From NCBI RefSeq assembly GCF_004216665.1, contig NZ_SGWY01000001.1:1-64000 (forward strand): DNA of 64,000 nucleotides, written 5' to 3'. This stretch comes from Agromyces ramosus (GTDB lineage Bacteria > Actinomycetota > Actinomycetes > Actinomycetales > Microbacteriaceae). Both the position numbers and the translations under genes were made by a program. Below, piece by piece: positions 1-64,000 of the stretch. Below the pieces are notes generated by a model that saw only the letters and a program-made list of their open reading frames with translations, searched no databases and was not told where the DNA came from. How positions within the stretch are numbered: position 1 is the first letter of the stretch; each line of letters begins with the position of its first letter.

Positions 1-344
1 CCCACCCCAAAAGGGCAGGCCAAGAGTTGAATCTCTGACCGAGAACAATCATTACTGACTGTCCATCAATCCAAAGGAATCCCACCCCCACCAAAAGGCA
101 GAGGACAGGGTTCAAAAATTGGCATTGAACATAGTGCACGCTGTTGAGTTCTCAAGGAACGGACGCACCCGGTTCGGCACCCATCGGGCACCTCATCCGA
201 GGCTGTTTCGTTCGTTACCATCCGGTCATCCCGAGGGACGCATCCGAATGCTTCATGCTCACGAACAGGTTCTGTTCGAGGCTTGGAATCGTTCCGCTTG
301 AGGCCGATGAGCGCTTCTGCTCTTTCGCACCTTTGGGGCAACGA
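1..344 (-). promoter_or_regulatory. 5' leader of an rRNA operon (16S gene lies beyond the left edge)
   Basis: There is no coding sequence here. Read on the minus strand the stretch carries the motif TTGAGAACTCAACAGCGTGC (136-155), which is typical of actinobacterial rrn leaders. Further on come AT-richer segments ending in the CTTTTGGGGTGGG-type sequence that usually sits just before the 16S gene. Together with the strong promoter immediately upstream (351-379) this is best read as the transcribed 16S leader, with the 16S 5' end starting shortly past position 1. The identification rests on remembered resemblance; the rRNA itself is not in the window. Confidence 0.75.
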
Positions 345-350
345 GTGATT

Positions 351-379
351 ACATTACGTGGAATGCGGGAGTCGTGCAA
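351..379 (-). promoter_or_regulatory. rRNA operon promoter
   Basis: On the minus strand a -35 TTGCAC (379-374) and a -10 TAATGT (356-351) are separated by exactly 17 nt. Transcription would begin near 344 and run left into the rrn leader. No other gene lies between it and the leader. Confidence 0.6.
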
Positions 380-438
380 CTCAGGACTGCATCCCGGGCG
401 TGTCGCGCTCGCATGCCCGGGATTCCGGGGATGCGGAA

Positions 439-473
439 GGCCCCCGGCCGACACGTGAGGTCGATCGGGGGCC
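439..473 (-). terminator. Putative tyrS terminator hairpin
   Basis: A 7-bp G/C stem (439-445 with 467-473) around a 21-nt loop lies 20 nt past the tyrS stop and before the rrn promoter. It lacks a clear U-tract, so it may act as a weak or factor-dependent terminator that insulates the rRNA operon. Confidence 0.4.
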
Positions 474-492
474 CGTTGCGCGAGTCGTGCGA

Positions 493-1794
493 CTACTCGA
501 CGAAGACGCCGGCGAGGGTCTTCTTGCCGCGGCGAAGGACGGCCATGCCGCCGCGCGGGACGCGTCCCTCGAGCGTGGCGGTCTCGTCGTCGACCCGCAC
601 GTTGTCGAGCGAGACACCGCCCTGGGCGATGGCGCGCCGGCCCTCGCTCTGGCTGGCGACGAGGCCGGTGTCCGCGAGCAGCTGTGCGATCGGGGCATCC
701 GGCGACGTCGTCGTGTTCGGCAGCTCGCGGAGCGCCGCCTCGAGCGTGTCGGGATCGAGCGTTGCGAGATCGCCCTGCCCGAACAGCGCCTGCGAGGCCG
801 CGATGACCGCCGCCGTGGCATCCGCACCGTGCACGAGGGTCGTGACCTCGTGCGCGAGCACCCGCTGCGCCTCGCGCCGGAAGGGCTCGCGTTCGACGAG
901 CTCCGCGAGCTCGTCGATGCGCGCCCGACTCAGGAAGGTGAAGACCTTGAGGCGGCCGATCACGTCGGCGTCATCCGTGTTGAGCCAGAACTGGTAGAAG
1001 CGGTAGGGGCTGCACATCGCGGCGTCGAGCCAGATGGCGTTGCCCTCGCTCTTGCCGAACTTCGTGCCATCGGAGTTCGTGATGAGCGGGGTGCCGATGG
1101 CGTGGACTCCCCGGCCCTCGACCTTGTGGATGAGGTCGGTGCCGCTGATGAGGTTGCCCCACTGATCGCTGCCGCCGGTCTGGAGCACGCAGCCGTACTG
1201 GCGGTGCAGCTCGAGGTAGTCGAACCCCTGCAGGATCTGGTAGCTGAACTCGGTGTAGCTGATGCCCGCATCGGAGTTGAGCCGCGAGGCCACCGCGTCC
1301 TTCTTGAGCATGGTGCCGACACGGTAGTGCTTGCCGATGTCGCGCAGGAAGTCGATGGCGCTGAGGCCCGCGGTCCAGTCGAGGTTGTTGACCATCCGCA
1401 CGGCGTTGTCGCCCTCGCTCGAGAGGAATCGGCTCACCTGTCCGCGGAGGTACCCGACCCACTCGGCGACCGTCTCCTTCGTGTTCAGCGTGCGCTCGGC
1501 GGTCGGGCGCGGATCGCCGATGAGCCCGGTCGAACCGCCCACGAGGCCGAGCGGCTTGTGTCCCGCCAGCTGGAGTCGCCGCATCGTGAGGATCTGCACG
1601 AGGTTGCCCAAGTGCAGGCTGGGCGCCGTCGGGTCGAATCCGCAGTAGAACGTGATGGGCTCGCCCGCGAGGAGCTCCTTCAGCGCGGCCCGGTCGGTCG
1701 ACACGTGCACGAGGCCGCGCCAGACGAGCTCCTCCCAGACATCCTCGAATGAGGGGTCATTCTGCTGGGTTGCGAGGATCACGGGGTCTGACAC
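493..1794 (-). CDS. tyrS: Tyrosyl-tRNA synthetase
   Basis: Cytoplasmic class I aminoacyl-tRNA synthetase that charges tRNA-Tyr. The protein is 433 aa, normal for bacterial TyrRS. The HIGH-like signature HLGN is at residues 61-64 after CGFDPTAPSL. The KMSKS-like loop is KFGKS at about residue 242, the variant of the standard bacterial TyrRS type. The C-terminal 60-70 residues form an S4-like RNA-binding domain. I chose the GTG at 1794 because it gives the usual N-terminus and because a -10 hexamer TAGCCT ends 7 nt upstream, implying a leaderless mRNA. The longer in-frame ATG at 1860 would overlap the promoter of the divergent gene. It lies directly upstream of the rRNA operon in the same orientation. 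Confidence 0.97.
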   Translation of the reverse strand: MSDPVILATQQNDPSFEDVWEELVWRGLVHVSTDRAALKELLAGEPITFYCGFDPTAPSLHLGNLVQILTMRRLQLAGHKPLGLVGGSTGLIGDPRPTAERTLNTKETVAEWVGYLRGQVSRFLSSEGDNAVRMVNNLDWTAGLSAIDFLRDIGKHYRVGTMLKKDAVASRLNSDAGISYTEFSYQILQGFDYLELHRQYGCVLQTGGSDQWGNLISGTDLIHKVEGRGVHAIGTPLITNSDGTKFGKSEGNAIWLDAAMCSPYRFYQFWLNTDDADVIGRLKVFTFLSRARIDELAELVEREPFRREAQRVLAHEVTTLVHGADATAAVIAASQALFGQGDLATLDPDTLEAALRELPNTTTSPDAPIAQLLADTGLVASQSEGRRAIAQGGVSLDNVRVDDETATLEGRVPRGGMAVLRRGKKTLAGVFVE

Positions 1795-1801
1795 GCCAGC
1801 A

Positions 1802-1807
1802 AGGCTA
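1802..1807 (-). promoter_or_regulatory. -10 hexamer of tyrS (leaderless type)
   Basis: TAGCCT on the minus strand, separated by 7 nt from the GTG start at 1794. No Shine-Dalgarno is visible between them. Confidence 0.45.
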
Positions 1808-1844
1808 CCAGCGCGACCCCTCGTGATGGCTTCAGGTCGCAGCA

Positions 1845-1873
1845 TTGATTTCGGCTGCACAAGTCTGTATCAT
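1845..1873 (+). promoter_or_regulatory. Promoter of the SatD/SatE-like pair
   Basis: -35 TTGATT (1845-1850), 17-nt spacer, -10 TATCAT (1868-1873). Expected start near 1880, giving a leader of about 65 nt with a G-rich ribosome site before the ATG at 1944. Confidence 0.6.
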
Positions 1874-1943
1874 TGATCGAAGAGAGTTCATGCCACACGC
1901 TTGAACGACGACGGTCAAGGTTGGATCATCGAACGGGGGACGG

Positions 1944-2570
1944 ATGTTCGTCATCACCGCAGACCAGGTGGCGAGCCGGCGCGAGGGCGACCGGGCAGGC
2001 GCCCTCATCGAGGAGCTCGCCGAACGCTATGCCGACGAGCTCGTGCTCCCGGCCGACCAAACGGCGGGCGACGAGATCCAGCTCGTCACCCGGTCGGCGC
2101 CGACGGCGCTCGCGATCGTCCTCGACGCCACGCGGTTCGGGCGCTGGAGCGTCGGCGTCGGCGTCGGCGACATCCGGATGCCCCTCCCCGATGCGGCGCG
2201 GAAGGCCACCGGCTCCGCGTTCATCGCGGCACGCGAGGCGGTCGGCGCCGCGAAGCGGGCCGACGGACGGTTCGCGCTCCGTGCCGCGGGCTCGGCCGAG
2301 CTCGCCTCCCGCGCAGCCGACGTCGAGGCGCTCGTGCGCCTGGTGGTGCTCCTGCGCGAGCGCCGAACCGATCATGGCTGGGAGGTCGTGGAGCTCATGC
2401 GCGCCGGGCACCAGCAGAAGGAGGCCGCCGCGGTGCTCGACGTCAGCGCCGCCGCCGTCAGCGCGCGCCTCAAGGCCGCGATGTGGCGCGCGGAGGAGGA
2501 CGCTCGGCCGGCCCTCGAGCGCCTGCTCGCCGAGCTCGAAGCCGAATCCGAACGCACCGCGCCGGAGTGA
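1944..2570 (+). CDS. SatD-family-like protein with C-terminal helix-turn-helix
   Basis: 208-aa soluble protein of unknown biochemical role. It opens with MFVITADQVASR, resembling the N-terminus of SatD-family proteins. The C-terminal 60 residues (from about 140) contain a helix-turn-helix-like segment (AGHQQKEAAAVLDVSAAAVS), so DNA binding is likely. It has its own promoter and is followed after 73 nt by a membrane protein resembling SatE, the usual partner. In streptococci the sat genes were linked to secretion and acid tolerance, but that function cannot be transferred with confidence. The ATG at 1944 follows a GGGGGAC purine tract. The family call rests on remembered N-terminal and neighbourhood similarity; a plain HTH regulator of the adjacent membrane gene is an alternative. 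Confidence 0.6.
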   Translation: MFVITADQVASRREGDRAGALIEELAERYADELVLPADQTAGDEIQLVTRSAPTALAIVLDATRFGRWSVGVGVGDIRMPLPDAARKATGSAFIAAREAVGAAKRADGRFALRAAGSAELASRAADVEALVRLVVLLRERRTDHGWEVVELMRAGHQQKEAAAVLDVSAAAVSARLKAAMWRAEEDARPALERLLAELEAESERTAPE

Positions 2571-2643
2571 CCGCGCCCCGTGCCGGTGTCTCGTTACACT
2601 GCTCGAAGCCACGACCACCCGGACGCGGCACGGAAGGAGCCTC

Positions 2644-3246
2644 GTGAACCTCGTCGCCGTCGCCGATGCCGTCGCCTGGACGGCCCTCCTGCTCTCGCTC
2701 ACGGCGGCGACCGCGCTCTCGGTGATCGCCTTCCTCAAGCCGCGCACGTCGTTCCTCTGGTACGCGGCGGTGACACTCGGGATCGCCCTCATGGCCGCGG
2801 CCTCGATCTCGGCGCCAGCCGAGTTCGGGTTCGCTCCGCTCGTCACCGTGCTCGGCTTCACGGTCGCCGTCTTCGGCGGCAGCCCCGCCGCGGCGACCGC
2901 GCTGAACGTCGCCATGGGCCCCAGCGTGTCACCCGGCCTGCACGGCGGCATCCTCGTGACCGAGCGGCCCACCGCCGAGGAGCAACGCCAGGGCGTCGTC
3001 ACCGGGGCGCGCCGCGAGGTGCTCCGCGGCGGGCTGACGATCGGCGTGCTCGAGCGCGTCGCCACCGCCGGCACGATCATCGCCGGGTTCCCCGAAGGCC
3101 TCGCCATCGTCGTCGCGGTCAAGGGCGTCGGTCGCTTCACCGAGCTCGAGGCGCCCGAGGCGAGGGAGCGGTTCATCATCGGCACGTTCGCGAGCCTGAT
3201 CTGGGCGTGCGCCGCCGCGCTGGTCGTGCACCTCGCGCTGCGCTGA
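2644..3246 (+). CDS. SatE/DUF3307-like membrane protein
   Basis: 200-aa integral membrane protein. Hydrophobic segments lie near residues 8-30, 38-58, 65-90 and 175-198. The C-terminal part, an ERVATAGTIIAGFPEG segment followed by VAVKGVGRF and a final IGTFASLIW helix, resembles the conserved end of DUF3307/SatE proteins (ER..., K...RF, IGT...S). The GTG start at 2644 is preceded by GGAAGGAG (2632-2639), a strong ribosome site. It is cotranscribed with the SatD-like gene upstream and ends 10 nt before the convergent DNA glycosylase gene. The substrate or function is unknown. Confidence 0.6.
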   Translation: MNLVAVADAVAWTALLLSLTAATALSVIAFLKPRTSFLWYAAVTLGIALMAAASISAPAEFGFAPLVTVLGFTVAVFGGSPAAATALNVAMGPSVSPGLHGGILVTERPTAEEQRQGVVTGARREVLRGGLTIGVLERVATAGTIIAGFPEGLAIVVAVKGVGRFTELEAPEARERFIIGTFASLIWACAAALVVHLALR

Positions 3247-3256
3247 CGCACCGACG

Positions 3257-3877
3257 CTAGGCGTGCGAGCGCGCGTGGCGGCGGTACGGCGAGACGCCGG
3301 GCTCGCCCGGGACCCAGAACCGCCACGGGAAGGCCGCTCCCCCGCCGGCACCGCTGACGCCGGTGCGCGGTCCGCGCTCGAACGCGAGCGGCACGGCCGG
3401 CACCTCGAGCGAGAACGGCGGCGCGAGCAGGTCGGCGCCGCTCGCGGCGAGCGGCACCCCCAGCGCGACGGCCAGCCTGGCCGGCCCCCGGGCGAGGTCG
3501 CGATCGGATGCCCCGGCCCGCCGGAGCCGGGCGAGCTCGAGCCCCTCGACCACCGTGCCGCCGCGGAGCAGCACCGCCGACGAGGCGCCCGGATGCCCGG
3601 CCACCACGTTGAGGCACGTGTGCATGCCGTACGTGAAGTACGCGTAGAGGTGCGCGGCCTCGCCGAACATGACCGCGTTCCGCCGGGTCATGCCCCGGAA
3701 CGCGTGCGAACCCGGATCCTCGCCGACCCCGCGGTACGCCTCCACCTCCGACAGCCGGATCGCCACGCGTCCCTCGTCCGTGTCGTGCGACAGCACGGCG
3801 CCGAGCAGCAGCGGCGCGAGCTCGACGGAGTCTCGCGCGAAGTACTCGCGGGCGACGGCGACGAGCTGCTCCGACAT
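3257..3877 (-). CDS. 3-methyladenine DNA glycosylase (Mpg/AAG family)
   Basis: 206-aa base-excision repair enzyme that removes alkylated purines. The AAG/Mpg fold is recognisable from the early segment LAPLLLGAVL, the SEVEAYRG catalytic region (the Glu activates water), DPGSHAFRGMTRRNAVMFG, and YAYFTYGMHTCLNVV. The length suits the bacterial family. It starts 8 nt after the argH stop and is therefore probably the last gene of the arginine operon, an unexpected place for a repair gene. No independent promoter is evident. The internal ATG at 3877 gives the correct N-terminus (MSEQLVAVAREYF); the longer frame upstream is an argH shadow. Confidence 0.93.
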   Translation of the reverse strand: MSEQLVAVAREYFARDSVELAPLLLGAVLSHDTDEGRVAIRLSEVEAYRGVGEDPGSHAFRGMTRRNAVMFGEAAHLYAYFTYGMHTCLNVVAGHPGASSAVLLRGGTVVEGLELARLRRAGASDRDLARGPARLAVALGVPLAASGADLLAPPFSLEVPAVPLAFERGPRTGVSGAGGGAAFPWRFWVPGEPGVSPYRRHARSHA

Positions 3878-3885
3878 CCGCCGAC

Positions 3886-8475
<4,590 letters not shown>

Positions 8476-8478
8476 CCG

Positions 8479-9630
8479 TCAGCTCGCGTAGGCGCTGTTC
8501 TCGTGCACGTAGTCGTGCGTGAGGTCGTTGGTGAGGATGGTGGCGGATGCGTCGCCGGCGTGCAGCTCGATGAGCACGTGCGTGGCCCGCGGCGTGAGGT
8601 CGACCTGCTCGCGGGGCGCGTCGGGGCGTCCGGCGTGGCAGACGCGCACGCCGTTCATCGAGACGTCGACGAGGTACGGATCGAACGGCGCGTTCGTCGT
8701 GCCGATGGCCGCCAGCACTCGGCCCCAGTTGGGGTCGTTGCCGAAGATGGCCGCCTTGAACAGGTTGTTGCGGGCGACGGAACGGCCGACCTCGACCGCG
8801 TCGTCCTCGGTCACCGCGCCGCGCACCTCGATCGCGATGTCGTGACTCGCCCCCTCGGCGTCCTCCTGCAACTGCACGGCGAGCGACGCGCAGGCCTCGG
8901 TCACGGCGGCGGCGAAGTCGGCCGGCGCCGGCGCGACGCCCGAGGCGCCCGAGGCCATCAGGGTGACCTGGTCGTTGGTCGACATGCAGCCGTCGGAGTC
9001 GAGGCGATCGAAGGTGATCCGGGTCGCGGCGCGAAGGGCCTCGTCGAGCACGTCGGATGCCACGTGGGCATCGGTCGTGAGCACCACGAGCATCGTGGCA
9101 AGGCCGGGCGCGAGCATTCCCGCGCCCTTCGCCATGCCGCCGATACGCCAGCGGTCGCGCTCGACCACGACGGTCTTGGGACGCGTGTCGGTGGTCATGA
9201 TCGCCCGTGCGGCGTCGCCGCCGCCGTCGGCGGAGAGGCGGTTGACGGCCGAGAGCACGCCCTCCTCCACGACCTCGCCGTCGAGCTGCTCGCCGATGAG
9301 GCCCGTCGAGCAGACCAACACGTCGCTTGCGGCGACGCCGAGCGCGCCGGCCGCCGCCTCGGCGGTGCGATGCGTGACCTGGAACCCCTCCGGCCCGGTG
9401 AAGCAGTTCGCGCCGCCGGAGTTCAGCACGATGGCGGCGACCCGCCCGTCGGCGGCGACCTGCTCCGACCAGAGGATCGGGTTCGCCTTCGCGCGGTTCG
9501 AGGTGAAGACCGCCGCCGCCGCGTTCGAGGGACCGCGGTTCACGATCACGGCGAGATCCATGGCGCCGGAGCGCTTGATGCCCGCGGCGATGCCGGCGGC
9601 GTCGAAGCCGGCGGGAGCGGTGACGGTCAC
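8479..9630 (-). CDS. argJ: Bifunctional ornithine acetyltransferase/N-acetylglutamate synthase
   Basis: Recycles the acetyl group from N-acetylornithine to glutamate, making the pathway cyclic. 383 aa. The autoproteolysis site is clear in [18 protein letters not shown]: cleavage before the Thr of ATML yields alpha and beta chains with that Thr as nucleophile. GPNWGR-type residues appear as [12 protein letters not shown]. The GTG at 9630 overlaps the argC stop (GTGA). Confidence 0.97.
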
Positions 9631-10670
9631 GGTGCGACTCCGTTCACGGGCAGGCCGGTCGACTCGGCGAGGCCGAGCGCGATGTTCGCGGACTGGACGG
9701 CGGCACCGGCGGTGCCCTTCACGAGGTTGTCGACGGCGGTCACCACGACCACCCGGCCCGCCGCCTCGTCGACCGCGACCCCCATGAGCGCGGTGTTCGC
9801 GCCCAGCACGTCGGCGGTGCGCGGGAACTGGCCGGCGGGCAGCACCTGCACGAACCGCTCCCCCGCGTACGCGTCGTCCCAGGCGGCGCGGACGGTGGCG
9901 GCATCCGTGCCGGGCACGATCCGGGCCGTGGAGGTGGCGAGGATCCCGCGCGACATCGGCACGATGACCGGCGTGAACGAGATCGTCGGACGGGCGGCGC
10001 CCGCCCACCGCAGCGCCTGCGTGATCTCGGGGATGTGCCGGTGCACGCCGCCGACCGAGTACGGGTTCGCCGACCCGAGGATCTCGCCGGCCAGCAGGTG
10101 CGCCTTGAGGCTCTTGCCGGCGCCCGACGGACCGACCGCGAGCACCGAGACGAGGTCGCGGTCCTCGATGACGCCGGCGCGGATGCCGGGGGCGAGCGAC
10201 AGCGCCACGGTCGACGCGTTGCAGCCGGGGGCGGCGATGCGGCGCGAACCGGTGAGCCGATCGCGCTGGGTTCCCGACAGTCGCGGCAGCTCGGGAACGC
10301 CGTAGCTCCATGCGCCGTGGTGCTCCCCGCCGTAGAACGCTGCCCACTCGTCAGGCCGTTCGAGGCGGTGGTCGGCCCCGCAGTCGATCACCAGGGTCTC
10401 GGGATCGAGCTGGGCGGCGATGGCTCCGGATGCCCCGTGCGGCAGCGCGAGGAAGACGACGTCGTGTCCGGCGAGCGTCTCGGCCGTGGTCTCCTGCAGC
10501 GTGAGGTGCGTGAAGGTGCGCAGGTGCGGCTGCACGGCGACGAGCGGCTGGCCGGCGTTGGAGTGCGCCGTCACGGTCCGCACCTCGAAGTCGGGATGGT
10601 CGGCGAGGAGGCGCAGGATCTCCCCTCCGGCATAGCCGGACGCGCCGGAAACGGCGACGGAGTACGTCAT
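9627..10670 (-). CDS. argC: N-acetyl-gamma-glutamyl-phosphate reductase
   Basis: NADPH-dependent reductase of N-acetylglutamyl phosphate, and first gene of this arginine operon. 347 aa. The Rossmann segment [15 protein letters not shown] is at residues 8-22, and the catalytic cysteine lies in [14 protein letters not shown] at about residue 152. The ATG at 10670 is preceded by AGGTGG. The intergenic region upstream contains a candidate promoter but I see no ArgR-type operator, and no argR gene lies in the operon. Confidence 0.97.
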
Positions 10671-10845
10671 GGATCCACCTTAGGGTCTGAGCGGTCGGGG
10701 CGAGTTTCCGGCGACGCCCACGGCAGACCGTCTAGGCCGCAGCAGGGGTCGCCGGGATTCGGCGCGCGCCACGACGTCGGGTGCCGAGCTCGACGACACG
10801 CGAGAGGCGTGCGGAGCTGGGGAACCGGGCGGCGGACATGCACCG

Positions 10846-10875
10846 ACCCTATCGACCGACCTCGACCGGATGCAA
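10846..10875 (-). promoter_or_regulatory. Candidate promoter of the arg operon
   Basis: Minus-strand TTGCAT (10875-10870), 18-nt spacer, TAGGGT (10851-10846). This is the best sigma-70-like pair in the 318-nt gap 10671-10988 between argC and the divergent epimerase gene. That gap otherwise shows no gene, tRNA or riboswitch that I can recognise. Confidence 0.35.
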
Positions 10876-10988
10876 TTCGTGTGACGAACGCTCGCACCGG
10901 CCCGCTGCGTGCCGGACGGAGGGCGGGCGTAGGCTCGGCGTGCGGCACCGGGCGCTCGTCCCGGGTGCGTCCACCCGAGGAGGAGACC

Positions 10989-11975
10989 ATGGCCCTGCGC
11001 GTGCTGTTCATCGGCGGCAACGGCATCATCAGCTCGGCGTCGAGCGCCCGCATCGTTGAGCGCGGCGACGACCTCACGCTGCTCAACCGTGGCCGCAGCA
11101 CCGACCGGCCGCCGATCGCGGGGGCGCGACACCTCACGGGAGACGCCGACGATGCGGCATCCGTCGCCGCCGCCATCGGCGACGAGACGTTCGACGTCGT
11201 CGCGAACTTCCGTTCCTTCTCGCCCGCCCAGGTCGAACGCGACCTCGACCTCTTCGAGGGACGCTGCCGCCAGTACGTCTACATCTCGTCGGCATCCGCG
11301 TACCAGAAGCCGGTCTCGCACCTGCCGATCACCGAGTCGACGCCGCTGCGGAACCCCTACTGGCAGTACTCGCGCGACAAGATCGCAAGCGAGGACCTGC
11401 TGGTCGCCGCATATCGCGAGCGCGGCTTCCCCGCCACGATCATCCGCCCGTCGCACACGTACGACGGCACCAGCGTGCCGCTCCTCGGCGGATGGACCGC
11501 CATCGACCGGATGCGCCGTGGCGCACCCGTGGTCGTGCAGGGCGACGGCACCAGCCTCTGGACCCTCACCCACACGCGCGACTTCGCGGTGGCGTTCACG
11601 GGGCTCCTCGGCAACGACCGCGCCGTCGGCGAGGCCTTCCACATCACGTCCGACGAGGTGCTCACCTGGGACCAGGTCGGCGAGGCGCTCGCCCGCGCCG
11701 CCGGGGCGGAGTTCCGTCCCGTGCACGTCGCGAGCGAGGCGATCGCGCGCGAACTCCCCGAGGACGGACCCGGCCTTCTCGGTGACAAGGCGCACTCCGT
11801 GGTCTTCGACAACACGAAGGTGAAGTCGCTCGTGCCCGAGTACCGGGCGATCATCCCGTTCTGGCGGGGCGCGCAGGAGATCGTCGACTGGCACGACGCC
11901 GACGCGGCACGGCGCGAGGTCGACCCGGCACTGGATGCCGCATTCGACCGCCTCATCGAGCGCCACGGCGCCTGA
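10989..11975 (+). CDS. NAD-dependent epimerase/dehydratase (extended SDR)
   Basis: 328-aa Rossmann-fold oxidoreductase. The N-terminal dinucleotide motif is FIGGNGIIS (residues 6-14), the catalytic YxxxK appears as YSRDK near residue 128 after YISSASAYQ, and RPSHTY follows. This places it among extended short-chain dehydrogenases acting on sugars or nucleotide sugars; the substrate cannot be read from the sequence. The ATG at 10989 follows GAGGAGGAG. It stands alone, divergent from argC and convergent with pheT. Its stop codon lies in the first copy of a short tandem duplication (11961-12040). Confidence 0.85.
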   Translation: MALRVLFIGGNGIISSASSARIVERGDDLTLLNRGRSTDRPPIAGARHLTGDADDAASVAAAIGDETFDVVANFRSFSPAQVERDLDLFEGRCRQYVYISSASAYQKPVSHLPITESTPLRNPYWQYSRDKIASEDLLVAAYRERGFPATIIRPSHTYDGTSVPLLGGWTAIDRMRRGAPVVVQGDGTSLWTLTHTRDFAVAFTGLLGNDRAVGEAFHITSDEVLTWDQVGEALARAAGAEFRPVHVASEAIARELPEDGPGLLGDKAHSVVFDNTKVKSLVPEYRAIIPFWRGAQEIVDWHDADAARREVDPALDAAFDRLIERHGA

Positions 11976-12040
11976 CCGCCGCACGGGCGCCGCCCGGGCG
12001 CCACGGCGCGCCTGACCGCTGCATGGGCGCCGCTCGGGCG
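11961..12040. repeat. Imperfect tandem duplication at the 3' end of the epimerase gene
   Basis: Copy 1 (11961-12000) includes the last codons and stop of the epimerase gene. Copy 2 (11999-12040) repeats it with a few substitutions and a 2-nt insertion. It fills the gap before the pheT stop and holds G/C-rich inverted segments. Confidence 0.7.
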
Positions 12041-12044
12041 GACG

Positions 12045-14570
12045 CTAGTCCCGGATCGCCGCGCCGGCGCACTCGGCGGCCACCGCGGCGCCGGCGAGCT
12101 TGGCCTCGCTCGCCTCTGCCGCAGTCAGCGTGCGGTCCTCGGCGCGGAAGCGCAGGGCGAACGTGAGGCTCTTGGCGCCCACGGGGACCCCCTGGCCGCG
12201 GTAGTCGTCGACGAGCTCGAGGTGCTCGAGGAGCTCCCCCGCGCCGTCGCGGACGGCAGCGGCCACGGCAGCGGCCGGCACGTCGATCGCGACCATCAGC
12301 GAGAGATCCTGCGTGGCGGCCGGGTACGTGCCGATCCGGCCCGCCTCGAGGCCCGGGTCGGTCAGCCCGATCACGGCGTCGAGGTCGAGTTCGGCCACCG
12401 CGACCACCCGGGGCAGGTCGGACTCCTCGGCGAGCGTCGGCAGCAGCTCGCCCGCGTAGCCGACCGGCCGGCCGGCCACTCGAAGCTCCGCGGTGCGGCC
12501 CGGGTGCAGCGCCTGATGCGCGCCCTGCACGACCTCGATCTCGGCGCCGACGGCCAGGGCGATCCGGCGAACCGCGTCGAGCGCGTCGACGATGCCGGCG
12601 GTGACGGCCGCCTGACCGGGCTGCTTCGTCACGACGTCGCCGACGATGAGCACGCCGACGTGCCGCGGCTGCGGCGGGATGCCCGCCTGCAGCGTCTCGA
12701 GCACGGCGTCGCTGGGGCGCGCATCGCCGACCGGGAGCTCCGTCGTGCCGTACGTGCGGTCGACCTCCGGCAGGAACACGCTGCCCAGCTCGAAGATCGA
12801 CACGTCCACGAGCCCGCGCGAGCGGTTGCGCTTCGCCGCAGCGACGAGCCCGGGCAGCAGCGACCGCCGCAGGAGCGCGGTGTTCGCGTCCAGGGCGTTC
12901 GCCAGGCGCACGGATGCCACGGGCGCGCCGTCGGCGCTGCCGTACGTGGCGTTCTCCGCCTCCGTGACGAACGGGAACGACAGCACCTCGGTCGAACCGG
13001 CGGCGGCCAGCGTGTCGGCGACCCGGCGCCGGATCCGCTGCGAGCGGGTCAGGCCGCGACCGGGAGGAGCCACTGGGAGCACGGACGGGATGCGGTGGTA
13101 GCCGGCGAGCCGTGCGACCTCCTCGGCGAGTTCGGCCCTGCCCGTGAGGTCGGGACGCCACGATGGCGGCACCACCTCGAACCCGCCGTCGACGCGGGTG
13201 ACGACGCCACCGATCTCGGCGAGGGCATCGTGCACCTCCTCGTCGCGGTACTCGATGCCGATCAGGCCGGAGACGTAGCCGTCGGGCAGGAGGATCGCGG
13301 TGCGTGCCGGCGCCTCGTGGATGAGCGATCCGCCGACGTCGGCGGTGCCGCCTGCGAGGTCGACCATGAGCTGGGCGACGCGGGAGACCGCCGTGGCGGC
13401 GATCTCGGGGTCGACGCCGCGCTCATAGCGCTTCGCTGCCTCGCTCGGGAGCTTGTGCCGGCGGGCCGTACGCGCGATGGAGACGGGATCCCAGTTCGCG
13501 GCCTCGATGAGCACGTTCCGCGTCGAATCGCCGATCTCGGTCTCTGAACCGCCCATGACGCCGCCGAGGCCGATGGGACCGCGGTCGTCGGTGACCACCA
13601 GGTCTTCGACGTCGAGCGTGCGCTCCTTGCCGTCGAGCGTGACGAGCTTCTCGCCAGGCGTCGCCCGCCGCACGACGATGCCGCCGCGGAGGAGGTCGAG
13701 GTCGTAGCCGTGGATCGGCTGCCCGAGCTCGAGCATCACGTAGTTCGTGATGTCGACGAGCAGCGAGAGCGAGCGGATGCCGGCGAGCTTCAGCCGCGCG
13801 ACCATCCACGCCGGGGTGGGGCGCGCCGGGTCCACGTCGCGCACGATCCGCGTGGCGAACACCGCCGAGCCGACGCGGCCGCGGATGGGCGCGTCGTCGC
13901 GGATCTCGACGGAGAAGCCATCGCCCGAGGCATCCACGGGCGCGGTCTGCTCGACCGGGTCGCGGAACCGGGCGCCGGTGGCGTGCGCGTACTCTCGCGC
14001 CACGCCGCGGATCGAGAATGCATAGCCGCGATCGGGCGTGACGTTGATCTCGACGGCGGCGTCGTTCAGGCCCAGCAGGGCGATCGCGTCGCTGCCGACG
14101 GGTGCGTCGATGCCGAGCGTGGAGAGGCGGAGGATGCCCTCGTGGTCGTCGCCCAATCCGAGCTCGCGCGCCGATGCGATCATGCCGTCGGATACGTGGC
14201 CGTACGTCTTGCGCGCGGCGATCGGGAACGGGCCGGGGAGGACCGCACCGGGCAGCGTCACCACGACCTTGTCGCCGACGTAGAAGTTGCGGGCGCCGCA
14301 GACGATGCCGTGCACGGCATCGCCGCCGTCGGCGGCCGTCTCACCGTCGGGCGCGACACGCACCTGGCACCACCGGATGGTCTTGCCGTTGGACTGCGGC
14401 TCCTCGACGAACTCGAGCACCTCGCCGACGACGATCGGCCCGGAGAGCTCGAACGTGTGCACGTCCTCCTCCTCGAGCCCGACCCGCACGAGGGCGGCGT
14501 GCACGTCTTCGGGAGTCGTGCCCGGCACGAGCTCCACGTACTCGGCGAGCCAGCTGAGCGGCACTCGCAT
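12045..14570 (-). CDS. pheT: Phenylalanyl-tRNA synthetase beta subunit
   Basis: Beta chain of the alpha2-beta2 PheRS. 841 aa. Domain order is standard: N-terminal B1 (MRVPLSWLAEYV), an inserted EMAP/OB tRNA-binding domain (residues about 40-150), B3/B4 editing domain that hydrolyses mischarged Tyr-tRNA, B5, the catalytic-like core (RLANALDANTALLRRSLLPGL), and a C-terminal anticodon-binding ferredoxin-like domain (YPAATQDLSLMV to the end). ATG 14570 lies 3 nt after pheS, so the two subunits are cotranscribed. Confidence 0.97.
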   Translation of the reverse strand: MRVPLSWLAEYVELVPGTTPEDVHAALVRVGLEEEDVHTFELSGPIVVGEVLEFVEEPQSNGKTIRWCQVRVAPDGETAADGGDAVHGIVCGARNFYVGDKVVVTLPGAVLPGPFPIAARKTYGHVSDGMIASARELGLGDDHEGILRLSTLGIDAPVGSDAIALLGLNDAAVEINVTPDRGYAFSIRGVAREYAHATGARFRDPVEQTAPVDASGDGFSVEIRDDAPIRGRVGSAVFATRIVRDVDPARPTPAWMVARLKLAGIRSLSLLVDITNYVMLELGQPIHGYDLDLLRGGIVVRRATPGEKLVTLDGKERTLDVEDLVVTDDRGPIGLGGVMGGSETEIGDSTRNVLIEAANWDPVSIARTARRHKLPSEAAKRYERGVDPEIAATAVSRVAQLMVDLAGGTADVGGSLIHEAPARTAILLPDGYVSGLIGIEYRDEEVHDALAEIGGVVTRVDGGFEVVPPSWRPDLTGRAELAEEVARLAGYHRIPSVLPVAPPGRGLTRSQRIRRRVADTLAAAGSTEVLSFPFVTEAENATYGSADGAPVASVRLANALDANTALLRRSLLPGLVAAAKRNRSRGLVDVSIFELGSVFLPEVDRTYGTTELPVGDARPSDAVLETLQAGIPPQPRHVGVLIVGDVVTKQPGQAAVTAGIVDALDAVRRIALAVGAEIEVVQGAHQALHPGRTAELRVAGRPVGYAGELLPTLAEESDLPRVVAVAELDLDAVIGLTDPGLEAGRIGTYPAATQDLSLMVAIDVPAAAVAAAVRDGAGELLEHLELVDDYRGQGVPVGAKSLTFALRFRAEDRTLTAAEASEAKLAGAAVAAECAGAAIRD

Positions 14571-14573
14571 GGG

Positions 14574-15614
14574 TCAGACCACCATTCCGAACTGCTGGGA
14601 GAACCGGATGTCTCCCTCGACCATCTCGCGCATGTCCTGCACGCCGTTGCGCAGCATGAGCCCGCGCTCGATGCCCATGCCGAAGGCGAACCCCGTGTAG
14701 ACCTCGGGGTCGATGCCCGCGGCCTTGAGCACGTTGGGGTGCACCATGCCGCAGCCGCCCCACTCGATCCAGCGTGCGCCGCCCGCGAAGGTGGGATGCC
14801 AGAAGTCGAGCTCGGCGCTCGGCTCGGTGAACGGGAAGAAGCTGGGCCGCAGGCGCACCTTCGCCTCCTCGCCGAAGATCGACTTCACGAAGTGGTCGAG
14901 GGTGCCCTTGAGGTGCGCCATCGTCAGGCCCTTGTCGACGGCCAGTCCCTCGAACTGCATGAACACGGGCAGGTGCGTCGCGTCGAACTCGTCGGTGCGG
15001 TAGACCCGACCCGGCGCCAGCACGTAGATCGGCACCTCGCGGTCGAGCATCGAGCGCACCTGCACGGGGCTGGTGTGCGTGCGCAGGACGAGGTGCGCCT
15101 CGGGCGGGTCGACGAAGAAGGTGTCCTGCATCGCGCGTGCCGGGTGGTCGGCGTCGAAGTTCAGCGCGTCGAAGTTGAACCACTCGCTCTCGACCTCGGG
15201 CCCCTCGGAGATCTCCCAGCCCATGCCGGTGAACACGTCGCACACCCGGTCCTGCAGCAGGGCGAGCGGATGCCGCGCGCCTCGCGTGAAACGCGACGGC
15301 AGCGCCGTGACATCCACCGCCTCCGCCTCGAGCTGCGCGGCCGCCTCGGCCTCGACGATCTCGGCCTCGCGGGCGGCGAACGCCTGGTTCACCCGGCCGC
15401 GGGCGCCGCCCACGAGCTTGCCGAGGGCGGCCTTCTGGTCGTTCGGCACGTTGCGGAGCTCGGCGTTCAGTCGCGCGAGGGTCGACTTCTCCCCCGTGTG
15501 CTCGGCGCGGACGGCCTTCAGCGCGGCGGAGTCATCGGCCGCGGCGATCGCCGCGAGCGCGGCGTCGACCGCCGACTGCACGGCCTGCTCGGTGATTTCA
15601 CGGGGCTCGGACAC
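14574..15614 (-). CDS. pheS: Phenylalanyl-tRNA synthetase alpha subunit
   Basis: Catalytic class II subunit charging tRNA-Phe. 346 aa. An N-terminal coiled-coil tRNA-binding arm (residues about 1-85) is followed by the class II core with motif 2 (HTSPVQVRSM and YRTDEFDATHLPVF) and motif 3 FAFGMGIERGLML near the C-terminus. The GTG at 15614 has no Shine-Dalgarno. A -10 hexamer TAGACT ends 8 nt upstream, so the pheST mRNA is probably leaderless. Confidence 0.97.
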   Translation of the reverse strand: MSEPREITEQAVQSAVDAALAAIAAADDSAALKAVRAEHTGEKSTLARLNAELRNVPNDQKAALGKLVGGARGRVNQAFAAREAEIVEAEAAAQLEAEAVDVTALPSRFTRGARHPLALLQDRVCDVFTGMGWEISEGPEVESEWFNFDALNFDADHPARAMQDTFFVDPPEAHLVLRTHTSPVQVRSMLDREVPIYVLAPGRVYRTDEFDATHLPVFMQFEGLAVDKGLTMAHLKGTLDHFVKSIFGEEAKVRLRPSFFPFTEPSAELDFWHPTFAGGARWIEWGGCGMVHPNVLKAAGIDPEVYTGFAFGMGIERGLMLRNGVQDMREMVEGDIRFSQQFGMVV

Positions 15615-15622
15615 AAGGAACG

Positions 15623-15628
15623 AGTCTA
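15623..15628 (-). promoter_or_regulatory. -10 hexamer of pheS (leaderless type)
   Basis: TAGACT on the minus strand, 8 nt before the GTG start. The -35 region (AGTACA at 17 nt) is weak. Confidence 0.45.
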
Positions 15629-15658
15629 GCGGGCGGGCGCGGTGCTGTACTCGACGCC

Positions 15659-16606
15659 TCAGGGTCTGGAGCCCGGTGCCACGTCACCCGTCGACGAACC
15701 CGACCGGTTGGCGTCCGCCATCGCCTCGGCGACCAGCATCCCCTGAGTCGGGTCCACCGGCGGCCCGCCCTTGCCGCTGGGCCGGTATCGGCTCGCGGTG
15801 CGGCGTGAGAGCCAGCGGGCGAACCACGACAGGCTCAGGTTCATCGCGAGGTAGATGAGGAACGTGACCACCCACAGCGGGAAGAGATATCGGTTGCCGT
15901 AGAAGCTCGAGAGGTTGTTCATCGTGGTGCGCAGCAGCTCGGGGTAGCCCACGATGAAGCCGAGCGAGGTGTCCTTCAGGAGCACGACGAGCTGGGCGAC
16001 GATGATCGGCAGCATCTGCCGGAACGCCTGCGGGAACTCCACGAGCATCTTCGACTGCAGCTGCCGCATGCCGAGGCTCAGCGCCGCCTCCCGCTGGCCG
16101 CGGGGCAGCGCGGCCAGGCCGGCTCGCAGGGCCTCGCCGATGAGCGCGCCATTGTAGATGGCCAGCGCCCCCACGACCGCCCAGTAGTCGCCCGTGGAGA
16201 AGACCAGGAGGATGAACAGCATCATCAGCAGCACCGGCATGCCGCGGAAGAACTCGATGACGACGGCCGTCGGGATCCGGATCCAGGGGTTCCGGGCGCT
16301 GCGCAGGAGCGAGAGCACGACGCCGAGCGCGACCGCGAGCACCGATGCCACGAGCGCCGCTCGCAGCGTGTTCCAGACGCCCTGGCCGATGAAGGTCCAG
16401 ACCTCGGGGTTGGCGAAGATGTCCCAGCGCGACTCGTCGAACATACCGGGCAGGGTGATGTCGCCCGATTCCTTCGGGGAGTTCAGCACGAGGAACATCC
16501 ACAGCAGCCCGCCGATGACGAGCACCGCCGTGATGACCGAGAGGGTGCGGGAGAGTGCGCGGGCCCTGGGGCCCGGTGCGTCGAACAGCACACTGGCGTT
16601 GCTCAT
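15659..16606 (-). CDS. gluD: Glutamate-type ABC transporter permease (GluD-like)
   Basis: 315-aa inner-membrane permease of a polar amino-acid ABC importer. An N-terminal TM helix (about residues 20-42) is followed by a periplasmic stretch and a core of four to five helices. The cytoplasmic EAA loop that contacts the ATPase is GALIGEALRAGLAALPRGQREAALSLG (about residue 160). It overlaps gluC by 4 nt (ATGA), which decides the start MSNASVLFD at 16606. With GluC it forms the heteromeric channel. The C-terminal 40 residues are a Pro/Gly-rich cytosolic tail. Confidence 0.9.
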   Translation of the reverse strand: MSNASVLFDAPGPRARALSRTLSVITAVLVIGGLLWMFLVLNSPKESGDITLPGMFDESRWDIFANPEVWTFIGQGVWNTLRAALVASVLAVALGVVLSLLRSARNPWIRIPTAVVIEFFRGMPVLLMMLFILLVFSTGDYWAVVGALAIYNGALIGEALRAGLAALPRGQREAALSLGMRQLQSKMLVEFPQAFRQMLPIIVAQLVVLLKDTSLGFIVGYPELLRTTMNNLSSFYGNRYLFPLWVVTFLIYLAMNLSLSWFARWLSRRTASRYRPSGKGGPPVDPTQGMLVAEAMADANRSGSSTGDVAPGSRP

Positions 16607-17250
16607 CGCTGCACCACCCACTTCCGCTCGAGTTGGACCGCGAGCAAGCCGAGCGGAACCGTGATGATGAGGTAGAAGGTCGCCACCCCGAGCAGGATCG
16701 GGATGACCGCGTCGCCATTGTCGTTCGCGAGCTGCTTGCCGACGGCGAAGAGCTCGATGACGAAGAAACCGCCGGCGACGGACGTGTTCTTGGTGAGGGC
16801 GATGAAGACGTTGATGAGGGGCGGGATCGTCATCCGGAAGGCCTGCGGGAGGATGACGAGCGAGACGGTCTGGCGGAAGCCCAAGCCGACGCTCCTCGCC
16901 GCCTCGGCCTGGCCGACGGGAACGCCGTTGATGCCCGACCGCAGCGCCTCGGCGACGAACGGCGACGTGTAGACGGACAACGCGATGATCGCAGCGACGA
17001 AGTAGGGCATGCGCGAGCCGAGGTAGGGCAGCACGAACGCGCAGAAGATCAGCACGAGCGTCAGGGGCGTGTTGCGGACGACCTCCGTGTAGACCGTCGC
17101 CACGGTACGGAGCGTCGCGACCGGCGAGATGCGCATGGCCGCCACGATCGTGCCGATGACGAGTGCGGCGAGCCCGCTCACGATCAACAGCAGGATCGTC
17201 GTGCCGAACCCGCTCAGGTAGGTCGGCAGGTTCTCGATGATGACGTCCAC
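16603..17250 (-). CDS. gluC: Glutamate-type ABC transporter permease (GluC-like)
   Basis: 215-aa membrane permease of the HisM/GlnP family. Five hydrophobic segments and the EAA loop (PFVAEALRSGINGVPVGQAEAARSVG) are visible. The GTG at 17250 follows AAGGGAA. It is second of the two permeases in the gluA-B-C-D order, which matches the corynebacterial glutamate importer. Substrate specificity (glutamate) is inferred from that order only. Confidence 0.9.
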   Translation of the reverse strand: MDVIIENLPTYLSGFGTTILLLIVSGLAALVIGTIVAAMRISPVATLRTVATVYTEVVRNTPLTLVLIFCAFVLPYLGSRMPYFVAAIIALSVYTSPFVAEALRSGINGVPVGQAEAARSVGLGFRQTVSLVILPQAFRMTIPPLINVFIALTKNTSVAGGFFVIELFAVGKQLANDNGDAVIPILLGVATFYLIITVPLGLLAVQLERKWVVQR

Positions 17251-17281
17251 GGTTCCCTTCGCCCGCCTGGTGGTGGGGTGA

Positions 17282-17307
17282 CCGGGCCGGCCGATCAGCC
17301 GGCCCGG
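17282..17307 (-). other. Intercistronic hairpin between gluB and gluC
   Basis: Perfect 10-bp inverted repeat (17282-17291 with 17298-17307) with a 6-nt loop, directly after the binding-protein gene. In ABC operons such hairpins commonly stabilise the 3' end of the binding-protein mRNA or partly terminate transcription, raising its ratio over the permeases. Confidence 0.6.
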
Positions 17308-17326
17308 GTCATCCGTCGGTCAGTTC

Positions 17327-18193
17327 TCAGTAGCGGTCGACTGCGGGCGGCTCGACGAACGGCAGCACCGTGCCGGCCGTCGCGTCCCACGCCTCCTCGT
17401 AGCGGCCGTCCTCGTAGGCGGCCTCGAGCACGTCGTTGATCCACATGCGGAACTCCGTGTCGTCCTTGGCGAGGCCGATGCCGTACGGCTCCTCGGTGAA
17501 GGGCTCGCCCACGACCTTGAACTCGCCCTCGTTCTGGGCGGCGAGGCCCGCGAGGATGACGTTGTCGGTGGAAACCGCGACCACCTGGCCGCTGCGGAGC
17601 GGTTCGAGGCAGTTGGTGTAGGTGTCGGTGAGCACCGGCTGGGCGCCGATCTCGGCGAGCTTCGCGGCGGGCGTCGAGCCCGTCACCGAGCAGACCGGCT
17701 GTCCGACCAGGTCCTCTTCGCTCTCGATGTCGTCGTTGTCGGCGAGCACCAGGATCGACTGTCCGGCCATGTAGTACGGACCCGCGAAGGAGACGACCTC
17801 CTTGCGCTTGTCGTTGATCGTGTACGTCGCCACGACGATGTCGACCTGACCGTTCTCGATGAACGGCTCGCGGTTGGCCGACACGGTCTCGGTCCACTCG
17901 ATGTTGTCCTCCGAGATGCCGAGCTCGCTCGCGATGATCTTGGCGATCTCGACGTCGAAGCCCTCGGGAACGCCCGAGGGGCCGACGAGCCCGAACAGGG
18001 GCTGGTCGAACTTCGTGCCGACGGTGATCGTGCCCGCCTCCGAGAGCTCGGCCATGGTCGTGCCGGCCTCGAACGTGGGAGCCGGTTCCTCGGTGGCCTC
18101 CTCGGTTGCGGTGCCGCCGCCGCCGGCGCAGCCGGCCAGCGCGAGCGACGCCGCCGCCGCGGCTGCGACGAGTGCGATTCTCATGCGTGTCAT
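17327..18193 (-). CDS. gluB: Glutamate-type ABC transporter substrate-binding lipoprotein (GluB-like)
   Basis: 288-aa extracellular lipoprotein. The signal peptide ends in the lipobox LALAGC, so the mature protein begins at Cys22, followed by a Gly/Thr/Glu-rich linker. The SBP family 3 fold is shown by GTITVGTKFDQPLFG, the ligand-site segment VPEGFDVEIAKIIASELG, and DIVVATYTINDKRK. It captures the amino acid and passes it to GluCD. It lies 53 nt after gluA in the same operon. Confidence 0.92.
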   Translation of the reverse strand: MTRMRIALVAAAAAASLALAGCAGGGGTATEEATEEPAPTFEAGTTMAELSEAGTITVGTKFDQPLFGLVGPSGVPEGFDVEIAKIIASELGISEDNIEWTETVSANREPFIENGQVDIVVATYTINDKRKEVVSFAGPYYMAGQSILVLADNDDIESEEDLVGQPVCSVTGSTPAAKLAEIGAQPVLTDTYTNCLEPLRSGQVVAVSTDNVILAGLAAQNEGEFKVVGEPFTEEPYGIGLAKDDTEFRMWINDVLEAAYEDGRYEEAWDATAGTVLPFVEPPAVDRY

Positions 18194-18246
18194 GTCTCTG
18201 CCTCTTCTCGTGTGGGTGTTTCCTCGCCGCTCGTGGCAGCGCAGGC

Positions 18247-19035
18247 CTAGTGCTCGAGGATCTTCGAGAGGAAGTCCTTCGCGCGATCGGACTCGGGGTG
18301 GTCGAAGAACTGGGCGGGCGTCGCCTCCTCGACGATGCGACCGTCGGCCATGAACAGCACGCGGTCGGCCGCCTTGCGGGCGAAGCCCATCTCGTGGGTC
18401 ACGACGATCATCGTCATGCCGTCCTTCGCGAGCCCGATCATGACGTCGAGCACCTCGTTGATCATCTCGGGGTCGAGCGCGCTCGTCGGCTCGTCCATGA
18501 GGATGAGCTTCGGGTTCATCGCGAGCGACCGGGCGATCGCGACGCGCTGCTGCTGGCCGCCGGAGAGCTGGGCGGGCATCTTCTTCGCCTGGTTGGCGAC
18601 GCCCACGCGGTCGAGGATCTCCATCGCCTTCGCGTCGGCCTCCTTGCGGGACCGCCGTTTGACGCGGATGGGGGCGAGGGTCACGTTCTCGAGCACGGTC
18701 TTGTGCGCGAAGAGGTTGAACGACTGGAACACCATGCCCACGTCGGCACGCAGCTTGGCGAGCGCCGCCCCCTCTTCGGGGAGCTTCTCGCCGTCGATCA
18801 TGATGGTGCCCGAGTCGATGGTCTCGAGGCGGTTGATGGCCCGGCAGAGCGTGGACTTGCCCGAGCCGCTCGGCCCGATCACGACCACGACCTCACCGCG
18901 ATTCACGACGGTGTCGATGTCGTTCAGCACGTGCAGGTCGCCGAAGTGCTTGTCGACATGCTCGACCACGACGAGGGGCTCGCCGCGACGGACCGAGATG
19001 TTCGAGGTCGCCGGCGCGGGCTGGGTTGGCTCCAT
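18247..19035 (-). CDS. gluA: Glutamate-type ABC transporter ATPase (GluA-like)
   Basis: 262-aa ABC ATPase energising the importer. Walker [10 protein letters not shown] near residue 54, Q-loop VFQSFNLF, signature LSGGQQQR, Walker B LILMDEP and the switch His in VVTHEMGF are all intact. First gene of the operon. ATG 19035 is 7 nt after the -10 hexamer of a good promoter, so the mRNA may begin at or next to the start codon. Confidence 0.95.
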
Positions 19036-19042
19036 ACCCCCA

Positions 19043-19072
19043 AAACTAGGGCGCATCGCGGCTGCGCGACAA
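19043..19072 (-). promoter_or_regulatory. Promoter of gluABCD
   Basis: Minus-strand -35 TTGTCG (19072-19067), 18-nt spacer, -10 TAGTTT (19048-19043), then 7 nt to the ATG. Confidence 0.5.
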
Positions 19073-19103
19073 GGAACGACGCGGCGGTTGGTGCGGAGGT
19101 TAC

Positions 19104-19916
19104 CTATTCGTGATGCGCGCTGCGCTGTGCGAACGCGCTTTCGTACAGGCAGACGGATGCCGCGGTCGCGAGATTCATCGACTCGGCGTGCCCGTAGATC
19201 GGCACGGTCACGACCCGATCGGCGAGGGCGAGGTGCTCGTCGGGCAGCCCGTGGGCCTCGTTGCCGAACAACCACGCCGTGGGCCGGGCGAGCACGCCGT
19301 CGTTGCGTGCGGTGAGGAGGTCCTCGCCCTTCACGTCCGCGGCGAGCACCGTGAGGCCGGCCTCCCGGGCGCGTTCGAGCACGTCATGGAGCTCCGCCCC
19401 GACGGCGACCGGCAGGTGGAAGATCGAGCCGGTCGAGCTGCGCACGACCTTGGGGTTGTAGAGGTCGACCGCGCGGCCGGTGAAGACCACGGCGTCGGCG
19501 CCTGCGGCATCCGCAGCCCTGACGATGGTTCCCGCGTTGCCCGGGTCGCGCACCTCCTCGAGGATCGCGACGAGCGCGGGCTTCGCCGCGAAGACCTCCT
19601 TCACGGCGGTCGGGAACTGGTGGCAGACCGCGACGAATCCCTGCGGGGTGACCGTGTCGGCCATCGCGTGGAGGACCTCCTCGGTCACGAACTCGACGTC
19701 GACCCCGGCGTCGACGGCCGTCTGGGCGATGTCGGGGTAGCGCTCGAGCGCCGTGGGGGTGGCGTACAGCTCGACCACGAGCTGGGGTCGGAAGGTGAGC
19801 GCCTCGGCCACGGCCTGCGGGCCCTCGAGGAGGAAGAGTCCGCTCTCGGCACGGGCTGCCTTCTTCGCGAGCTTGGCGACCGCGCGAACGCGCGGAGACC
19901 GGGGGTTCTCGAGCAT
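19104..19916 (-). CDS. TrmH/SpoU-family RNA 2'-O-ribose methyltransferase
   Basis: 270-aa SAM-dependent methyltransferase of rRNA or tRNA. The N-terminal part is a substrate-binding domain (residues about 1-95). The SpoU knot motifs follow: [22 protein letters not shown] (motif 1), [12 protein letters not shown] (motif 2) and the end [20 protein letters not shown] (motif 3). The target nucleotide cannot be assigned. ATG 19916 is 6 nt after a TAGACT hexamer, so it is probably leaderless. It sits downstream of the infC-rpmI-rplT operon, beyond that operon's terminator, an arrangement common in actinobacteria. Confidence 0.93.
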
Positions 19917-19922
19917 GCGGCC

Positions 19923-19928
19923 AGTCTA
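19923..19928 (-). promoter_or_regulatory. -10 hexamer of the RNA methyltransferase gene (leaderless type)
   Basis: TAGACT on the minus strand, 6 nt before the ATG at 19916. Confidence 0.45.
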
Positions 19929-19941
19929 TGGGGCGCATGCG

Positions 19942-19976
19942 GAACGGCCCGGCACCACGAGGGTGCCGGGCCGTTC
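19942..19976 (-). terminator. Terminator of the infC-rpmI-rplT operon
   Basis: Perfect 15-bp stem (19942-19956 with 19962-19976) and a 5-nt loop, 18 nt past the rplT stop. No strong U-tract follows, as is usual for intrinsic terminators in high-GC actinobacteria. Confidence 0.75.
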
Positions 19977-19993
19977 GCGACGGAGGACGCGCC

Positions 19994-20380
19994 TTACGCG
20001 GCGGTCTTCGGGGCCGAGGTGTCGGCCGGGAGCGCCTGCTTGGCGGTCTCGACGAGGGCCGCGAAGGTCGCGGGCTCGTTCACGGCGAGCTCGGCGAGGA
20101 TGCGACGGTCGACCTCGATGCCCGCGAGGCCGAGACCCTGGATGAAGCGGTTGTACGTGATGCCGTTCTGGCGGGAGGCGGCGTTGATGCGCTGGATCCA
20201 GAGACGACGGAAGTCGCCCTTGCGCTTGCGACGGTCGTTGTACGAATAGACGAGGGAGTGGGTGACCTGCTCCTTCGCCTTGCGGTAGAGACGCGAACGC
20301 TGGCCGCGGTAGCCCTCGGCGCGCTCGAGGATGACCCGGCGCTTCTTGTGGGCGTTGACCGCCCTCTTCACTCTTGCCAT
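19994..20380 (-). CDS. rplT: 50S ribosomal protein L20
   Basis: 128-aa ribosomal protein that binds 23S rRNA early in 50S assembly. The N-terminus [21 protein letters not shown] and the [17 protein letters not shown] segment are diagnostic. It carries a roughly 10-residue Ala/Pro tail. It lies 31 nt after rpmI. Confidence 0.98.
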
Positions 20381-20411
20381 GACTCTGTTTCTTCCTTACG
20401 GGTCTCGCGGC

Positions 20412-20606
20412 TCAGTGGCCGAGAAGCTTCTTGATGACCTTGGCGTCGGGGGCCGACACGACCTGGTCCTGGTTCAGGCGGGCCTTGCGCTTCGAGGACT
20501 TGACCTCGAGGTTGTGGCGCATCCCGGCCTGCTGCTTCATGATCTTGCCGCTGCCGGTGACCTTGAAGCGCTTCTTGGACCCGGAGTGGGTCTTCTGCTT
20601 CGGCAT
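20412..20606 (-). CDS. rpmI: 50S ribosomal protein L35
   Basis: 64-aa ribosomal protein, recognised by [21 protein letters not shown] and the ending [11 protein letters not shown]. Middle gene of infC-rpmI-rplT, with a GGAGAAAC ribosome site upstream. Confidence 0.98.
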
Positions 20607-20659
20607 CTCGTGTTTCTCCTTGGTTCTGCCGCCAACTCGTGGCGGACGGGGGTGCTGGC

Positions 20660-21280
20660 CTAGGCCTCGGTGGCCTCGGCCGACTGCGCCTCGGACTCGC
20701 CCGCGGCATCCGCCGTCGGTCGCGCCTTCGCCGCAGCACGCTGTGCATTCGCCTCGGCCTTGGCCTCGGACTTATTCTTGAGCGGAGCGATGACCATGAC
20801 CATGTTGCGGCCGTCGATCGTGGGGTTGTGCTCGACCGTGCCGAACTCCGCCACGTCCTCCGCGAAGCGCTGCAGGAGGCGCACGCCCATCTCGGGGCGC
20901 GACTGCTCGCGTCCGCGGAAGAGGATCATCGCCTTGACCTTGTCGCCGGACTTCAGGAAGCCGACGGCGCGCTTCATCTTGGTCTCATAGTCGTGCTTGT
21001 CGATCTTGAGGCGGAACCGAACCTCCTTGAGGATCGTGTTCGCCTGGTTGCGCCGGGCCTCTTTCGCCTTCTGCGCAGCCTCGTACTTGTACTTGCCGTA
21101 GTCCATGATCTTGGCGACCGGCGGCTTGGAGTTCGGTGCGACCTCGACGAGGTCGAGGTCGGCTTCCTGCGCGAGCCGCAGGGCCACCTCGATCTTCACG
21201 ACGCCGACCTGCTCTCCGCCAGGCCCCACGAGGCGGACCTCGGGAACGCGGATACGGTCGTTTGTACGGGGATCGCTGAT
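20660..21280 (-). CDS. infC: Translation initiation factor IF-3 (AUC start)
   Basis: IF-3 binds the 30S subunit and rejects non-canonical starts. Starting at the ATC codon 21280-21278 gives a 206-aa protein beginning (M)[16 protein letters not shown], the family's correct N-terminus. GAGGAG (21293-21288) lies 7 nt upstream. The first ATG would begin only at MGPGGEQV and lose the conserved [10 protein letters not shown] segment. AUU/AUC starts are the known basis of IF-3 autoregulation. The N domain (to about residue 80), linker helix and C domain ([11 protein letters not shown]) are complete, and a 35-residue Ala/Glu-rich tail follows. Confidence 0.95.
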
Positions 21281-21530
21281 GCGTGTACTCCTCTACTCAA
21301 GCTGTTTCGCTCGACGGGAGGCGGATGCCGCCCGTCGACGAGAGCGGAAGATCCACGCAGGACCACACGGAATCACACCGGTGAACACTGCGGCACCCTG
21401 TCTACTTCCTCGCCGTGCGCTGGTCGCCCAGCAGCGTGGAAGCGGAGTGCAATCGACCCGGTAACCTTGATGAAGCGGTATGCGCGGGTGGGAGAATCTC
21501 CACTTTCGTACCGGGGACTGGCCCCGGGCC
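21281..21530 (-). promoter_or_regulatory. Long structured 5' leader of infC
   Basis: About 250 nt separate the predicted transcript start near 21530 from infC. The leader holds a hairpin with an 8-bp perfect stem (21311-21318 with 21331-21338) 18 nt upstream of the ribosome site, and a second G/C hairpin near its 5' end (about 21510-21530). A role in L20 or IF-3 feedback is plausible by analogy with other bacteria, but I cannot match it to a named leader family. Confidence 0.5.
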
Positions 21531-21535
21531 CGCAG

Positions 21536-21542
21536 TAGTCTA
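21536..21542. promoter_or_regulatory. Overlapping divergent -10 elements of infC and the DUF1844 gene
   Basis: The 7 bases TAGTCTA contain TAGTCT on the plus strand (21536-21541, 8 nt before the ATG at 21550) and TAGACT on the minus strand (21542-21537, serving infC). The two polymerase sites share five bases and must exclude each other. Confidence 0.5.
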
Positions 21543-21549
21543 ACAGAGG

Positions 21550-21906
21550 ATGTCTGTGAGCAACAGTTCAGACGAGTCCACCGTCGAGGGCGCCACCCGC
21601 GACATCGCCGAGGTCCCCGCGGTCGAGATCATCACGACCGCCGCCGTGCACCTCATGAGCGCCGCCGCCGTGAAGGTCGGGCTCGCCGACGACCCCGGCC
21701 AGCAGGTCGACCTCGACGAGGCCCGCAAGCTCATCAACGCCCTCGCCGGCCTCATCACCGCCGGCGCGCCCGAGATCAGCGACATGCACGCCCGCTCCCT
21801 GCGCGACGGCCTGCGGTCGCTGCAGCTCGCGTTCCGCGAGGCATCCGTCGTCCCCGACCCGATCGGCCACGGACCCGGCGAGAAGTGGACCGGCCCTGTC
21901 ACCTAG
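21550..21906 (+). CDS. DUF1844 family protein
   Basis: 118-aa soluble protein of unknown function, commonly found divergent from infC in actinobacteria. The core EIITTAAVHLMSAAAVKVGLAD with DLDEARKLINALAGLI resembles DUF1844. A roughly 20-residue acidic N-terminus precedes it. The start at 21550 lies 8 nt after a -10 hexamer, and there is no convincing Shine-Dalgarno, so it is probably leaderless. It ends 15 nt before the convergent nei2 stop. Confidence 0.85.
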   Translation: MSVSNSSDESTVEGATRDIAEVPAVEIITTAAVHLMSAAAVKVGLADDPGQQVDLDEARKLINALAGLITAGAPEISDMHARSLRDGLRSLQLAFREASVVPDPIGHGPGEKWTGPVT

Positions 21907-21921
21907 TCGCGGGCGCGGCGC

Positions 21922-22698
21922 TCAGCGCTGGCAGTTCGGGCACCACCAGGTGTCGCGCAGCTCGAGCTCGTTGCGGCCGAGTCGGCCGTGCTCGATGCGC
22001 GTGCCGCAGCGGCGGCACGGCTGGCCCCCGCGCGAGTAGACCCAGAGGCGCTCGCCACGGCGGTCGTTGCCGGTCGTCACGCGGGAGATGCGGTCGCGAT
22101 TGGTGCGGATGACGCGGCTCGCGAGGTCGACGAGGGGCGGCAGCTCCACCTCGCCCGCCGGCCGGGTGGGGCGGATGCCGCGGAGGAAGCACAGCTCGTT
22201 GACGTAGACGTTCCCGAGCCCCGCGAGGTTGCGCTGCTCGCCGAGGGCCACGGCGATCGGGGCCCCGGGCGCCGCGGCGAGGCGCCGGACGGCCTCGTCG
22301 GCATCCCAGTCGGGACCGAGCAGGTCGGGACCGAGGTACCCGAGGCGATCGGCCTCCTCCACGGCGGGGAACACCTCCAGCAGCCCGAGGTCGAAGCCGA
22401 CCGCGACAGCGGCCGGCGTCTCGATGACGACGCGCGCCTGCCAACCCGGGCGGTGCCATCGCTCCCCCGGGCGGTGCACCCGCCACTCGCCCTCCATCTT
22501 CAGGTGCGAGTGCACGACCTCGTCGCCGATGCGCATGAGCAGGTGCTTCCCGCGGCTGGCGACCGATCGGATCACCTCGCCCGACAGGTCGACGGTCGCG
22601 TAGGTTGGCACCCGGAAGTCGCTCGTCGTCACCACCTGCCCGGCCAGTGCCGCATCGAGTCGGCGCGCGGACTGGTAGACGGTGTCACCTTCGGGCAT
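21922..22698 (-). CDS. nei2: Fpg/Nei-family DNA glycosylase (Nei2-like)
   Basis: 258-aa base-excision repair glycosylase/AP lyase for oxidised bases. The mature N-terminus PEGDTVYQSARRL supplies the catalytic Pro and Glu. The H2TH region includes LGNVYVNELCFLRGIRPTRP, and the C-terminal zinc finger has CRRCGT and CPNC. Its start overlaps the end of lhr by 14 nt, so the two are translationally coupled. In mycobacteria nei2 is likewise paired with lhr. The PEGDTV N-terminus fits the Nei2 group rather than Fpg (PELPEVE). Confidence 0.92.
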   Translation of the reverse strand: MPEGDTVYQSARRLDAALAGQVVTTSDFRVPTYATVDLSGEVIRSVASRGKHLLMRIGDEVVHSHLKMEGEWRVHRPGERWHRPGWQARVVIETPAAVAVGFDLGLLEVFPAVEEADRLGYLGPDLLGPDWDADEAVRRLAAAPGAPIAVALGEQRNLAGLGNVYVNELCFLRGIRPTRPAGEVELPPLVDLASRVIRTNRDRISRVTTGNDRRGERLWVYSRGGQPCRRCGTRIEHGRLGRNELELRDTWWCPNCQR

Positions 22699-25600
22699 CG
22701 AACCGGAGCCCTCTCGGCGTCTCGCGGAACCCGGCGGCGCGCAGCGGCGGATCGAGCACCGAGCCGTACACGCCCTGGCCGTTCACGGTCTCGATGCGCA
22801 GCTTGGGCGATCCGGCACGCACGAGCGCGTCGGCGAGCGCGGCCGCCGCGGCGATGAGCGTGTCGGCGTCGTCGGTGAAGACCAGGGTGGTGCGGCCGCC
22901 GCGCTCGAGGTAGAACACCGCCTCGCCGTCGACGATGGCGACGAACGCACCCGCCTTGCGCGCCGGCCGATGACCGCCGTCGGACGTCTCGGGCCACTCG
23001 AGCGCGGCACCGAACGGATTCGCGGGATCCGTCGCAGCCAGCGCGATCGCGTGGTCGTGCGTGGCGCTCCGCAGTCGGTCGACGGCCGCGGTGGAGGCGA
23101 ACTGGGCGCCGCCCTGTCCGTCGATGAAGTAGCCGCGCCGCACCCGACCCGTCTCCTCGAAACCCGAGAGCGCCCGGTACGCGAGGGCGAAGCCGCCGAG
23201 CACGCCCTCGGCCACGACCGAGCCGCGCGTGACCACGCCATAGCGCTCGAGCAGCGTCTCGCCGAGCGCGTGCGCGCGCGGGGTCGCCGCGGAGCTCGCG
23301 AGCGGCAGCACGGCCCAGCGGCCCGCCACCTTCGGCGGGTTCGCCCGCGCCGTCGCCGCCCGGCCGGACTGCACGCTCGCGGCGAGCACCCGCCGCGACA
23401 GCGACCCGCCGCGGAGCCGGGCGCGCGGCGTGGCCGGTGCGGTCTTGTGCGCCCCGCGGCCGGCGACGAGCCCTCGCACGGGCGCGAAGGTGTCGTTGGT
23501 CACGAGCCCCGCCCAGGCGAGGCGCCACAGCGCCTCGATGACGGGCTGCTCGTCGGTCGCGCCAACCGCCTCGACGAGCTGCCGGAAGAAGTAGCCGCCT
23601 CCGCCGCCGAGCGTGGCGAGCAGCTCGGTCTCGAGCGGGTCGAGCGGTGCAGCGGCGGGGGCGGGAAGGGTGAGCTCGGCCGTGTCGGCCAGGTGCAGGC
23701 TCACCCAGCCGTCGTCGCCCGCGAGCGATCCCTGCCCGGCCCACACCACCTCGCCCGAGGCGGTGAGCTCGTCGAGCATTGCGGGCCGGTAGTCGGCCAC
23801 CCGCGCGGGCAGCACGAACGACTCCCATGCCGAGGCCGGGATGCGGGCACCCTCGAGCTGCTCGATCACCGCGGCGACGCCGTCGACGCCCCGCAGGCGA
23901 CCCCCGACGTGCTGCCACTCGGGCAGGAACCGGGCGTACTCGCGCGGCGCCACGGGCTCGACCTCGTTGCGCAGGGCGGCGAGCGACCGCCGCCGGATGC
24001 GCCGGAGCACCTCGCTGTCGCACCACTCCGCACCCGCGCCGTGAGGGAGGAACTCCCCCTCGACGACCCGGCGCTCGCCCGCGAGCCGGCCGAGTGCCGA
24101 GGCGGCGATGACCTGGCCGATGCCGAACCTCGCGGCCACGGCGTGCGCGGTGAACGGGCCGTGGGTGCGGGCGTAGCGGCTCACGAGGTCGCCGAGCGGA
24201 TCGCGCACAGGCTCGCCGAACACCTCGGGCAGGCCCGGCGGGATCGGCACGCCGAGCGCATCGCGCAGCCGGCTCAGGTCTTCGACGGCCGCTAACCACG
24301 CCGTGCCGGCGAATCGCACCTGCGCGATGCGTCGTGCGTCGGCGAGCGCGGCGAGCGTCGACGCGGCGTCGGTGGTGTCGTCGGTGCGCTCGGCGACCTC
24401 ATCGGCCGTGAGGGGCCCGAGCTCGCGGAGCAGGTCGGCGACTCCCTCCTCGCCGCGAGCGGCGCGCTCGGGAACGAGTCGCTGCAGCATCCGCTCGGTC
24501 TCGGCCACGACCTCGGGGTCGAGCAGCTCCCGCAGCTCGACCGTGCCGAGCAGCTCCGCCAGCAGCGCCGGGTCGAGCGACAGCGCCGCCGCGCGGCGCT
24601 CGGCGAGCGGCGCGTCGCCCTCGTACATGAAGGCGCCGACGTAGCCGAACAGCAGGCTCGAGGCGAAGGGGCTCGCGGTCTCGGTGGTGACCTCGACGAA
24701 CCGCACCTCGCGGGCGCCGATGCGCTCGGTGAGACGGGTGAGCGCCGGCAGGTCGTAGACGTCCTGCAGGCACTCGCGAACCGCTTCGAGCACGATCGGG
24801 AAGTCGGGGAAGTCGCGCGCGACCTCGAGGAGCTGCGACGCGCGCTGCCGCTGCTGCCAGAGCGGTGAGCGCCGGCCGGGGTTGAGCCGCGGCAGCAGCA
24901 GCGCCCGCGCCGCGCACTCGCGGAACCTCGACGCGAACAGCGCGGAGTCGCCGACGCGCAGCGTGACGAGCTCGGCGAGCTCGGCCGGCTCGAACGTGAA
25001 CAGCTCGGCGCCGGGCGGGTCGTCGGACGTGTCGGGCATGCGCAGCACGATGCCGTCGTCGCTCGCGACCGCGTTGGCGTCGACGCCGAACCGCTCCTGC
25101 ACCCGCGCCCCCGCGGCGAGCGCCCACGGCGCGTGGACGCGCATGCCGTACGGCGAGTGCAGCACGATGCGCCAGTCGCCGAGCTCGTCGCGGAACCGCT
25201 CGACGACGAGGCTGGTGGCGTCGGGCACCACCCGCGTCGCCGCCCGCTGGTCGTCGACGAAGGCCACGAGGTTGGATGCCGCGCGCTCGTCGAGGCCCGC
25301 CGCGCGCGCTCTGGCGCGGCCCGCCTCGGGCGAGGAGTTGGCGATCTCGGTGATGAAGCCGCCGATCGCCTCGCCGAGCTCCGCCGGACGGCCGATGCCG
25401 TCGCCCTTCCAGAAGGGGAGCCGACCCGGCTCGCCGAACGCCGGCGCCACGAGCACGCGATCGTGCGTGATCTCCTGGATGCGCCAGCTCGTCGCGCCGA
25501 GCGCGAAGACGTCGCCGACGCGCGACTCGTAGACCATCTCCTCGTCGAGCTCGCCGACGCGCCGGCCCGGCCCGGCCTCGCCGATCATGAAGACGCCGAA

Positions 25601-27241
25601 CAGGCCGCGGTCGGGAATCGTTCCGCCGCTCGTCACCGCCAGGCGCTGCGCACCGCGACGGCCGACGATGGTGCCGGCGTCGCGATCCCAGACGATGCGC
25701 GGGCGGAGGTCGCCGAACCGGTCGGAGGGGTAGCGCCCGGCGAGCAGGTCGAGGGTCGCGTCGAAGACCGAGCGCGGCAGCGTGGCGAAGGATGCCGCCC
25801 GGCGGACGAGCTCGAACCACTCCTCGACGTCCCACTCGTCGACCGCGGCGGCCGCGATGGTCTGCTGCGCGAGCACGTCGAGCGGGTTCGTCGGCACGCG
25901 CATCGCCTCGATCGCGCCCGCGACCATGCGCTCGGCCACCACCGTGGAGTGGAGCAGGTCGGCGCGGTGCTTGGGGAACACGACGCCCTTCGAGACCTGG
26001 CCCACCTGGTGGCCGGCTCGGCCGATGCGCTGGAGCCCGCTGGCGACGGACGGCGGCGACTCGACCTGCATGACGAGGTCGACCGCGCCCATGTCGATGC
26101 CGAGCTCGAGGCTCGACGTCGCCACCACGCAGCGCAGCCTGCCGGCCTTGAGGTCGGCCTCGACGAGGGCGCGCTCCTCCTTGCTGACGGAACCGTGGTG
26201 GGAACGGGCCAGCACCGGCTCGGCGCCCCCGGTGATCCCGGATGCACCGACGGCCTCGGCCGGAGGTCGCCGCGCCGGCAGGACGCCGTCGCCCGGATCG
26301 GCCGGCGGAAGGAACCCGTCGCCCGCCGGGACCGCCACCGGTTCGGCCTGCCGCTCGGCCCAGAGCTCGTTGAGGCGTGCGGTGAGCCGCTCGGCGAGGC
26401 GCCGCGAGTTCGCGAACACGATCGTGGAGCGGTGCGCCAGCACCTCGTCGAGGATGGCGGCCTCGACGTGCGGCCACACCGATCCCGACCCCGACTCGGT
26501 GGCGAGGTCGGACAGGTCGTCGACCGGCACCGTGACGCGGATGTCGAACCGCTTGCCGCTCGGCGGCGCGACGATGCTCACCGGCCTCGTGCCGGCGAGG
26601 AAGCGCGCCACCTCCTCGCGGGGTCGCACCGTGGCGGACAGCCCGATGCGCTGCACCGGCGCTGCGGTGAGCTCGTCGAGACGCTCGAGCGACAGGGCGA
26701 GGTGCGCGCCCCGCTTGGTGCCGGCGAGTGCGTGGATCTCGTCGACGATCACGGTCTCGACGCCGCGCAGGGTCTCGCGGGCGGCGGAGGTGAGCATGAG
26801 GAACAGCGACTCGGGCGTCGTGATGAGGATCTCGGGCGGATGCGCCACGAGCGAGCGGCGCTCGGCCGGCAGCGTGTCGCCCGACCGGACGCCGACGCTC
26901 ACCTCGGGTACCTCGAGGCCGTGGGCCGCCGCCGTGCGGGCGATGCCGACGAGCGGTGCGCGCAGGTTGCGCTCGACGTCGACGCCGAGCGCCTTCAGCG
27001 GCGAGAGGTACACCACCTTCGTGCCCGACGTCTCGGCATCCGCCCCGGATGCGTGCAGCCGGTCGATGGCCCAGAGGAACGCCGCCAGCGTCTTGCCCGA
27101 GCCCGTCGGCGCGACCACCAGCGCGTGCTCGCCGCGGGCGATGGCCTGCCAGGCCTCGCGCTGCACGCTCGTGGGCTCGGTGAAGGACTCGGTGAACCAC
27201 GCCCGGGTCGCGGGCGAGAACGCGTCCAACGCCTCGGCCAT
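22685..27241 (-). CDS. lhr: Lhr-type ATP-dependent DNA helicase
   Basis: 1518-aa superfamily 2 helicase of the Lhr class, which moves 3'-5' on single-stranded DNA and unwinds DNA/RNA hybrids (family knowledge). Walker A APTGSGKT (near residue 45), DEIH-type motif II (VDEIHALAGTKRGAH), SATVRP motif III, and motif VI QRIGRAGHQVGQVSKG are intact. The long C-terminal third is the Lhr-specific winged-helix and accessory region. ATG 27241 follows GGAGGC at the right distance; the longer in-frame ATG at 27361 reaches into the next gene. No SOS box is seen upstream. Confidence 0.95.
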   Translation of the reverse strand: MAEALDAFSPATRAWFTESFTEPTSVQREAWQAIARGEHALVVAPTGSGKTLAAFLWAIDRLHASGADAETSGTKVVYLSPLKALGVDVERNLRAPLVGIARTAAAHGLEVPEVSVGVRSGDTLPAERRSLVAHPPEILITTPESLFLMLTSAARETLRGVETVIVDEIHALAGTKRGAHLALSLERLDELTAAPVQRIGLSATVRPREEVARFLAGTRPVSIVAPPSGKRFDIRVTVPVDDLSDLATESGSGSVWPHVEAAILDEVLAHRSTIVFANSRRLAERLTARLNELWAERQAEPVAVPAGDGFLPPADPGDGVLPARRPPAEAVGASGITGGAEPVLARSHHGSVSKEERALVEADLKAGRLRCVVATSSLELGIDMGAVDLVMQVESPPSVASGLQRIGRAGHQVGQVSKGVVFPKHRADLLHSTVVAERMVAGAIEAMRVPTNPLDVLAQQTIAAAAVDEWDVEEWFELVRRAASFATLPRSVFDATLDLLAGRYPSDRFGDLRPRIVWDRDAGTIVGRRGAQRLAVTSGGTIPDRGLFGVFMIGEAGPGRRVGELDEEMVYESRVGDVFALGATSWRIQEITHDRVLVAPAFGEPGRLPFWKGDGIGRPAELGEAIGGFITEIANSSPEAGRARARAAGLDERAASNLVAFVDDQRAATRVVPDATSLVVERFRDELGDWRIVLHSPYGMRVHAPWALAAGARVQERFGVDANAVASDDGIVLRMPDTSDDPPGAELFTFEPAELAELVTLRVGDSALFASRFRECAARALLLPRLNPGRRSPLWQQRQRASQLLEVARDFPDFPIVLEAVRECLQDVYDLPALTRLTERIGAREVRFVEVTTETASPFASSLLFGYVGAFMYEGDAPLAERRAAALSLDPALLAELLGTVELRELLDPEVVAETERMLQRLVPERAARGEEGVADLLRELGPLTADEVAERTDDTTDAASTLAALADARRIAQVRFAGTAWLAAVEDLSRLRDALGVPIPPGLPEVFGEPVRDPLGDLVSRYARTHGPFTAHAVAARFGIGQVIAASALGRLAGERRVVEGEFLPHGAGAEWCDSEVLRRIRRRSLAALRNEVEPVAPREYARFLPEWQHVGGRLRGVDGVAAVIEQLEGARIPASAWESFVLPARVADYRPAMLDELTASGEVVWAGQGSLAGDDGWVSLHLADTAELTLPAPAAAPLDPLETELLATLGGGGGYFFRQLVEAVGATDEQPVIEALWRLAWAGLVTNDTFAPVRGLVAGRGAHKTAPATPRARLRGGSLSRRVLAASVQSGRAATARANPPKVAGRWAVLPLASSAATPRAHALGETLLERYGVVTRGSVVAEGVLGGFALAYRALSGFEETGRVRRGYFIDGQGGAQFASTAAVDRLRSATHDHAIALAATDPANPFGAALEWPETSDGGHRPARKAGAFVAIVDGEAVFYLERGGRTTLVFTDDADTLIAAAAALADALVRAGSPKLRIETVNGQGVYGSVLDPPLRAAGFRETPRGLRFDARR

Positions 27242-27287
27242 GCCTCCATTCAATCGGATGCCTCCGACGCTCGCGCCGGCTCCGCGT

Positions 27288-28703
27288 TCAGCGAACGCCC
27301 GCGCGCACGTCGGCGAGCGCCCGCGCGACGGCGTCGACCGTGCGGCGCGCCTGCGCGGCATCCGTCTGCCAGTTGCTCACCGAGAACCGCACGACCGCTC
27401 GGTCGTGCCATCGCGACGTCATGGCGAGCACCTCGCCCTCGTGCCACAGTCGCTCGCTGAGCGCCTCCGTCGCGGCGTCGTCCTCGAGGGCGATGCACAC
27501 CTGGGTGAACACGACGTCGTTGAGCACCTCGACGCCGGACAGCTCGGCGACGCCGTCGGCGATCCTGCTCGCGGCATCCGCCAGCCGTTCGATGAGCGCC
27601 GCCACCCCGGTGCGGCCGAGCGAGCGCAGCACCGCCCAGGTCGGCAGGCCGCGCGCGCGGCGCGAGAGCTCCGGGACCTTCTCCTGCGGGTCCGCGCCCA
27701 CCTCGGTGGCCTGCAGGTAGCTCGCCTGCACCCCGAGCGCGGTGTGCATCGGGCGGCCGTCGGCGACGATCGCGAGCCCGCAGTCGTACGGCACGCTGAG
27801 CGTCTTGTGCGCGTCGGTCGACCAGGAGTCGGCGGCGTCGATCCCGGCGGTGAGGTGCCGGAGTCGGGGCGACGCCGCGGCCCACAGGCCGAACGCGCCG
27901 TCGACGTGCACCCACGCCCCTGCCTCGTGGGCCGCCGCGATCGCGGCGCCGAAGTCGTCGAACGCGCCCGAGTGGATGTTCCCCGCCTGCAGCAGCACGA
28001 TCGCCGGCCCGCTGCCCGCCGCCAGCGTCTCGCGCAGCGCATCGACCCGGATCCGGCCCTGTTCGTCGCTCGGCACCGCGATCGGGGTGCCCAGCCCGAG
28101 GAAGCGACCCGCCAGGTCCACGGTGCCGTGCCGTTCCTCGCCCACGATGAAGCGGATGGCGGGACCACCCGCCAGGCCCGCGGTCTCGACGTCCCAGCCG
28201 GCGCGACGCATGACCTCGTCTCGTGCCGCGGCCATGCACGTGAACTGGGCCATGGTCGCGCCGGTCGCGAAGCCGACCTCGCTGCCGACCGGGAGGCCGA
28301 GCACGTCGACCACCCACTCGCCGGCGAGCTCCTCGGCCGCCACGACGCCGGGCGCGACGGTGCCGAGCGTCGCGTTCTGGTCCCACACGGACACGAGCCA
28401 GTCCGCCGCGAGCGCGACGGGTTGCGTGCCGCCGATCACCCAGCCGAAGAAGCGCGGCGAGCCCATCGCCATCAGACCCGGCTCCACGCCGTCCGCGAGT
28501 CGTTCGATCACCGAAGCAGCGGGCTCGCCGTGGTCGGGGAGGGACCGGCCGAGCCGGTCCTTCACCTCGTCGACGCCGAGCCGCGGGGGAATGGGGCGTT
28601 CGCGGATGCCCGACAGCCACGCACGGGCGTGCCGATCGGCGACGGCGAGCACCTCGTCGTAGGAGGACTCGGGGGCGGTTCGCCGGTCATTCGGCTCGAC
28701 CAT
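27288..28703 (-). CDS. PLP-dependent group II decarboxylase-like protein
   Basis: 471-aa fold type I PLP enzyme. The cofactor lysine lies in SWSTDAHKTLSVPYDCG (about residue 300), preceded by WVHVDGAFGLWAA, where the Asp binds the pyridine nitrogen. FGWVIGGTQPVALAADW resembles the N-terminal region of aromatic/glutamate decarboxylase-like proteins. The substrate is unknown; it could also be an aminotransferase-like or tyrosine/aspartate decarboxylase. It starts 83 nt after the secreted hydrolase and ends 46 nt before lhr. The ATG at 28703 has an AGGTG purine tract upstream. Confidence 0.82.
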   Translation of the reverse strand: MVEPNDRRTAPESSYDEVLAVADRHARAWLSGIRERPIPPRLGVDEVKDRLGRSLPDHGEPAASVIERLADGVEPGLMAMGSPRFFGWVIGGTQPVALAADWLVSVWDQNATLGTVAPGVVAAEELAGEWVVDVLGLPVGSEVGFATGATMAQFTCMAAARDEVMRRAGWDVETAGLAGGPAIRFIVGEERHGTVDLAGRFLGLGTPIAVPSDEQGRIRVDALRETLAAGSGPAIVLLQAGNIHSGAFDDFGAAIAAAHEAGAWVHVDGAFGLWAAASPRLRHLTAGIDAADSWSTDAHKTLSVPYDCGLAIVADGRPMHTALGVQASYLQATEVGADPQEKVPELSRRARGLPTWAVLRSLGRTGVAALIERLADAASRIADGVAELSGVEVLNDVVFTQVCIALEDDAATEALSERLWHEGEVLAMTSRWHDRAVVRFSVSNWQTDAAQARRTVDAVARALADVRAGVR

Positions 28704-28786
28704 GGGACACCTGGCTTCCGCGCGACGGGCGCGCCTTCTCGATTCTGCTCCGGCCGCTGCACACGGTCAACGCTGCGCCGACCCGG

Positions 28787-30313
28787 TCAGCACATCACGT
28801 CGGCGGCGGGCACGACGCCGTCCACCAGGTACTGCTCGACGGTGGCGTCCACGCACGCGTTGCCCTGGTTGAACGCGGTGTGGCCGTCGCCCTGCCGGGT
28901 GACGAGGATGCCGCTCTCGAGCTGCGATGCGACCGAGACCGCCCACTGGTACGGCGTCGACGGGTCGTTCGTGGTGCCGAGGACGAGGATGGGCGCCGCT
29001 CCGGGTGCGCTGACGGGGGCGGGCACCCGCTCCGAGGGGAACGGCCACGACAGGCAGGAGAGGTCGCTGTAGGCGAGGTAGGGCCCGAGGTGGGGCGCGG
29101 CATCCGCCAGCGCCCTGCCCTGCTCCTTCATCACGGCCACGTTGTTCTGCGCCGGGTAGTCGAGGCACCTGACCGCGCGCAGCGCCTCGAACAGGTTGCC
29201 CGTGTAGGAGCCGTCGGGCGAGCGGCCGTAGTACGCGTCGACGAGGGTCAGCGCGAACTCCGCCTGCCCGGCCAGGATCGTGGTGAAGAGCGTGTCGAGC
29301 GCGGGCCAGGTCTCGGCGTCGTAGAGGGGCGCCGCGATCGCGATCAGGAGGGTGTCCGCACCGACCGAGCGACCGTCGGTCGACGGGATCGGATTCTTCG
29401 AGACCGCATCGAGGAGGGCGCGCACCGTCGCCAGCGCCTCGTCGGGCGACCCCTGGAACGGGCACGTCGCCGCCGGGATGCACGCCCCGAGGTACGAACG
29501 GAGCGCCGTCTCGAGTCCCTGCGCCTGGGCGAGGGTGATCTGGGGCTCGCTGAGGCTCGGGTCGATCGCCCCGTCGAGCACCAGCCGCCCCACCTTGTCG
29601 GGAAAGGTTCCGGCATACACGGTTCCGAGGTACGCCCCGTACGAGTACCCGAGGTAGTCGAGCTGCTCCTCGCCGAGGACGGCGCGCAGCATGTCGAGGT
29701 CGCGGGCGGCGCTCACGGTGTCGACATTGGCGAGCAGTGCGCCCGTGTTCGCGAGGCACGCCTGCCCGAGCGAGTGCGTGAGCTCGTTCTGCCCCGTGAT
29801 CCACGAGTTGCTCCCGCGCGAGCCCGGCGGGATCCCGTACAGGATGCTGTCGAGCTCCGCCGGCTCGAGGCATTCGACGGCGGTCGAGCGCCCCACGCCG
29901 CGGGGATCGAAGCCGACGATGTCGTAGCGGTCCTGCACGGCCCCGGTCACCGCGACGTCGACGGACTCGGCCACGACGTCGTACCCGGATACCCCGGGGC
30001 CACCCGGGTTCACGAGCAGCGAGCCGACCTTGTCCTCCTTCGCAGGCTGGCGGATGAGCGCAAGCTCGATCTCGTCCGCCGACGGGTCGTCCCAGTCGAG
30101 GGGCGCTCGCGCCGTGGTGCAGAGGAAGTCGCCGCACTGGTCCCAGCGCAGGACCTGCGAGTAGTACGGCCGGAGTGCGGCGTCGACGTCCTCGGGGATC
30201 GGCGTCGATTCCTCGACGACGGGGAAGAACAACGAGAGTCCGCATCCGCTCGCCGTCGCGGCCAGCACGAGCGCCATCGCGGTCGCCAGCATCGACTTCG
30301 GTGCGCGTTCCAT
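28787..30313 (-). CDS. Secreted alpha/beta-hydrolase, tripeptidyl aminopeptidase-like lipoprotein
   Basis: 508-aa extracellular enzyme. A signal peptide with lipobox LAATASGC (Cys at about 24) indicates membrane anchoring by lipid. The alpha/beta-hydrolase triad is visible: Ser in YLGYSYGAYLG, Asp in LVLGTTNDPSTPYQWA, and His in RQGDGHTAF. The oxyanion segment LLVNPGGPGVSGYD and the C-terminal TAP-like domain match Streptomyces tripeptidyl aminopeptidase relatives. Eight or more cysteines probably form disulfides. ATG 30313 follows a GGGGGAC site. It is transcribed divergently from the Hsp70-like gene across a 266-nt region. Confidence 0.9.
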   Translation of the reverse strand: MERAPKSMLATAMALVLAATASGCGLSLFFPVVEESTPIPEDVDAALRPYYSQVLRWDQCGDFLCTTARAPLDWDDPSADEIELALIRQPAKEDKVGSLLVNPGGPGVSGYDVVAESVDVAVTGAVQDRYDIVGFDPRGVGRSTAVECLEPAELDSILYGIPPGSRGSNSWITGQNELTHSLGQACLANTGALLANVDTVSAARDLDMLRAVLGEEQLDYLGYSYGAYLGTVYAGTFPDKVGRLVLDGAIDPSLSEPQITLAQAQGLETALRSYLGACIPAATCPFQGSPDEALATVRALLDAVSKNPIPSTDGRSVGADTLLIAIAAPLYDAETWPALDTLFTTILAGQAEFALTLVDAYYGRSPDGSYTGNLFEALRAVRCLDYPAQNNVAVMKEQGRALADAAPHLGPYLAYSDLSCLSWPFPSERVPAPVSAPGAAPILVLGTTNDPSTPYQWAVSVASQLESGILVTRQGDGHTAFNQGNACVDATVEQYLVDGVVPAADVMC

Positions 30314-30418
30314 GATGTCCCCCAGTATGTGCGCGACGCCGCTCGGTCGCTCGGCCCTCGTTTTGGGGGTGCGCCCCGGTTCGGTCCGCGCACGGGCGCG
30401 CCGCCCAGAGATGGCGCG

Positions 30419-30440
30419 GAAACATGCTCGAAACATGCCT
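30419..30440. repeat. Tandem 11-bp repeat in the divergent region upstream of the Hsp70-like gene
   Basis: GAAACATGCTC (30419-30429) is followed at once by GAAACATGCCT (30430-30440). The period of 11 bp is about one helical turn. An operator is possible. Part of it (CGAAAC...CCTCGATG) recurs just upstream of iniB. Confidence 0.55.
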
Positions 30441-30473
30441 CGATGTACCCCGAAAGCGGGGTTCGGTGCACGG

Positions 30474-30512
30474 GGCAACCCGGTTGCCGCCACCCGGGGT
30501 ACGCGGGATACT
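30474..30512 (+). promoter_or_regulatory. Candidate promoter of the Hsp70-like gene with overlapping palindrome
   Basis: -35 TTGCCG (30484-30489), 17-nt spacer, -10 GATACT (30507-30512). A perfect 7-bp inverted repeat with a one-base centre (30474-30488) covers the upstream edge of the -35 and could be a repressor or activator site. Confidence 0.4.
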
Positions 30513-30579
30513 CGCCCCATTGGCGCATCTCCGACGCGTTGGAGGGCCGGGGAGCCATGCGTGAGGGGGCAAACTCATC

Positions 30580-32409
30580 GTGACGTCATTCGTGCTGGGG
30601 ATCGACATCGGCACGAGCTACACCGCTGCGGCCATCGGTCGGCGGCGCGCCGACGGCTCCGTGGACGTCGAACCGCTCGAGCTCGGTTCGCGCAAGGCCG
30701 CGGTGCCCACCGTGGTGTACCTCGGCGATGACGGCGGCGTCGTCGTCGGCGAGGCGGCCGAGCGGCGGGCGATCGATCAACCGGATCGGGTCGTGCGCGA
30801 GTTCAAGCGCCGCATCGGCGACGAGACGCCGATCATCGTGGGCGACCTCAGGGTCGCGGCCGAGGACATCTACGCGGTGCTCGCGCAGTGGGTCGTCGAG
30901 CGCGCCGAGGAGCACGAGGGCGAAGCGCCCGCGGTCATCGCGGTGTCCCATCCCGCGTCATGGGGTGAGCACCGCCTCGGACTGGTCCGAGGGGCCCTGG
31001 CCGGCGTCGGGCTCGGCGAGGTCGAACTGGTGAGCGAACCCGAGGCGGCCGGCCTGCACTACCTGGAGCAGGAGAAGGTCGGGACCGGTGAGGCGATCGC
31101 CGTCTACGACCTCGGCGGCGGCACGTTCGACGTCGCACTGCTCAGGAAGCAGGACGACGCGTTCCGCGTGATCGGCACCCCGTCGGGCATCGAGCACCTC
31201 GGCGGCGCGGACTTCGACCAGCGGATCTTCGAACACGTGCGCTCGCTCGCGGGTGGCGCTCTCGCCGACCTGGACGAGCGCACCCCCGACGAGGCGCTGG
31301 CCCTCGCACGCGTGCGGCGCGACTGCGTCGACGCGAAGGAGGCCCTGTCGTTCGACGGCGAGACGGTCGTTCCCGTGCTGCTGCTCGGCGCGCAGACGCG
31401 CGTGCGGCTCGTCCGCTCGGAGTTCGAGCAGATGATCGGCGACGACCTGCGACGCACGGTCGAGACCCTTCGGCAGGCGGTGACCGCGGCGGGACTCGAG
31501 CTCGACGACCTCACGACCGTCCTGCTCATCGGCGGCTCGTCCCGCATCCCCGCCGTCGCCCAACTCATCTCCGTCGAGCTCGAGCTGCCGGTCGCCATCG
31601 ACGCGGACCCCAAGGCCTCCATCAGCCTCGGCGCCGCCGCAGCGGCATCACGTCGACTCGAGCCGCTCGTGCCCGCACCGGAGCCGGACGACGGGCGGGG
31701 CGACACCGTGCCCGTCGCGGGCGCCGCAGCGGCCGCATTCGCCGGCGCCCCGGTCGGTGCCGGCGCAGCGGGCGCGGCCTCGCAGCGCATGTCCATCGGA
31801 TTGCGCGCGACCGTGCTCGCGGGGGTCGCCGCCGCGCTCCTCGCCGTCCTCATCCCCATCACGCCGCTGGGCGCCGGCACCCCCGAGGACTCGAACGAGG
31901 ATCCGGCCGACACCACCGGCGAACCGAACGGGGCGCCGGACGGCGCCTACGTGACCGGTGCCGCACCGCTCGCCGCACCGCTGGCCGACCCGGTCTTCTA
32001 CATCGACGAGCAGGCGGGGGCCGGAACGACGCCGGAGGACGACGCACCGCCGACCGGCGCGTACCGTCCGCTGTCGCCCGCCAACGGCGGCAGCGGCGGC
32101 ACGTCCACCGCTCCCGCGACGAGCGGGTCATCTGCTGCGGCGCAGGATCCACCGTCGGACACCACGACGTCGACCGACCCGGTGGTCGACACCGAGCCGG
32201 CGCCGGATCCGGCACCCGACCCGGTCCCCGATCCGTCGCCCGAGCCCGAGCCCGTGCCGGATCCCACTCCGGACCCGGTCCCCGACCCGACACCTGAGCC
32301 CGAGCCCGTGCCCGATCCCGCTCCCGACCCCGCTCCCGACCCGTCGCCCGAGCCGGAACCGGTTCCCGACCCGAGCCCGGACCCGACCGAGCCGCCGTCG
32401 GTGCCATGA
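30580..32409 (+). CDS. Membrane-anchored Hsp70-like ATPase with proline-rich external tail
   Basis: 609 aa. Residues 1-360 are an actin/Hsp70-type nucleotide-binding domain: phosphate-1 loop GIDIGTSYTA (residues 7-16), phosphate-2 VYDLGGGTFDVALL (about 175), and adenosine motif LIGGSSRIPAV (about 318). The beta-sandwich substrate-binding domain of DnaK is absent. Instead an Ala/Pro linker leads to one TM helix (about 408-430) and a roughly 180-residue acidic, Pro-rich tail with repeated P-D-P and P-E-P-E units, predicted outside the cell. The GTG at 30580 follows GAGGGGGC. Its stop overlaps the next gene by 4 nt (ATGA). Its role is unknown; the context suggests sensing envelope stress for the regulator encoded next to it. 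Confidence 0.85.
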   Translation: MTSFVLGIDIGTSYTAAAIGRRRADGSVDVEPLELGSRKAAVPTVVYLGDDGGVVVGEAAERRAIDQPDRVVREFKRRIGDETPIIVGDLRVAAEDIYAVLAQWVVERAEEHEGEAPAVIAVSHPASWGEHRLGLVRGALAGVGLGEVELVSEPEAAGLHYLEQEKVGTGEAIAVYDLGGGTFDVALLRKQDDAFRVIGTPSGIEHLGGADFDQRIFEHVRSLAGGALADLDERTPDEALALARVRRDCVDAKEALSFDGETVVPVLLLGAQTRVRLVRSEFEQMIGDDLRRTVETLRQAVTAAGLELDDLTTVLLIGGSSRIPAVAQLISVELELPVAIDADPKASISLGAAAAASRRLEPLVPAPEPDDGRGDTVPVAGAAAAAFAGAPVGAGAAGAASQRMSIGLRATVLAGVAAALLAVLIPITPLGAGTPEDSNEDPADTTGEPNGAPDGAYVTGAAPLAAPLADPVFYIDEQAGAGTTPEDDAPPTGAYRPLSPANGGSGGTSTAPATSGSSAAAQDPPSDTTTSTDPVVDTEPAPDPAPDPVPDPSPEPEPVPDPTPDPVPDPTPEPEPVPDPAPDPAPDPSPEPEPVPDPSPDPTEPPSVP

Positions 32410-34952
32410 GCCGGCCGCTCTCGTCGACGGGAGGGCGGAATCCGGGCACGGTCGGTTGGGAGGACGCCGCAGGGCTCGTGCGGCAGATGCTCGACGGGCG
32501 AGCGCCGGTGCACGCCGGGGTCACGGGGCCGGGAGGGTCGGGCAAGTCCACGCTGCTCGACGAGCTCGCGGTGGCGCTCCGCTCCGAGGGGATGGACGTC
32601 GTCCGCGGTCTCGACGAATACGGACGAGCGGACGTCGACCCCGAGCGCGTCGCGCTCCTCGTCGACGATGCCGAGCACCTCGGCGACGACGACGTCGCCG
32701 CGCTCACGAGCCTCATGCGCACGGACGGACCGCACGTCGTCGTCGCCTTCCGTCCGTGGCCGCGCTCGGAAGCCGTGGCCGGACTCGTCGATCGGCTCGG
32801 CAGGCAGCGCCCGCACCTCGTGCTGGAGCACCTGTCGACCTCCGACGTCCGCGAACGGGCGGTCGAGCTGCTCGGCGATCCGCTCCCCGACGACGCCGTC
32901 GACCGGGTCCTCGACCTCGCGCGCGGCAATGCCCGGTACGTCGACCACGTGCTCCTGGCGGTGCGCGAGGACGCATGGGACCTCCTGGAGACGAGTCCAC
33001 TGCCCTCGTCGGCACTGGAGCGGCTCCGGCATCGTCTGGATCGCCTCGATCCGGACCTCCTCGACTTCCTGGTCGCCCTGGCGGTCGGGTTCTCGGTGTC
33101 GGGACCGGCGCTGGCCACGGCACCCCGGTTCGCCGACGCGGACCTGCGCGCGCTCATGGCCGCGGCGCGGGCGACGGGGATGGTCTCCCCCGAGGGCACC
33201 CTGCTCCCGATCGTACGGATCACGATCATGCAGAGCACGCCGGACCACGAGCTGTGGCCGATGCGGAGCGAGCTGGTGGACGCCGTGGAGGCCGCGGGCG
33301 TTCCCCTGGGACCGACGGCACTCGAACTCGCCCGGCACGGGTTCCGCGACCCGCGCGTTGCGGAAGCACTCCGCGGACAGGCCGACGAGGCCCTGCCGAC
33401 CGAGCCCGTCGAGGCATGGGGGCTCTACGCCGCATCCATCGAGGCGGGTGGCGACGTCGCCGCCCTCGCCGGCCGACGCGCGCAGGCCGCGTGGGCGGCC
33501 GGCGACATCCGCGCCGCCGAGCGCCTCGTCGACGGACTGCTGACCGGCGCCGAGCACCCCGACCTTCCCCGGGTGATGAATGTCGCAGCTGCGATCTGGT
33601 CGCGGAAGGGGATGCTCCGGCGCGGCGCAGACGCGTACGTCGGCCTCACGGAGGCGGCGGGGTGCGCGGCAGCACCGCTCGCGGCCGTCTGCCTTGCCGT
33701 CCTGGGAGAGGTCGGGCAGGCCCGGGCCATCCTCGCCACCGCTCCCGACGTCGAGTATCCGACCTCGTCCCAGGTGGCGATCTCGATGACCGCCGACGGG
33801 ATCCTCGCCGCACTCGACGGCGCACCCGACCGCGCGCTGTCGGCGCTGCTCCAGGCCTCGAGCGTCATGGGCGAGTCCGGTGAGGCCCTTCCCCTGCCCG
33901 AGGTGCCGGCCGTCCTCGCCGCCCACGTGGCGCTCAACGCCGGCGAGCTCGGCATCGCCGCCGAGGTGCTCCAGTCCGCCGTCGACACCGTGCAGGGCGG
34001 ACCCGCGTTCCGGAACCGGCTTCGTCTAACGCAGGCGCTCGTCGCGTTGCGGGCGGATCGTCCCGCTCGCGCCCGCGCGCTGCTGGGGGCGGTCGACTCC
34101 TCGCAGCGCCCGCTCGGGCTCCGCGACGAGGTGCTCGCGCACGCCGTTCGGATCGGGCTCGCACGGCGCACCGACGACCTCACCACGCTCGTGCGGGCAT
34201 GGGATTCGGCGCGCCAGACGGTCGCGCGCATGCCGATCGACCTCACCGCCCTGCCCGCCCTCGCGGAGTTCGCGATCGCGGCGGCGCGCCTGCACGAGTC
34301 GCATTTCATCGAGGAGCCCCTCGCCTCCGCCTGGGAACTGCTCGAGCGCGTCGGCCGGCCCGCATCGTGGTGCACCAACCTGCACTGGGCCGAACTCCAG
34401 GCCGCCATCCTCCGCCGCGACCAGGCGAGCCTCGCGGCGCACGCCGCCGCGCTGTCCGATGCGGCGGCGGCGAATCGCGTGGCCAGCCGGCTCGCGGAGG
34501 CCGGTCGGGTCTGGAGCGCCGCCCTCGCGGGCGAGGTCGACGTCGATGCGGTGGAACGAGCCGTGCGCGACCTCGCCGCAGCCGGGTACCCGTGGGACGC
34601 GGGCCGGCTGGCCGGGCACGCCGCCGGGCGGGCGGCCGAGCATCGGGACACGCTCCAGCTCCTCGCGCTGGCCCGTGGCCTGCACCCGGAGGAGCAGCGC
34701 GCCGAGGACCGGCGAGAACCCGTCGATGAGCCCTCCAACCGTGCCCGTGACGACGGCGGGCTGAGCGCCAGGGAGCGGGAGGTGGCCCGACTCGTGCTCG
34801 AGGGCAAGACGTACGCGGAGATCGGATCCGCGATCTTCATCTCCCCCCGCACCGCCGAGCACCACATCGCGCGCATCCGCCGGCGCCTCGGCGTGACCAC
34901 CCGGTCGGAGCTGCTCGCCAGGCTGCGCCTCGTGCTCGACGAGGACGAGTGA
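32406..34952 (+). CDS. P-loop ATPase/LuxR-type regulator, IniR-like
   Basis: 848-aa large regulator of the MalT/STAND type. Walker A GPGGSGKST (residues 41-49) and Walker B VALLVDDAEHL (about 80) define the ATPase. A long helical, tetratricopeptide-like middle (about 330-770) probably senses a ligand. The C-terminal LuxR helix-turn-helix starts at GLSAREREVARLVLEGKTYA with SPRTAEHHIARIRRRLG as recognition part. In mycobacteria a comparable large LuxR regulator (IniR) next to iniBAC activates that operon, and this gene is placed similarly before iniB. Equivalence is inferred from architecture and position. It is translationally coupled to the Hsp70-like gene. Confidence 0.85.
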   Translation: MSRPLSSTGGRNPGTVGWEDAAGLVRQMLDGRAPVHAGVTGPGGSGKSTLLDELAVALRSEGMDVVRGLDEYGRADVDPERVALLVDDAEHLGDDDVAALTSLMRTDGPHVVVAFRPWPRSEAVAGLVDRLGRQRPHLVLEHLSTSDVRERAVELLGDPLPDDAVDRVLDLARGNARYVDHVLLAVREDAWDLLETSPLPSSALERLRHRLDRLDPDLLDFLVALAVGFSVSGPALATAPRFADADLRALMAAARATGMVSPEGTLLPIVRITIMQSTPDHELWPMRSELVDAVEAAGVPLGPTALELARHGFRDPRVAEALRGQADEALPTEPVEAWGLYAASIEAGGDVAALAGRRAQAAWAAGDIRAAERLVDGLLTGAEHPDLPRVMNVAAAIWSRKGMLRRGADAYVGLTEAAGCAAAPLAAVCLAVLGEVGQARAILATAPDVEYPTSSQVAISMTADGILAALDGAPDRALSALLQASSVMGESGEALPLPEVPAVLAAHVALNAGELGIAAEVLQSAVDTVQGGPAFRNRLRLTQALVALRADRPARARALLGAVDSSQRPLGLRDEVLAHAVRIGLARRTDDLTTLVRAWDSARQTVARMPIDLTALPALAEFAIAAARLHESHFIEEPLASAWELLERVGRPASWCTNLHWAELQAAILRRDQASLAAHAAALSDAAAANRVASRLAEAGRVWSAALAGEVDVDAVERAVRDLAAAGYPWDAGRLAGHAAGRAAEHRDTLQLLALARGLHPEEQRAEDRREPVDEPSNRARDDGGLSAREREVARLVLEGKTYAEIGSAIFISPRTAEHHIARIRRRLGVTTRSELLARLRLVLDEDE

Positions 34953-34966
34953 CCGTCGACGGATGT

Positions 34967-35028
34967 CCCCCATCCCCCCATCGCCGTCCCCCCACCCCCC
35001 TATCGGCCCCCACCCACGACCCCCCTCC
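34967..35028. other. Cytosine tract with quadruplex potential between the regulator gene and iniB
   Basis: The plus strand has runs of C5, C6, C6, C6, C5, C3 and C6 separated by 1-7 nt. The minus strand therefore carries more than four G-runs with short loops, for example runs at 34988-34993, 34995-35000, 35007-35011 and 35013-35015. It lies 15 nt past the regulator stop and about 130 nt upstream of iniB. Confidence 0.65.
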
Positions 35029-35154
35029 GCGGCACCGAAGGTACGGGGTTTCGCACCGATGCCGCACGCGCCAGGACACGACAGTCTTCTTCGTGGGGGC
35101 CGGCGTCGATGTCGGTCATCGAAACTCACACCTCGATGAGGAGGGGATCAGATC

Positions 35155-36330
35155 ATGGCGAACATCACAACGGCACTGCTCGACTTCCTGATGGGCTTGC
35201 TCAAGAGCCCGCAGGCCGGAGCCGACTTCGCAGCCGACCCGGACACGGCGCTGCAGAACGCCGGACTCCAGGGCATCTGCGCCGCAGACGTCGACGCGGT
35301 CCTGCCGGTCGCGCTCGACTTCTCGCCGGTCGGCAACCGCGAGTACGACACCGGCGGCAACGAGATCAACAGCGGCGCCTGGGGCGGCGGCGGCGGCGGT
35401 GGCGGCAGCCACGGCGGTGGCGGCGGCGACTGGGGCGGCGGCGGCGGTGGCGGCGGCCACCACGGCGGCGGCGGCGGTGGCGGTGGCCACCACGGCGGCG
35501 GCGGAGGCGACTACGCAGCAGCGAAGGCGAAGCTGCTCAGCGTCGTGAACAACTACTCGTACATCGATGACCGCGACGTCGTCAACGACCAGTCGACGAA
35601 CACCGCGATCTGGGCCGAGGACAGCATCGTCGGCGTCAACAACGAGGTCGATAACACGGCGACGAACGTCGGCGACGGCAGCATCGTCGCCACGACCGGT
35701 GGCACGATCATCGCCGGCAACACCGAGTACGACCTCGAGGTCGACATCGAGGACTCCTTCAACGAGGAGAACGACGTCGACATCGAGGACTCGTTCAACG
35801 ACAACTCCGACAACTCGACCGACAACTCGACGAACGTCCTGGTGAACGACTCGTTCAACACGGACAACTCGGTCGAGGTCGACATCGAGGACTCCTTCCA
35901 GGACAACTCGGTCGAGATCGAGGACTCCTTCCAGGACAACTCGACCGAGGTCGACATCGAGGACTCGTTCAACGAGACCGAGACCGACGTCGACGTCGAC
36001 ATCGAGGACTCGTTCAACGAGGACAACTCGGTCGACAACTCGACGAACACCGACGTGGACGTCGACATCGAGGACTCGTTCCAGGCGAACGACAACGTCG
36101 TGGACTCGTTCGACGACAACGTCGTCGTGGAGGACTCGTTCCAGGTCAACGACAACACCGTGGTCGAGGACAACGTCGTCGTCAACGACTCCCTCAACGA
36201 CAACAACGTCGCCGTCGACTCGTTCGACGACAACGTCGAGATCGAGGACTCGCTCAACGACAACACCGTCGAGACCGGCCCTGGCGACCAGGTCGAGGTC
36301 GAGGTCGAGGTCGAGGACGTCACCCTGTAG
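35155..36330 (+). CDS. iniB: IniB-like protein with poly-Gly and Asp-Ser-Phe repeats
   Basis: 391 aa. Residues 1-70 form a small conserved domain (ITTALLDFLMGLLKSPQAG, then DPDTALQNAGL) like the N-terminus of mycobacterial IniB. Residues 77-120 are almost only Gly with His/Trp/Asp. From about 195 to the end the chain is acidic with 11 DSF and 2 DSL units in the pattern D-I-E-D-S-F-[NQ]. No cysteine-rich or TM segment is evident after the first 60 residues. A strong GAGGAGGGG site precedes the ATG. The repeat part is less GC-rich and uses few codons. The biochemical role is unknown even in mycobacteria, where iniB is induced by cell-wall inhibitors. Confidence 0.85.
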   Translation: MANITTALLDFLMGLLKSPQAGADFAADPDTALQNAGLQGICAADVDAVLPVALDFSPVGNREYDTGGNEINSGAWGGGGGGGGSHGGGGGDWGGGGGGGGHHGGGGGGGGHHGGGGGDYAAAKAKLLSVVNNYSYIDDRDVVNDQSTNTAIWAEDSIVGVNNEVDNTATNVGDGSIVATTGGTIIAGNTEYDLEVDIEDSFNEENDVDIEDSFNDNSDNSTDNSTNVLVNDSFNTDNSVEVDIEDSFQDNSVEIEDSFQDNSTEVDIEDSFNETETDVDVDIEDSFNEDNSVDNSTNTDVDVDIEDSFQANDNVVDSFDDNVVVEDSFQVNDNTVVEDNVVVNDSLNDNNVAVDSFDDNVEIEDSLNDNTVETGPGDQVEVEVEVEDVTL

Positions 36331-36345
36331 TCACCGCACGAGACC

Positions 36346-36385
36346 GGTTCGGCCCGGCACGGAACACTCCGTGTCGGGCCGAACC
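36346..36385 (+). terminator. 18-bp hairpin between iniB and iniA
   Basis: 36346-36363 pairs with 36368-36385 over 18 bp with one G-U pair and a 4-nt loop, starting 15 nt after the iniB stop. A T-enriched stretch follows. It is strong enough to terminate or to stabilise iniB mRNA, so iniA/iniC are probably expressed below iniB or from read-through. Confidence 0.75.
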
Positions 36386-36435
36386 CACGTCTGTTCTGAT
36401 TGAATTGAGTCCAGCTGCGAAGGGGGAGCGCATCG

Positions 36436-38349
36436 ATGCGACAACTCATCGAACTCGTCGACCAGGGAATCGCTCTCGCGGGCAGCGGAGACCGTGCCGA
36501 CCTCCGCAGGAGGCTCGAGCAGACGAAGGACCGCCTGCTCGATCCGAGCATCCGGGTCATCGTCGTCGGTGAGTTCAAGCAGGGCAAGAGCCAGCTGGTG
36601 AACGCCCTGGTCAACGCCCCGGTGTGCCCGGTCGACGACGACATCGCCACCGCCGTGCCGACGAGCGTGCGCTACGGCGAGCACCCGGCGGCGTTCGTGC
36701 TCTCCCAGCGATCGAGCTCCGGCACGATCGAGTCCGGCGGCAGGGTCGAACGCACCGAGGTGGCCGTGCGGGAGCTCGCGCAGTTCGTGTCCGAGCGCGC
36801 GAAGCCCGAGCGCAACGGCGACCAGGAGGTCACCGGCGCCGAGGTGCTCCTCCCCCGCAAGCTCCTGCAGAGCGGGCTCACGCTCATCGACTCGCCCGGC
36901 GTCGGGGGCCTCACCTCCGCCCACGCCCTCACGACGCTCGCCGCGCTGCCGTCGGCCCACGCCATGCTGTTCGTGTCGGATGCCTCGCAGGAGTACACGG
37001 AGCCCGAGATCCAGTTCCTCCGCCACGCCATGCGGATCTCCCCGAACGTGGCGTGCGTGCTGACCAAGACCGACCTGTACCCGCGGTGGCGCCAGGTCGA
37101 GGAGCTGAACCGAGCCCACCTCGCCGCCATCGATCCGGCGATCCGGCAGTTCCCCCTCTCGTCCCAACTACGGCTCACCGCGGTCGGATCCTCGGACTCG
37201 GAGCTCAACGCGGAGTCCGGGTTCCCCGAGCTCATCGCCTACCTGCGCCGCGACATCGTGGGCAAGGCGGAGCTCCTGCAGCGGCGATCCACCGCGAGCG
37301 ACCTCCTGTCCACGACCGAGCACGTGCGGCTCGCCATCGACTCCGAGCTGAGCGCCCTGCAGAATCCCGAGAAGACGCCCGAGATCGTCGCCCAGCTGGA
37401 GGCGACGAAGGGCCGCGCCGACGAGCTTCGGCGGATCTCCTCGCGGTGGCAGATCACGCTGAACGACGGCGTCACCGATCTCATCGCCGACATGGAGCAC
37501 GACCTGCGCGACCGCATGCGATCGATCCAGCGGGAGGCGGAGGACTCGATCGACGAGGGCGACCCGGGCCCCGTCTGGGACCAGTTCGTCGAGTGGTTCG
37601 AACAGCGCGTCTCGGCGGCCGTCACGGACACGTTCGTGTGGACGCAGGAACGCGCGACGTGGCTCGCCGAGAAGGTGGCACGGCACTTCACCGAGGACGA
37701 GGTGGCCCTTCCCGTCATCAACGTGGATGACACGCGCGACGTGCTCGACACCGTCGGCGAGGTCGCCACGCTGGACTCGGGCCGGCTCGGCGCGATGCAG
37801 AAGTTCTACATCGGCCTCAAGGGGTCCTACGGCGGCGTCCTGATGGTCGGCATCATCACCGGCATCGTCGGGATGTCGCTCATCAACCCGCTCTCGCTGG
37901 CCGCCGGTGCCGTGATCGGACGCAAGGCGTACAAGGACGACACCGAGGCGCGCCTCCTGCGGCGACGCAACGAGGCCAAGATGCTCATCCGGCGCCAGGT
38001 CGACGAGATCATCTTCCAGGTCGGCAAGCAACTGCGGGACCGCCTCCGCATCGTGCAGCGCACCACTCGCGACCACTTCACCGCGATCGCCGACGAGCAC
38101 CACCGCTCGCTCGCCGACTCGGTGCTCGCCGCGCAGAAGGCGGCGACGATGTACGCCACCGAACGCGACAAGCGCGTCACCACGCTGCGTCGGGACCTTG
38201 AACGGGTCGACGCGCTCACGAAGCGCGCCCGCGCCATCGAGACCGGACGCGGGCCCGCCGACGCCGCCGGGAAGGCCACCGCGGCGAAGGAGCCCCCGGC
38301 CTCCCGAGTCGCGGCGGCCGAGCCGGCAGTCGGGACGGCTCCGGCGTGA
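36436..38349 (+). CDS. iniA: Dynamin-like GTPase, IniA-like
   Basis: 637-aa large GTPase. G1 is GEFKQGKS (residues 45-52), G3 DSPGVGG (about 153), G4 TKTD (about 210). Long helical segments form the neck and trunk. The hydrophobic stretch GGVLMVGIITGIVGMSLINP with its continuation (about 465-495) is the likely membrane paddle. Mycobacterial IniA is a membrane-remodelling dynamin, and this protein has the same layout. ATG 36436 follows GGGGGAG. The C-terminus has an Ala/Lys-rich tail. The stop overlaps iniC by 4 nt. Confidence 0.88.
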   Translation: MRQLIELVDQGIALAGSGDRADLRRRLEQTKDRLLDPSIRVIVVGEFKQGKSQLVNALVNAPVCPVDDDIATAVPTSVRYGEHPAAFVLSQRSSSGTIESGGRVERTEVAVRELAQFVSERAKPERNGDQEVTGAEVLLPRKLLQSGLTLIDSPGVGGLTSAHALTTLAALPSAHAMLFVSDASQEYTEPEIQFLRHAMRISPNVACVLTKTDLYPRWRQVEELNRAHLAAIDPAIRQFPLSSQLRLTAVGSSDSELNAESGFPELIAYLRRDIVGKAELLQRRSTASDLLSTTEHVRLAIDSELSALQNPEKTPEIVAQLEATKGRADELRRISSRWQITLNDGVTDLIADMEHDLRDRMRSIQREAEDSIDEGDPGPVWDQFVEWFEQRVSAAVTDTFVWTQERATWLAEKVARHFTEDEVALPVINVDDTRDVLDTVGEVATLDSGRLGAMQKFYIGLKGSYGGVLMVGIITGIVGMSLINPLSLAAGAVIGRKAYKDDTEARLLRRRNEAKMLIRRQVDEIIFQVGKQLRDRLRIVQRTTRDHFTAIADEHHRSLADSVLAAQKAATMYATERDKRVTTLRRDLERVDALTKRARAIETGRGPADAAGKATAAKEPPASRVAAAEPAVGTAPA

Positions 38350-39932
38350 CCGTCCGCGTGCTCGACGAGGCGCACGCACTCCTCGACGCCGCCGCCGCGG
38401 AGTACCACGACGACGCCGAAGCGCTGCGACAGCTCCACGAGCACTCCGCCCGCCTCGGCGAACCGCTGCGCGTGGCCATCGCCGGAATGGTGAAGGCCGG
38501 CAAGTCGACCCTCCTGAACGCGATCATCGGCGAGGAGATCGCCCCGACCGACGCCGGCGAGTGCACGAAGGTCATCACCTGGTACCGCCATGGGGCGACC
38601 CCGCGCATCACCATGCACCTCCGGGCGGGCGGCGCCCGATCCCTGCCCGTCCGTCGCGACGACGGCCAGCTGGTCATCGACCTCGGTGCCACCCCCGCCG
38701 ACGACGTCGAGCGGATCGACGTGGAGTGGCCGTCGAAGCGCCTCGAGGACGTGACGCTGATCGACACGCCGGGCATCGCATCGCTGTCCGCGGACGTCTC
38801 GGCGCGGTCGGCGGCCTTCCTGACGCCGGTGGAGTCGCCGTCGGAGGCGGACGCGATCATCTACCTGATGCGCCACCTGCATTCGACGGACCTCGGATTC
38901 CTCTCGGCCTTCCACGACACGTCGGTGGGCCGGTCCGCCACCGTCAACGCCATGGCCGTGCTCTCGCGCGCCGACGAGATCGGCGCCGGACGCATCGACG
39001 CCCTCCTCTCCGCACGCACCATCGCCGAGCGCTACCGCACCGACGGCGCGCTCCGGTCGCTCGCGCTCGATGTCGTGCCCATCGCCGGCCTCGTGGCGCA
39101 GTCGGCGCGCACACTGCGCCAGCACGAGTTCGACGCCCTCCGGCAGGTCGCGCGACTGGGGCGCGACGCCCGCGAACGGCTGCTGGTCTCCGTCGACCGG
39201 TTCGTGCGGGCGGACGCCGGCATCGACGTGTCCGCCGAGGATCGCATGGGCCTGCTCGACCGCTTCGGGATGTTCGGCATCCGCATGTCCGCCGTCGCGA
39301 TCCGGTCCGGATACGACGACTCGACCGACCTCGCCGATGAGCTGTACCGCCGGAGCGGCATGGAGGACCTGCTGCGCCTCGTCTCCGATCAGTTCAGGTC
39401 GCGAGCGGACGCGTTGAAGGCCCGAACGGCCCTCACCGCGCTCAGCACCCTCGTCGAGCGCCGTCCCACGACGAACTCCCGGGAACTCGCGGGCGCGGTC
39501 GAGCGGCTGGAGGCGAACGCGCACGAGCTGCGGGAACTCAGCCTCCTCGCGGCGGCGCGCACCACGGGCCTCGGCCTGCCGCCCGAGGAATCCGCCGAGG
39601 CGGAGCGCCTCATCGGGGGTGCCGGGACGTCGGCGCCCCGACGCCTCGGCCTTCCCGACGACGCCCCGCCCGACGAGGTGCGGCACGAGGCATCCGTGGC
39701 CTTGCAGCGATGGCGCTCGATGGCGGGGAGCCCGCTGCTCGACCGCGGCGCCGTCGAAGCCTGCCAGGCGGTGATCCGCTCGTGCGAGGCCCTCGTGGTG
39801 GGCGTCGCGCCGGCCTCAGTCGAACGCCGCCAGCTGCGCCTCGTCCTTCATCCGGAACCACCGGTGGGCGGGCGCGACCAGGCACAGGACCCATCCGACC
39901 ACGGCGAGCGCGAGGCCGGCCAGGAGCAGTAG
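38346..39932 (+). CDS. iniC: Dynamin-like GTPase, IniC-like
   Basis: 528-aa GTPase paired with IniA. G1 is GMVKAGKS (residues 47-54), a conserved TxxxT switch-like segment ECTKVITWY follows, G3 is DTPGIAS (about 140), G4 LSRADEIG (about 205). No long hydrophobic paddle is visible, unlike IniA, so a heteromeric complex in which IniA contacts membrane is plausible. The GTG at 38346 overlaps the iniA stop (GTGA). Its last 117 nt lie antisense to the convergent membrane-protein gene, and the last 38 residues are low-complexity and probably not conserved. Confidence 0.85.
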   Translation: MTVRVLDEAHALLDAAAAEYHDDAEALRQLHEHSARLGEPLRVAIAGMVKAGKSTLLNAIIGEEIAPTDAGECTKVITWYRHGATPRITMHLRAGGARSLPVRRDDGQLVIDLGATPADDVERIDVEWPSKRLEDVTLIDTPGIASLSADVSARSAAFLTPVESPSEADAIIYLMRHLHSTDLGFLSAFHDTSVGRSATVNAMAVLSRADEIGAGRIDALLSARTIAERYRTDGALRSLALDVVPIAGLVAQSARTLRQHEFDALRQVARLGRDARERLLVSVDRFVRADAGIDVSAEDRMGLLDRFGMFGIRMSAVAIRSGYDDSTDLADELYRRSGMEDLLRLVSDQFRSRADALKARTALTALSTLVERRPTTNSRELAGAVERLEANAHELRELSLLAAARTTGLGLPPEESAEAERLIGGAGTSAPRRLGLPDDAPPDEVRHEASVALQRWRSMAGSPLLDRGAVEACQAVIRSCEALVVGVAPASVERRQLRLVLHPEPPVGGRDQAQDPSDHGEREAGQEQ

Positions 39933-40466
39933 CTCCACGAGCGCGCCCCAGTCGCCGACCGTGATGAACGCCGACGCCACGAGCACCACGCCCGTCTGGA
40001 GCACCAGCACGGGCAGTTGCACCCATCGGGCACCGCCACGCCGATTCATCACGAAGGCGAGCAGGACCGCCTCGATCGTGATGACGAGCCCGAGCCCGGC
40101 GATGCTCACCCAGTACACGAGATCGACGAGCGCGGACACGTCGTCCTCGGAGTACCCGGGCGCGAGGCGCCCGATCGTCTCGGTGAGCTCGGTGATCAGC
40201 GTGTCCCGCGAGATGAAGGCGATGAACACGGCCGCGCCGCCGAGCACGAAGCTGAGGATCCAGAGCGTGCGCGCGACCGTGACCACCCTGGGCACCGGAA
40301 TCCTGCGGAGCACGGGAGGCCTGGTGTCGTCGGACATGACCGGGCGAGGCGGCGGCGGCGGACCGTCGTCGTCGTCGCGGGGCGGCGCGAGCGGCATCCG
40401 CTCGGCCCGTGCCGACCCCCGCTCATCGGCGTCGTCGACCGGCGGCTGCGTCTCACGATCCCCCAT
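39816..40466 (-). CDS. Four-helix membrane protein, unknown function
   Basis: 216 aa. A 50-residue acidic, Pro-rich cytosolic N-terminus (with a PPPPPRP run) precedes four hydrophobic helices, starting near VTVARTLWILSFVLGG, VSIAGLGLVITIEAVLL, VQLPVLVLQTGVVLVA and LVELLLLAGLALAVVG. I do not recognise a family. ATG 40466 is 7 nt after a TATATT hexamer (40479-40474), again a leaderless arrangement; the TTG further up would lie next to that hexamer. Its 3' end overlaps the iniC 3' end by 117 nt on the opposite strand, so the two transcripts are complementary there. Confidence 0.75.
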   Translation of the reverse strand: MGDRETQPPVDDADERGSARAERMPLAPPRDDDDGPPPPPRPVMSDDTRPPVLRRIPVPRVVTVARTLWILSFVLGGAAVFIAFISRDTLITELTETIGRLAPGYSEDDVSALVDLVYWVSIAGLGLVITIEAVLLAFVMNRRGGARWVQLPVLVLQTGVVLVASAFITVGDWGALVELLLLAGLALAVVGWVLCLVAPAHRWFRMKDEAQLAAFD

Positions 40467-40473
40467 ACCCAGC

Positions 40474-40479
40474 AATATA
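40474..40479 (-). promoter_or_regulatory. -10 hexamer of the four-helix membrane protein gene
   Basis: TATATT on the minus strand, 7 nt before the ATG at 40466. Confidence 0.45.
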
Positions 40480-40554
40480 CGACAGGGGTCGATCGGGGCA
40501 TGGTCGCAGCGGATGCCGCGTCCGGGCGAGTCGGCGACGCGGCCACGCGCCCGC

Positions 40555-41388
40555 TCAGGTCGAGACGAGCCGCACCGTCAGCGAATCGACGAGCGTCGCG
40601 ATCGCGTCATCCGCCGCCCATCGAGCGGCCAGCCGCTGGAGCACCGCGTCGAGCTCCGTGCGCGTGAGGCCGGCCACCAGCCTGAGCCGCACCACGAGCT
40701 CGGGCCCGGCGAGTCGGGCGTCGGGATCGCCGGCCTCGAGGTCGACGCCGAGCACGGCGAGCTCGGTGCCGATCGAGCGTTCGAACGCCTCGCGCACGTC
40801 GGGCGAATCGAACGGCGGATGCCACAGCAGCGATTGCGCCACCGCCCACACCGCCGGCCGACGCAGCACGAACTCGCCGTCTGAGCCGGGGTCGAGCACG
40901 ACGAGGTCGGTGCCGTCGTCGGCGGCCGCGAGGGCGACCCGCACGCCGTCGGCCGGCACCGGCCGGGCAGCCGGATTCCACTGCGCCATGGCGTCGACGG
41001 ACGCGAACACGGGCAGCACCCGCCGCCCGTCGGGCCCCTCGACCGTGACGATCGAGAGTTCCTGGCTCTTGTCCACGGACAGGCCGTGCGCGCCGACCTC
41101 GGCCCCCCCGTCGCCGAGCTCCGCGAGGAGCGGGATCAGCACGCGCGAGCGACCGAACTCGGCGACCACGTCGCCCTGCCCGCCGTCGCCCGCGCGGAAC
41201 CGTCGGATGGCGGCGGCGAGCGCCTCCGGCGCACGCCCGTCGTCGGCGGCGTGCGGGTTCGCGTCGAACGAGCGGCCCGCCCACGGGACGCCTGCCGAGT
41301 CCGCCCCGGCGTGCGCGCGAGCCGCGTCGGCCGGGTCGGCGACCTCGGGGTCGCCCGCTGCGCCGACCGGGTCAGTAGCCGGCGACAT
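40555..41388 (-). CDS. SseB-family protein
   Basis: 277-aa soluble protein. The central part ([14 protein letters not shown] to [16 protein letters not shown]) and the following [24 protein letters not shown] resemble the SseB N-terminal domain found in many actinobacterial proteins encoded next to priA. The C-terminal about 90 residues may match the SseB C-terminal domain. Molecular function is unknown. Its ATG (41388) lies inside the priA end, a 17-nt overlap, so it is translated with priA. Confidence 0.75.
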
Positions 41389-42118
41389 CCAGGGCCTCGG
41401 CCAGCGTGAAGGCGCCGGCGTAGAGCGCCTTGCCGACGATCGTGCCCTCGAGGCCCAGCGGTACGAGCTCGCGGAGTGCGGCGATGTCGTCGAGGCTCGA
41501 GATGCCGCCCGATGCCACGACCGGGCGGTGCGTGCGATCCATGACCTGGCGGAGCAGGTCGACGTTCGGGCCCTGGAGCGTGCCGTCCTTGGTGACGTCG
41601 GTGACCACGTAGCGCGCCGCGCCGGCCTCCTCGAGGCGGTCCATGACCTGCCAGAGGTCGCCACCGTCCTTCGTCCAGCCACGGGCCGCGAGGGTCGTGC
41701 CGCGCACGTCGAGTCCGACGGCGATGGCCTCCCCGTACTGCGCGATGACGGATGCCGCCCACTCGGGATTCTCGAGGGCAGCCGTACCGAGGTTGATGCG
41801 CTTCGCACCGATCTCGAGCGCGTGCTCCAGCGACGCGTCGTCGCGGATGCCCCCGGAGAGCTCGACGTTGACGCCGCGCACCTGCCGGATGACCTTCTTC
41901 AGGATGCCCGCGTTGGAACCGCGACCGAACGCCGCGTCGAGGTCGACGAGGTGGATCCACTCGGCGCCCTGGTCGGCCCAGTCGGCGGCGGCATCGACCG
42001 GGTCGCCGTAGTTCGTCTCCGTGCCGGCCTCGCCCTTCGTCAGGCGGACGGCCTTGCCGCCCGCGACGTCGACTGCGGGAAGCAGCACGAGACGGGGGGT
42101 CTTGTTGAACTCACTCAT
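41372..42118 (-). CDS. priA: Phosphoribosyl isomerase A (HisA/TrpF-type)
   Basis: 248-aa (beta/alpha)8 isomerase. [18 protein letters not shown] holds the N-terminal catalytic Asp, [15 protein letters not shown] the second catalytic Asp, and the phosphate sites are ELSGGIRDD and [11 protein letters not shown]. Actinobacterial PriA acts both in histidine synthesis (ProFAR isomerase) and in tryptophan synthesis (PRA isomerase); bifunctionality here is inferred from lineage. The start [10 protein letters not shown] at 42118 has GAGGACAGTG before it. It lies 98 nt downstream of hisH, a gap with a small hairpin. Confidence 0.93.
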
Positions 42119-42216
42119 CACTGTCCTCGTATCGGTGGCTGTGAGACACCACAGCGGCACAGTCACAGCATCCTAGTCGCGCGCGCCGACCACGCACTGC
42201 GCATGACGCCGTTCGT

Positions 42217-42855
42217 TCAGTCGAGCGAGCCCAGCCAGTTGGCGAGCAGGCGGATGCCGGCGTCCGACGACTTCTCGGGATGGAACTGCGTCGCCGACAG
42301 CGGTCCGTTCTCGACGGCGGCCAGGAACGGGGCGCCGTGCTCCGCCCAGGTCAGCTTCGGCCGCGGGAACGGAGGCATCACGTCGAGGAGCCACTCCTGC
42401 GCCGCGAACGAGTGCACGAAGTAGAAGCGCTCGTCCTCGATGCCGTCGAACAGCACCGAGCCCTCGTCGGGGCGCACGGTGTTCCAGCCCATGTGGGGCA
42501 GCACCTCGGCCGGCAGCTCCGTGACCACGCCCGGCCACTCGCCGAGGCCCTCGGTGTCATCGCCGCGCTCCACACCGCGCTCGAACAGCACCTGCATGCC
42601 CACGCAGATACCGAGCACCGGACGACCGCCGGCGAGCCGGCGATCGATGATCTCGTCGCCGCGGACCGCGCGGAGCTGGTCCATGACGGCCCGGAACGCG
42701 CCGACGCCGGGCACGACGAGCCCGTCGGCCTCCAGGGCCGCCACGCGGTCGGCCGTGACCCGCACGTCGGCGCCCGCGCGTTCCAGCGCCTTCGCCGCGG
42801 AGTGCACGTTGCCCGAGCCGTAGTCGAGCAGCACGACGCGGCGGCGGGCGGTCAC
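42217..42855 (-). CDS. hisH: Imidazole glycerol phosphate synthase, glutaminase subunit
   Basis: 212-aa class I glutamine amidotransferase. The nucleophile Cys is in [13 protein letters not shown] (about residue 88), and the His/Glu pair is in [12 protein letters not shown]. It supplies ammonia to HisF, which is not in this window. The GTG at 42855 overlaps the hisB stop by 4 nt. Confidence 0.96.
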
Positions 42856-43466
42856 AGCGCTCCCTTGGTGGAGGGGACGCCGGTGACGAGCGGGTCGTGC
42901 GCCTTCGCCTGGCGGAACGCGCGGGCGAACGCCTTGAACTCGGCCTCGGCGATGTGGTGCGGGTCGCGCCCGCCGAGCACCGTGACGTGCACGGTGAGGC
43001 CGGCGTTGAAGGTGATCGCCTCGAAGACGTGCCGCACCATCGATCCGGTGAAGTGGCCGCCGATGAGGTGGTACTCGAACCCGGCGGGCTCGCCGGAGTG
43101 CACGAGGTAGGGCCGCCCCGAGATGTCGACAACGGCCTGCACGAGCGCCTCGTCGAGCGGCACGAGCGCGTCGCCGTAGCGCGAGATGCCGCGCTTGTCG
43201 CCGAGGGCCTCGCGGATGGCCAGGCCGAGCACGATGCCGACGTCCTCGACCGTGTGGTGCACGTCGATCTCGAGGTCGCCGCGCGCACGCACCGTGAGGT
43301 CGGTGAGCGAGTGCTTCGCGAACGCGGTGAGGAGGTGGTCGTAGAACGGCACCGAGGTCTCGATGTCGCTCACGCCCGACCCGTCGAGGTCCAGCGACAG
43401 GTCGATGCTCGATTCGCTCGTCTCGCGCTGCACGCGAGCGGTGCGGGATGCGCCCGGAGAGGTCAT
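42852..43466 (-). CDS. hisB: Imidazoleglycerol-phosphate dehydratase
   Basis: 204-aa Mn-dependent dehydratase of histidine synthesis (monofunctional type). The metal-binding repeats are [27 protein letters not shown] and [14 protein letters not shown]. It starts 9 nt after hisC. Confidence 0.96.
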
Positions 43467-43475
43467 GCCGCCATC

Positions 43476-44621
43476 CTATTCGGGGGTCGCGGGCTCGCTC
43501 GTCGCGTCCACCCGGCCCGGAGCGGTCGCCGGGGACGCCATCGATGCCGGCGCGAACACGGCGATCGCCTCGAGGAACGCGCTCGTCTCGGCCTCGGTGC
43601 CGGCGGTCACCCTGAGGCATCCGGGAAGGCCGATCTCGCGGATCAGGATGCCGCGGTCGAGCAGCGCCTCGAACACCGCATGGGGGTCGTCGACGCCGCC
43701 GAACAGCACGAAGTTCGCGCCGCTGCGGTACGGACGGAAGCCGAGCCGGGCGAGCTCGGACGCGATCCGGTCGCGCTGGGCGCGGATCTCGTCGACCATC
43801 GCGAGCATCTCGTCGGAGTGGGCGAGCGCCCCGAGCGCCGCCGCCTGGGTCAGCGCCGACAGGTGGTACGGCAGTCGCACGAGCCGCAGGGCGTCGATGG
43901 CGGCGGGATCGGCCGCCAGGTAGCCGACGCGCGCGCCCGCGAACGCGAATGCCTTGCTCATGGTGCGCGACACGAGCAGTCGGGGCCGGCCGTCGAGGAG
44001 TGTGAGCGCACTGGGCGTGCCCGGGTCGGCGAACTCGACGTACGCCTCGTCGACCACCACGATGCCCCGAGCCGCATCAGACACGGCGGTGATGGTCTCG
44101 AGCGACAGCGGGGTGCCGGTGGGGTTGTTCGGTGCGCAGAGCAGGACGATGTCGGGATCGTGCTCCCGCACCGCGGCGGCGGCGGTCTCCGGAGTCAGTT
44201 CGAAGTCGCGATCGCGCCCGGCGGTGATCCACTGGGTGCCGGTGCCCGAGGCGAGCAGCCCGTACATCGAGTACGTCGGCGCGAAGCCGAGCACGCTGCG
44301 ACCCGGTCCGCCGAACGCCTGCAGGACGTGCTGCAGCACCTCGTTCGACCCGTTCGCCGCCCAGATCCGGTCGGCGTCCAGCCCGTGGCCCAGGTATGCG
44401 GCGAGGGCGCGGCGCAGCTGGGTGAACTCGCGGTCGGGGTATCGGTTCAGGCTGAGGATCGCGGCGGCGACCCGGGCCACGATGTCGTGCGCCACGTCCT
44501 CGGGGATCGGATGCGTGTTCTCGTTGACGTTGAGGGCGACCGGGACGGACTTCTGCGGTGCCCCGTATGGCGTGCGGCCGCGCAGGTCGTCGCGGATGGG
44601 CAGGTCGTCGAGGCTCGTCAC
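43476..44621 (-). CDS. hisC: Histidinol-phosphate aminotransferase
   Basis: 381-aa class I/II PLP aminotransferase. NENTHPIP near the N-terminus, [36 protein letters not shown] and the PLP lysine in [16 protein letters not shown] are intact. The C-terminal 25 residues are an Ala/Pro-rich tail. First gene of this his cluster: the GTG at 44621 lies 6 nt after a TAGCAT hexamer, so its transcript is probably leaderless. hisD, often the gene before hisC in actinobacteria, is not here. Confidence 0.95.
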
Positions 44622-44627
44622 CCGTCC

Positions 44628-44633
44628 ATGCTA
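44628..44633 (-). promoter_or_regulatory. -10 hexamer of hisC (leaderless type)
   Basis: TAGCAT on the minus strand, 6 nt before the GTG at 44621. Confidence 0.4.
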
Positions 44634-44667
44634 GCCACGCAGTGGTGCCGAACCTCGTGGCCGGATG

Positions 44668-45051
44668 TCACGGAACGACCGGAAGCGCGAGGCGCTGCCC
44701 GGGCTCGACGACCGCGTCGGCGAGGCCGTTCAGGCGGATGATCTCGTCGACGAGCACGCGCGGGTCGCCATCGGGGGCGATGGACTCCGCGATCGCCCAG
44801 AGGGAGTCGCCCTGCCCGATCGTGACGTACTCGAATGAGGTGGCGGGCAGCACGGATCCGCCGTCGGCGGCGGCACCGCCCGAGCCGAGCACGGCGACGA
44901 GCGCCCACACGACGAGCGGGAGCGCGGCGAGCGACGTGAACACGACTCGGCCGCGGCGGGTCAGCCTGAGCCGCGTGGCCGGCTCGGGCACCTCGCTCGA
45001 TCGCGGGCGCACCGGAGTGCTGAATCGGGTCGATACGATTGCTGCGCTCAT
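44668..45051 (-). CDS. LysM membrane protein, SOS cell-division inhibitor-like
   Basis: 127 aa. A basic N-terminal cytosolic part (about 1-33), one TM helix (VVFTSLAALPLVVWALVAVL, about 34-54), and a C-terminal LysM domain (YVTIGQGDSLWAIAESIAPDGDP to the end) predicted to bind peptidoglycan outside. Divergent position to lexA and this architecture match the SOS-induced division inhibitors YneA, DivS and ChiZ. An operator-like palindrome lies between its -35 and -10 boxes, so repression by LexA is expected. A perfect AGGAGGTG (45063-45056) precedes the ATG. The inhibitor role is by analogy. Confidence 0.85.
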   Translation of the reverse strand: MSAAIVSTRFSTPVRPRSSEVPEPATRLRLTRRGRVVFTSLAALPLVVWALVAVLGSGGAAADGGSVLPATSFEYVTIGQGDSLWAIAESIAPDGDPRVLVDEIIRLNGLADAVVEPGQRLALPVVP

Positions 45052-45070
45052 CTCACACCTCCTGGATGAG

Positions 45071-45106
45071 TCGCATCCGGCCCTCGGCCGGGAGGGCCGG
45101 ATGCGA
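45071..45106 (-). promoter_or_regulatory. Leader hairpin of the LysM gene
   Basis: A perfect 15-bp stem (45071-45085 with 45092-45106) and 6-nt loop lie between the predicted transcript start (about 45112) and the ribosome site. It may stabilise the mRNA or attenuate transcription. Confidence 0.6.
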
Positions 45107-45118
45107 AGCTCTGTTCCG

Positions 45119-45147
45119 AATATATCTTCGAATGTTCGAACCTGCAA
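45119..45147 (-). promoter_or_regulatory. Promoter of the LysM gene with embedded LexA-operator candidate
   Basis: -35 TTGCAG (45147-45142), 17-nt spacer, -10 TATATT (45124-45119). The spacer holds the perfect palindrome TTCGAATGTTCGAA (45127-45140), built from LexA-like half sites. It departs from the CGAAC-N4-GTTCG arrangement, so binding needs testing. Confidence 0.6.
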
Positions 45148-45189
45148 GCAACCTAGCACCCGTTTCGTGCCGCGAATTCCGCGACACAC

Positions 45190-45244
45190 TCGAACGAATG
45201 TTTGCCGCCCCGACATCTGCCGGATACAGTTTCGAATGTCCGAC
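45190..45244 (+). promoter_or_regulatory. lexA promoter with two LexA-box candidates
   Basis: -35 TTGCCG (45202-45207), 17-nt spacer, -10 TACAGT (45225-45230). TCGAACGAATGTTTGC (45190-45205) matches TCGAAC-N4-GTTCGA at 10 of 12 positions and covers the -35. TTCGAATGTCCGAC (45231-45244) lies at the expected transcript start. This layout fits autorepression by LexA. Confidence 0.6.
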
Positions 45245-45303
45245 GACAGTCGATCAGACACCACCGACATCCGGTCGCGAGGCCGCAACGAGGGGCGGAG
45301 ACG

Positions 45304-45993
45304 TTGAGCACCGACATCGGAGGCGTGCGCGAGACCGGCAGGGAACGCCGTCGCAAGAGCCTGAGCGCGAAGCAGGTCGCGATCCTCGAGGTCATCCAGC
45401 ACTCGGTGTCCAGCCGCGGATACCCGCCGAGCATGCGCGAGATCGGCGACGCGGTCGGGCTGTCGTCGCTGTCGAGCGTCACCCACCAGCTGAACCAGCT
45501 CGAGCTCGCGGGCTACCTGCGCCGCGACCCCAACCGCCCGCGCGCCCTCGAGGTGCTCATCGAGCTCCCCGGGAGCGGCGACCGGGCGCCGTCGGCCGGC
45601 GAGCCGATCCCGGTGGGCGACGCCGCCATGGTGCCGCTCGTCGGCCGCATCGCCGCCGGCATCCCGATCACCGCCGAGCAGCAGATCGACGAGGTCTTCC
45701 CGCTCCCCCGTCAGCTCGTCGGCAAGGGCGAGCTCTTCATCCTCAAGGTCGTCGGCGACTCGATGATCGACGCGGCGATCTGCGACGGCGACTGGGTCGT
45801 CGTGCGCTCGCAGCGCACGGCCGAGAACGGCGAGATCGTCGCGGCGATGCTCGACGGCGAGGCAACGGTGAAGGTCTTCCGTCAGCGCGACGGGCACACC
45901 TGGCTGCTGCCCCGCAACACCGCATTCGAGCCGATCCTCGGCGACCATGCCGAGGTGCTCGGCAAGGTCGTCGCCGTGCTCCGGGCGGTCTGA
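45304..45993 (+). CDS. lexA: LexA repressor
   Basis: 229-aa SOS repressor and self-cleaving protease. An N-terminal winged helix-turn-helix ([17 protein letters not shown] to [22 protein letters not shown]), the Ala-Gly cleavage bond in [10 protein letters not shown], the catalytic Ser in [11 protein letters not shown] and the Lys in [13 protein letters not shown] are intact. I chose the TTG at 45304, preceded by GGGGCGGAG, because it gives the usual short N-terminus; a GTG at 45325 has its purine tract too close, and the ATG at 45202 would overlap the promoter and operator. Confidence 0.96.
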
Positions 45994-46021
45994 GGCCGAG
46001 CTCCCCGAGCACGTCGCGAGC

Positions 46022-46771
46022 TCAGGCGGCGGCGAGTGCCGGCGCCGGCGGCGCCACGGCGCGGAGCCACCCCACCACCGTGTCCATGAAGCCGACGTGG
46101 TCGTCGCGGAACACCGTGTGACCGGTGCCCTCGACCGTCGCGACGGTCATGCCCTGATGGCGCATCTGCGCGGCCACGCGCTCGGTGATCAGCAGGCTCT
46201 TCTCGGCCAGCACCACGAGGCTCGGGGCGACGAGCCGCATCGGCGGCACCAGCGGCGTCGTGTCGAGGAAGCCGAGGATCGTGCGCTTGTCCCAGTCGCG
46301 GAGCGTCGCGAGCTCGATGTCCACGTCCACGGCGCTCCACTTGGGGTTCATCCGCACGAGCGCCGAACGCCGGGGTCGCGGCGCGATCGCGAAGAAGGCC
46401 TTGTAGGCCCAGCCCTTGATCCCCGACGGGAACGAGAAGGCCGGGTCGATGTAGATCGCCGCGCGCGGGGCGAGCCGGTCGGCGACGAGGCTCGCCACGA
46501 GGCCGCCGAGCGAGTGGCCCATCACGACGTCGAGCGGCCCATCGAGGAGCGGCTCGAGCGTCTCCACCACGTCGTTCGCCCAGGCCTTCGGCGAATAGCT
46601 CCGGGCACGGGGGCTGCGCCCGTGCCCCGCGAGGTCGACCGCCAGCACCCGGTAGTCGTGCTGCTCGAGCTCCGCCGTGACCCGGTGCCACGCGCGTGAA
46701 TCCGACATGATGCCGTGGATGAGCACCGCGGTCTTCGTGCCGCTGCCGGATTCGTGAACCGCGAGTCGCAT
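46022..46771 (-). CDS. Alpha/beta-hydrolase
   Basis: 249-aa cytosolic hydrolase. The oxyanion motif LIHGIMSDSRAWHRV is near residue 20, nucleophile Ser in VVMGHSLGGLVASL (about 93), and the His in TVEGTGHTVFRDDH near the end. Family and substrate are not otherwise identifiable (esterase or epoxide hydrolase-like). It converges with lexA and follows the metE terminator. ATG 46771 lies 7 nt after a TACGGT hexamer, a leaderless arrangement; the longer frame upstream is not supported. Confidence 0.88.
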   Translation of the reverse strand: MRLAVHESGSGTKTAVLIHGIMSDSRAWHRVTAELEQHDYRVLAVDLAGHGRSPRARSYSPKAWANDVVETLEPLLDGPLDVVMGHSLGGLVASLVADRLAPRAAIYIDPAFSFPSGIKGWAYKAFFAIAPRPRRSALVRMNPKWSAVDVDIELATLRDWDKRTILGFLDTTPLVPPMRLVAPSLVVLAEKSLLITERVAAQMRHQGMTVATVEGTGHTVFRDDHVGFMDTVVGWLRAVAPPAPALAAA

Positions 46772-46778
46772 GGGGTCG

Positions 46779-46784
46779 ACCGTA
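46779..46784 (-). promoter_or_regulatory. -10 hexamer of the alpha/beta-hydrolase gene
   Basis: TACGGT on the minus strand, 7 nt before the ATG at 46771. Confidence 0.35.
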
Positions 46785-46850
46785 TCCGGTTCGCCTGAGC
46801 ACCGACCCGGCGGTACATGGCAATCCGCCGTGGATTCCCGGGCACGGCAC

Positions 46851-46882
46851 GGGCGGATGCCGCGAGGACGCGACATCCGCCC
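46851..46882 (-). terminator. Terminator of metFE
   Basis: Stem of 9 bp plus 4 bp separated by one mismatch (46851-46864 with 46869-46882), 4-nt loop, 10 nt past the metE stop. No U-tract follows. Confidence 0.65.
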
Positions 46883-46892
46883 GTACGTCCGC

Positions 46893-49238
46893 CTACTCGG
46901 CGAGCACCGGCTCCGCGAGCTCGGCGCGCACCGCCCGGGTCGCCTCGATGATGTGCTCGAGCGACGCGACGGTCTCGTCGTACCCACGCGTCTTCAGGCC
47001 GCAGTCGGGATTGACCCACAGCTTCGATGCGGGGATCTCCGCGACGGCCCGCTCGAGCAGCGCCTGCACCTCGGCGGCGCTCGGCACGCGCGGCGAGTGG
47101 ATGTCGTAGACACCCGGCCCGATGCCGTGGTCGAACCCGCTCGTCGAGATGTCGTCGACGACCTCCATGCGGCTGCGCGCCGCCTCGATCGAGGTGACGT
47201 CCGCGTCGAGGTTGCGGATCGCGTCGATCACCACGCCGAACTCCGAGTAGCAGAGATGGGTGTGCACCTGCGTCGCGGCGGCCGCGCCGCCAGTGGCGAG
47301 CCGGAAGGAGCCCACCGACCAGTCGAGGTACGCGGGCTGGTCGGCGAGCTTGAGCGGCAGCAGCTCCCGCAGCGCCGGCTCGTCGACCTGGATGACGCGG
47401 ATGCCGGCGGACTCCAGGTCGCCGATCTCGTCGCGCAGGGCGAGGGCCACCTGCCGGGCGGTGTCGCCGAGCGGCTGGTCGTCGCGCACGAACGACCACG
47501 CGAGGATCGTCACGGGCCCGGTGAGCATGCCCTTCACGGGCTTCCCGGTGAGCGACTGGGCGTACGTCGACCACTCCACCGTCATCGGCGCGGGGCGCGA
47601 AACGTCGCCCCAGAGGATGGACGGGCGCGTGCAGCGCGAGCCGTACGACTGCACCCAGCCGTGCTGCGTGACCGCGAAGCCGTCGAGCAGCTCGGCGAAG
47701 TACTGCACCATGTCGTTGCGCTCGGGCTCGCCGTGCACGAGCACGTCGAGGCCGAGCTCCTCCTGCAGCCGGATGACGCGCTCGATCTCCTCGCGCATGA
47801 GGCCCCGGTACTCGCCGTCGGAGAGCTCGCCCTTCACGAGGCGCGCACGTGCCCGGCGGATGTCGCCGGTCTGCGGGAACGAGCCGATGGTCGTGGTCGG
47901 CAGCTCGGGGAGGTCGAGCGACTCCTGCGCCGCGACGCGCTCGTCGTAGGCGGCGCGGCTGAAGTCGCGGTCGGCGAGGGCTGCGAGCCGATCGCGCACC
48001 GCGGGCACGCGCACGCCGGGAGCGCCGGCGCGGTCGGCCAGCGCAGCGGATGCCGCGTCGAGGTCGCCCTCGATCGACTCGCGTCCCTCGGCGAGGCCTC
48101 GCGCGAGCGTCGCGACCTGGGCGACCTTCTGGTCGGCGAAGGCGAGCCAGCTCACGAGGCGTGCGTCGAGGTCGCTCTCGTCGTCGACGTCGTGCGGCAC
48201 GTGCAGGAGCGAGGTCGACGTCGAGACGGCGACCTCGGACGAGAGCGAGCGGAGCGCGTCGGCCCGCTCGAAGGCGTGGGCGAGGTCGCCGCGCCAGATG
48301 TTGTGTCCGTCGATCACGCCGGCGACGAGGGTCTTCGACGCGAGCGACTCCTCGGTCGCGGGGTCGGGGCGCTCGGGCGCCGTGCCGCGCACGAGGTCGA
48401 GGCCGATCGCCTCGATGGGTGCCGCGGCGAGCGGGGGCAGCGCGTCGCCGAGTGCGCCGTACGGCGCGGCGACGAAGATCGCCGGGCGATCCTCGGCCGA
48501 GCCGAGCACGTCGTACGCGACGCCGATCGCGTCGAGCACCCGGTCTCGGGGCTCGTCGATGCTCTCGCTCACGAGCGCGGGCTCGTCGAGCTGGACCCAC
48601 GCGGCACCCGCAGCACGGAGCTCGGCCAGGAGTTCGGCGTACACGGGCACGAGGTCGTCGAGCCGGTCGATCGGTCGGAAGCCGTCGGGGGCACCCTCGG
48701 CGGCCTTCGCCAGGAGCAGGAAGGTGACCGGTCCGACGAGGACCGGGCGGGTCAGGAAGCCGGCCGCCCTCGCCTCGGCGAACTCCGCGAGGATCCGGTC
48801 GGCGTGCAGCGCGAACGCGGTGTCGGGACCGATCTCGGGCACGAGGTAGTGGTAGTTGGAGTCGAACCACTTCGTCATCTCGAGGGGCGCGTCGTCGCCC
48901 TCGCCGCGGGCGATCGTGAAGTACCCGGCGAGGTCGATGCGACCCGCGTCGTCCTGCAGGCGCTGGAATCGCTCGGGCACGGCGCCGACGGCGATCGCGG
49001 CATCGAGCACCTGGTCGTAGTACGAGAACGACTCGGGGATGGACGAGTCGTCGCGGCCGAGGCCGAGCGCCGCGAGGCGCTCCCGCGTCGCCGCGCGGAG
49101 CTCTGCGGCGCGAGCCTCGAGCTCGGCGGCATCGATGGTCCCGGCCCAGAAGGCCTCGACGGCGCGCTTGAGCTCGCGGCGCCGCCCGATTCGCGGGTAG
49201 CCGAGGATCGTCCCGGTGGGGAAGGCGTGTGCGGTCAT
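46893..49238 (-). CDS. metE: Cobalamin-independent methionine synthase
   Basis: Transfers methyl from 5-methyltetrahydropteroyl-triglutamate to homocysteine. 781 aa, double TIM-barrel with N-terminal part [20 protein letters not shown]. Zinc ligands are in [10 protein letters not shown] (His, Cys), and [16 protein letters not shown] supplies the last Cys. [12 protein letters not shown] and [23 protein letters not shown] complete the catalytic barrel. It overlaps metF by 4 nt, so the folate donor and its user are made together. I found no B12 riboswitch upstream. Confidence 0.97.
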
Positions 49239-50221
49239 CGTTCTGTGGTGTTCCTCTCATTGACGAGTCGGTCGTTGGCGCCGATTCCGAGCCGGTCGAG
49301 CACGTCGAGCACGGCCTCGTGGCGGTTGAAGGTGTACAGGTGGAGTCCGGGAGCATCGCCGTCGAGCACGTCGGCCGCGAGGCGCGCCGCGTACGCGATG
49401 CCGAGCTCGGCCTGGGCCTCGGGGTCGGGCTCGATCTCGAGGTCGATCTCGAGTTCGGCGGGCGGCTCGACCCCGGTGAGCTCGGTGAGTCGCCTGAGCC
49501 GCGCGGGCGTGGTCACCGGCATGATGCCGGGCAGGATGGGGATGGTCACACCGGCAGCGCGGGCGCGCGCGACGAATCCCAGGTAGTCGTCGGCGTGCCA
49601 GAACAGCTGCGTGATCGCCAGGTTCGCGCCCGCGATCTCCTTGGCGAGCAGGGTGTCGACATCCTGCGCGGGGCCACGGGAGCGCGGATGCCCCGTCGGG
49701 AAGGCGGCGACGGCGACCCGCTCGGGCCGCGGCCGCTCTCCGATCTGGCTGACCCCGGGCAGGCCGGGAATGCCCACCTGCGCGAACGGCTCGCGTTCCT
49801 CCTGCACGCGGTGGATGAGCTGCACCAGCTCGGCCGCGCTGTCGAGGTCGCGGATGCCCGCGTCGGGGTCGGCGCCCTCGGGCGGATCGCCCCGCAGGGC
49901 GAGGAAGCTCGTGATGCCCGCATCGAGGAACTCCCGCACGAGGCGGTTGGCCTCGGCGTGCGACGAGCCCACGCAGGTGAGGTGCGCCATCGGCTCGACG
50001 TCGGTGTGCTCGAGCATGTAGCGGAGCACCGTGAGCGATCGATCCCGCGAGGAGCCGCCCGCGCCGAACGTCACCGAGATGAACGCCGGATCCGCCTCCG
50101 CGAGGCGGTCGATCGTGCGCCCCAGCGCGAGCGCCGCGGCATCCGTTCGCGGCGGGAACAGCTCGAACGAGACCGACGGCCGACAGTCGGCGCCCCCGGC
50201 ATCCTGTCCGGTCTCTGCCAT
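49235..50221 (-). CDS. metF: 5,10-methylenetetrahydrofolate reductase
   Basis: 328-aa FAD enzyme that makes 5-methyl-THF, the methyl donor for Met[14 protein letters not shown] near the N-terminus, [32 protein letters not shown] (here starting HLTC) and [10 protein letters not shown] are conserved MTHFR segments. The ATG at 50221 follows CAGGAGCACC. First gene of metFE, behind a leader of about 140 nt. Confidence 0.95.
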
Positions 50222-50306
50222 GGTGCTCCTGCGTGGCGTGCCGGTTCGGCGGAAGCACGGCAGGCCGCGTCCCCCGGCCGTTCGGCGGGTGGGTGTCGCG
50301 GGCGGG

Positions 50307-50340
50307 TGCCGGGCTCGGCGGTCGCTCCTGGTGCCCGGCA
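50307..50340 (-). promoter_or_regulatory. Hairpin in the metF leader
   Basis: A perfect 8-bp stem (50307-50314 with 50333-50340) with an 18-nt loop containing AGGAGCGACCG. It lies early in the roughly 140-nt leader. It may be part of a cis-regulatory element, but I could not match it to the SAM, SAH or cobalamin riboswitch consensus. Confidence 0.4.
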
Positions 50341-50368
50341 TCCGGCCGTGCACCGACGATCACCAGCG

Positions 50369-50397
50369 ACGATACGCCTTCACCCGGCCGATGTGGA
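50369..50397 (-). promoter_or_regulatory. Candidate promoter of metFE
   Basis: -35 TCCACA (50397-50392), 17-nt spacer, -10 TATCGT (50374-50369). It predicts a start near 50362. Confidence 0.45.
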
Positions 50398-50450
50398 CAC
50401 TGTGACGCGGCGTGACGGCACGAATGGGACGATCGGCACCCCGGCGATCA

Positions 50451-50470
50451 CCGAGGCCAGGACGCCTCGG
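50451..50470 (-). terminator. Terminator-like hairpin after hflX
   Basis: Perfect 7-bp stem (50451-50457 with 50464-50470), 6-nt loop, 6 nt past the hflX stop, no U-tract. Confidence 0.5.
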
Positions 50471-50476
50471 GGGCCG

Positions 50477-52006
50477 TCAGGCGGTCGCGGATGCCGCGGC
50501 GAACTCGGCGAGCTGGGCGGCCTGCTCGGGCGACGCCAGCGCGCGGATGCGCGTGCCGTCCTCGACGTATCCGACCGAGAGCACGCGACCCGTCTCATGC
50601 AGCGTGGACACGACGTCGCCCCGGTCGTACGGCACGAGCAGGTCGACCTCGACGGCGGGGTCGGGCAGCATCCGCGCGACCGCCTCGAGCACGTCGGCGA
50701 TGCCCTCGCCGGTGCGCGCGGAGGCGAAGACCGCACCCGGCTCGAGGCCGCGGAGCACCAGGCGATCCTCGGGCGTGATCAGGTCGGCCTTGTTGAAGAC
50801 GACGAGCTCGGGGATGGCGCGGGCGCCGACCTCGCCGATGACGTCGCGCACGGTGGCGATCTGCCCGGCGGGGTCGGGGTGGGCCGCGTCGACGACGTGC
50901 ACGATGAGATCGGCGTCGCCGACCTCCTCGAGCGTCGACCGGAAGGCCTCGACGAGCTGGTGCGGGAGGTTGCGCACGAAGCCGACGGTGTCGGCGATGG
51001 TGTACACGCGCCCGTCGGCGGTGGTGTTGCGGCGCACCGTGGCGTCGAGCGTGGCGAACAGCGCGTTCTCGACGAGCACGCCCGCGCCCGTGATGCGGTT
51101 GAGGAGGCTCGACTTGCCCGCGTTGGTGTAGCCCGCGATCGCGACCGAGGGGACGGCGTTGCGACGGCGGTTGGCGCGCTTGGCCTCGCGCGCGGGCTTC
51201 ATGCCGGCGATCTGCTTGCGGAGCTTCGCCATGCGCGAGTGGATGCGACGGCGATCGAGTTCGATCTTCGTCTCACCCGGACCACGCGAACCCATGCCGG
51301 CGCCCGCCCCGCCCACCTGGCCACCGGCCTGGCGGGACATGGACTCGCCCCAACCGCGAAGTCGCGGGAGCAGGTACTCGAGTTGCGCGAGTTCGACCTG
51401 CGCCTTGCCCTCGCGGCTCTTCGCGTGCTGGCTGAAGATGTCGAGGATGACGGCCGTGCGGTCGATGACCTTGACCTTCACGACGTCCTCCAGCGCACGG
51501 CGCTGGCTGGGGGCGAGCTCGGTGTCGGCGATCACGGTGTCGGCGCCGAGCGCGGCGACGACGTGCCGCAGCTCCTCGGCCTTGCCGCTGCCGAGGTACG
51601 TGCTGGGGTCGGGATTCGGGCGGCGCTGCAGGAGCCCGTCGAGGACGCGCGCGCCCGCCGTCTCGGCGAGGGCCGCGAGCTCGCGCATCGAGTTCTCCGC
51701 GTCGTCCTGCGACCCCTGCGCGTACACGCCGATGAGCACGACGTTCTCCAGTCGGAGCTGCCGGTACTCGACCTCGGTGACGTCCTCGAGCTCGGTGGAG
51801 AGCCCGCCGACGCGGCGGAGCGCCGCACGCTCCTCACGGTCGTACTGCTCGCCGTCGGTCGTGTCGCCTGCCGCGGCATCCGACCAGTCCCGCTGGATCG
51901 CCGAGGCGTCACCGGCACCGAACCGGGCCATGCCCGCCTTCGACTCCGCGCTGCGCAACACCCGCTCGACGGCGTCGTCTGCGGTGGTGTGTTCGCCTTC
52001 GTTCAT
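50477..52006 (-). CDS. hflX: Ribosome-associated GTPase HflX
   Basis: 509-aa GTPase that splits stalled or hibernating ribosomes in related bacteria. The N-terminal HflX domain (YLGSGKAEELR, ELAPSQRRALED) is followed by the Gly-rich GPGETKIELDRRRI helix region, then the G domain with G1 IAGYTNAGKSSLLN, G3 ADTVGFVRNLP and G4 NKADL. The 60-residue acidic N-terminal extension is common in actinobacteria. ATG 52006 is 7 nt after TAGGGT, so the mRNA is probably leaderless. It is divergent from a methyltransferase gene 42 nt away. Confidence 0.95.
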   Translation of the reverse strand: MNEGEHTTADDAVERVLRSAESKAGMARFGAGDASAIQRDWSDAAAGDTTDGEQYDREERAALRRVGGLSTELEDVTEVEYRQLRLENVVLIGVYAQGSQDDAENSMRELAALAETAGARVLDGLLQRRPNPDPSTYLGSGKAEELRHVVAALGADTVIADTELAPSQRRALEDVVKVKVIDRTAVILDIFSQHAKSREGKAQVELAQLEYLLPRLRGWGESMSRQAGGQVGGAGAGMGSRGPGETKIELDRRRIHSRMAKLRKQIAGMKPAREAKRANRRRNAVPSVAIAGYTNAGKSSLLNRITGAGVLVENALFATLDATVRRNTTADGRVYTIADTVGFVRNLPHQLVEAFRSTLEEVGDADLIVHVVDAAHPDPAGQIATVRDVIGEVGARAIPELVVFNKADLITPEDRLVLRGLEPGAVFASARTGEGIADVLEAVARMLPDPAVEVDLLVPYDRGDVVSTLHETGRVLSVGYVEDGTRIRALASPEQAAQLAEFAAASATA

Positions 52007-52013
52007 CCTGTCA

Positions 52014-52042
52014 ACCCTACTTCTCTTCGTGTGCGATAGCTT
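52014..52042. promoter_or_regulatory. Divergent leaderless -10 hexamers of hflX and the methyltransferase gene
   Basis: TAGGGT on the minus strand (52019-52014, 7 nt before the hflX ATG) and TAGCTT on the plus strand (52037-52042, 6 nt before the ATG at 52049) lie 17 nt apart in the 42-nt gap. The two promoters must share upstream space. Confidence 0.4.
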
Positions 52043-52048
52043 GCTTGC

Positions 52049-52672
52049 ATGAGCTCCGACCACTACTTCTCCCCCTCGCCTCGGAGCGACTCCAGCACCC
52101 GCACCATCCGTGCCCGGCTGGCCGGCCGCGACCTCGACGTGCTCACGTCGGCCGGTGTCTTCAGCCCCGAGCACCTCGACCAGGGCACTCGCGTGCTCCT
52201 CGACGAGGTTCCCGCGCCGCCCCCCTCCGGGCACCTGCTCGACCTCGGCGCCGGATGGGGCCCGATCGCGATCAGCCTCGCGCTGCGGTCACCGGATGCC
52301 ACGGTGTGGGCCGTCGACGTCAACGAGCGCGCGCTCGGCCTCGTGCGACGCAACTGCGCCCGGCTCGGCATCTCCAATGTCAACGCCGTGCTGCCCTCCG
52401 ATGTTCCCGGCGAGCTGCGGTTCGCCACGATCTGGTCGAATCCGCCGATCCGCGTCGGGAAGCAGGAGCTGCACGCGATGCTCGAGCAGTGGCTTCCCCG
52501 ACTCGACGACGACGCGACGGCCTGGCTCGTGGTGGCCAAGCACCTCGGCGCCGAGTCGCTGCAGCGCTGGATCGCCGATTCACTGGGCCTCGAGGTCGAG
52601 CGAGCGGCGAACTCCAAGGGCTTCCGGGTGCTGGCGGCGCGGAGTGCGGGGGACTCGGCCGGCGGAATCTGA
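52049..52672 (+). CDS. Class I SAM methyltransferase (RsmC/small-domain MTS type)
   Basis: 207-aa methyltransferase. DHYFSPSPRS at the N-terminus, the SAM site LLDLGAGWGPIAISLAL (about residue 63), VDVNERAL, and the catalytic SNPPIRVGKQ (about 130) place it in the MTS family that methylates the exocyclic amine of guanine in rRNA. The exact target is unassigned. It is probably leaderless (TAGCTT 6 nt upstream). Convergent with dapF, 9 nt between stops. Confidence 0.9.
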   Translation: MSSDHYFSPSPRSDSSTRTIRARLAGRDLDVLTSAGVFSPEHLDQGTRVLLDEVPAPPPSGHLLDLGAGWGPIAISLALRSPDATVWAVDVNERALGLVRRNCARLGISNVNAVLPSDVPGELRFATIWSNPPIRVGKQELHAMLEQWLPRLDDDATAWLVVAKHLGAESLQRWIADSLGLEVERAANSKGFRVLAARSAGDSAGGI

Positions 52673-52681
52673 CGTCGCGGA

Positions 52682-53563
52682 TCAGGCGAGGCTGAGCACC
52701 CCGTCGAAGACGAGCTCGGCCGGACCGGCCAGCGCCACGTGCTCGCCGTCGTCGGCCTGGAACATCCGCACGCCGAGCACGCCGCCGGGCACCTGCACGC
52801 GCCAGTCGTTCGGCGCGGACTCGCCCGCCCAGTACCGCACGGCGAGCGCCGAGGCGACCGCGCCGGTGCCGCACGAGAGCGTCTCGCCCGACCCGCGCTC
52901 GTGCACCCGCATGCGGATCCGACCGACGCCGTCTTCGACGAGCGGCTCGGCCGGAACGACGAACTCGATGTTCGCGCCCGCCTCGGGGGCCGGATCGAGG
53001 ATCGGCTGGTAGGCGAGGTCGAGCCCGTCGAGCTCGCCGTCGTCGGCCAGCGCGACCACGACATGTGGGTTGCCGACGTCGATGCCGAGGCCGGGCCGTG
53101 CCACCGGGAGGCTCTTGGCACGCACGAGCGGCTCGCCGCCGTCGAGGCGCCACGTGCCGAGGTCGGCCTGGAAGCCGGTGGCGGTGCGTCGCACGCTGCG
53201 CACGCCCGCCCGCGTGCCGATCGCGATCGAACCGCCGGGCGGCAGCTCGGCGAGACCCTGGTCGAGGAGGTAGCTCGTGAAGACGCGGATGCCGTTCCCG
53301 CACATCTCCGACACCGTGCCGTCGGCGTTCCAGTAGTCCATGAACCAGACCGCCGACGGGTCCTCGGCGAGGGCGGATGCCCCGTCGTCGAGGTTGCGGG
53401 AGCGCACGGCGCGGATGACGCCGTCGGCGCCGACGCCGAACCGGCGGTCGCAGACGGCCGCGATCTGCGTGGGCGTGAGCTCGGTGTCGCCCTCGGGGTC
53501 GCTGAAGAGCACGAAGTCGTTGCCGGTGCCCTGCCCCTTGGTGAATCGCAGATCGAAGGACAT
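52682..53563 (-). CDS. dapF: Diaminopimelate epimerase
   Basis: 293-aa cofactor-free racemase converting LL- to meso-diaminopimelate for lysine and peptidoglycan. The two catalytic cysteines lie in [11 protein letters not shown] and [24 protein letters not shown] at the N-terminus is typical. Start ATG 53563 is 6 nt after TAGACT, which overlaps the miaA stop codon, so dapF has its own leaderless-type promoter inside the end of miaA. Confidence 0.96.
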
Positions 53564-53567
53564 TCGA

Positions 53568-54488
53568 TCAGTCTAGGGCCGCCTGGCGGGCGAGTTCCGC
53601 GCCCCGGGCGGCGACGTCGTCGGCGTCGATCGTCGTCGCCTCCCGGTAGCGGCCGAACCAGCTCACCTGGCGCCTGGCGTAGGTGCGCGTGAGCTGCTGC
53701 GTCTCGGCGATCGCGTCGGCCCGGGACATCCGGCCCTGCAGCTCGGCGAGGGCCTGAGCGTACCCGATCGCGCGGCGCGCGGTCACACCGCGTTCGATGC
53801 CGAGTGGCACGAGACCGCGGACCTCGTCGACGAGCCCGTCGCGCCACATACCGGCGGCGCGTGCGTCGAGTCGCTCCACGAGTCTCGCCCGGTCGCTGCG
53901 GAGGTGCACGATCCGATGCGGGCGCCACGCCACCGGCTCCTCGGGCAGGCGCGCCGCCTTCGGCTCCCCCGTGACCTCGATCACCTCGAGCGCCCGAACG
54001 ATCCGACGTCCGTTCTGGGCGTCGACGCTCGCGGCCGTCTCGGGGTCGATCGAGCGCAGCCGCGCGTGCAGGAGCCCCGGGCCGAGCTCGGCGAGCTCCT
54101 GCTCGAGCCTGGCGCGGACCGCGGCATCCGTGCCCGGGAACCGGAAGTCGTGGATGACCGACGAGACGTACAGGCCCGACCCCCCGACGAGCAGGGCGAC
54201 GCCGTCGCGGGCGAGGATGTCGTCGATCGCCACGCGGGCGGCCGGCTGGTATGCGGCGGCCGACGCCTCCTCGGTGACCTCGAGCACGTCGAGGAGGTGG
54301 TGGGGCACACCGCGACGCGCGCCGATCGGGAGCTTGGCGGTGCCGATGTCCATTCCGCGGTAGAGCTGCATGGCGTCGGCGTTCACGACCTCGGCGACGC
54401 GTCCGACGCGGTCGAATGCCGCGGCGAGGTCGAGCGCGAAGTCGGACTTGCCCGTGCCGGTCGCCCCGACGATCGCGATGAGCGTCAC
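53568..54488 (-). CDS. miaA: tRNA dimethylallyltransferase
   Basis: 306-aa enzyme adding a dimethylallyl group to A37 of tRNAs that read UNN codons. The P-loop GATGTGKS is at residues 8-15, [17 protein letters not shown] follows, and [11 protein letters not shown] lies near the C-terminus. The GTG at 54488 is 1 nt from the miaB stop. Its product is the substrate of MiaB, encoded next to it. Confidence 0.96.
53570..53575 (-). promoter_or_regulatory. -10 hexamer of dapF inside the miaA 3' end
   Basis: TAGACT on the minus strand, 6 nt before the dapF ATG. Confidence 0.4.
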
Positions 54489-54489
54489 G

Positions 54490-56082
54490 TCAGCGCTGTG
54501 CGTCGCTGGGATCGTAGATGGGCATGGTGCCCACGCCGGGCGCGACGAGGGGCTCCGTGCCACGGGCACGCAGCGTGGGGAGGCCCAGCGACACGCGACC
54601 GGCATCGGATGCCCCGGTGGCCGGCACGGCGCAGCTCTCGGCCTGCATCCGGTCCCACGCGTCGCCCGCTCGCGTACGGCGGATCCGCAGGGGCGCATCG
54701 TCGACGGAGTCGGCCAGGAGGTGGAACGGGGCGGCCTGCGTGATGGTCACCGACACCACGTCGCCGGGGCGCGGCAGTTCGGAGCCGGCGGGCACCTCGA
54801 AGTGGACGAGGCGGCTGTCTTCGGCTCGGCCGCTGAGTCGGTGCGTCTCGGCGTCCTTCTTGCCCTCGCCGGTCGCGACGAGCACCTCGACCGCTCGGCC
54901 CACGAGACGCTGGTTCTCCTCCCACGAGATGCGCTCCTGCAGCGCGATGAGGCGCTCGTAGCGGTCCTGCACCACCGCCTTGGGCACCTGCTCGTCCATC
55001 GTGGCCGCGGGCGTGCCGGGGCGGATCGAGTATTGGAAGGTGAACGCCGAGGCGAAGCGCGCCGCCTCGACCACGCGGAGCGTCTCCTGGAAGTCCTCCT
55101 CGGTCTCACCCGGGAAGCCCACGATGATGTCGGTGGAGATGGCCGCATTCGGGATGCGGGCTCGGACCCGGTCGAGGATGCCGAGGAACTTCTCGGAGCG
55201 GTACGACCGACGCATCGCCTTCAGGATGCGGTCGGACCCGGACTGGAGCGGCATGTGCAACTGGGGCATGACGGCGGGCGTCTCGGCCATGGCGTCGATG
55301 ACGTCGTCGGTGAAGGCGGCCGGGTGGGGGCTGGTGAAGCGGATGCGCTCGAGGCCCTCGATCTGTCCGGCCGCGCGGAGCAACTTGCCGAAGGCCTGCC
55401 GGTCGCCGAACTCGACGCCGTACGAGTTGACGTTCTGGCCGAGCAGGGTGACCTCGACGGCACCGTCGTCGACGAGCGCCTGGATCTCGGCGAGGACGTC
55501 GCCCGGGCGGCGGTCTTTCTCCTTGCCGCGGAGCGCGGGCACGATGCAGAACGTGCACGTGTTGTTGCAGCCGACGGAGATGGAGACCCAGCCGCTGTAG
55601 CTCGAGTCGCGCTTGGTCGGCAGGGTCGACGGGAACACCTCGAGGGCGTCGAGGATCTCCAGTTGCGCCTCGTCGTTGTGCCGCGCCCGCTCGAGCAGCC
55701 TCGGCAGCGAACCCATGTTGTGCGTGCCGAACACGACGTCGACCCAGGGTGCCTTCTCGAGGATGACGTTCTTGTCCTTCTGCGCGAGGCAGCCGCCCAC
55801 GGCGATCTGCATGCCCACGTGCCGGCGCTTCACCCCGGCGAGGTGTCCGAGGTTGCCGTAGAGCTTGTTGTCGGCGTTCTCGCGGACGGCGCACGTGTTG
55901 ATCACGACGATGTCGGGCTCCGCGCCATCGGCCGGCACGTATCCTGCCGCCTCGAGCGATCCGCTCAGCCGCTCGGAGTCGTGCACGTTCATCTGGCAGC
56001 CGAACGTGCGCACCTCGTAGGTGCGGGGCGCGGGCGCCGAGTCAGTGGCCTCGACTGCCGAGGCCTCGCGAAGGGTGCTCAT
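54490..56082 (-). CDS. miaB: tRNA-2-methylthio-N6-dimethylallyladenosine synthase
   Basis: 530-aa radical-SAM methylthiotransferase. The N-terminal MTTase domain holds cluster cysteines in [14 protein letters not shown] and GGCLAQKD. The radical-SAM CxxxCxxC is CNNTCTFC (about residue 172), and a TRAM domain follows near 400-465. The last 60 residues are an extension seen in actinobacteria. ATG 56082 is 9 nt after TAAACT, which lies in the end of recX. Confidence 0.96.
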
Positions 56083-56094
56083 GATCGCACCAGT

Positions 56095-56832
56095 TTACGA
56101 GCCATCGGCGGACAACGCCGCCGTCACCGCCTCGCGCACCACGTCGCCCGGGTAGCCGCGCCGCTGGAGGAACGCGGAGAGGCGACGCTCGGCGGTCTGC
56201 CGGTCGAGTCCCGACAGCTGTCGCACCCGCCGCTCGGCGACCTCGAGCGCGTTGCGACGCTCGACCTCGGGATCGAGTTCATCGACGGCGGCGCGGGCCG
56301 CGCTGGCGTCGACACCTCGGCGGGAGAGCTCCTGCAGGATCGCACCGCTGCCGCGCCCGCGGCGCGCGCCGTTCACGTGCACCAGCTGTTCGGCCAGTCG
56401 CGCGTCGTCGAGGTAGCCGAAGCGCTCGTAGCGCTCGATCCACTCCTCGATCTCGCTTTCGTCGAGGCCGTGCTCTGCGAGCACCGAACGGACCTCGGCG
56501 ACCGACAGCGCGGAACGACGGAGCCGCGACACGACCAGCCGGTCGATGCGCGCATCGCGCTCCGCTCCGGTCTCATCGGGGTCATCGGCGACGATCGCGA
56601 ATCGCGAACGCCGACGCTCCGCACGTCGCGCGGCGCCGCTCGGATCCCCGAAGCGGGATCGGCCGGCCGGCGTGGCCTCCGCCCGCCGCGGCTCCGCATC
56701 GGGTTCGGCTCCCTCGGCCGCCTCGGTTGCCCGAGCGGGATCGGCCGGTGCCGATTGCTCGGGCGCGGGTTCGGCGGGCGTCGCCCACGGCAGGTACGAG
56801 ACCGGGGCGAGGTGCTCGGATGCGTCGCTCAT
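56095..56832 (-). CDS. recX: RecX regulatory protein
   Basis: 245-aa modulator that binds RecA filaments and limits RecA activity. The RecX three-helix repeats occupy residues about 95-245 (ALSVAEVRSVLAEHGLDESEIEEW, GYLDDARLAEQLV, YPGDVVREAV). The first 90 residues are an acidic, Ala/Pro-rich extension. ATG 56832 has GAGGAGTGAG before it and lies 34 nt after recA, in the same operon. Confidence 0.93.
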   Translation of the reverse strand: MSDASEHLAPVSYLPWATPAEPAPEQSAPADPARATEAAEGAEPDAEPRRAEATPAGRSRFGDPSGAARRAERRRSRFAIVADDPDETGAERDARIDRLVVSRLRRSALSVAEVRSVLAEHGLDESEIEEWIERYERFGYLDDARLAEQLVHVNGARRGRGSGAILQELSRRGVDASAARAAVDELDPEVERRNALEVAERRVRQLSGLDRQTAERRLSAFLQRRGYPGDVVREAVTAALSADGS

Positions 56833-56866
56833 CTCACTCCTCTCCCCGATCTGGTTGATGCGACGC

Positions 56867-57934
<1,068 letters not shown>

Positions 57935-58128
57935 GTGCTGGCTCCCTCGTGCTCGATGCGGCTGCCTCTAGGCTGTCGTTCCACGTTGCGGGCCGTGACC
58001 CGCGGCGTCTCGCGACAAGGCGTCTGCGGTGTGTTCCGACGCTTCGACCGTATGGCCGCCCACCGACATCCGGAGCCCCGAGAGGTGGGATGTGGAAGGA
58101 CGCGTCGTTCCTCCTGCTGTCGAGGACG

Positions 58129-58159
58129 AGCCTAGCCGAGCATCCGAACGGATGTTCGA
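58129..58159 (-). promoter_or_regulatory. recA promoter and SOS box
   Basis: The 16-mer CCGAACGGATGTTCGA (58144-58159) contains the exact CGAAC-N4-GTTCG LexA motif. A -10 hexamer TAGGCT (58134-58129) lies 9 nt downstream on the minus strand, placing the operator over the -35 region. Confidence 0.75.
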
Positions 58160-58196
58160 AGACACGCCCGCGTGTCGAACACCTCTTCGGGCGCGG

Positions 58197-58427
58197 TCAG
58201 CCGCGACGGCCGGGCTCGCGTCGCCCCACGCCGTGTCGTCGCTCAGGCGGCACGTCGGTGGCCTCGCAGAGCGCGAGCCACACGTCTCGTGGCGCCACGC
58301 CGGCCGCGAGCGCCTCACGGGCGGTGCGGCCGCCCATCCCGGTGAGCACCAGGTCGTTGACCACGACGCTTCCGTAGCCGGCGCCGAACTCCTCGTCGAC
58401 GGCGATCTGGAACTCGCTCAGCTTCAT
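58197..58427 (-). CDS. DUF3046 protein
   Basis: 76-aa small protein of unknown function found next to recA in many actinobacteria. MKLSEFQIAVDEEFGAGYG and LADLGG-like GMGGRTAREALAAGVAPRDVWLALC are the conserved parts. It lies between the clgR-like gene and the recA promoter and is followed by the SOS box 38 nt beyond its stop. A GGAGAC site precedes the ATG. Confidence 0.88.
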   Translation of the reverse strand: MKLSEFQIAVDEEFGAGYGSVVVNDLVLTGMGGRTAREALAAGVAPRDVWLALCEATDVPPERRHGVGRREPGRRG

Positions 58428-58450
58428 CGATCGTCTCCGGACATGCGATC

Positions 58451-58470
58451 GGCCGGTCCGAAGACCGGCC
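58451..58470 (-). terminator. Hairpin with UUCG tetraloop between the clgR-like and DUF3046 genes
   Basis: A perfect 8-bp stem (58451-58458 with 58463-58470) closed by a C(UUCG)G loop when read on the minus strand, 21 nt past the clgR-like stop. Extra-stable; no U-tract. Probably ends or attenuates the upstream transcript. Confidence 0.6.
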
Positions 58471-58491
58471 GACGCGTTGCAATGTACTGGG

Positions 58492-58800
58492 TCAGCGGAC
58501 CATCATGTCCGCATCGAACTCCGCCACGAGCTCGTCGGGCAGGCTGTCGGGAACGACCGACAGGCCCTCGAGGACCGCGATGCGATCGCCGACCTCGTGC
58601 ATGATGACGGAGATGGGGGTGTCGAGCGCTTCGGCGACCGACGCGAGGATCTCGGACGAGGCCTCCTTCTGGCCGCGCTCCACCTCGCTCAGGTAGCCGA
58701 GCGCGACGCTCGCCTTGGACGCGACCTGCCGGAGCGTGCGCCCCTTCTGCAGCCGGAAGTCCCTCAGCACATCGCCGATCTCTTGTCGAACCAGAACCAT
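58492..58800 (-). CDS. clgR: XRE-family regulator, ClgR-like
   Basis: 102-aa DNA-binding protein. The Cro/CI-type helix-turn-helix is RTLRQVASKASVALGYLSEV (about residues 19-38), followed by ERGQKEASSEIL. This sequence and the position upstream of recA match ClgR, the activator of Clp protease genes in actinobacteria. The start MVLVRQEIGDVL at 58800 has a perfect AAGGAGGT (58812-58805). The C-terminus is acidic; ClgR itself is degraded by Clp in related species. Confidence 0.85.
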   Translation of the reverse strand: MVLVRQEIGDVLRDFRLQKGRTLRQVASKASVALGYLSEVERGQKEASSEILASVAEALDTPISVIMHEVGDRIAVLEGLSVVPDSLPDELVAEFDADMMVR

Positions 58801-58980
58801 CGGAACCTCCTTCTCTCTGCCTTGCACTCCGCCGGAGTCGGAAACGGGAGCGTCAGTCTACCCGACTCTCCGGTCCCCTCTAATCTAGCGTGGCACACTG
58901 TGGCTTTCGTGTGAACTCGACACTTGTAACAGGGTGTTCACGAAGACTATTCCGCGTTCGGCTGCGTCGGCGCAGGCACG

Positions 58981-60546
58981 TCAGCGCCGACCCTTCGGCT
59001 CCTCGATCGCGGAGATCGCCGATGTGGGCACGAGCTTCGGCGACGCCTCGATCTTCGCCTTCCGGCGCTTCAGCCAGAGTCCAGTCGCGATGATGACCGC
59101 GAGCGCGCTGTAGGCGAAGATCGCGAACGGGCTGTGCACGAGGTACAGGATGTCGCCCTGGCTGATGGCCATCGCCTTCCGCAGCTGCTCCTCGGCCATC
59201 GGCCCGAGGATGCCGCCGACCACCATCGGGGCCACCGGATAGCCGTAGCGGCGCATGAGGAAGCCCACGACGCCGATGACGAGCAGGATCAGGATGTCGA
59301 CGATGTTGAACCGCAGCGCGTAGGCGCCGAGGCCCGCGAACGCGAGGATGCCCGCGTAGAGATACGGCCGCGGGATCTGCAGCACCTTCGCCCACATGCC
59401 GACGAGCGGCAGATTGAGCACGATCAGCAGCACGTTGCCGATGTACAGGCTCGCGATGAGCGCCCAGACCAGTTCGGGCTGGTTCTCGAACAGCAGGGGT
59501 CCCGGCCGGATGCCGTACGACTGGAACGCGGAGATGATGATCGCCGCCGTCGCGGTGGTCGGCAGTCCGAGCGTGAGCAGCGGGACGAGCACGCCGGCCG
59601 CCGCGGCGTTGTTCGCCGATTCCGGGCCGGCCACGCCCTCGATGGCTCCGCGGCCGAACTCGGCCTTGGCGGGTCCCCTCGCAAGCCGTCGCTCGGTGGC
59701 GTACGAGAGGAATGTCGCGACGTCCGCACCGCCCGCGGGGATCGTGCCGATCGGGAACCCGATCGCGGTGCCGCGAAGCCACGGCTTCCACGAGCGCCGG
59801 AGGTCCTTGCCGGAGAGGTAGTTGCGCCAACCGCGCGTCACCGGGATGACCTGCACGGGCCCGTGCCGCATGCGGGAGGCGACGTAGAGCGACTCGCCGA
59901 TCGCGAAGAGGCCCACGGCGATGAGGACGACGTCGATGCCGTCCGCGAGAGCGGGGACGCCGAAGGTGTACCGCTGCTGCCCGGAGAGCACCTCGGTGCC
60001 GACGAGACCCAGCAGCAGGCCGAGTCCGAGGGACGTCATGCCGCGCGACACGCTCGAGCCCAGCAGGGCGCCGACTGTGAGGAACGCGACCACGATGAGC
60101 GCGAAGTAGTCGGCGGGCCCGAGCTGCACCGCCAGCTGAGCGAGGGTCGGCGCGAGGAACGTGAGGAGCACCGTCGCGACGGTGCCGGCGACGAACGAGC
60201 CGATCGCGGCGGTCGCCAGCGCCGCCGCGCCACGGCCGGCCTTGGCCATCTTGTGGCCCTCCAGCGCAGTGACGATCGAGGCGGACTCACCCGGCGTGTT
60301 GAGGAGGATCGAGGTGGTCGAACCGCCGTACATGGCGCCGTAGTAGATCCCTGCGAAGAGGATGAGTGCACCGGTGGCATCGAGCGTGTACGTGAGGGGC
60401 AGGAGGAGCGCGACCGTCATCGCCGGGCCGATGCCGGGAAGCACACCGACGGCCGTGCCGATGAACACGCCGAAGAAGGCATAGAGCAGGTACTGGGGCT
60501 GCAACGCCGTTGCGAAGCCCTCGAGCAGCGCGTTGAGGCTATCCAT
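58981..60546 (-). CDS. tctA: Tripartite tricarboxylate transporter, large membrane subunit TctA
   Basis: 521-aa membrane protein with about 11-12 helices. [39 protein letters not shown] and [17 protein letters not shown] are the conserved TctA signatures. It forms the channel with TctB and takes substrate from TctC. Its start overlaps the tctB stop by 8 nt. The substrate may be citrate or another di/tricarboxylate; not decidable from sequence. Confidence 0.94.
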
Positions 60547-61129
60547 TGAAGATCGGTATCCAGTTCAGGAGCGGGCCGGCGGGCAGCGAGAGCCCCAGCC
60601 AGACGCCGAAGACGAGTTGAGTCACGAGTCCGAGCCCCAGTCCGATGAGCAGGGCCACCCACCAGCGCTTGGCGCCGAGCGTGATGGCCGCGCCCCCGAA
60701 CAGCACGGCGGCGGCGAACGGCCAGCCGGCCAGTTCGATCAGGACGACCAGGGAGAGGAAGCAGAGCATGAGCAGCAGGACGGTGCGCCAGTCGGTCTTC
60801 GCGTTCACATCGACGTCCTCGCCCTCGTCGGGCTGGCCGCGGTGCCCTCGGGCGATGTCGATGATCACCACGACCGAGGCGACGAGCAGGATCGCGCCGA
60901 CGAAGTACGGGAAGAACCGTGGGCCGAGCACGCTCGCCGACCCGGGAGGCACCCTGATGAACCCGGCGCCGATGATGGCGTAGAGGCCGAGGGCCGCGCA
61001 GACCGAGGCGAAGACGTACTCGCCGACGATCCCGCGCCGGTTCGGGGCGGCCGCGGGAAGCGGCGCCGGAGCGCCGGAGGCCCCCTCCGGCGCCGGAGCG
61101 CCGGAGAGAGCCTCGTGATGGTCGGTCAT
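60539..61129 (-). CDS. tctB: Tripartite tricarboxylate transporter, small membrane subunit TctB
   Basis: 196-aa membrane protein with four hydrophobic segments (about 36-55, 66-88, 112-132, 145-180). The first 30 residues are an Ala/Pro/Gly cytosolic stretch with the repeated unit SGAPAP, encoded by an 18-bp direct repeat. The ATG overlaps the tctC stop by 4 nt. Confidence 0.88.
61062..61106. repeat. 18-bp direct repeat in the tctB 5' coding region
   Basis: Two identical 18-bp copies (61062-61079 and 61089-61106) separated by 9 bp. They encode the repeated SGAPAP hexapeptide. Confidence 0.7.
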
Positions 61130-62190
61130 GGTGCGACCAGGCCGATCGCCTGCAGGGTCTCAGTGACCTCGGTGATGTTGCCGTCGAGGAACTCCTGGAA
61201 CTCCTCGCCGAGGAGGAAGGCGTCGTCCCAGCCGCGCTCCTCGAGGGTCTCGGCCCAGGCGCCCGAGTCGTGCATCTCGACCACGAGGTCTTGCAGCGCC
61301 GTGACATCGGCCTCGTCGATGCCGCCCGGCGCGATCACCCCACGCCAGTTCGTCAGCGTGACGTCGTAGCCCTCGTCGATGAGCGTCGGGGTGTCGGGCA
61401 GCAGGGCGGCGGGCTCCTCGGACGACACGGCCAGGGCTCGCAGCCCTCCCGCCTCGATCTGCTCGACGAACTCGCCGACCCCCGAGATGCCGGCCTGCAC
61501 GGTGTTGCCGAGCAGCATCGTGACGGCCTCGCCGCCGCCTGCATTCGGGATGTAGTTGAGCGTCGACGGGATGTCGGCGGGGTCGACGCCCGCCTCCGTG
61601 AGCAGCATGCCCGCGAGGATGTGGTCGGCACCGCCCGCGGAGCCGCCCGTGACCGAGATCGCGGCACCTTCCTCGACGATCGCGTCGACGAGCTCCTCAA
61701 CCGTCTCGTACGGGGACCCCTCCGGGACGACGATGACCAGCGGCTCCTCCGTGAGCCTCGCGATGGGCGTCATGTCCTCGATGCGCACCTCCGATGCGTT
61801 CGTTTCGACCGCGCCCACCATCACGAGGCCCATGACCATGAGCGTCGCCGGATCCCGCTCGTTCGCGAGCGCGGCGAGGCCCACCGTGCCGCCCGCGCCG
61901 GGGACGTTCTCCACGGGTGCGGACCCGACGATGTCCTCCTGGGTGAGTACCTCGGACATGGCGCGCGCGGTCTGGTCCCAGCCGCCGCCGGGGTCGGCAG
62001 GGGCGATGAGGTTCACGGAGTCGAGGGATGCCGTGGCGCCGTCCTCATCCCCGCCCGTGTCGCCTGTCGGCGCACAGGCGGCGAGGCCGAGCATCGCGAC
62101 GATGCCGACGCCCGCGAGGGTGCCACGCCCCGCGTTCCGCCGCAGTCCAGTGGTTCCGGCCGACGTGTGCGGCCTGCTGTGAGATCGCAA
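61126..62190 (-). CDS. tctC: Tripartite tricarboxylate transporter, substrate-binding lipoprotein TctC
   Basis: Extracellular binding protein of the Bug/TctC family. The lipobox LGLAAC follows a TM-like stretch [11 protein letters not shown]. The mature protein has [29 protein letters not shown] and [10 protein letters not shown], typical of the family. I prefer the TTG at 62190 (354 aa) because AAGGAGGAG lies just upstream; the ATG at 62217 gives nine more residues but has no ribosome site. First gene of tctCBA. The 200 nt before it hold an AT-rich patch (62301-62330) shared with the divergent kinase gene. Confidence 0.88.
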
Positions 62191-62390
62191 TTCTCCTCCT
62201 TGAGCGCCCGAGTTCATCCGCGGGCAGAACGATCGATGTGCGGATGACGCTAGGAGGATGTGCCCGCCCGTGGAAGGCTGCGGACATAAGGGTCGTACTG
62301 TTCATTTTAGTCGAATCGGTCATATTGGTCACCGGCATCGGGACGGCGGTCTGCACACCCGTGGGGCACACTTGAGGGGTGGGCCGGTCG
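62191..62390. other. Divergent control region between tctC and the sensor kinase gene
   Basis: 200 nt without a gene. An AT-rich patch at 62301-62330, unusual for this genome, contains ATTTTAGTCGAAT and CATATTGG. It is the likely place for the tct promoter and response-regulator sites. I cannot assign -35/-10 pairs with confidence. Confidence 0.45.
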
Positions 62391-64000
62391 ATGAAGCTTG
62401 GCGCGCAGCTCCTGTTGCTGCAGGTCGCCATCGTGCTCACGACCGTGGTCGGCACCGGCGTCACGGCCGTGTGGCTGCAGGAGCAGCATCTGCGGGATGC
62501 GTACCAGGACCGCATGATCGCGGTCGCCCAGTCGGTCGCGGGACTGCCCGTGATCACCGAGGCATTCGACGACGCTGACCCCTCGGCGACGATCCAGCCC
62601 GTGGCCGAGGTCATCCGTCGCGCCTCCGACGTGACCTACGTCGTGGTGGCGAACGACCTCGGCATCCGCTACTCCCACCCGAACCCCGACCGCATCGGCG
62701 AGAAGGTGTCGACCGACCCGGCGATCCCGCTCTCGGGTGAGATCTACGTCGGCACGCAGACGGGCACGCTCGGCGAGTCATGGCGGGTGAAGGTGCCGAT
62801 CTTCGCCGACGACGACGAGGTCATGGGCCAGGTCTCCGTCGGAATCCTCGAGACGGAGCTCCGCGCCGACTTCCTCGGCGGCCTCAGCGGGCTCCTCGCC
62901 GCGCTCGTCGTCGCCGCGGTGATCGGCGTCGTCGGGTCCGCATGGATCGGACGGGTCATCCGCCGTCGCATCTACGGACTCGAACCCGACGAGATCCGAG
63001 CGATGCTCGAGACCCGCGAGGCGATGCTGCACGGAATACGCGAAGGGCTCGTCGCGGTCGACGACGAGGGTCGCATCGTGCTCATGAACGACGCGGCCGC
63101 GCGGCTCTTCGACATCCCCGATCCCGCCGCCGTGCTCGGTTCGGAGGTCGACACGGTCCTCGACCGTGAACTCGCGCGATTCATCGCCTCGGGTGAGGAC
63201 AAAGAGACGCCCGTGCTCTCGGGCGAGCGGGTGCTGCTCGTGCACAGCGACCGCGTGCGTGTCGAGGGCCGCGAGGTCGGGTCGATCGCGATCCTGCGCG
63301 ACCGCACCGAACTCGAGACGATGCTGCGGGACCTCGAGGGCGCGCAGGGCCTCGCGGAGGGCCTGCGCGCCCAGTCCCACGAGTTCTCCAACAAGCTGCA
63401 CGTCGTGAGCGGCCTCCTCGAGCTCGGCCATGTCGATGCGGCGATCGCGTTCATCGAGCGGGTCGGCAGCGGCGGGGCCCTCTCCCCACTGGACGAACAC
63501 GCGGGCATCGCGGATGTCGAGACGGCGGCGCTCGTGCTCGCGAAACGATCCAGCGCCCAGGAACTCGGTCTCACCCTCGAACTCGACCCCGAGTCCCATC
63601 TCGACGCCCCCGACGGCGAGGTGCCTCGCACCGACCTGCTCACGGTCGTCGGCAACCTGCTCGACAATGCGATCGAGGCGGGCGTGCTCGGCGGACGGAT
63701 CATTCTCTCCATACGCGACGACCTCGAGCCGGACGTCGTCGTGGTACGGGTCGACGACGACGGCCCCGGCATCCCCGTCGAGCGACGTGACGCGATCTTC
63801 GAGCCCGATGTGAGCGACAAGTCGCCCACGTCCGGTAAGGCCCGGCGCGGCATCGGCCTCACGATCGTGAAACGCGTCGCGGAACGACTCGGCGGTGCGG
63901 CGACGGTCGAGACCTCCCCCGCAGGCGGAGCACGGTTCACCGTGCGGCTGCCGTGGGCGCCTGCGCCCCACCCCGCGTCCGTCGTGACGGCCGGGAGGCG
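62391..64000 (+). CDS. CitA/DcuS-type sensor histidine kinase (truncated by window edge)
   Basis: At least 536 aa, no stop before the edge. TM1 (QLLLLQVAIVLTTVVGTGV, about 5-25), an extracellular Cache-like sensor domain (about 30-170), TM2 (LLAALVVAAVIGVVGSAWIG), a PAS domain (GIREGLVAVDDEGRIVLMND), then the kinase core: phosphoacceptor His in SHEFSNKLHVVSGLLELG, N box NLLDNAIEAG, and ATP-lid RRGIGLTIVKRV. This is the CitA/DcuS layout. Divergent placement to tctCBA suggests it senses the transported carboxylate and, with a response regulator probably encoded just past the edge, controls the transporter. ATG 62391 lies 11 nt after GAGGGG; an in-frame GTG at 62379 is possible. Confidence 0.9.
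   Translation, partial: MKLGAQLLLLQVAIVLTTVVGTGVTAVWLQEQHLRDAYQDRMIAVAQSVAGLPVITEAFDDADPSATIQPVAEVIRRASDVTYVVVANDLGIRYSHPNPDRIGEKVSTDPAIPLSGEIYVGTQTGTLGESWRVKVPIFADDDEVMGQVSVGILETELRADFLGGLSGLLAALVVAAVIGVVGSAWIGRVIRRRIYGLEPDEIRAMLETREAMLHGIREGLVAVDDEGRIVLMNDAAARLFDIPDPAAVLGSEVDTVLDRELARFIASGEDKETPVLSGERVLLVHSDRVRVEGREVGSIAILRDRTELETMLRDLEGAQGLAEGLRAQSHEFSNKLHVVSGLLELGHVDAAIAFIERVGSGGALSPLDEHAGIADVETAALVLAKRSSAQELGLTLELDPESHLDAPDGEVPRTDLLTVVGNLLDNAIEAGVLGGRIILSIRDDLEPDVVVVRVDDDGPGIPVERRDAIFEPDVSDKSPTSGKARRGIGLTIVKRVAERLGGAATVETSPAGGARFTVRLPWAPAPHPASVVTAGR

Follow-up and report, generated by a model that had tools for sequence, protein, structure and literature searches.

An Hsp70-like protein with a predicted membrane anchor is encoded in the ini locus of Agromyces ramosus. 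As the gene is carried in the ini locus and usually adjoins that for the regulator IniR, the protein is a leading candidate for a sensor of envelope damage. In mycobacteria, iniBAC is the classic envelope-stress operon induced by drugs, and a membrane-anchored Hsp70 domain, found in every testable ini cluster that we fetched, offers a concrete candidate for the signal to IniR.

We analyzed a window of 64,000 nucleotides (positions 1 to 64,000 of contig NZ_SGWY01000001.1). The first-pass annotation had described five same-strand genes, and all are open at its coordinates on the plus strand: an Hsp70-like gene (30580-32409; 609 amino acids [aa]), an iniR homologue (32406-34952; 848 aa; matches to NF038181 and GerE), iniB (35155-36330; 391 aa; NF038175), an IniA-type dynamin gene (36436-38349; 637 aa), and a second dynamin gene in the iniC position (38346-39932; 528 aa; Dynamin_N, E = 5.1e-13). 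The junctions are, in gene order, a 4-nt overlap, 202 nt, 105 nt, and a 4-nt overlap, so the rereading bears out the claim that three of the four overlap or span at most 110 nt. The product types (Hsp70-like, P-loop/LuxR regulator, IniB, and two dynamins) are upheld by profile matches and structure 6j72. So is the identification as an ini module, with an IniR homologue, an IniB N-terminal domain, and the two dynamin genes directly following iniB. No Rfam family reached its gathering score within positions 30000-40500.

The Hsp70-like protein matches PF00012 (HSP70; E = 1.3e-47) only at model positions 1-372 of 599 and falls below the DnaK equivalog cut-offs of NCBIfam. Residues 1-360 (30580..31659, plus strand) form an Hsp70-type nucleotide-binding domain according to PF00012, an AlphaFold2 model with block means of pLDDT of at least 90 across these residues, and a Foldseek search with that model (2v7y, E = 3.4e-29). 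When aligned to the genome's own DnaK, the domain retains equivalents of D8, K70, E171, D194, T199, and D201, in what we take to be E. coli DnaK numbering. It thus shares the nucleotide-binding fold and catalytic residues of DnaK/Hsp70 chaperones, whereas a predicted membrane helix and a proline-rich tail replace the substrate-binding domain, which is absent beyond the end of the PF00012 match. Past residue ∼360, the AlphaFold2 model has no confident structure except for a low-confidence helix. The predicted membrane helix lies at residues 409-424 (31804..31851, plus strand), with a hydropathic stretch from ∼405 and low pLDDT in the model. It is followed by a 179-aa tail (31861..32406, plus strand; 28% Pro, 13% Asp, and 7% Glu) that is predicted to be disordered from its composition, the model, and tandem repeats in the coding sequence (32192-32388). 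With a cytosolic nucleotide-binding domain and a single helix, the tail would lie on the extracytoplasmic side.

These features vary among relatives. The membrane-helix threshold was missed by 7/37, 8/70, and 9/49 Hsp70 copies, some of which are cut. Tail composition differs between families; the tail is short (11 to 44 aa) in four Pseudonocardiaceae copies (L150, L151, L152, and L176) and poor in proline in three copies of family f31 (L094-L096). Many copies have lost the DLGGGTFD motif, which none of the 49 further Mycobacterium-type ones keeps; a mechanism common to all copies therefore cannot depend on ATP hydrolysis. Mycobacterial copies have lost their catalytic motifs, yet the gene persists.

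An Hsp70 gene lies within the ini cluster in all 38 IniR-positive genomes of the class sample (n = 394), in all 50 of the further Mycobacterium-type loci that could be tested (of 53 fetched), and in all 77 of the named loci that could be tested (of 80 fetched), the three sets overlapping in part (L102/L020, L103/L015, and L129/L087). The first-pass annotation had staked its proposal on such co-occurrence in relatives, which these counts affirm. Among the named loci, the automatic count was 75/80; two misses were recovered (in L131 the gene is hidden by a run of N, and L166 has a fragment at a contig end), and the other three loci start at iniR and are hence untestable. Nine Mycobacterium-type regions initially appeared to be without the gene. 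Six of them have it no more than 3 kb beyond iniC, and the remaining three (L203, L238, and L241) are cut by contig ends and were dropped as untestable, although L238 and L241 at least have no Hsp70 gene separating iniR from iniB. Left out were 19 of 81 IniR-positive genomes (fragmentary or close to a contig end) and three weak IniB matches that scored below the cut-off (G161, G205, and G245); inspection of the region around another weak match (G070, locus L022) revealed no ini gene. In genome G201 (locus L085), where the ini cluster is split between contigs, one Hsp70 match groups with the genome's DnaK in a tree and the cluster copy is the other match; this tree gives no safe rooting of the locus Hsp70s against DnaK. 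We know of no Hsp70 gene in the M. tuberculosis ini cluster; Rv2264c is presumably a relative elsewhere in that genome. Within Agromyces, the 9 of 60 genomes with the Hsp70 gene are also those with dynamin genes (presence and absence agree in 60/60), and the ini cluster with its Hsp70 gene is gained or lost as a cassette at one site.

In 28/38 class-sample genomes and 74/80 named loci, the gene immediately precedes iniR on the same strand. In 95 of 102 adjacent pairs, an iniR start codon is −30 to +30 nt from the Hsp70 stop, a count that takes the start codon nearest the stop and is therefore biased toward tight coupling. This arrangement is consistent with the translational coupling of the two genes proposed earlier. 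A simple one-to-one coupling has against it 10/38 class-sample genomes, one of which has its cluster split between contigs, and 12/50 of the testable further loci, where the gene is elsewhere in the cluster, next to or near iniC or in divergent orientation to iniB. Five class-sample clusters (L059, L060, L065, L066, and L071) carry a second Hsp70 copy, which immediately follows iniC in the same orientation and is therefore probably part of the induced unit.

The regulator aligns with the NCBIfam IniR model NF038181 (E = 1.4e-107) from residues 28 to 845, covering model positions 12-826 of 827. Because its 361 bits do not reach the equivalog cut-off of 750, which 18/38 IniR-positive class-sample genomes pass, we regard it as an IniR homologue and not as a certified equivalog. 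It comprises an N-terminal P-loop ATPase, a middle region, and a C-terminal LuxR-type helix-turn-helix (residues 786-836, nt 34761-34913; GerE). According to the accessible part of the mycobacterial work (PMC5760070), IniR binds directly before iniBAC by chromatin immunoprecipitation sequencing (ChIP-seq), its overexpression alone induces the operon, and so does trehalose. An ATP burst precedes iniBAC induction, as stated in the portion available of another report (PMC6104191).

In relatives, iniB is also preceded at an almost constant distance by a GGGG-N4-8-CCCCGATG element, which from its position and conservation is a candidate IniR operator. In A. ramosus, the candidate reads GGGG-N7-CCGATGC (35045..35062, plus strand), 110 nt before the iniB start. 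Matches of at least 10 bits precede 70% of 115 nonredundant iniB genes, a set that includes all 42 sequences from which the matrix was built (shuffles, 2%), and 1% of iniR, 5% of iniA, 3% of iniC, and 13% of Hsp70 genes. In 95 Mycobacterium-type iniB upstream regions, which are independent of the matrix, the best match falls at −135 to −85 in 75 cases (shuffles, 20/95), an interval picked after the first set had been inspected. The corresponding counts in this set are 27/52 before Hsp70 (shuffles, 18) and 19/51 before iniR (shuffles, 8), an excess due in part to both genes facing iniB across one gap. The support for the element is its position and conservation, as the 64-kb window holds no fewer occurrences than chance predicts (8 with at most one mismatch versus 6.04 expected). 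Its DNA fold shows no special single-strand structure (z = −0.73). In 26 of the 42 training sequences, TAnGnT follows CCGATG after 20 to 21 nt; the −10 position before the A. ramosus iniB gene instead reads ACAGTCTT. The low frequency before Hsp70 relative to iniB suggests that the main Hsp70 copy is mostly not part of the induced unit, as expected of a sensor.

From these data, we propose a sensing and regulating unit (the membrane-anchored Hsp70 protein and IniR) and an induced effector unit (IniB, IniA, and IniC), with the Hsp70 protein gating IniR, a reading that we hold tentatively and put just short of an even chance. The Hsp70-type domain would sit on the inner membrane face, and its proline-rich tail would extend into the wall. 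In unstressed cells, the domain might keep IniR inactive or might be needed to ready it; the contact would change upon damage to the wall, increased ATP, or the presence of free trehalose. Freed IniR could then bind the GGGG-N-CCCC element and switch on iniB and the two dynamin genes, the products of which may reshape or repair the membrane. The catalytic residues retained in A. ramosus and the ATP burst before induction in the available text of PMC6104191 speak for such a gate. Against it are the unevenness of tail and membrane helix among copies, the many copies without DLGGGTFD, the copies that are not directly upstream of iniR, the excess of element matches before Hsp70 and iniR in the Mycobacterium-type set, and, from PMC5760070 as far as accessible, the sufficiency of overexpressed IniR and the iniBAC response in M. 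marinum and M. tuberculosis, for which no dnaK-like gene at iniR is mentioned. A more specific version, in which the nucleotide-binding domain is the transmembrane gate of a STAND-type activator, acting as an ATP-reading switch where catalytic residues are intact and as a pseudo-ATPase in mycobacteria, seems to us unlikely. If true, the gate would be the missing upstream iniBAC sensor, might account for the ATP burst that induction requires, and would put an Hsp70 domain without its chaperone half to use in transmembrane signaling. The element before iniB likewise provides a concrete candidate operator.

Alternatively, the Hsp70 protein may belong to the effector side, recruiting, arranging, or recycling dynamins or IniB at damaged membrane without regulating IniR, which we consider possible but rather improbable. 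Hsc70 acts on coat assemblies, and the alternative positions near iniC or divergent from iniB, the second copies after iniC, and the full concordance of Hsp70 and dynamin genes in the genus sample fit such a role. The usual location of the main copy directly upstream of iniR, the scarcity of the iniB element before it, and the missing substrate-binding domain do not. Still less likely, and quite doubtful in our view, is that IniR alone senses stress, through trehalose or ATP acting on its own domains as has been proposed in print, and that the Hsp70 protein is a structural wall-membrane link or handles IniB. The effects of IniR overexpression and trehalose (PMC5760070, in the part available) and the family-dependent tail composition agree with this explanation; the domain is nonetheless retained in testable loci even without catalytic residues, which suggests a specific Hsp70 contact. 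An ordinary DnaK paralogue lying beside iniR by accident and without a role, for which only the commonness of the Hsp70 family speaks, is ruled out for practical purposes by the conservation in 38/38 class-sample genomes, the agreement of Hsp70 and dynamin presence across 60 genomes, the one-site cassette, and a genome with only two PF00012 genes (DnaK and the ini-locus gene), which puts the chance of an Hsp70 neighbor within 10 kb at ∼1% by arithmetic.

A gate on IniR, which is similar to MalT, would resemble a known arrangement in E. coli, where MalK, a membrane partner, holds MalT. As in that system, which the accessible part of PMC5760070 brings up, a large ATPase-LuxR regulator would have a membrane-bound partner, but MalK is an ABC transporter ATPase and not an Hsp70 domain, and the Hsp70-IniR contact in A. 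ramosus is our proposal. With mycobacterial iniBAC/IniR, as described in the same excerpt, A. ramosus shares IniR, the IniB N-terminal domain, the IniA and IniC dynamins, an iniR gene close to iniB, and a conserved element before iniB, the region to which ChIP-seq places IniR in mycobacteria; it differs in having the Hsp70-type membrane protein first, iniR and iniB in the same direction, a single IniB_NTERM gene in the genome, and an IniR score of 361 against 750 bits. The first-pass annotation had regarded the Hsp70 pairing as new. It is not wholly so, because one sentence of Boot et al. (2017; PMC5760070) mentions a dnaK-like gene directly downstream of iniR in M. smegmatis; the text available names no such gene at iniR in M. 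marinum or M. tuberculosis, in which iniBAC also responds. That mention concerns one species and, as far as accessible, comes with no analysis, whereas the gene described here is upstream of iniR, encodes a membrane helix and tail, and recurs across the examined samples. Its generality in ini clusters is the part that stands as new, no account of it having been found in the literature searched.

Downstream, IniB exceeds the cut-off of 40 bits for IniB_NTERM (NF038175) with 64.6 bits. Helices within residues 4-55 (nt 35164-35319) make up its N-terminal domain, which is followed by a Gly/His-rich linker and then by acidic Asn/Asp/Ser repeats that are predicted to be disordered. The structural model is confident only in the N-terminal domain and one more helix (118-133), and it had no match in the PDB; the idea that the repeats form a beta-solenoid found no support. 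Dynamin_N was found in both GTPases. The first matches M. smegmatis IniA (6j72; E = 9.3e-137) over residues 3-590 of 637; on this alignment, with positions counted using an inferred offset of 2, the P-loop S50 and lipid-binding R488 given in the accessible part of PMC6715688 are conserved and R63 is a proline. An anti-phage defense system was also considered and set aside as less likely: PADLOC gave weak LeoA/LeoBC matches for both dynamins (58 bits at best), only helix-turn-helix or P-loop matches for IniR, and none for Hsp70 or IniB, and a scan of viral contigs with IniR found no relative. The second dynamin is found beside IniA in relatives too. Between iniB and iniA lies a hairpin (36346..36385, plus strand) with 18-nt arms that are 94% complementary and a 4-nt loop, and, judged by z-scores from mononucleotide shuffles, relatives likewise have a strong hairpin at this position.

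The cluster comprises five genes on the same strand: an Hsp70-like gene (30580-32409), a regulator gene homologous to iniR (32406-34952), iniB (35155-36330), a first dynamin gene of the IniA type (36436-38349), and a second dynamin gene (38346-39932). These coordinates agree with the first-pass annotation, which had described five same-strand genes with three of four junctions overlapping or within 110 nt. The Hsp70-like product matches the PF00012 Hsp70 model at model positions 1 to 372 of 599 only, and the regulator matches the NCBI IniR model along almost its entire length (361 bits; cut-off, 750). The iniB product scores over the IniB_NTERM cut-off, and the M. smegmatis IniA crystal structure matches the first dynamin almost end to end (E = 9.3e-137). 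Within iniB, positions 35372-36320 encode a Gly/His-rich stretch and include ∼30-base repeats encoding acidic Asn/Asp/Ser units; a middle part of IniB (DDRD..NDQS..IWA) is common to several families despite its predicted disorder.

To establish how general the Hsp70-ini pairing is, as the first-pass annotation had proposed, we examined three sets of loci. In the class sample of 394 genomes, IniB_NTERM matched in 40, scoring above its cut-off in 37, and 38 had an IniR match (E ≤ 1e-40). All 38 IniR-positive genomes, that of the window among them, carried an Hsp70-like gene within the ini cluster, immediately 5′ of iniR in the same orientation in 28 and elsewhere in the cluster in 10 (G105, G110, G132, G149, G165, G177, G180, G201, whose cluster is divided between contigs, G389, and G428). 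The second set came from genus g41 of family f22 ("Mycobacterium-type"), which is presumed to be Mycobacterium, given that its IniR proteins score above the NCBI cut-off. IniR was found (E ≤ 1e-100) in 81 of 118 g41 genomes, from which we took 53 further loci; nine had been fetched earlier, and 19 that were fragmentary or near contig ends were left out. Of these 53, 44 contained Hsp70 in the fetched stretch; an automatic rule placed it directly upstream of iniR in 37 and missed one additional adjacent case (L237). Six of the other nine have Hsp70 within 3 kb past iniC, and the last three, cut by contig ends, were dropped from the testable set. Thus, 50/50 testable Mycobacterium-type loci have the gene: 38 directly upstream of iniR and 12 beside or near iniC. 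The third set consisted of named loci, taken as the best 80 of 569 relatives. Hsp70 was shown in 75, directly upstream in 74; it is concealed by a run of N in L131 and is a fragment at a contig end in L166, and three loci that start at iniR (L147, L158, and L178) were set aside, giving 77/77 testable loci. These best 80 of 569 span Agromyces, Microbacterium, Arthrobacter and relatives, Georgenia, Geodermatophilus, Pseudonocardiales, and a Rhodococcus. As judged from gene content, the association is true and well conserved across the three sets, which partly overlap and contain related species that are not independent samples. One record, L143, is titled Planococcus sp. APC 4015 but bears a Microbacterium-type ini cluster and is probably mislabelled or contaminated.

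Some clusters contain a second Hsp70 gene, either after iniC on the same strand (L059, L060, L065, L066, and L071) or after iniR (L072, L073, L075, L078, and L083). In two-copy clusters the tails differ: the copy upstream of iniR has a Thr-rich tail, and the other has a Pro/Ala-rich one. The copies after iniR fit a single sentence in the available text of Boot et al. (PMC5760070), which mentions a dnaK-like gene of M. smegmatis, stated there to lie downstream of iniR. We found no other publication on the Hsp70-like gene of ini clusters in a literature with little subscription coverage, and the pairing is not treated in the available portions of PMC12930390, PMC6391361, and PMC13413693.

Of 60 genomes in the genus, nine have Hsp70 (E ≤ 1e-40), and these are also the nine that have the IniA-type dynamin (E ≤ 1e-60); IniR and IniB were each found in 8. 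In the ninth genome (G044), two contig ends carry Hsp70 and the dynamins, and the missing iniR and iniB would therefore lie in the gap between these. At the same chromosomal site in 13/13 genomes compared (12 lacking the module, plus G036, where it lies at another site), the Lhr helicase and HisA genes are near neighbors without ini genes in between, and a decarboxylase gene was found at 10 of these sites, 0.9 to 1.8 kb from hisA. Therefore, on this pattern of presence and absence, the module comes and goes as a single cassette. The G036 module (L017) has the inverted-dynamin arrangement of Microbacterium loci at its different site, which suggests a separate acquisition. A TAP-like alpha/beta hydrolase gene (28787-30520) accompanies the cassette both in the window and in G044; it was not found at the 13 empty sites.

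AlphaFold2 predicts residues 1 to 360 of the Hsp70-like protein as a confident nucleotide-binding domain, followed by a low-confidence helix (residues 409 to 424) in an otherwise disordered remainder. The fold is matched by DnaK structures (2v7y; E = 3.4e-29), and neither the profile match nor the predicted structure revealed a substrate-binding domain. Alignment to the genome's own DnaK showed that the counterparts of D8, K70, E171, D194, T199, and D201 (E. coli DnaK numbering) are all retained. The tail of ∼180 residues (28% Pro and 13% Asp) is encoded with 54-base repeats, and we infer that it lies outside the membrane. The motif DLGGGTFD is intact in 8/8 copies from the window's genus, 11/37 other class-sample copies (one of the 11 being the true DnaK of G201), 50/70 named copies (loci being the best 80 of 569 relatives), and 0/49 further Mycobacterium-type copies. 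For the same four groups, with the same best 80 of 569 behind the named copies, the membrane-helix score was reached in 8/8, 30/37, 62/70, and 40/49, the tail had at least 60 residues in 8/8, 30/37, 58/70, and 39/49, and it had at least 15% Pro in 8/8, 25/37, 55/70, and 33/49, part of the shortfall being cut copies. Thus, retention of the protein even where it is unlikely to hydrolyze ATP favors a role in binding or scaffolding rather than chaperone work.

A dyad search over 66 nonredundant iniB upstream regions yielded a shared element, [T]AGGGG-N4-8-CCCCGATGCC; in 26 of 42 sequences, CCGATG is followed 20 to 21 nt later by TAnGnT. In the window, the conserved GGGG-N-CCCCGATG element lies at 35045-35062, 110 nt before iniB, a distance near-fixed in relatives. 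With a matrix built from 42 sequences, 70% of 115 iniB upstreams scored at least 10 bits, versus 2% of shuffles; for other genes the values (shuffles in parentheses) were 1% (2%) for iniR, 5% (2%) for iniA, 3% (4%) for iniC, and 13% (2%) for Hsp70. For 75 of the 95 iniB upstreams from Mycobacterium-type loci, on none of which the matrix was trained, the best hit fell between −135 and −85 (shuffles, 20). The corresponding placements were 27/52 for Hsp70 (18), 19/51 for iniR (8), 9/44 for iniA (13), and 8/42 for iniC (8); the elevation for Hsp70 and iniR is partly expected, since both genes face iniB across one gap in these loci. As an IniR ChIP-seq peak is reported directly before iniBAC in the available text of PMC5760070, the element is the natural candidate for the IniR operator. 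A full-text search for an iniBAC-promoter inverted repeat returned one paper, whose subject is HpoR, a separate regulator that has a different motif. Similar sites also precede iniB genes without iniR in the fetched stretch (L064, L068, and L070). Upstream of the window's Hsp70 gene (30470-30514) is a related but distinct sequence, GGGG..CC(C/T)GTTGCC, in some genomes of the genus followed by GGGATACTCG, which is shared with loci L018 and L016 and, in its first part, L014; it is possibly a separate promoter or a weak feedback site.

The arrangement suggests two transcription units, in which Hsp70-iniR would provide sensing and control and iniB-iniA-iniC, behind the conserved element, the response. 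MalT is held by a membrane partner. IniR is described as a MalT-like ATPase-LuxR regulator (PMC5760070, available text), and a membrane-held Hsp70 domain encoded beside it would be well placed to hold IniR in the same manner. The main rival explanation is that Hsp70 acts with the dynamins, for which the Hsp70 copies beside iniC are the best support. For the pairing with IniR, we infer the contact, the sensing, and the direction of control alike. The Hsp70 domain could read ATP where its catalytic residues are intact, and the proline-rich tail, whose makeup varies, could report on the wall. In the accessible part of PMC6104191, on M. bovis BCG, iniBAC induction by wall inhibitors follows an ATP surge and is suppressed with it, and the ATP reader proposed is IniR's own ATPase domain. 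The output is probably membrane remodelling, because IniA cuts membranes in vitro (PMC6715688, text available in part).

A hairpin with 18-nt arms (36346-36385) lies between iniB and iniA, and a strong hairpin recurs at this gap in relatives, with a sequence that varies by family. The z score was below −2 in 97 of 121 nonredundant iniB-iniA gaps (−4.2 in the window); in the controls, the figures were 4/40 for iniB upstreams and 9/60 for random stretches. A possible role of the hairpin is to determine how far IniB exceeds IniA and IniC, an excess inferred from RNA-seq by Boot et al. (PMC5760070).
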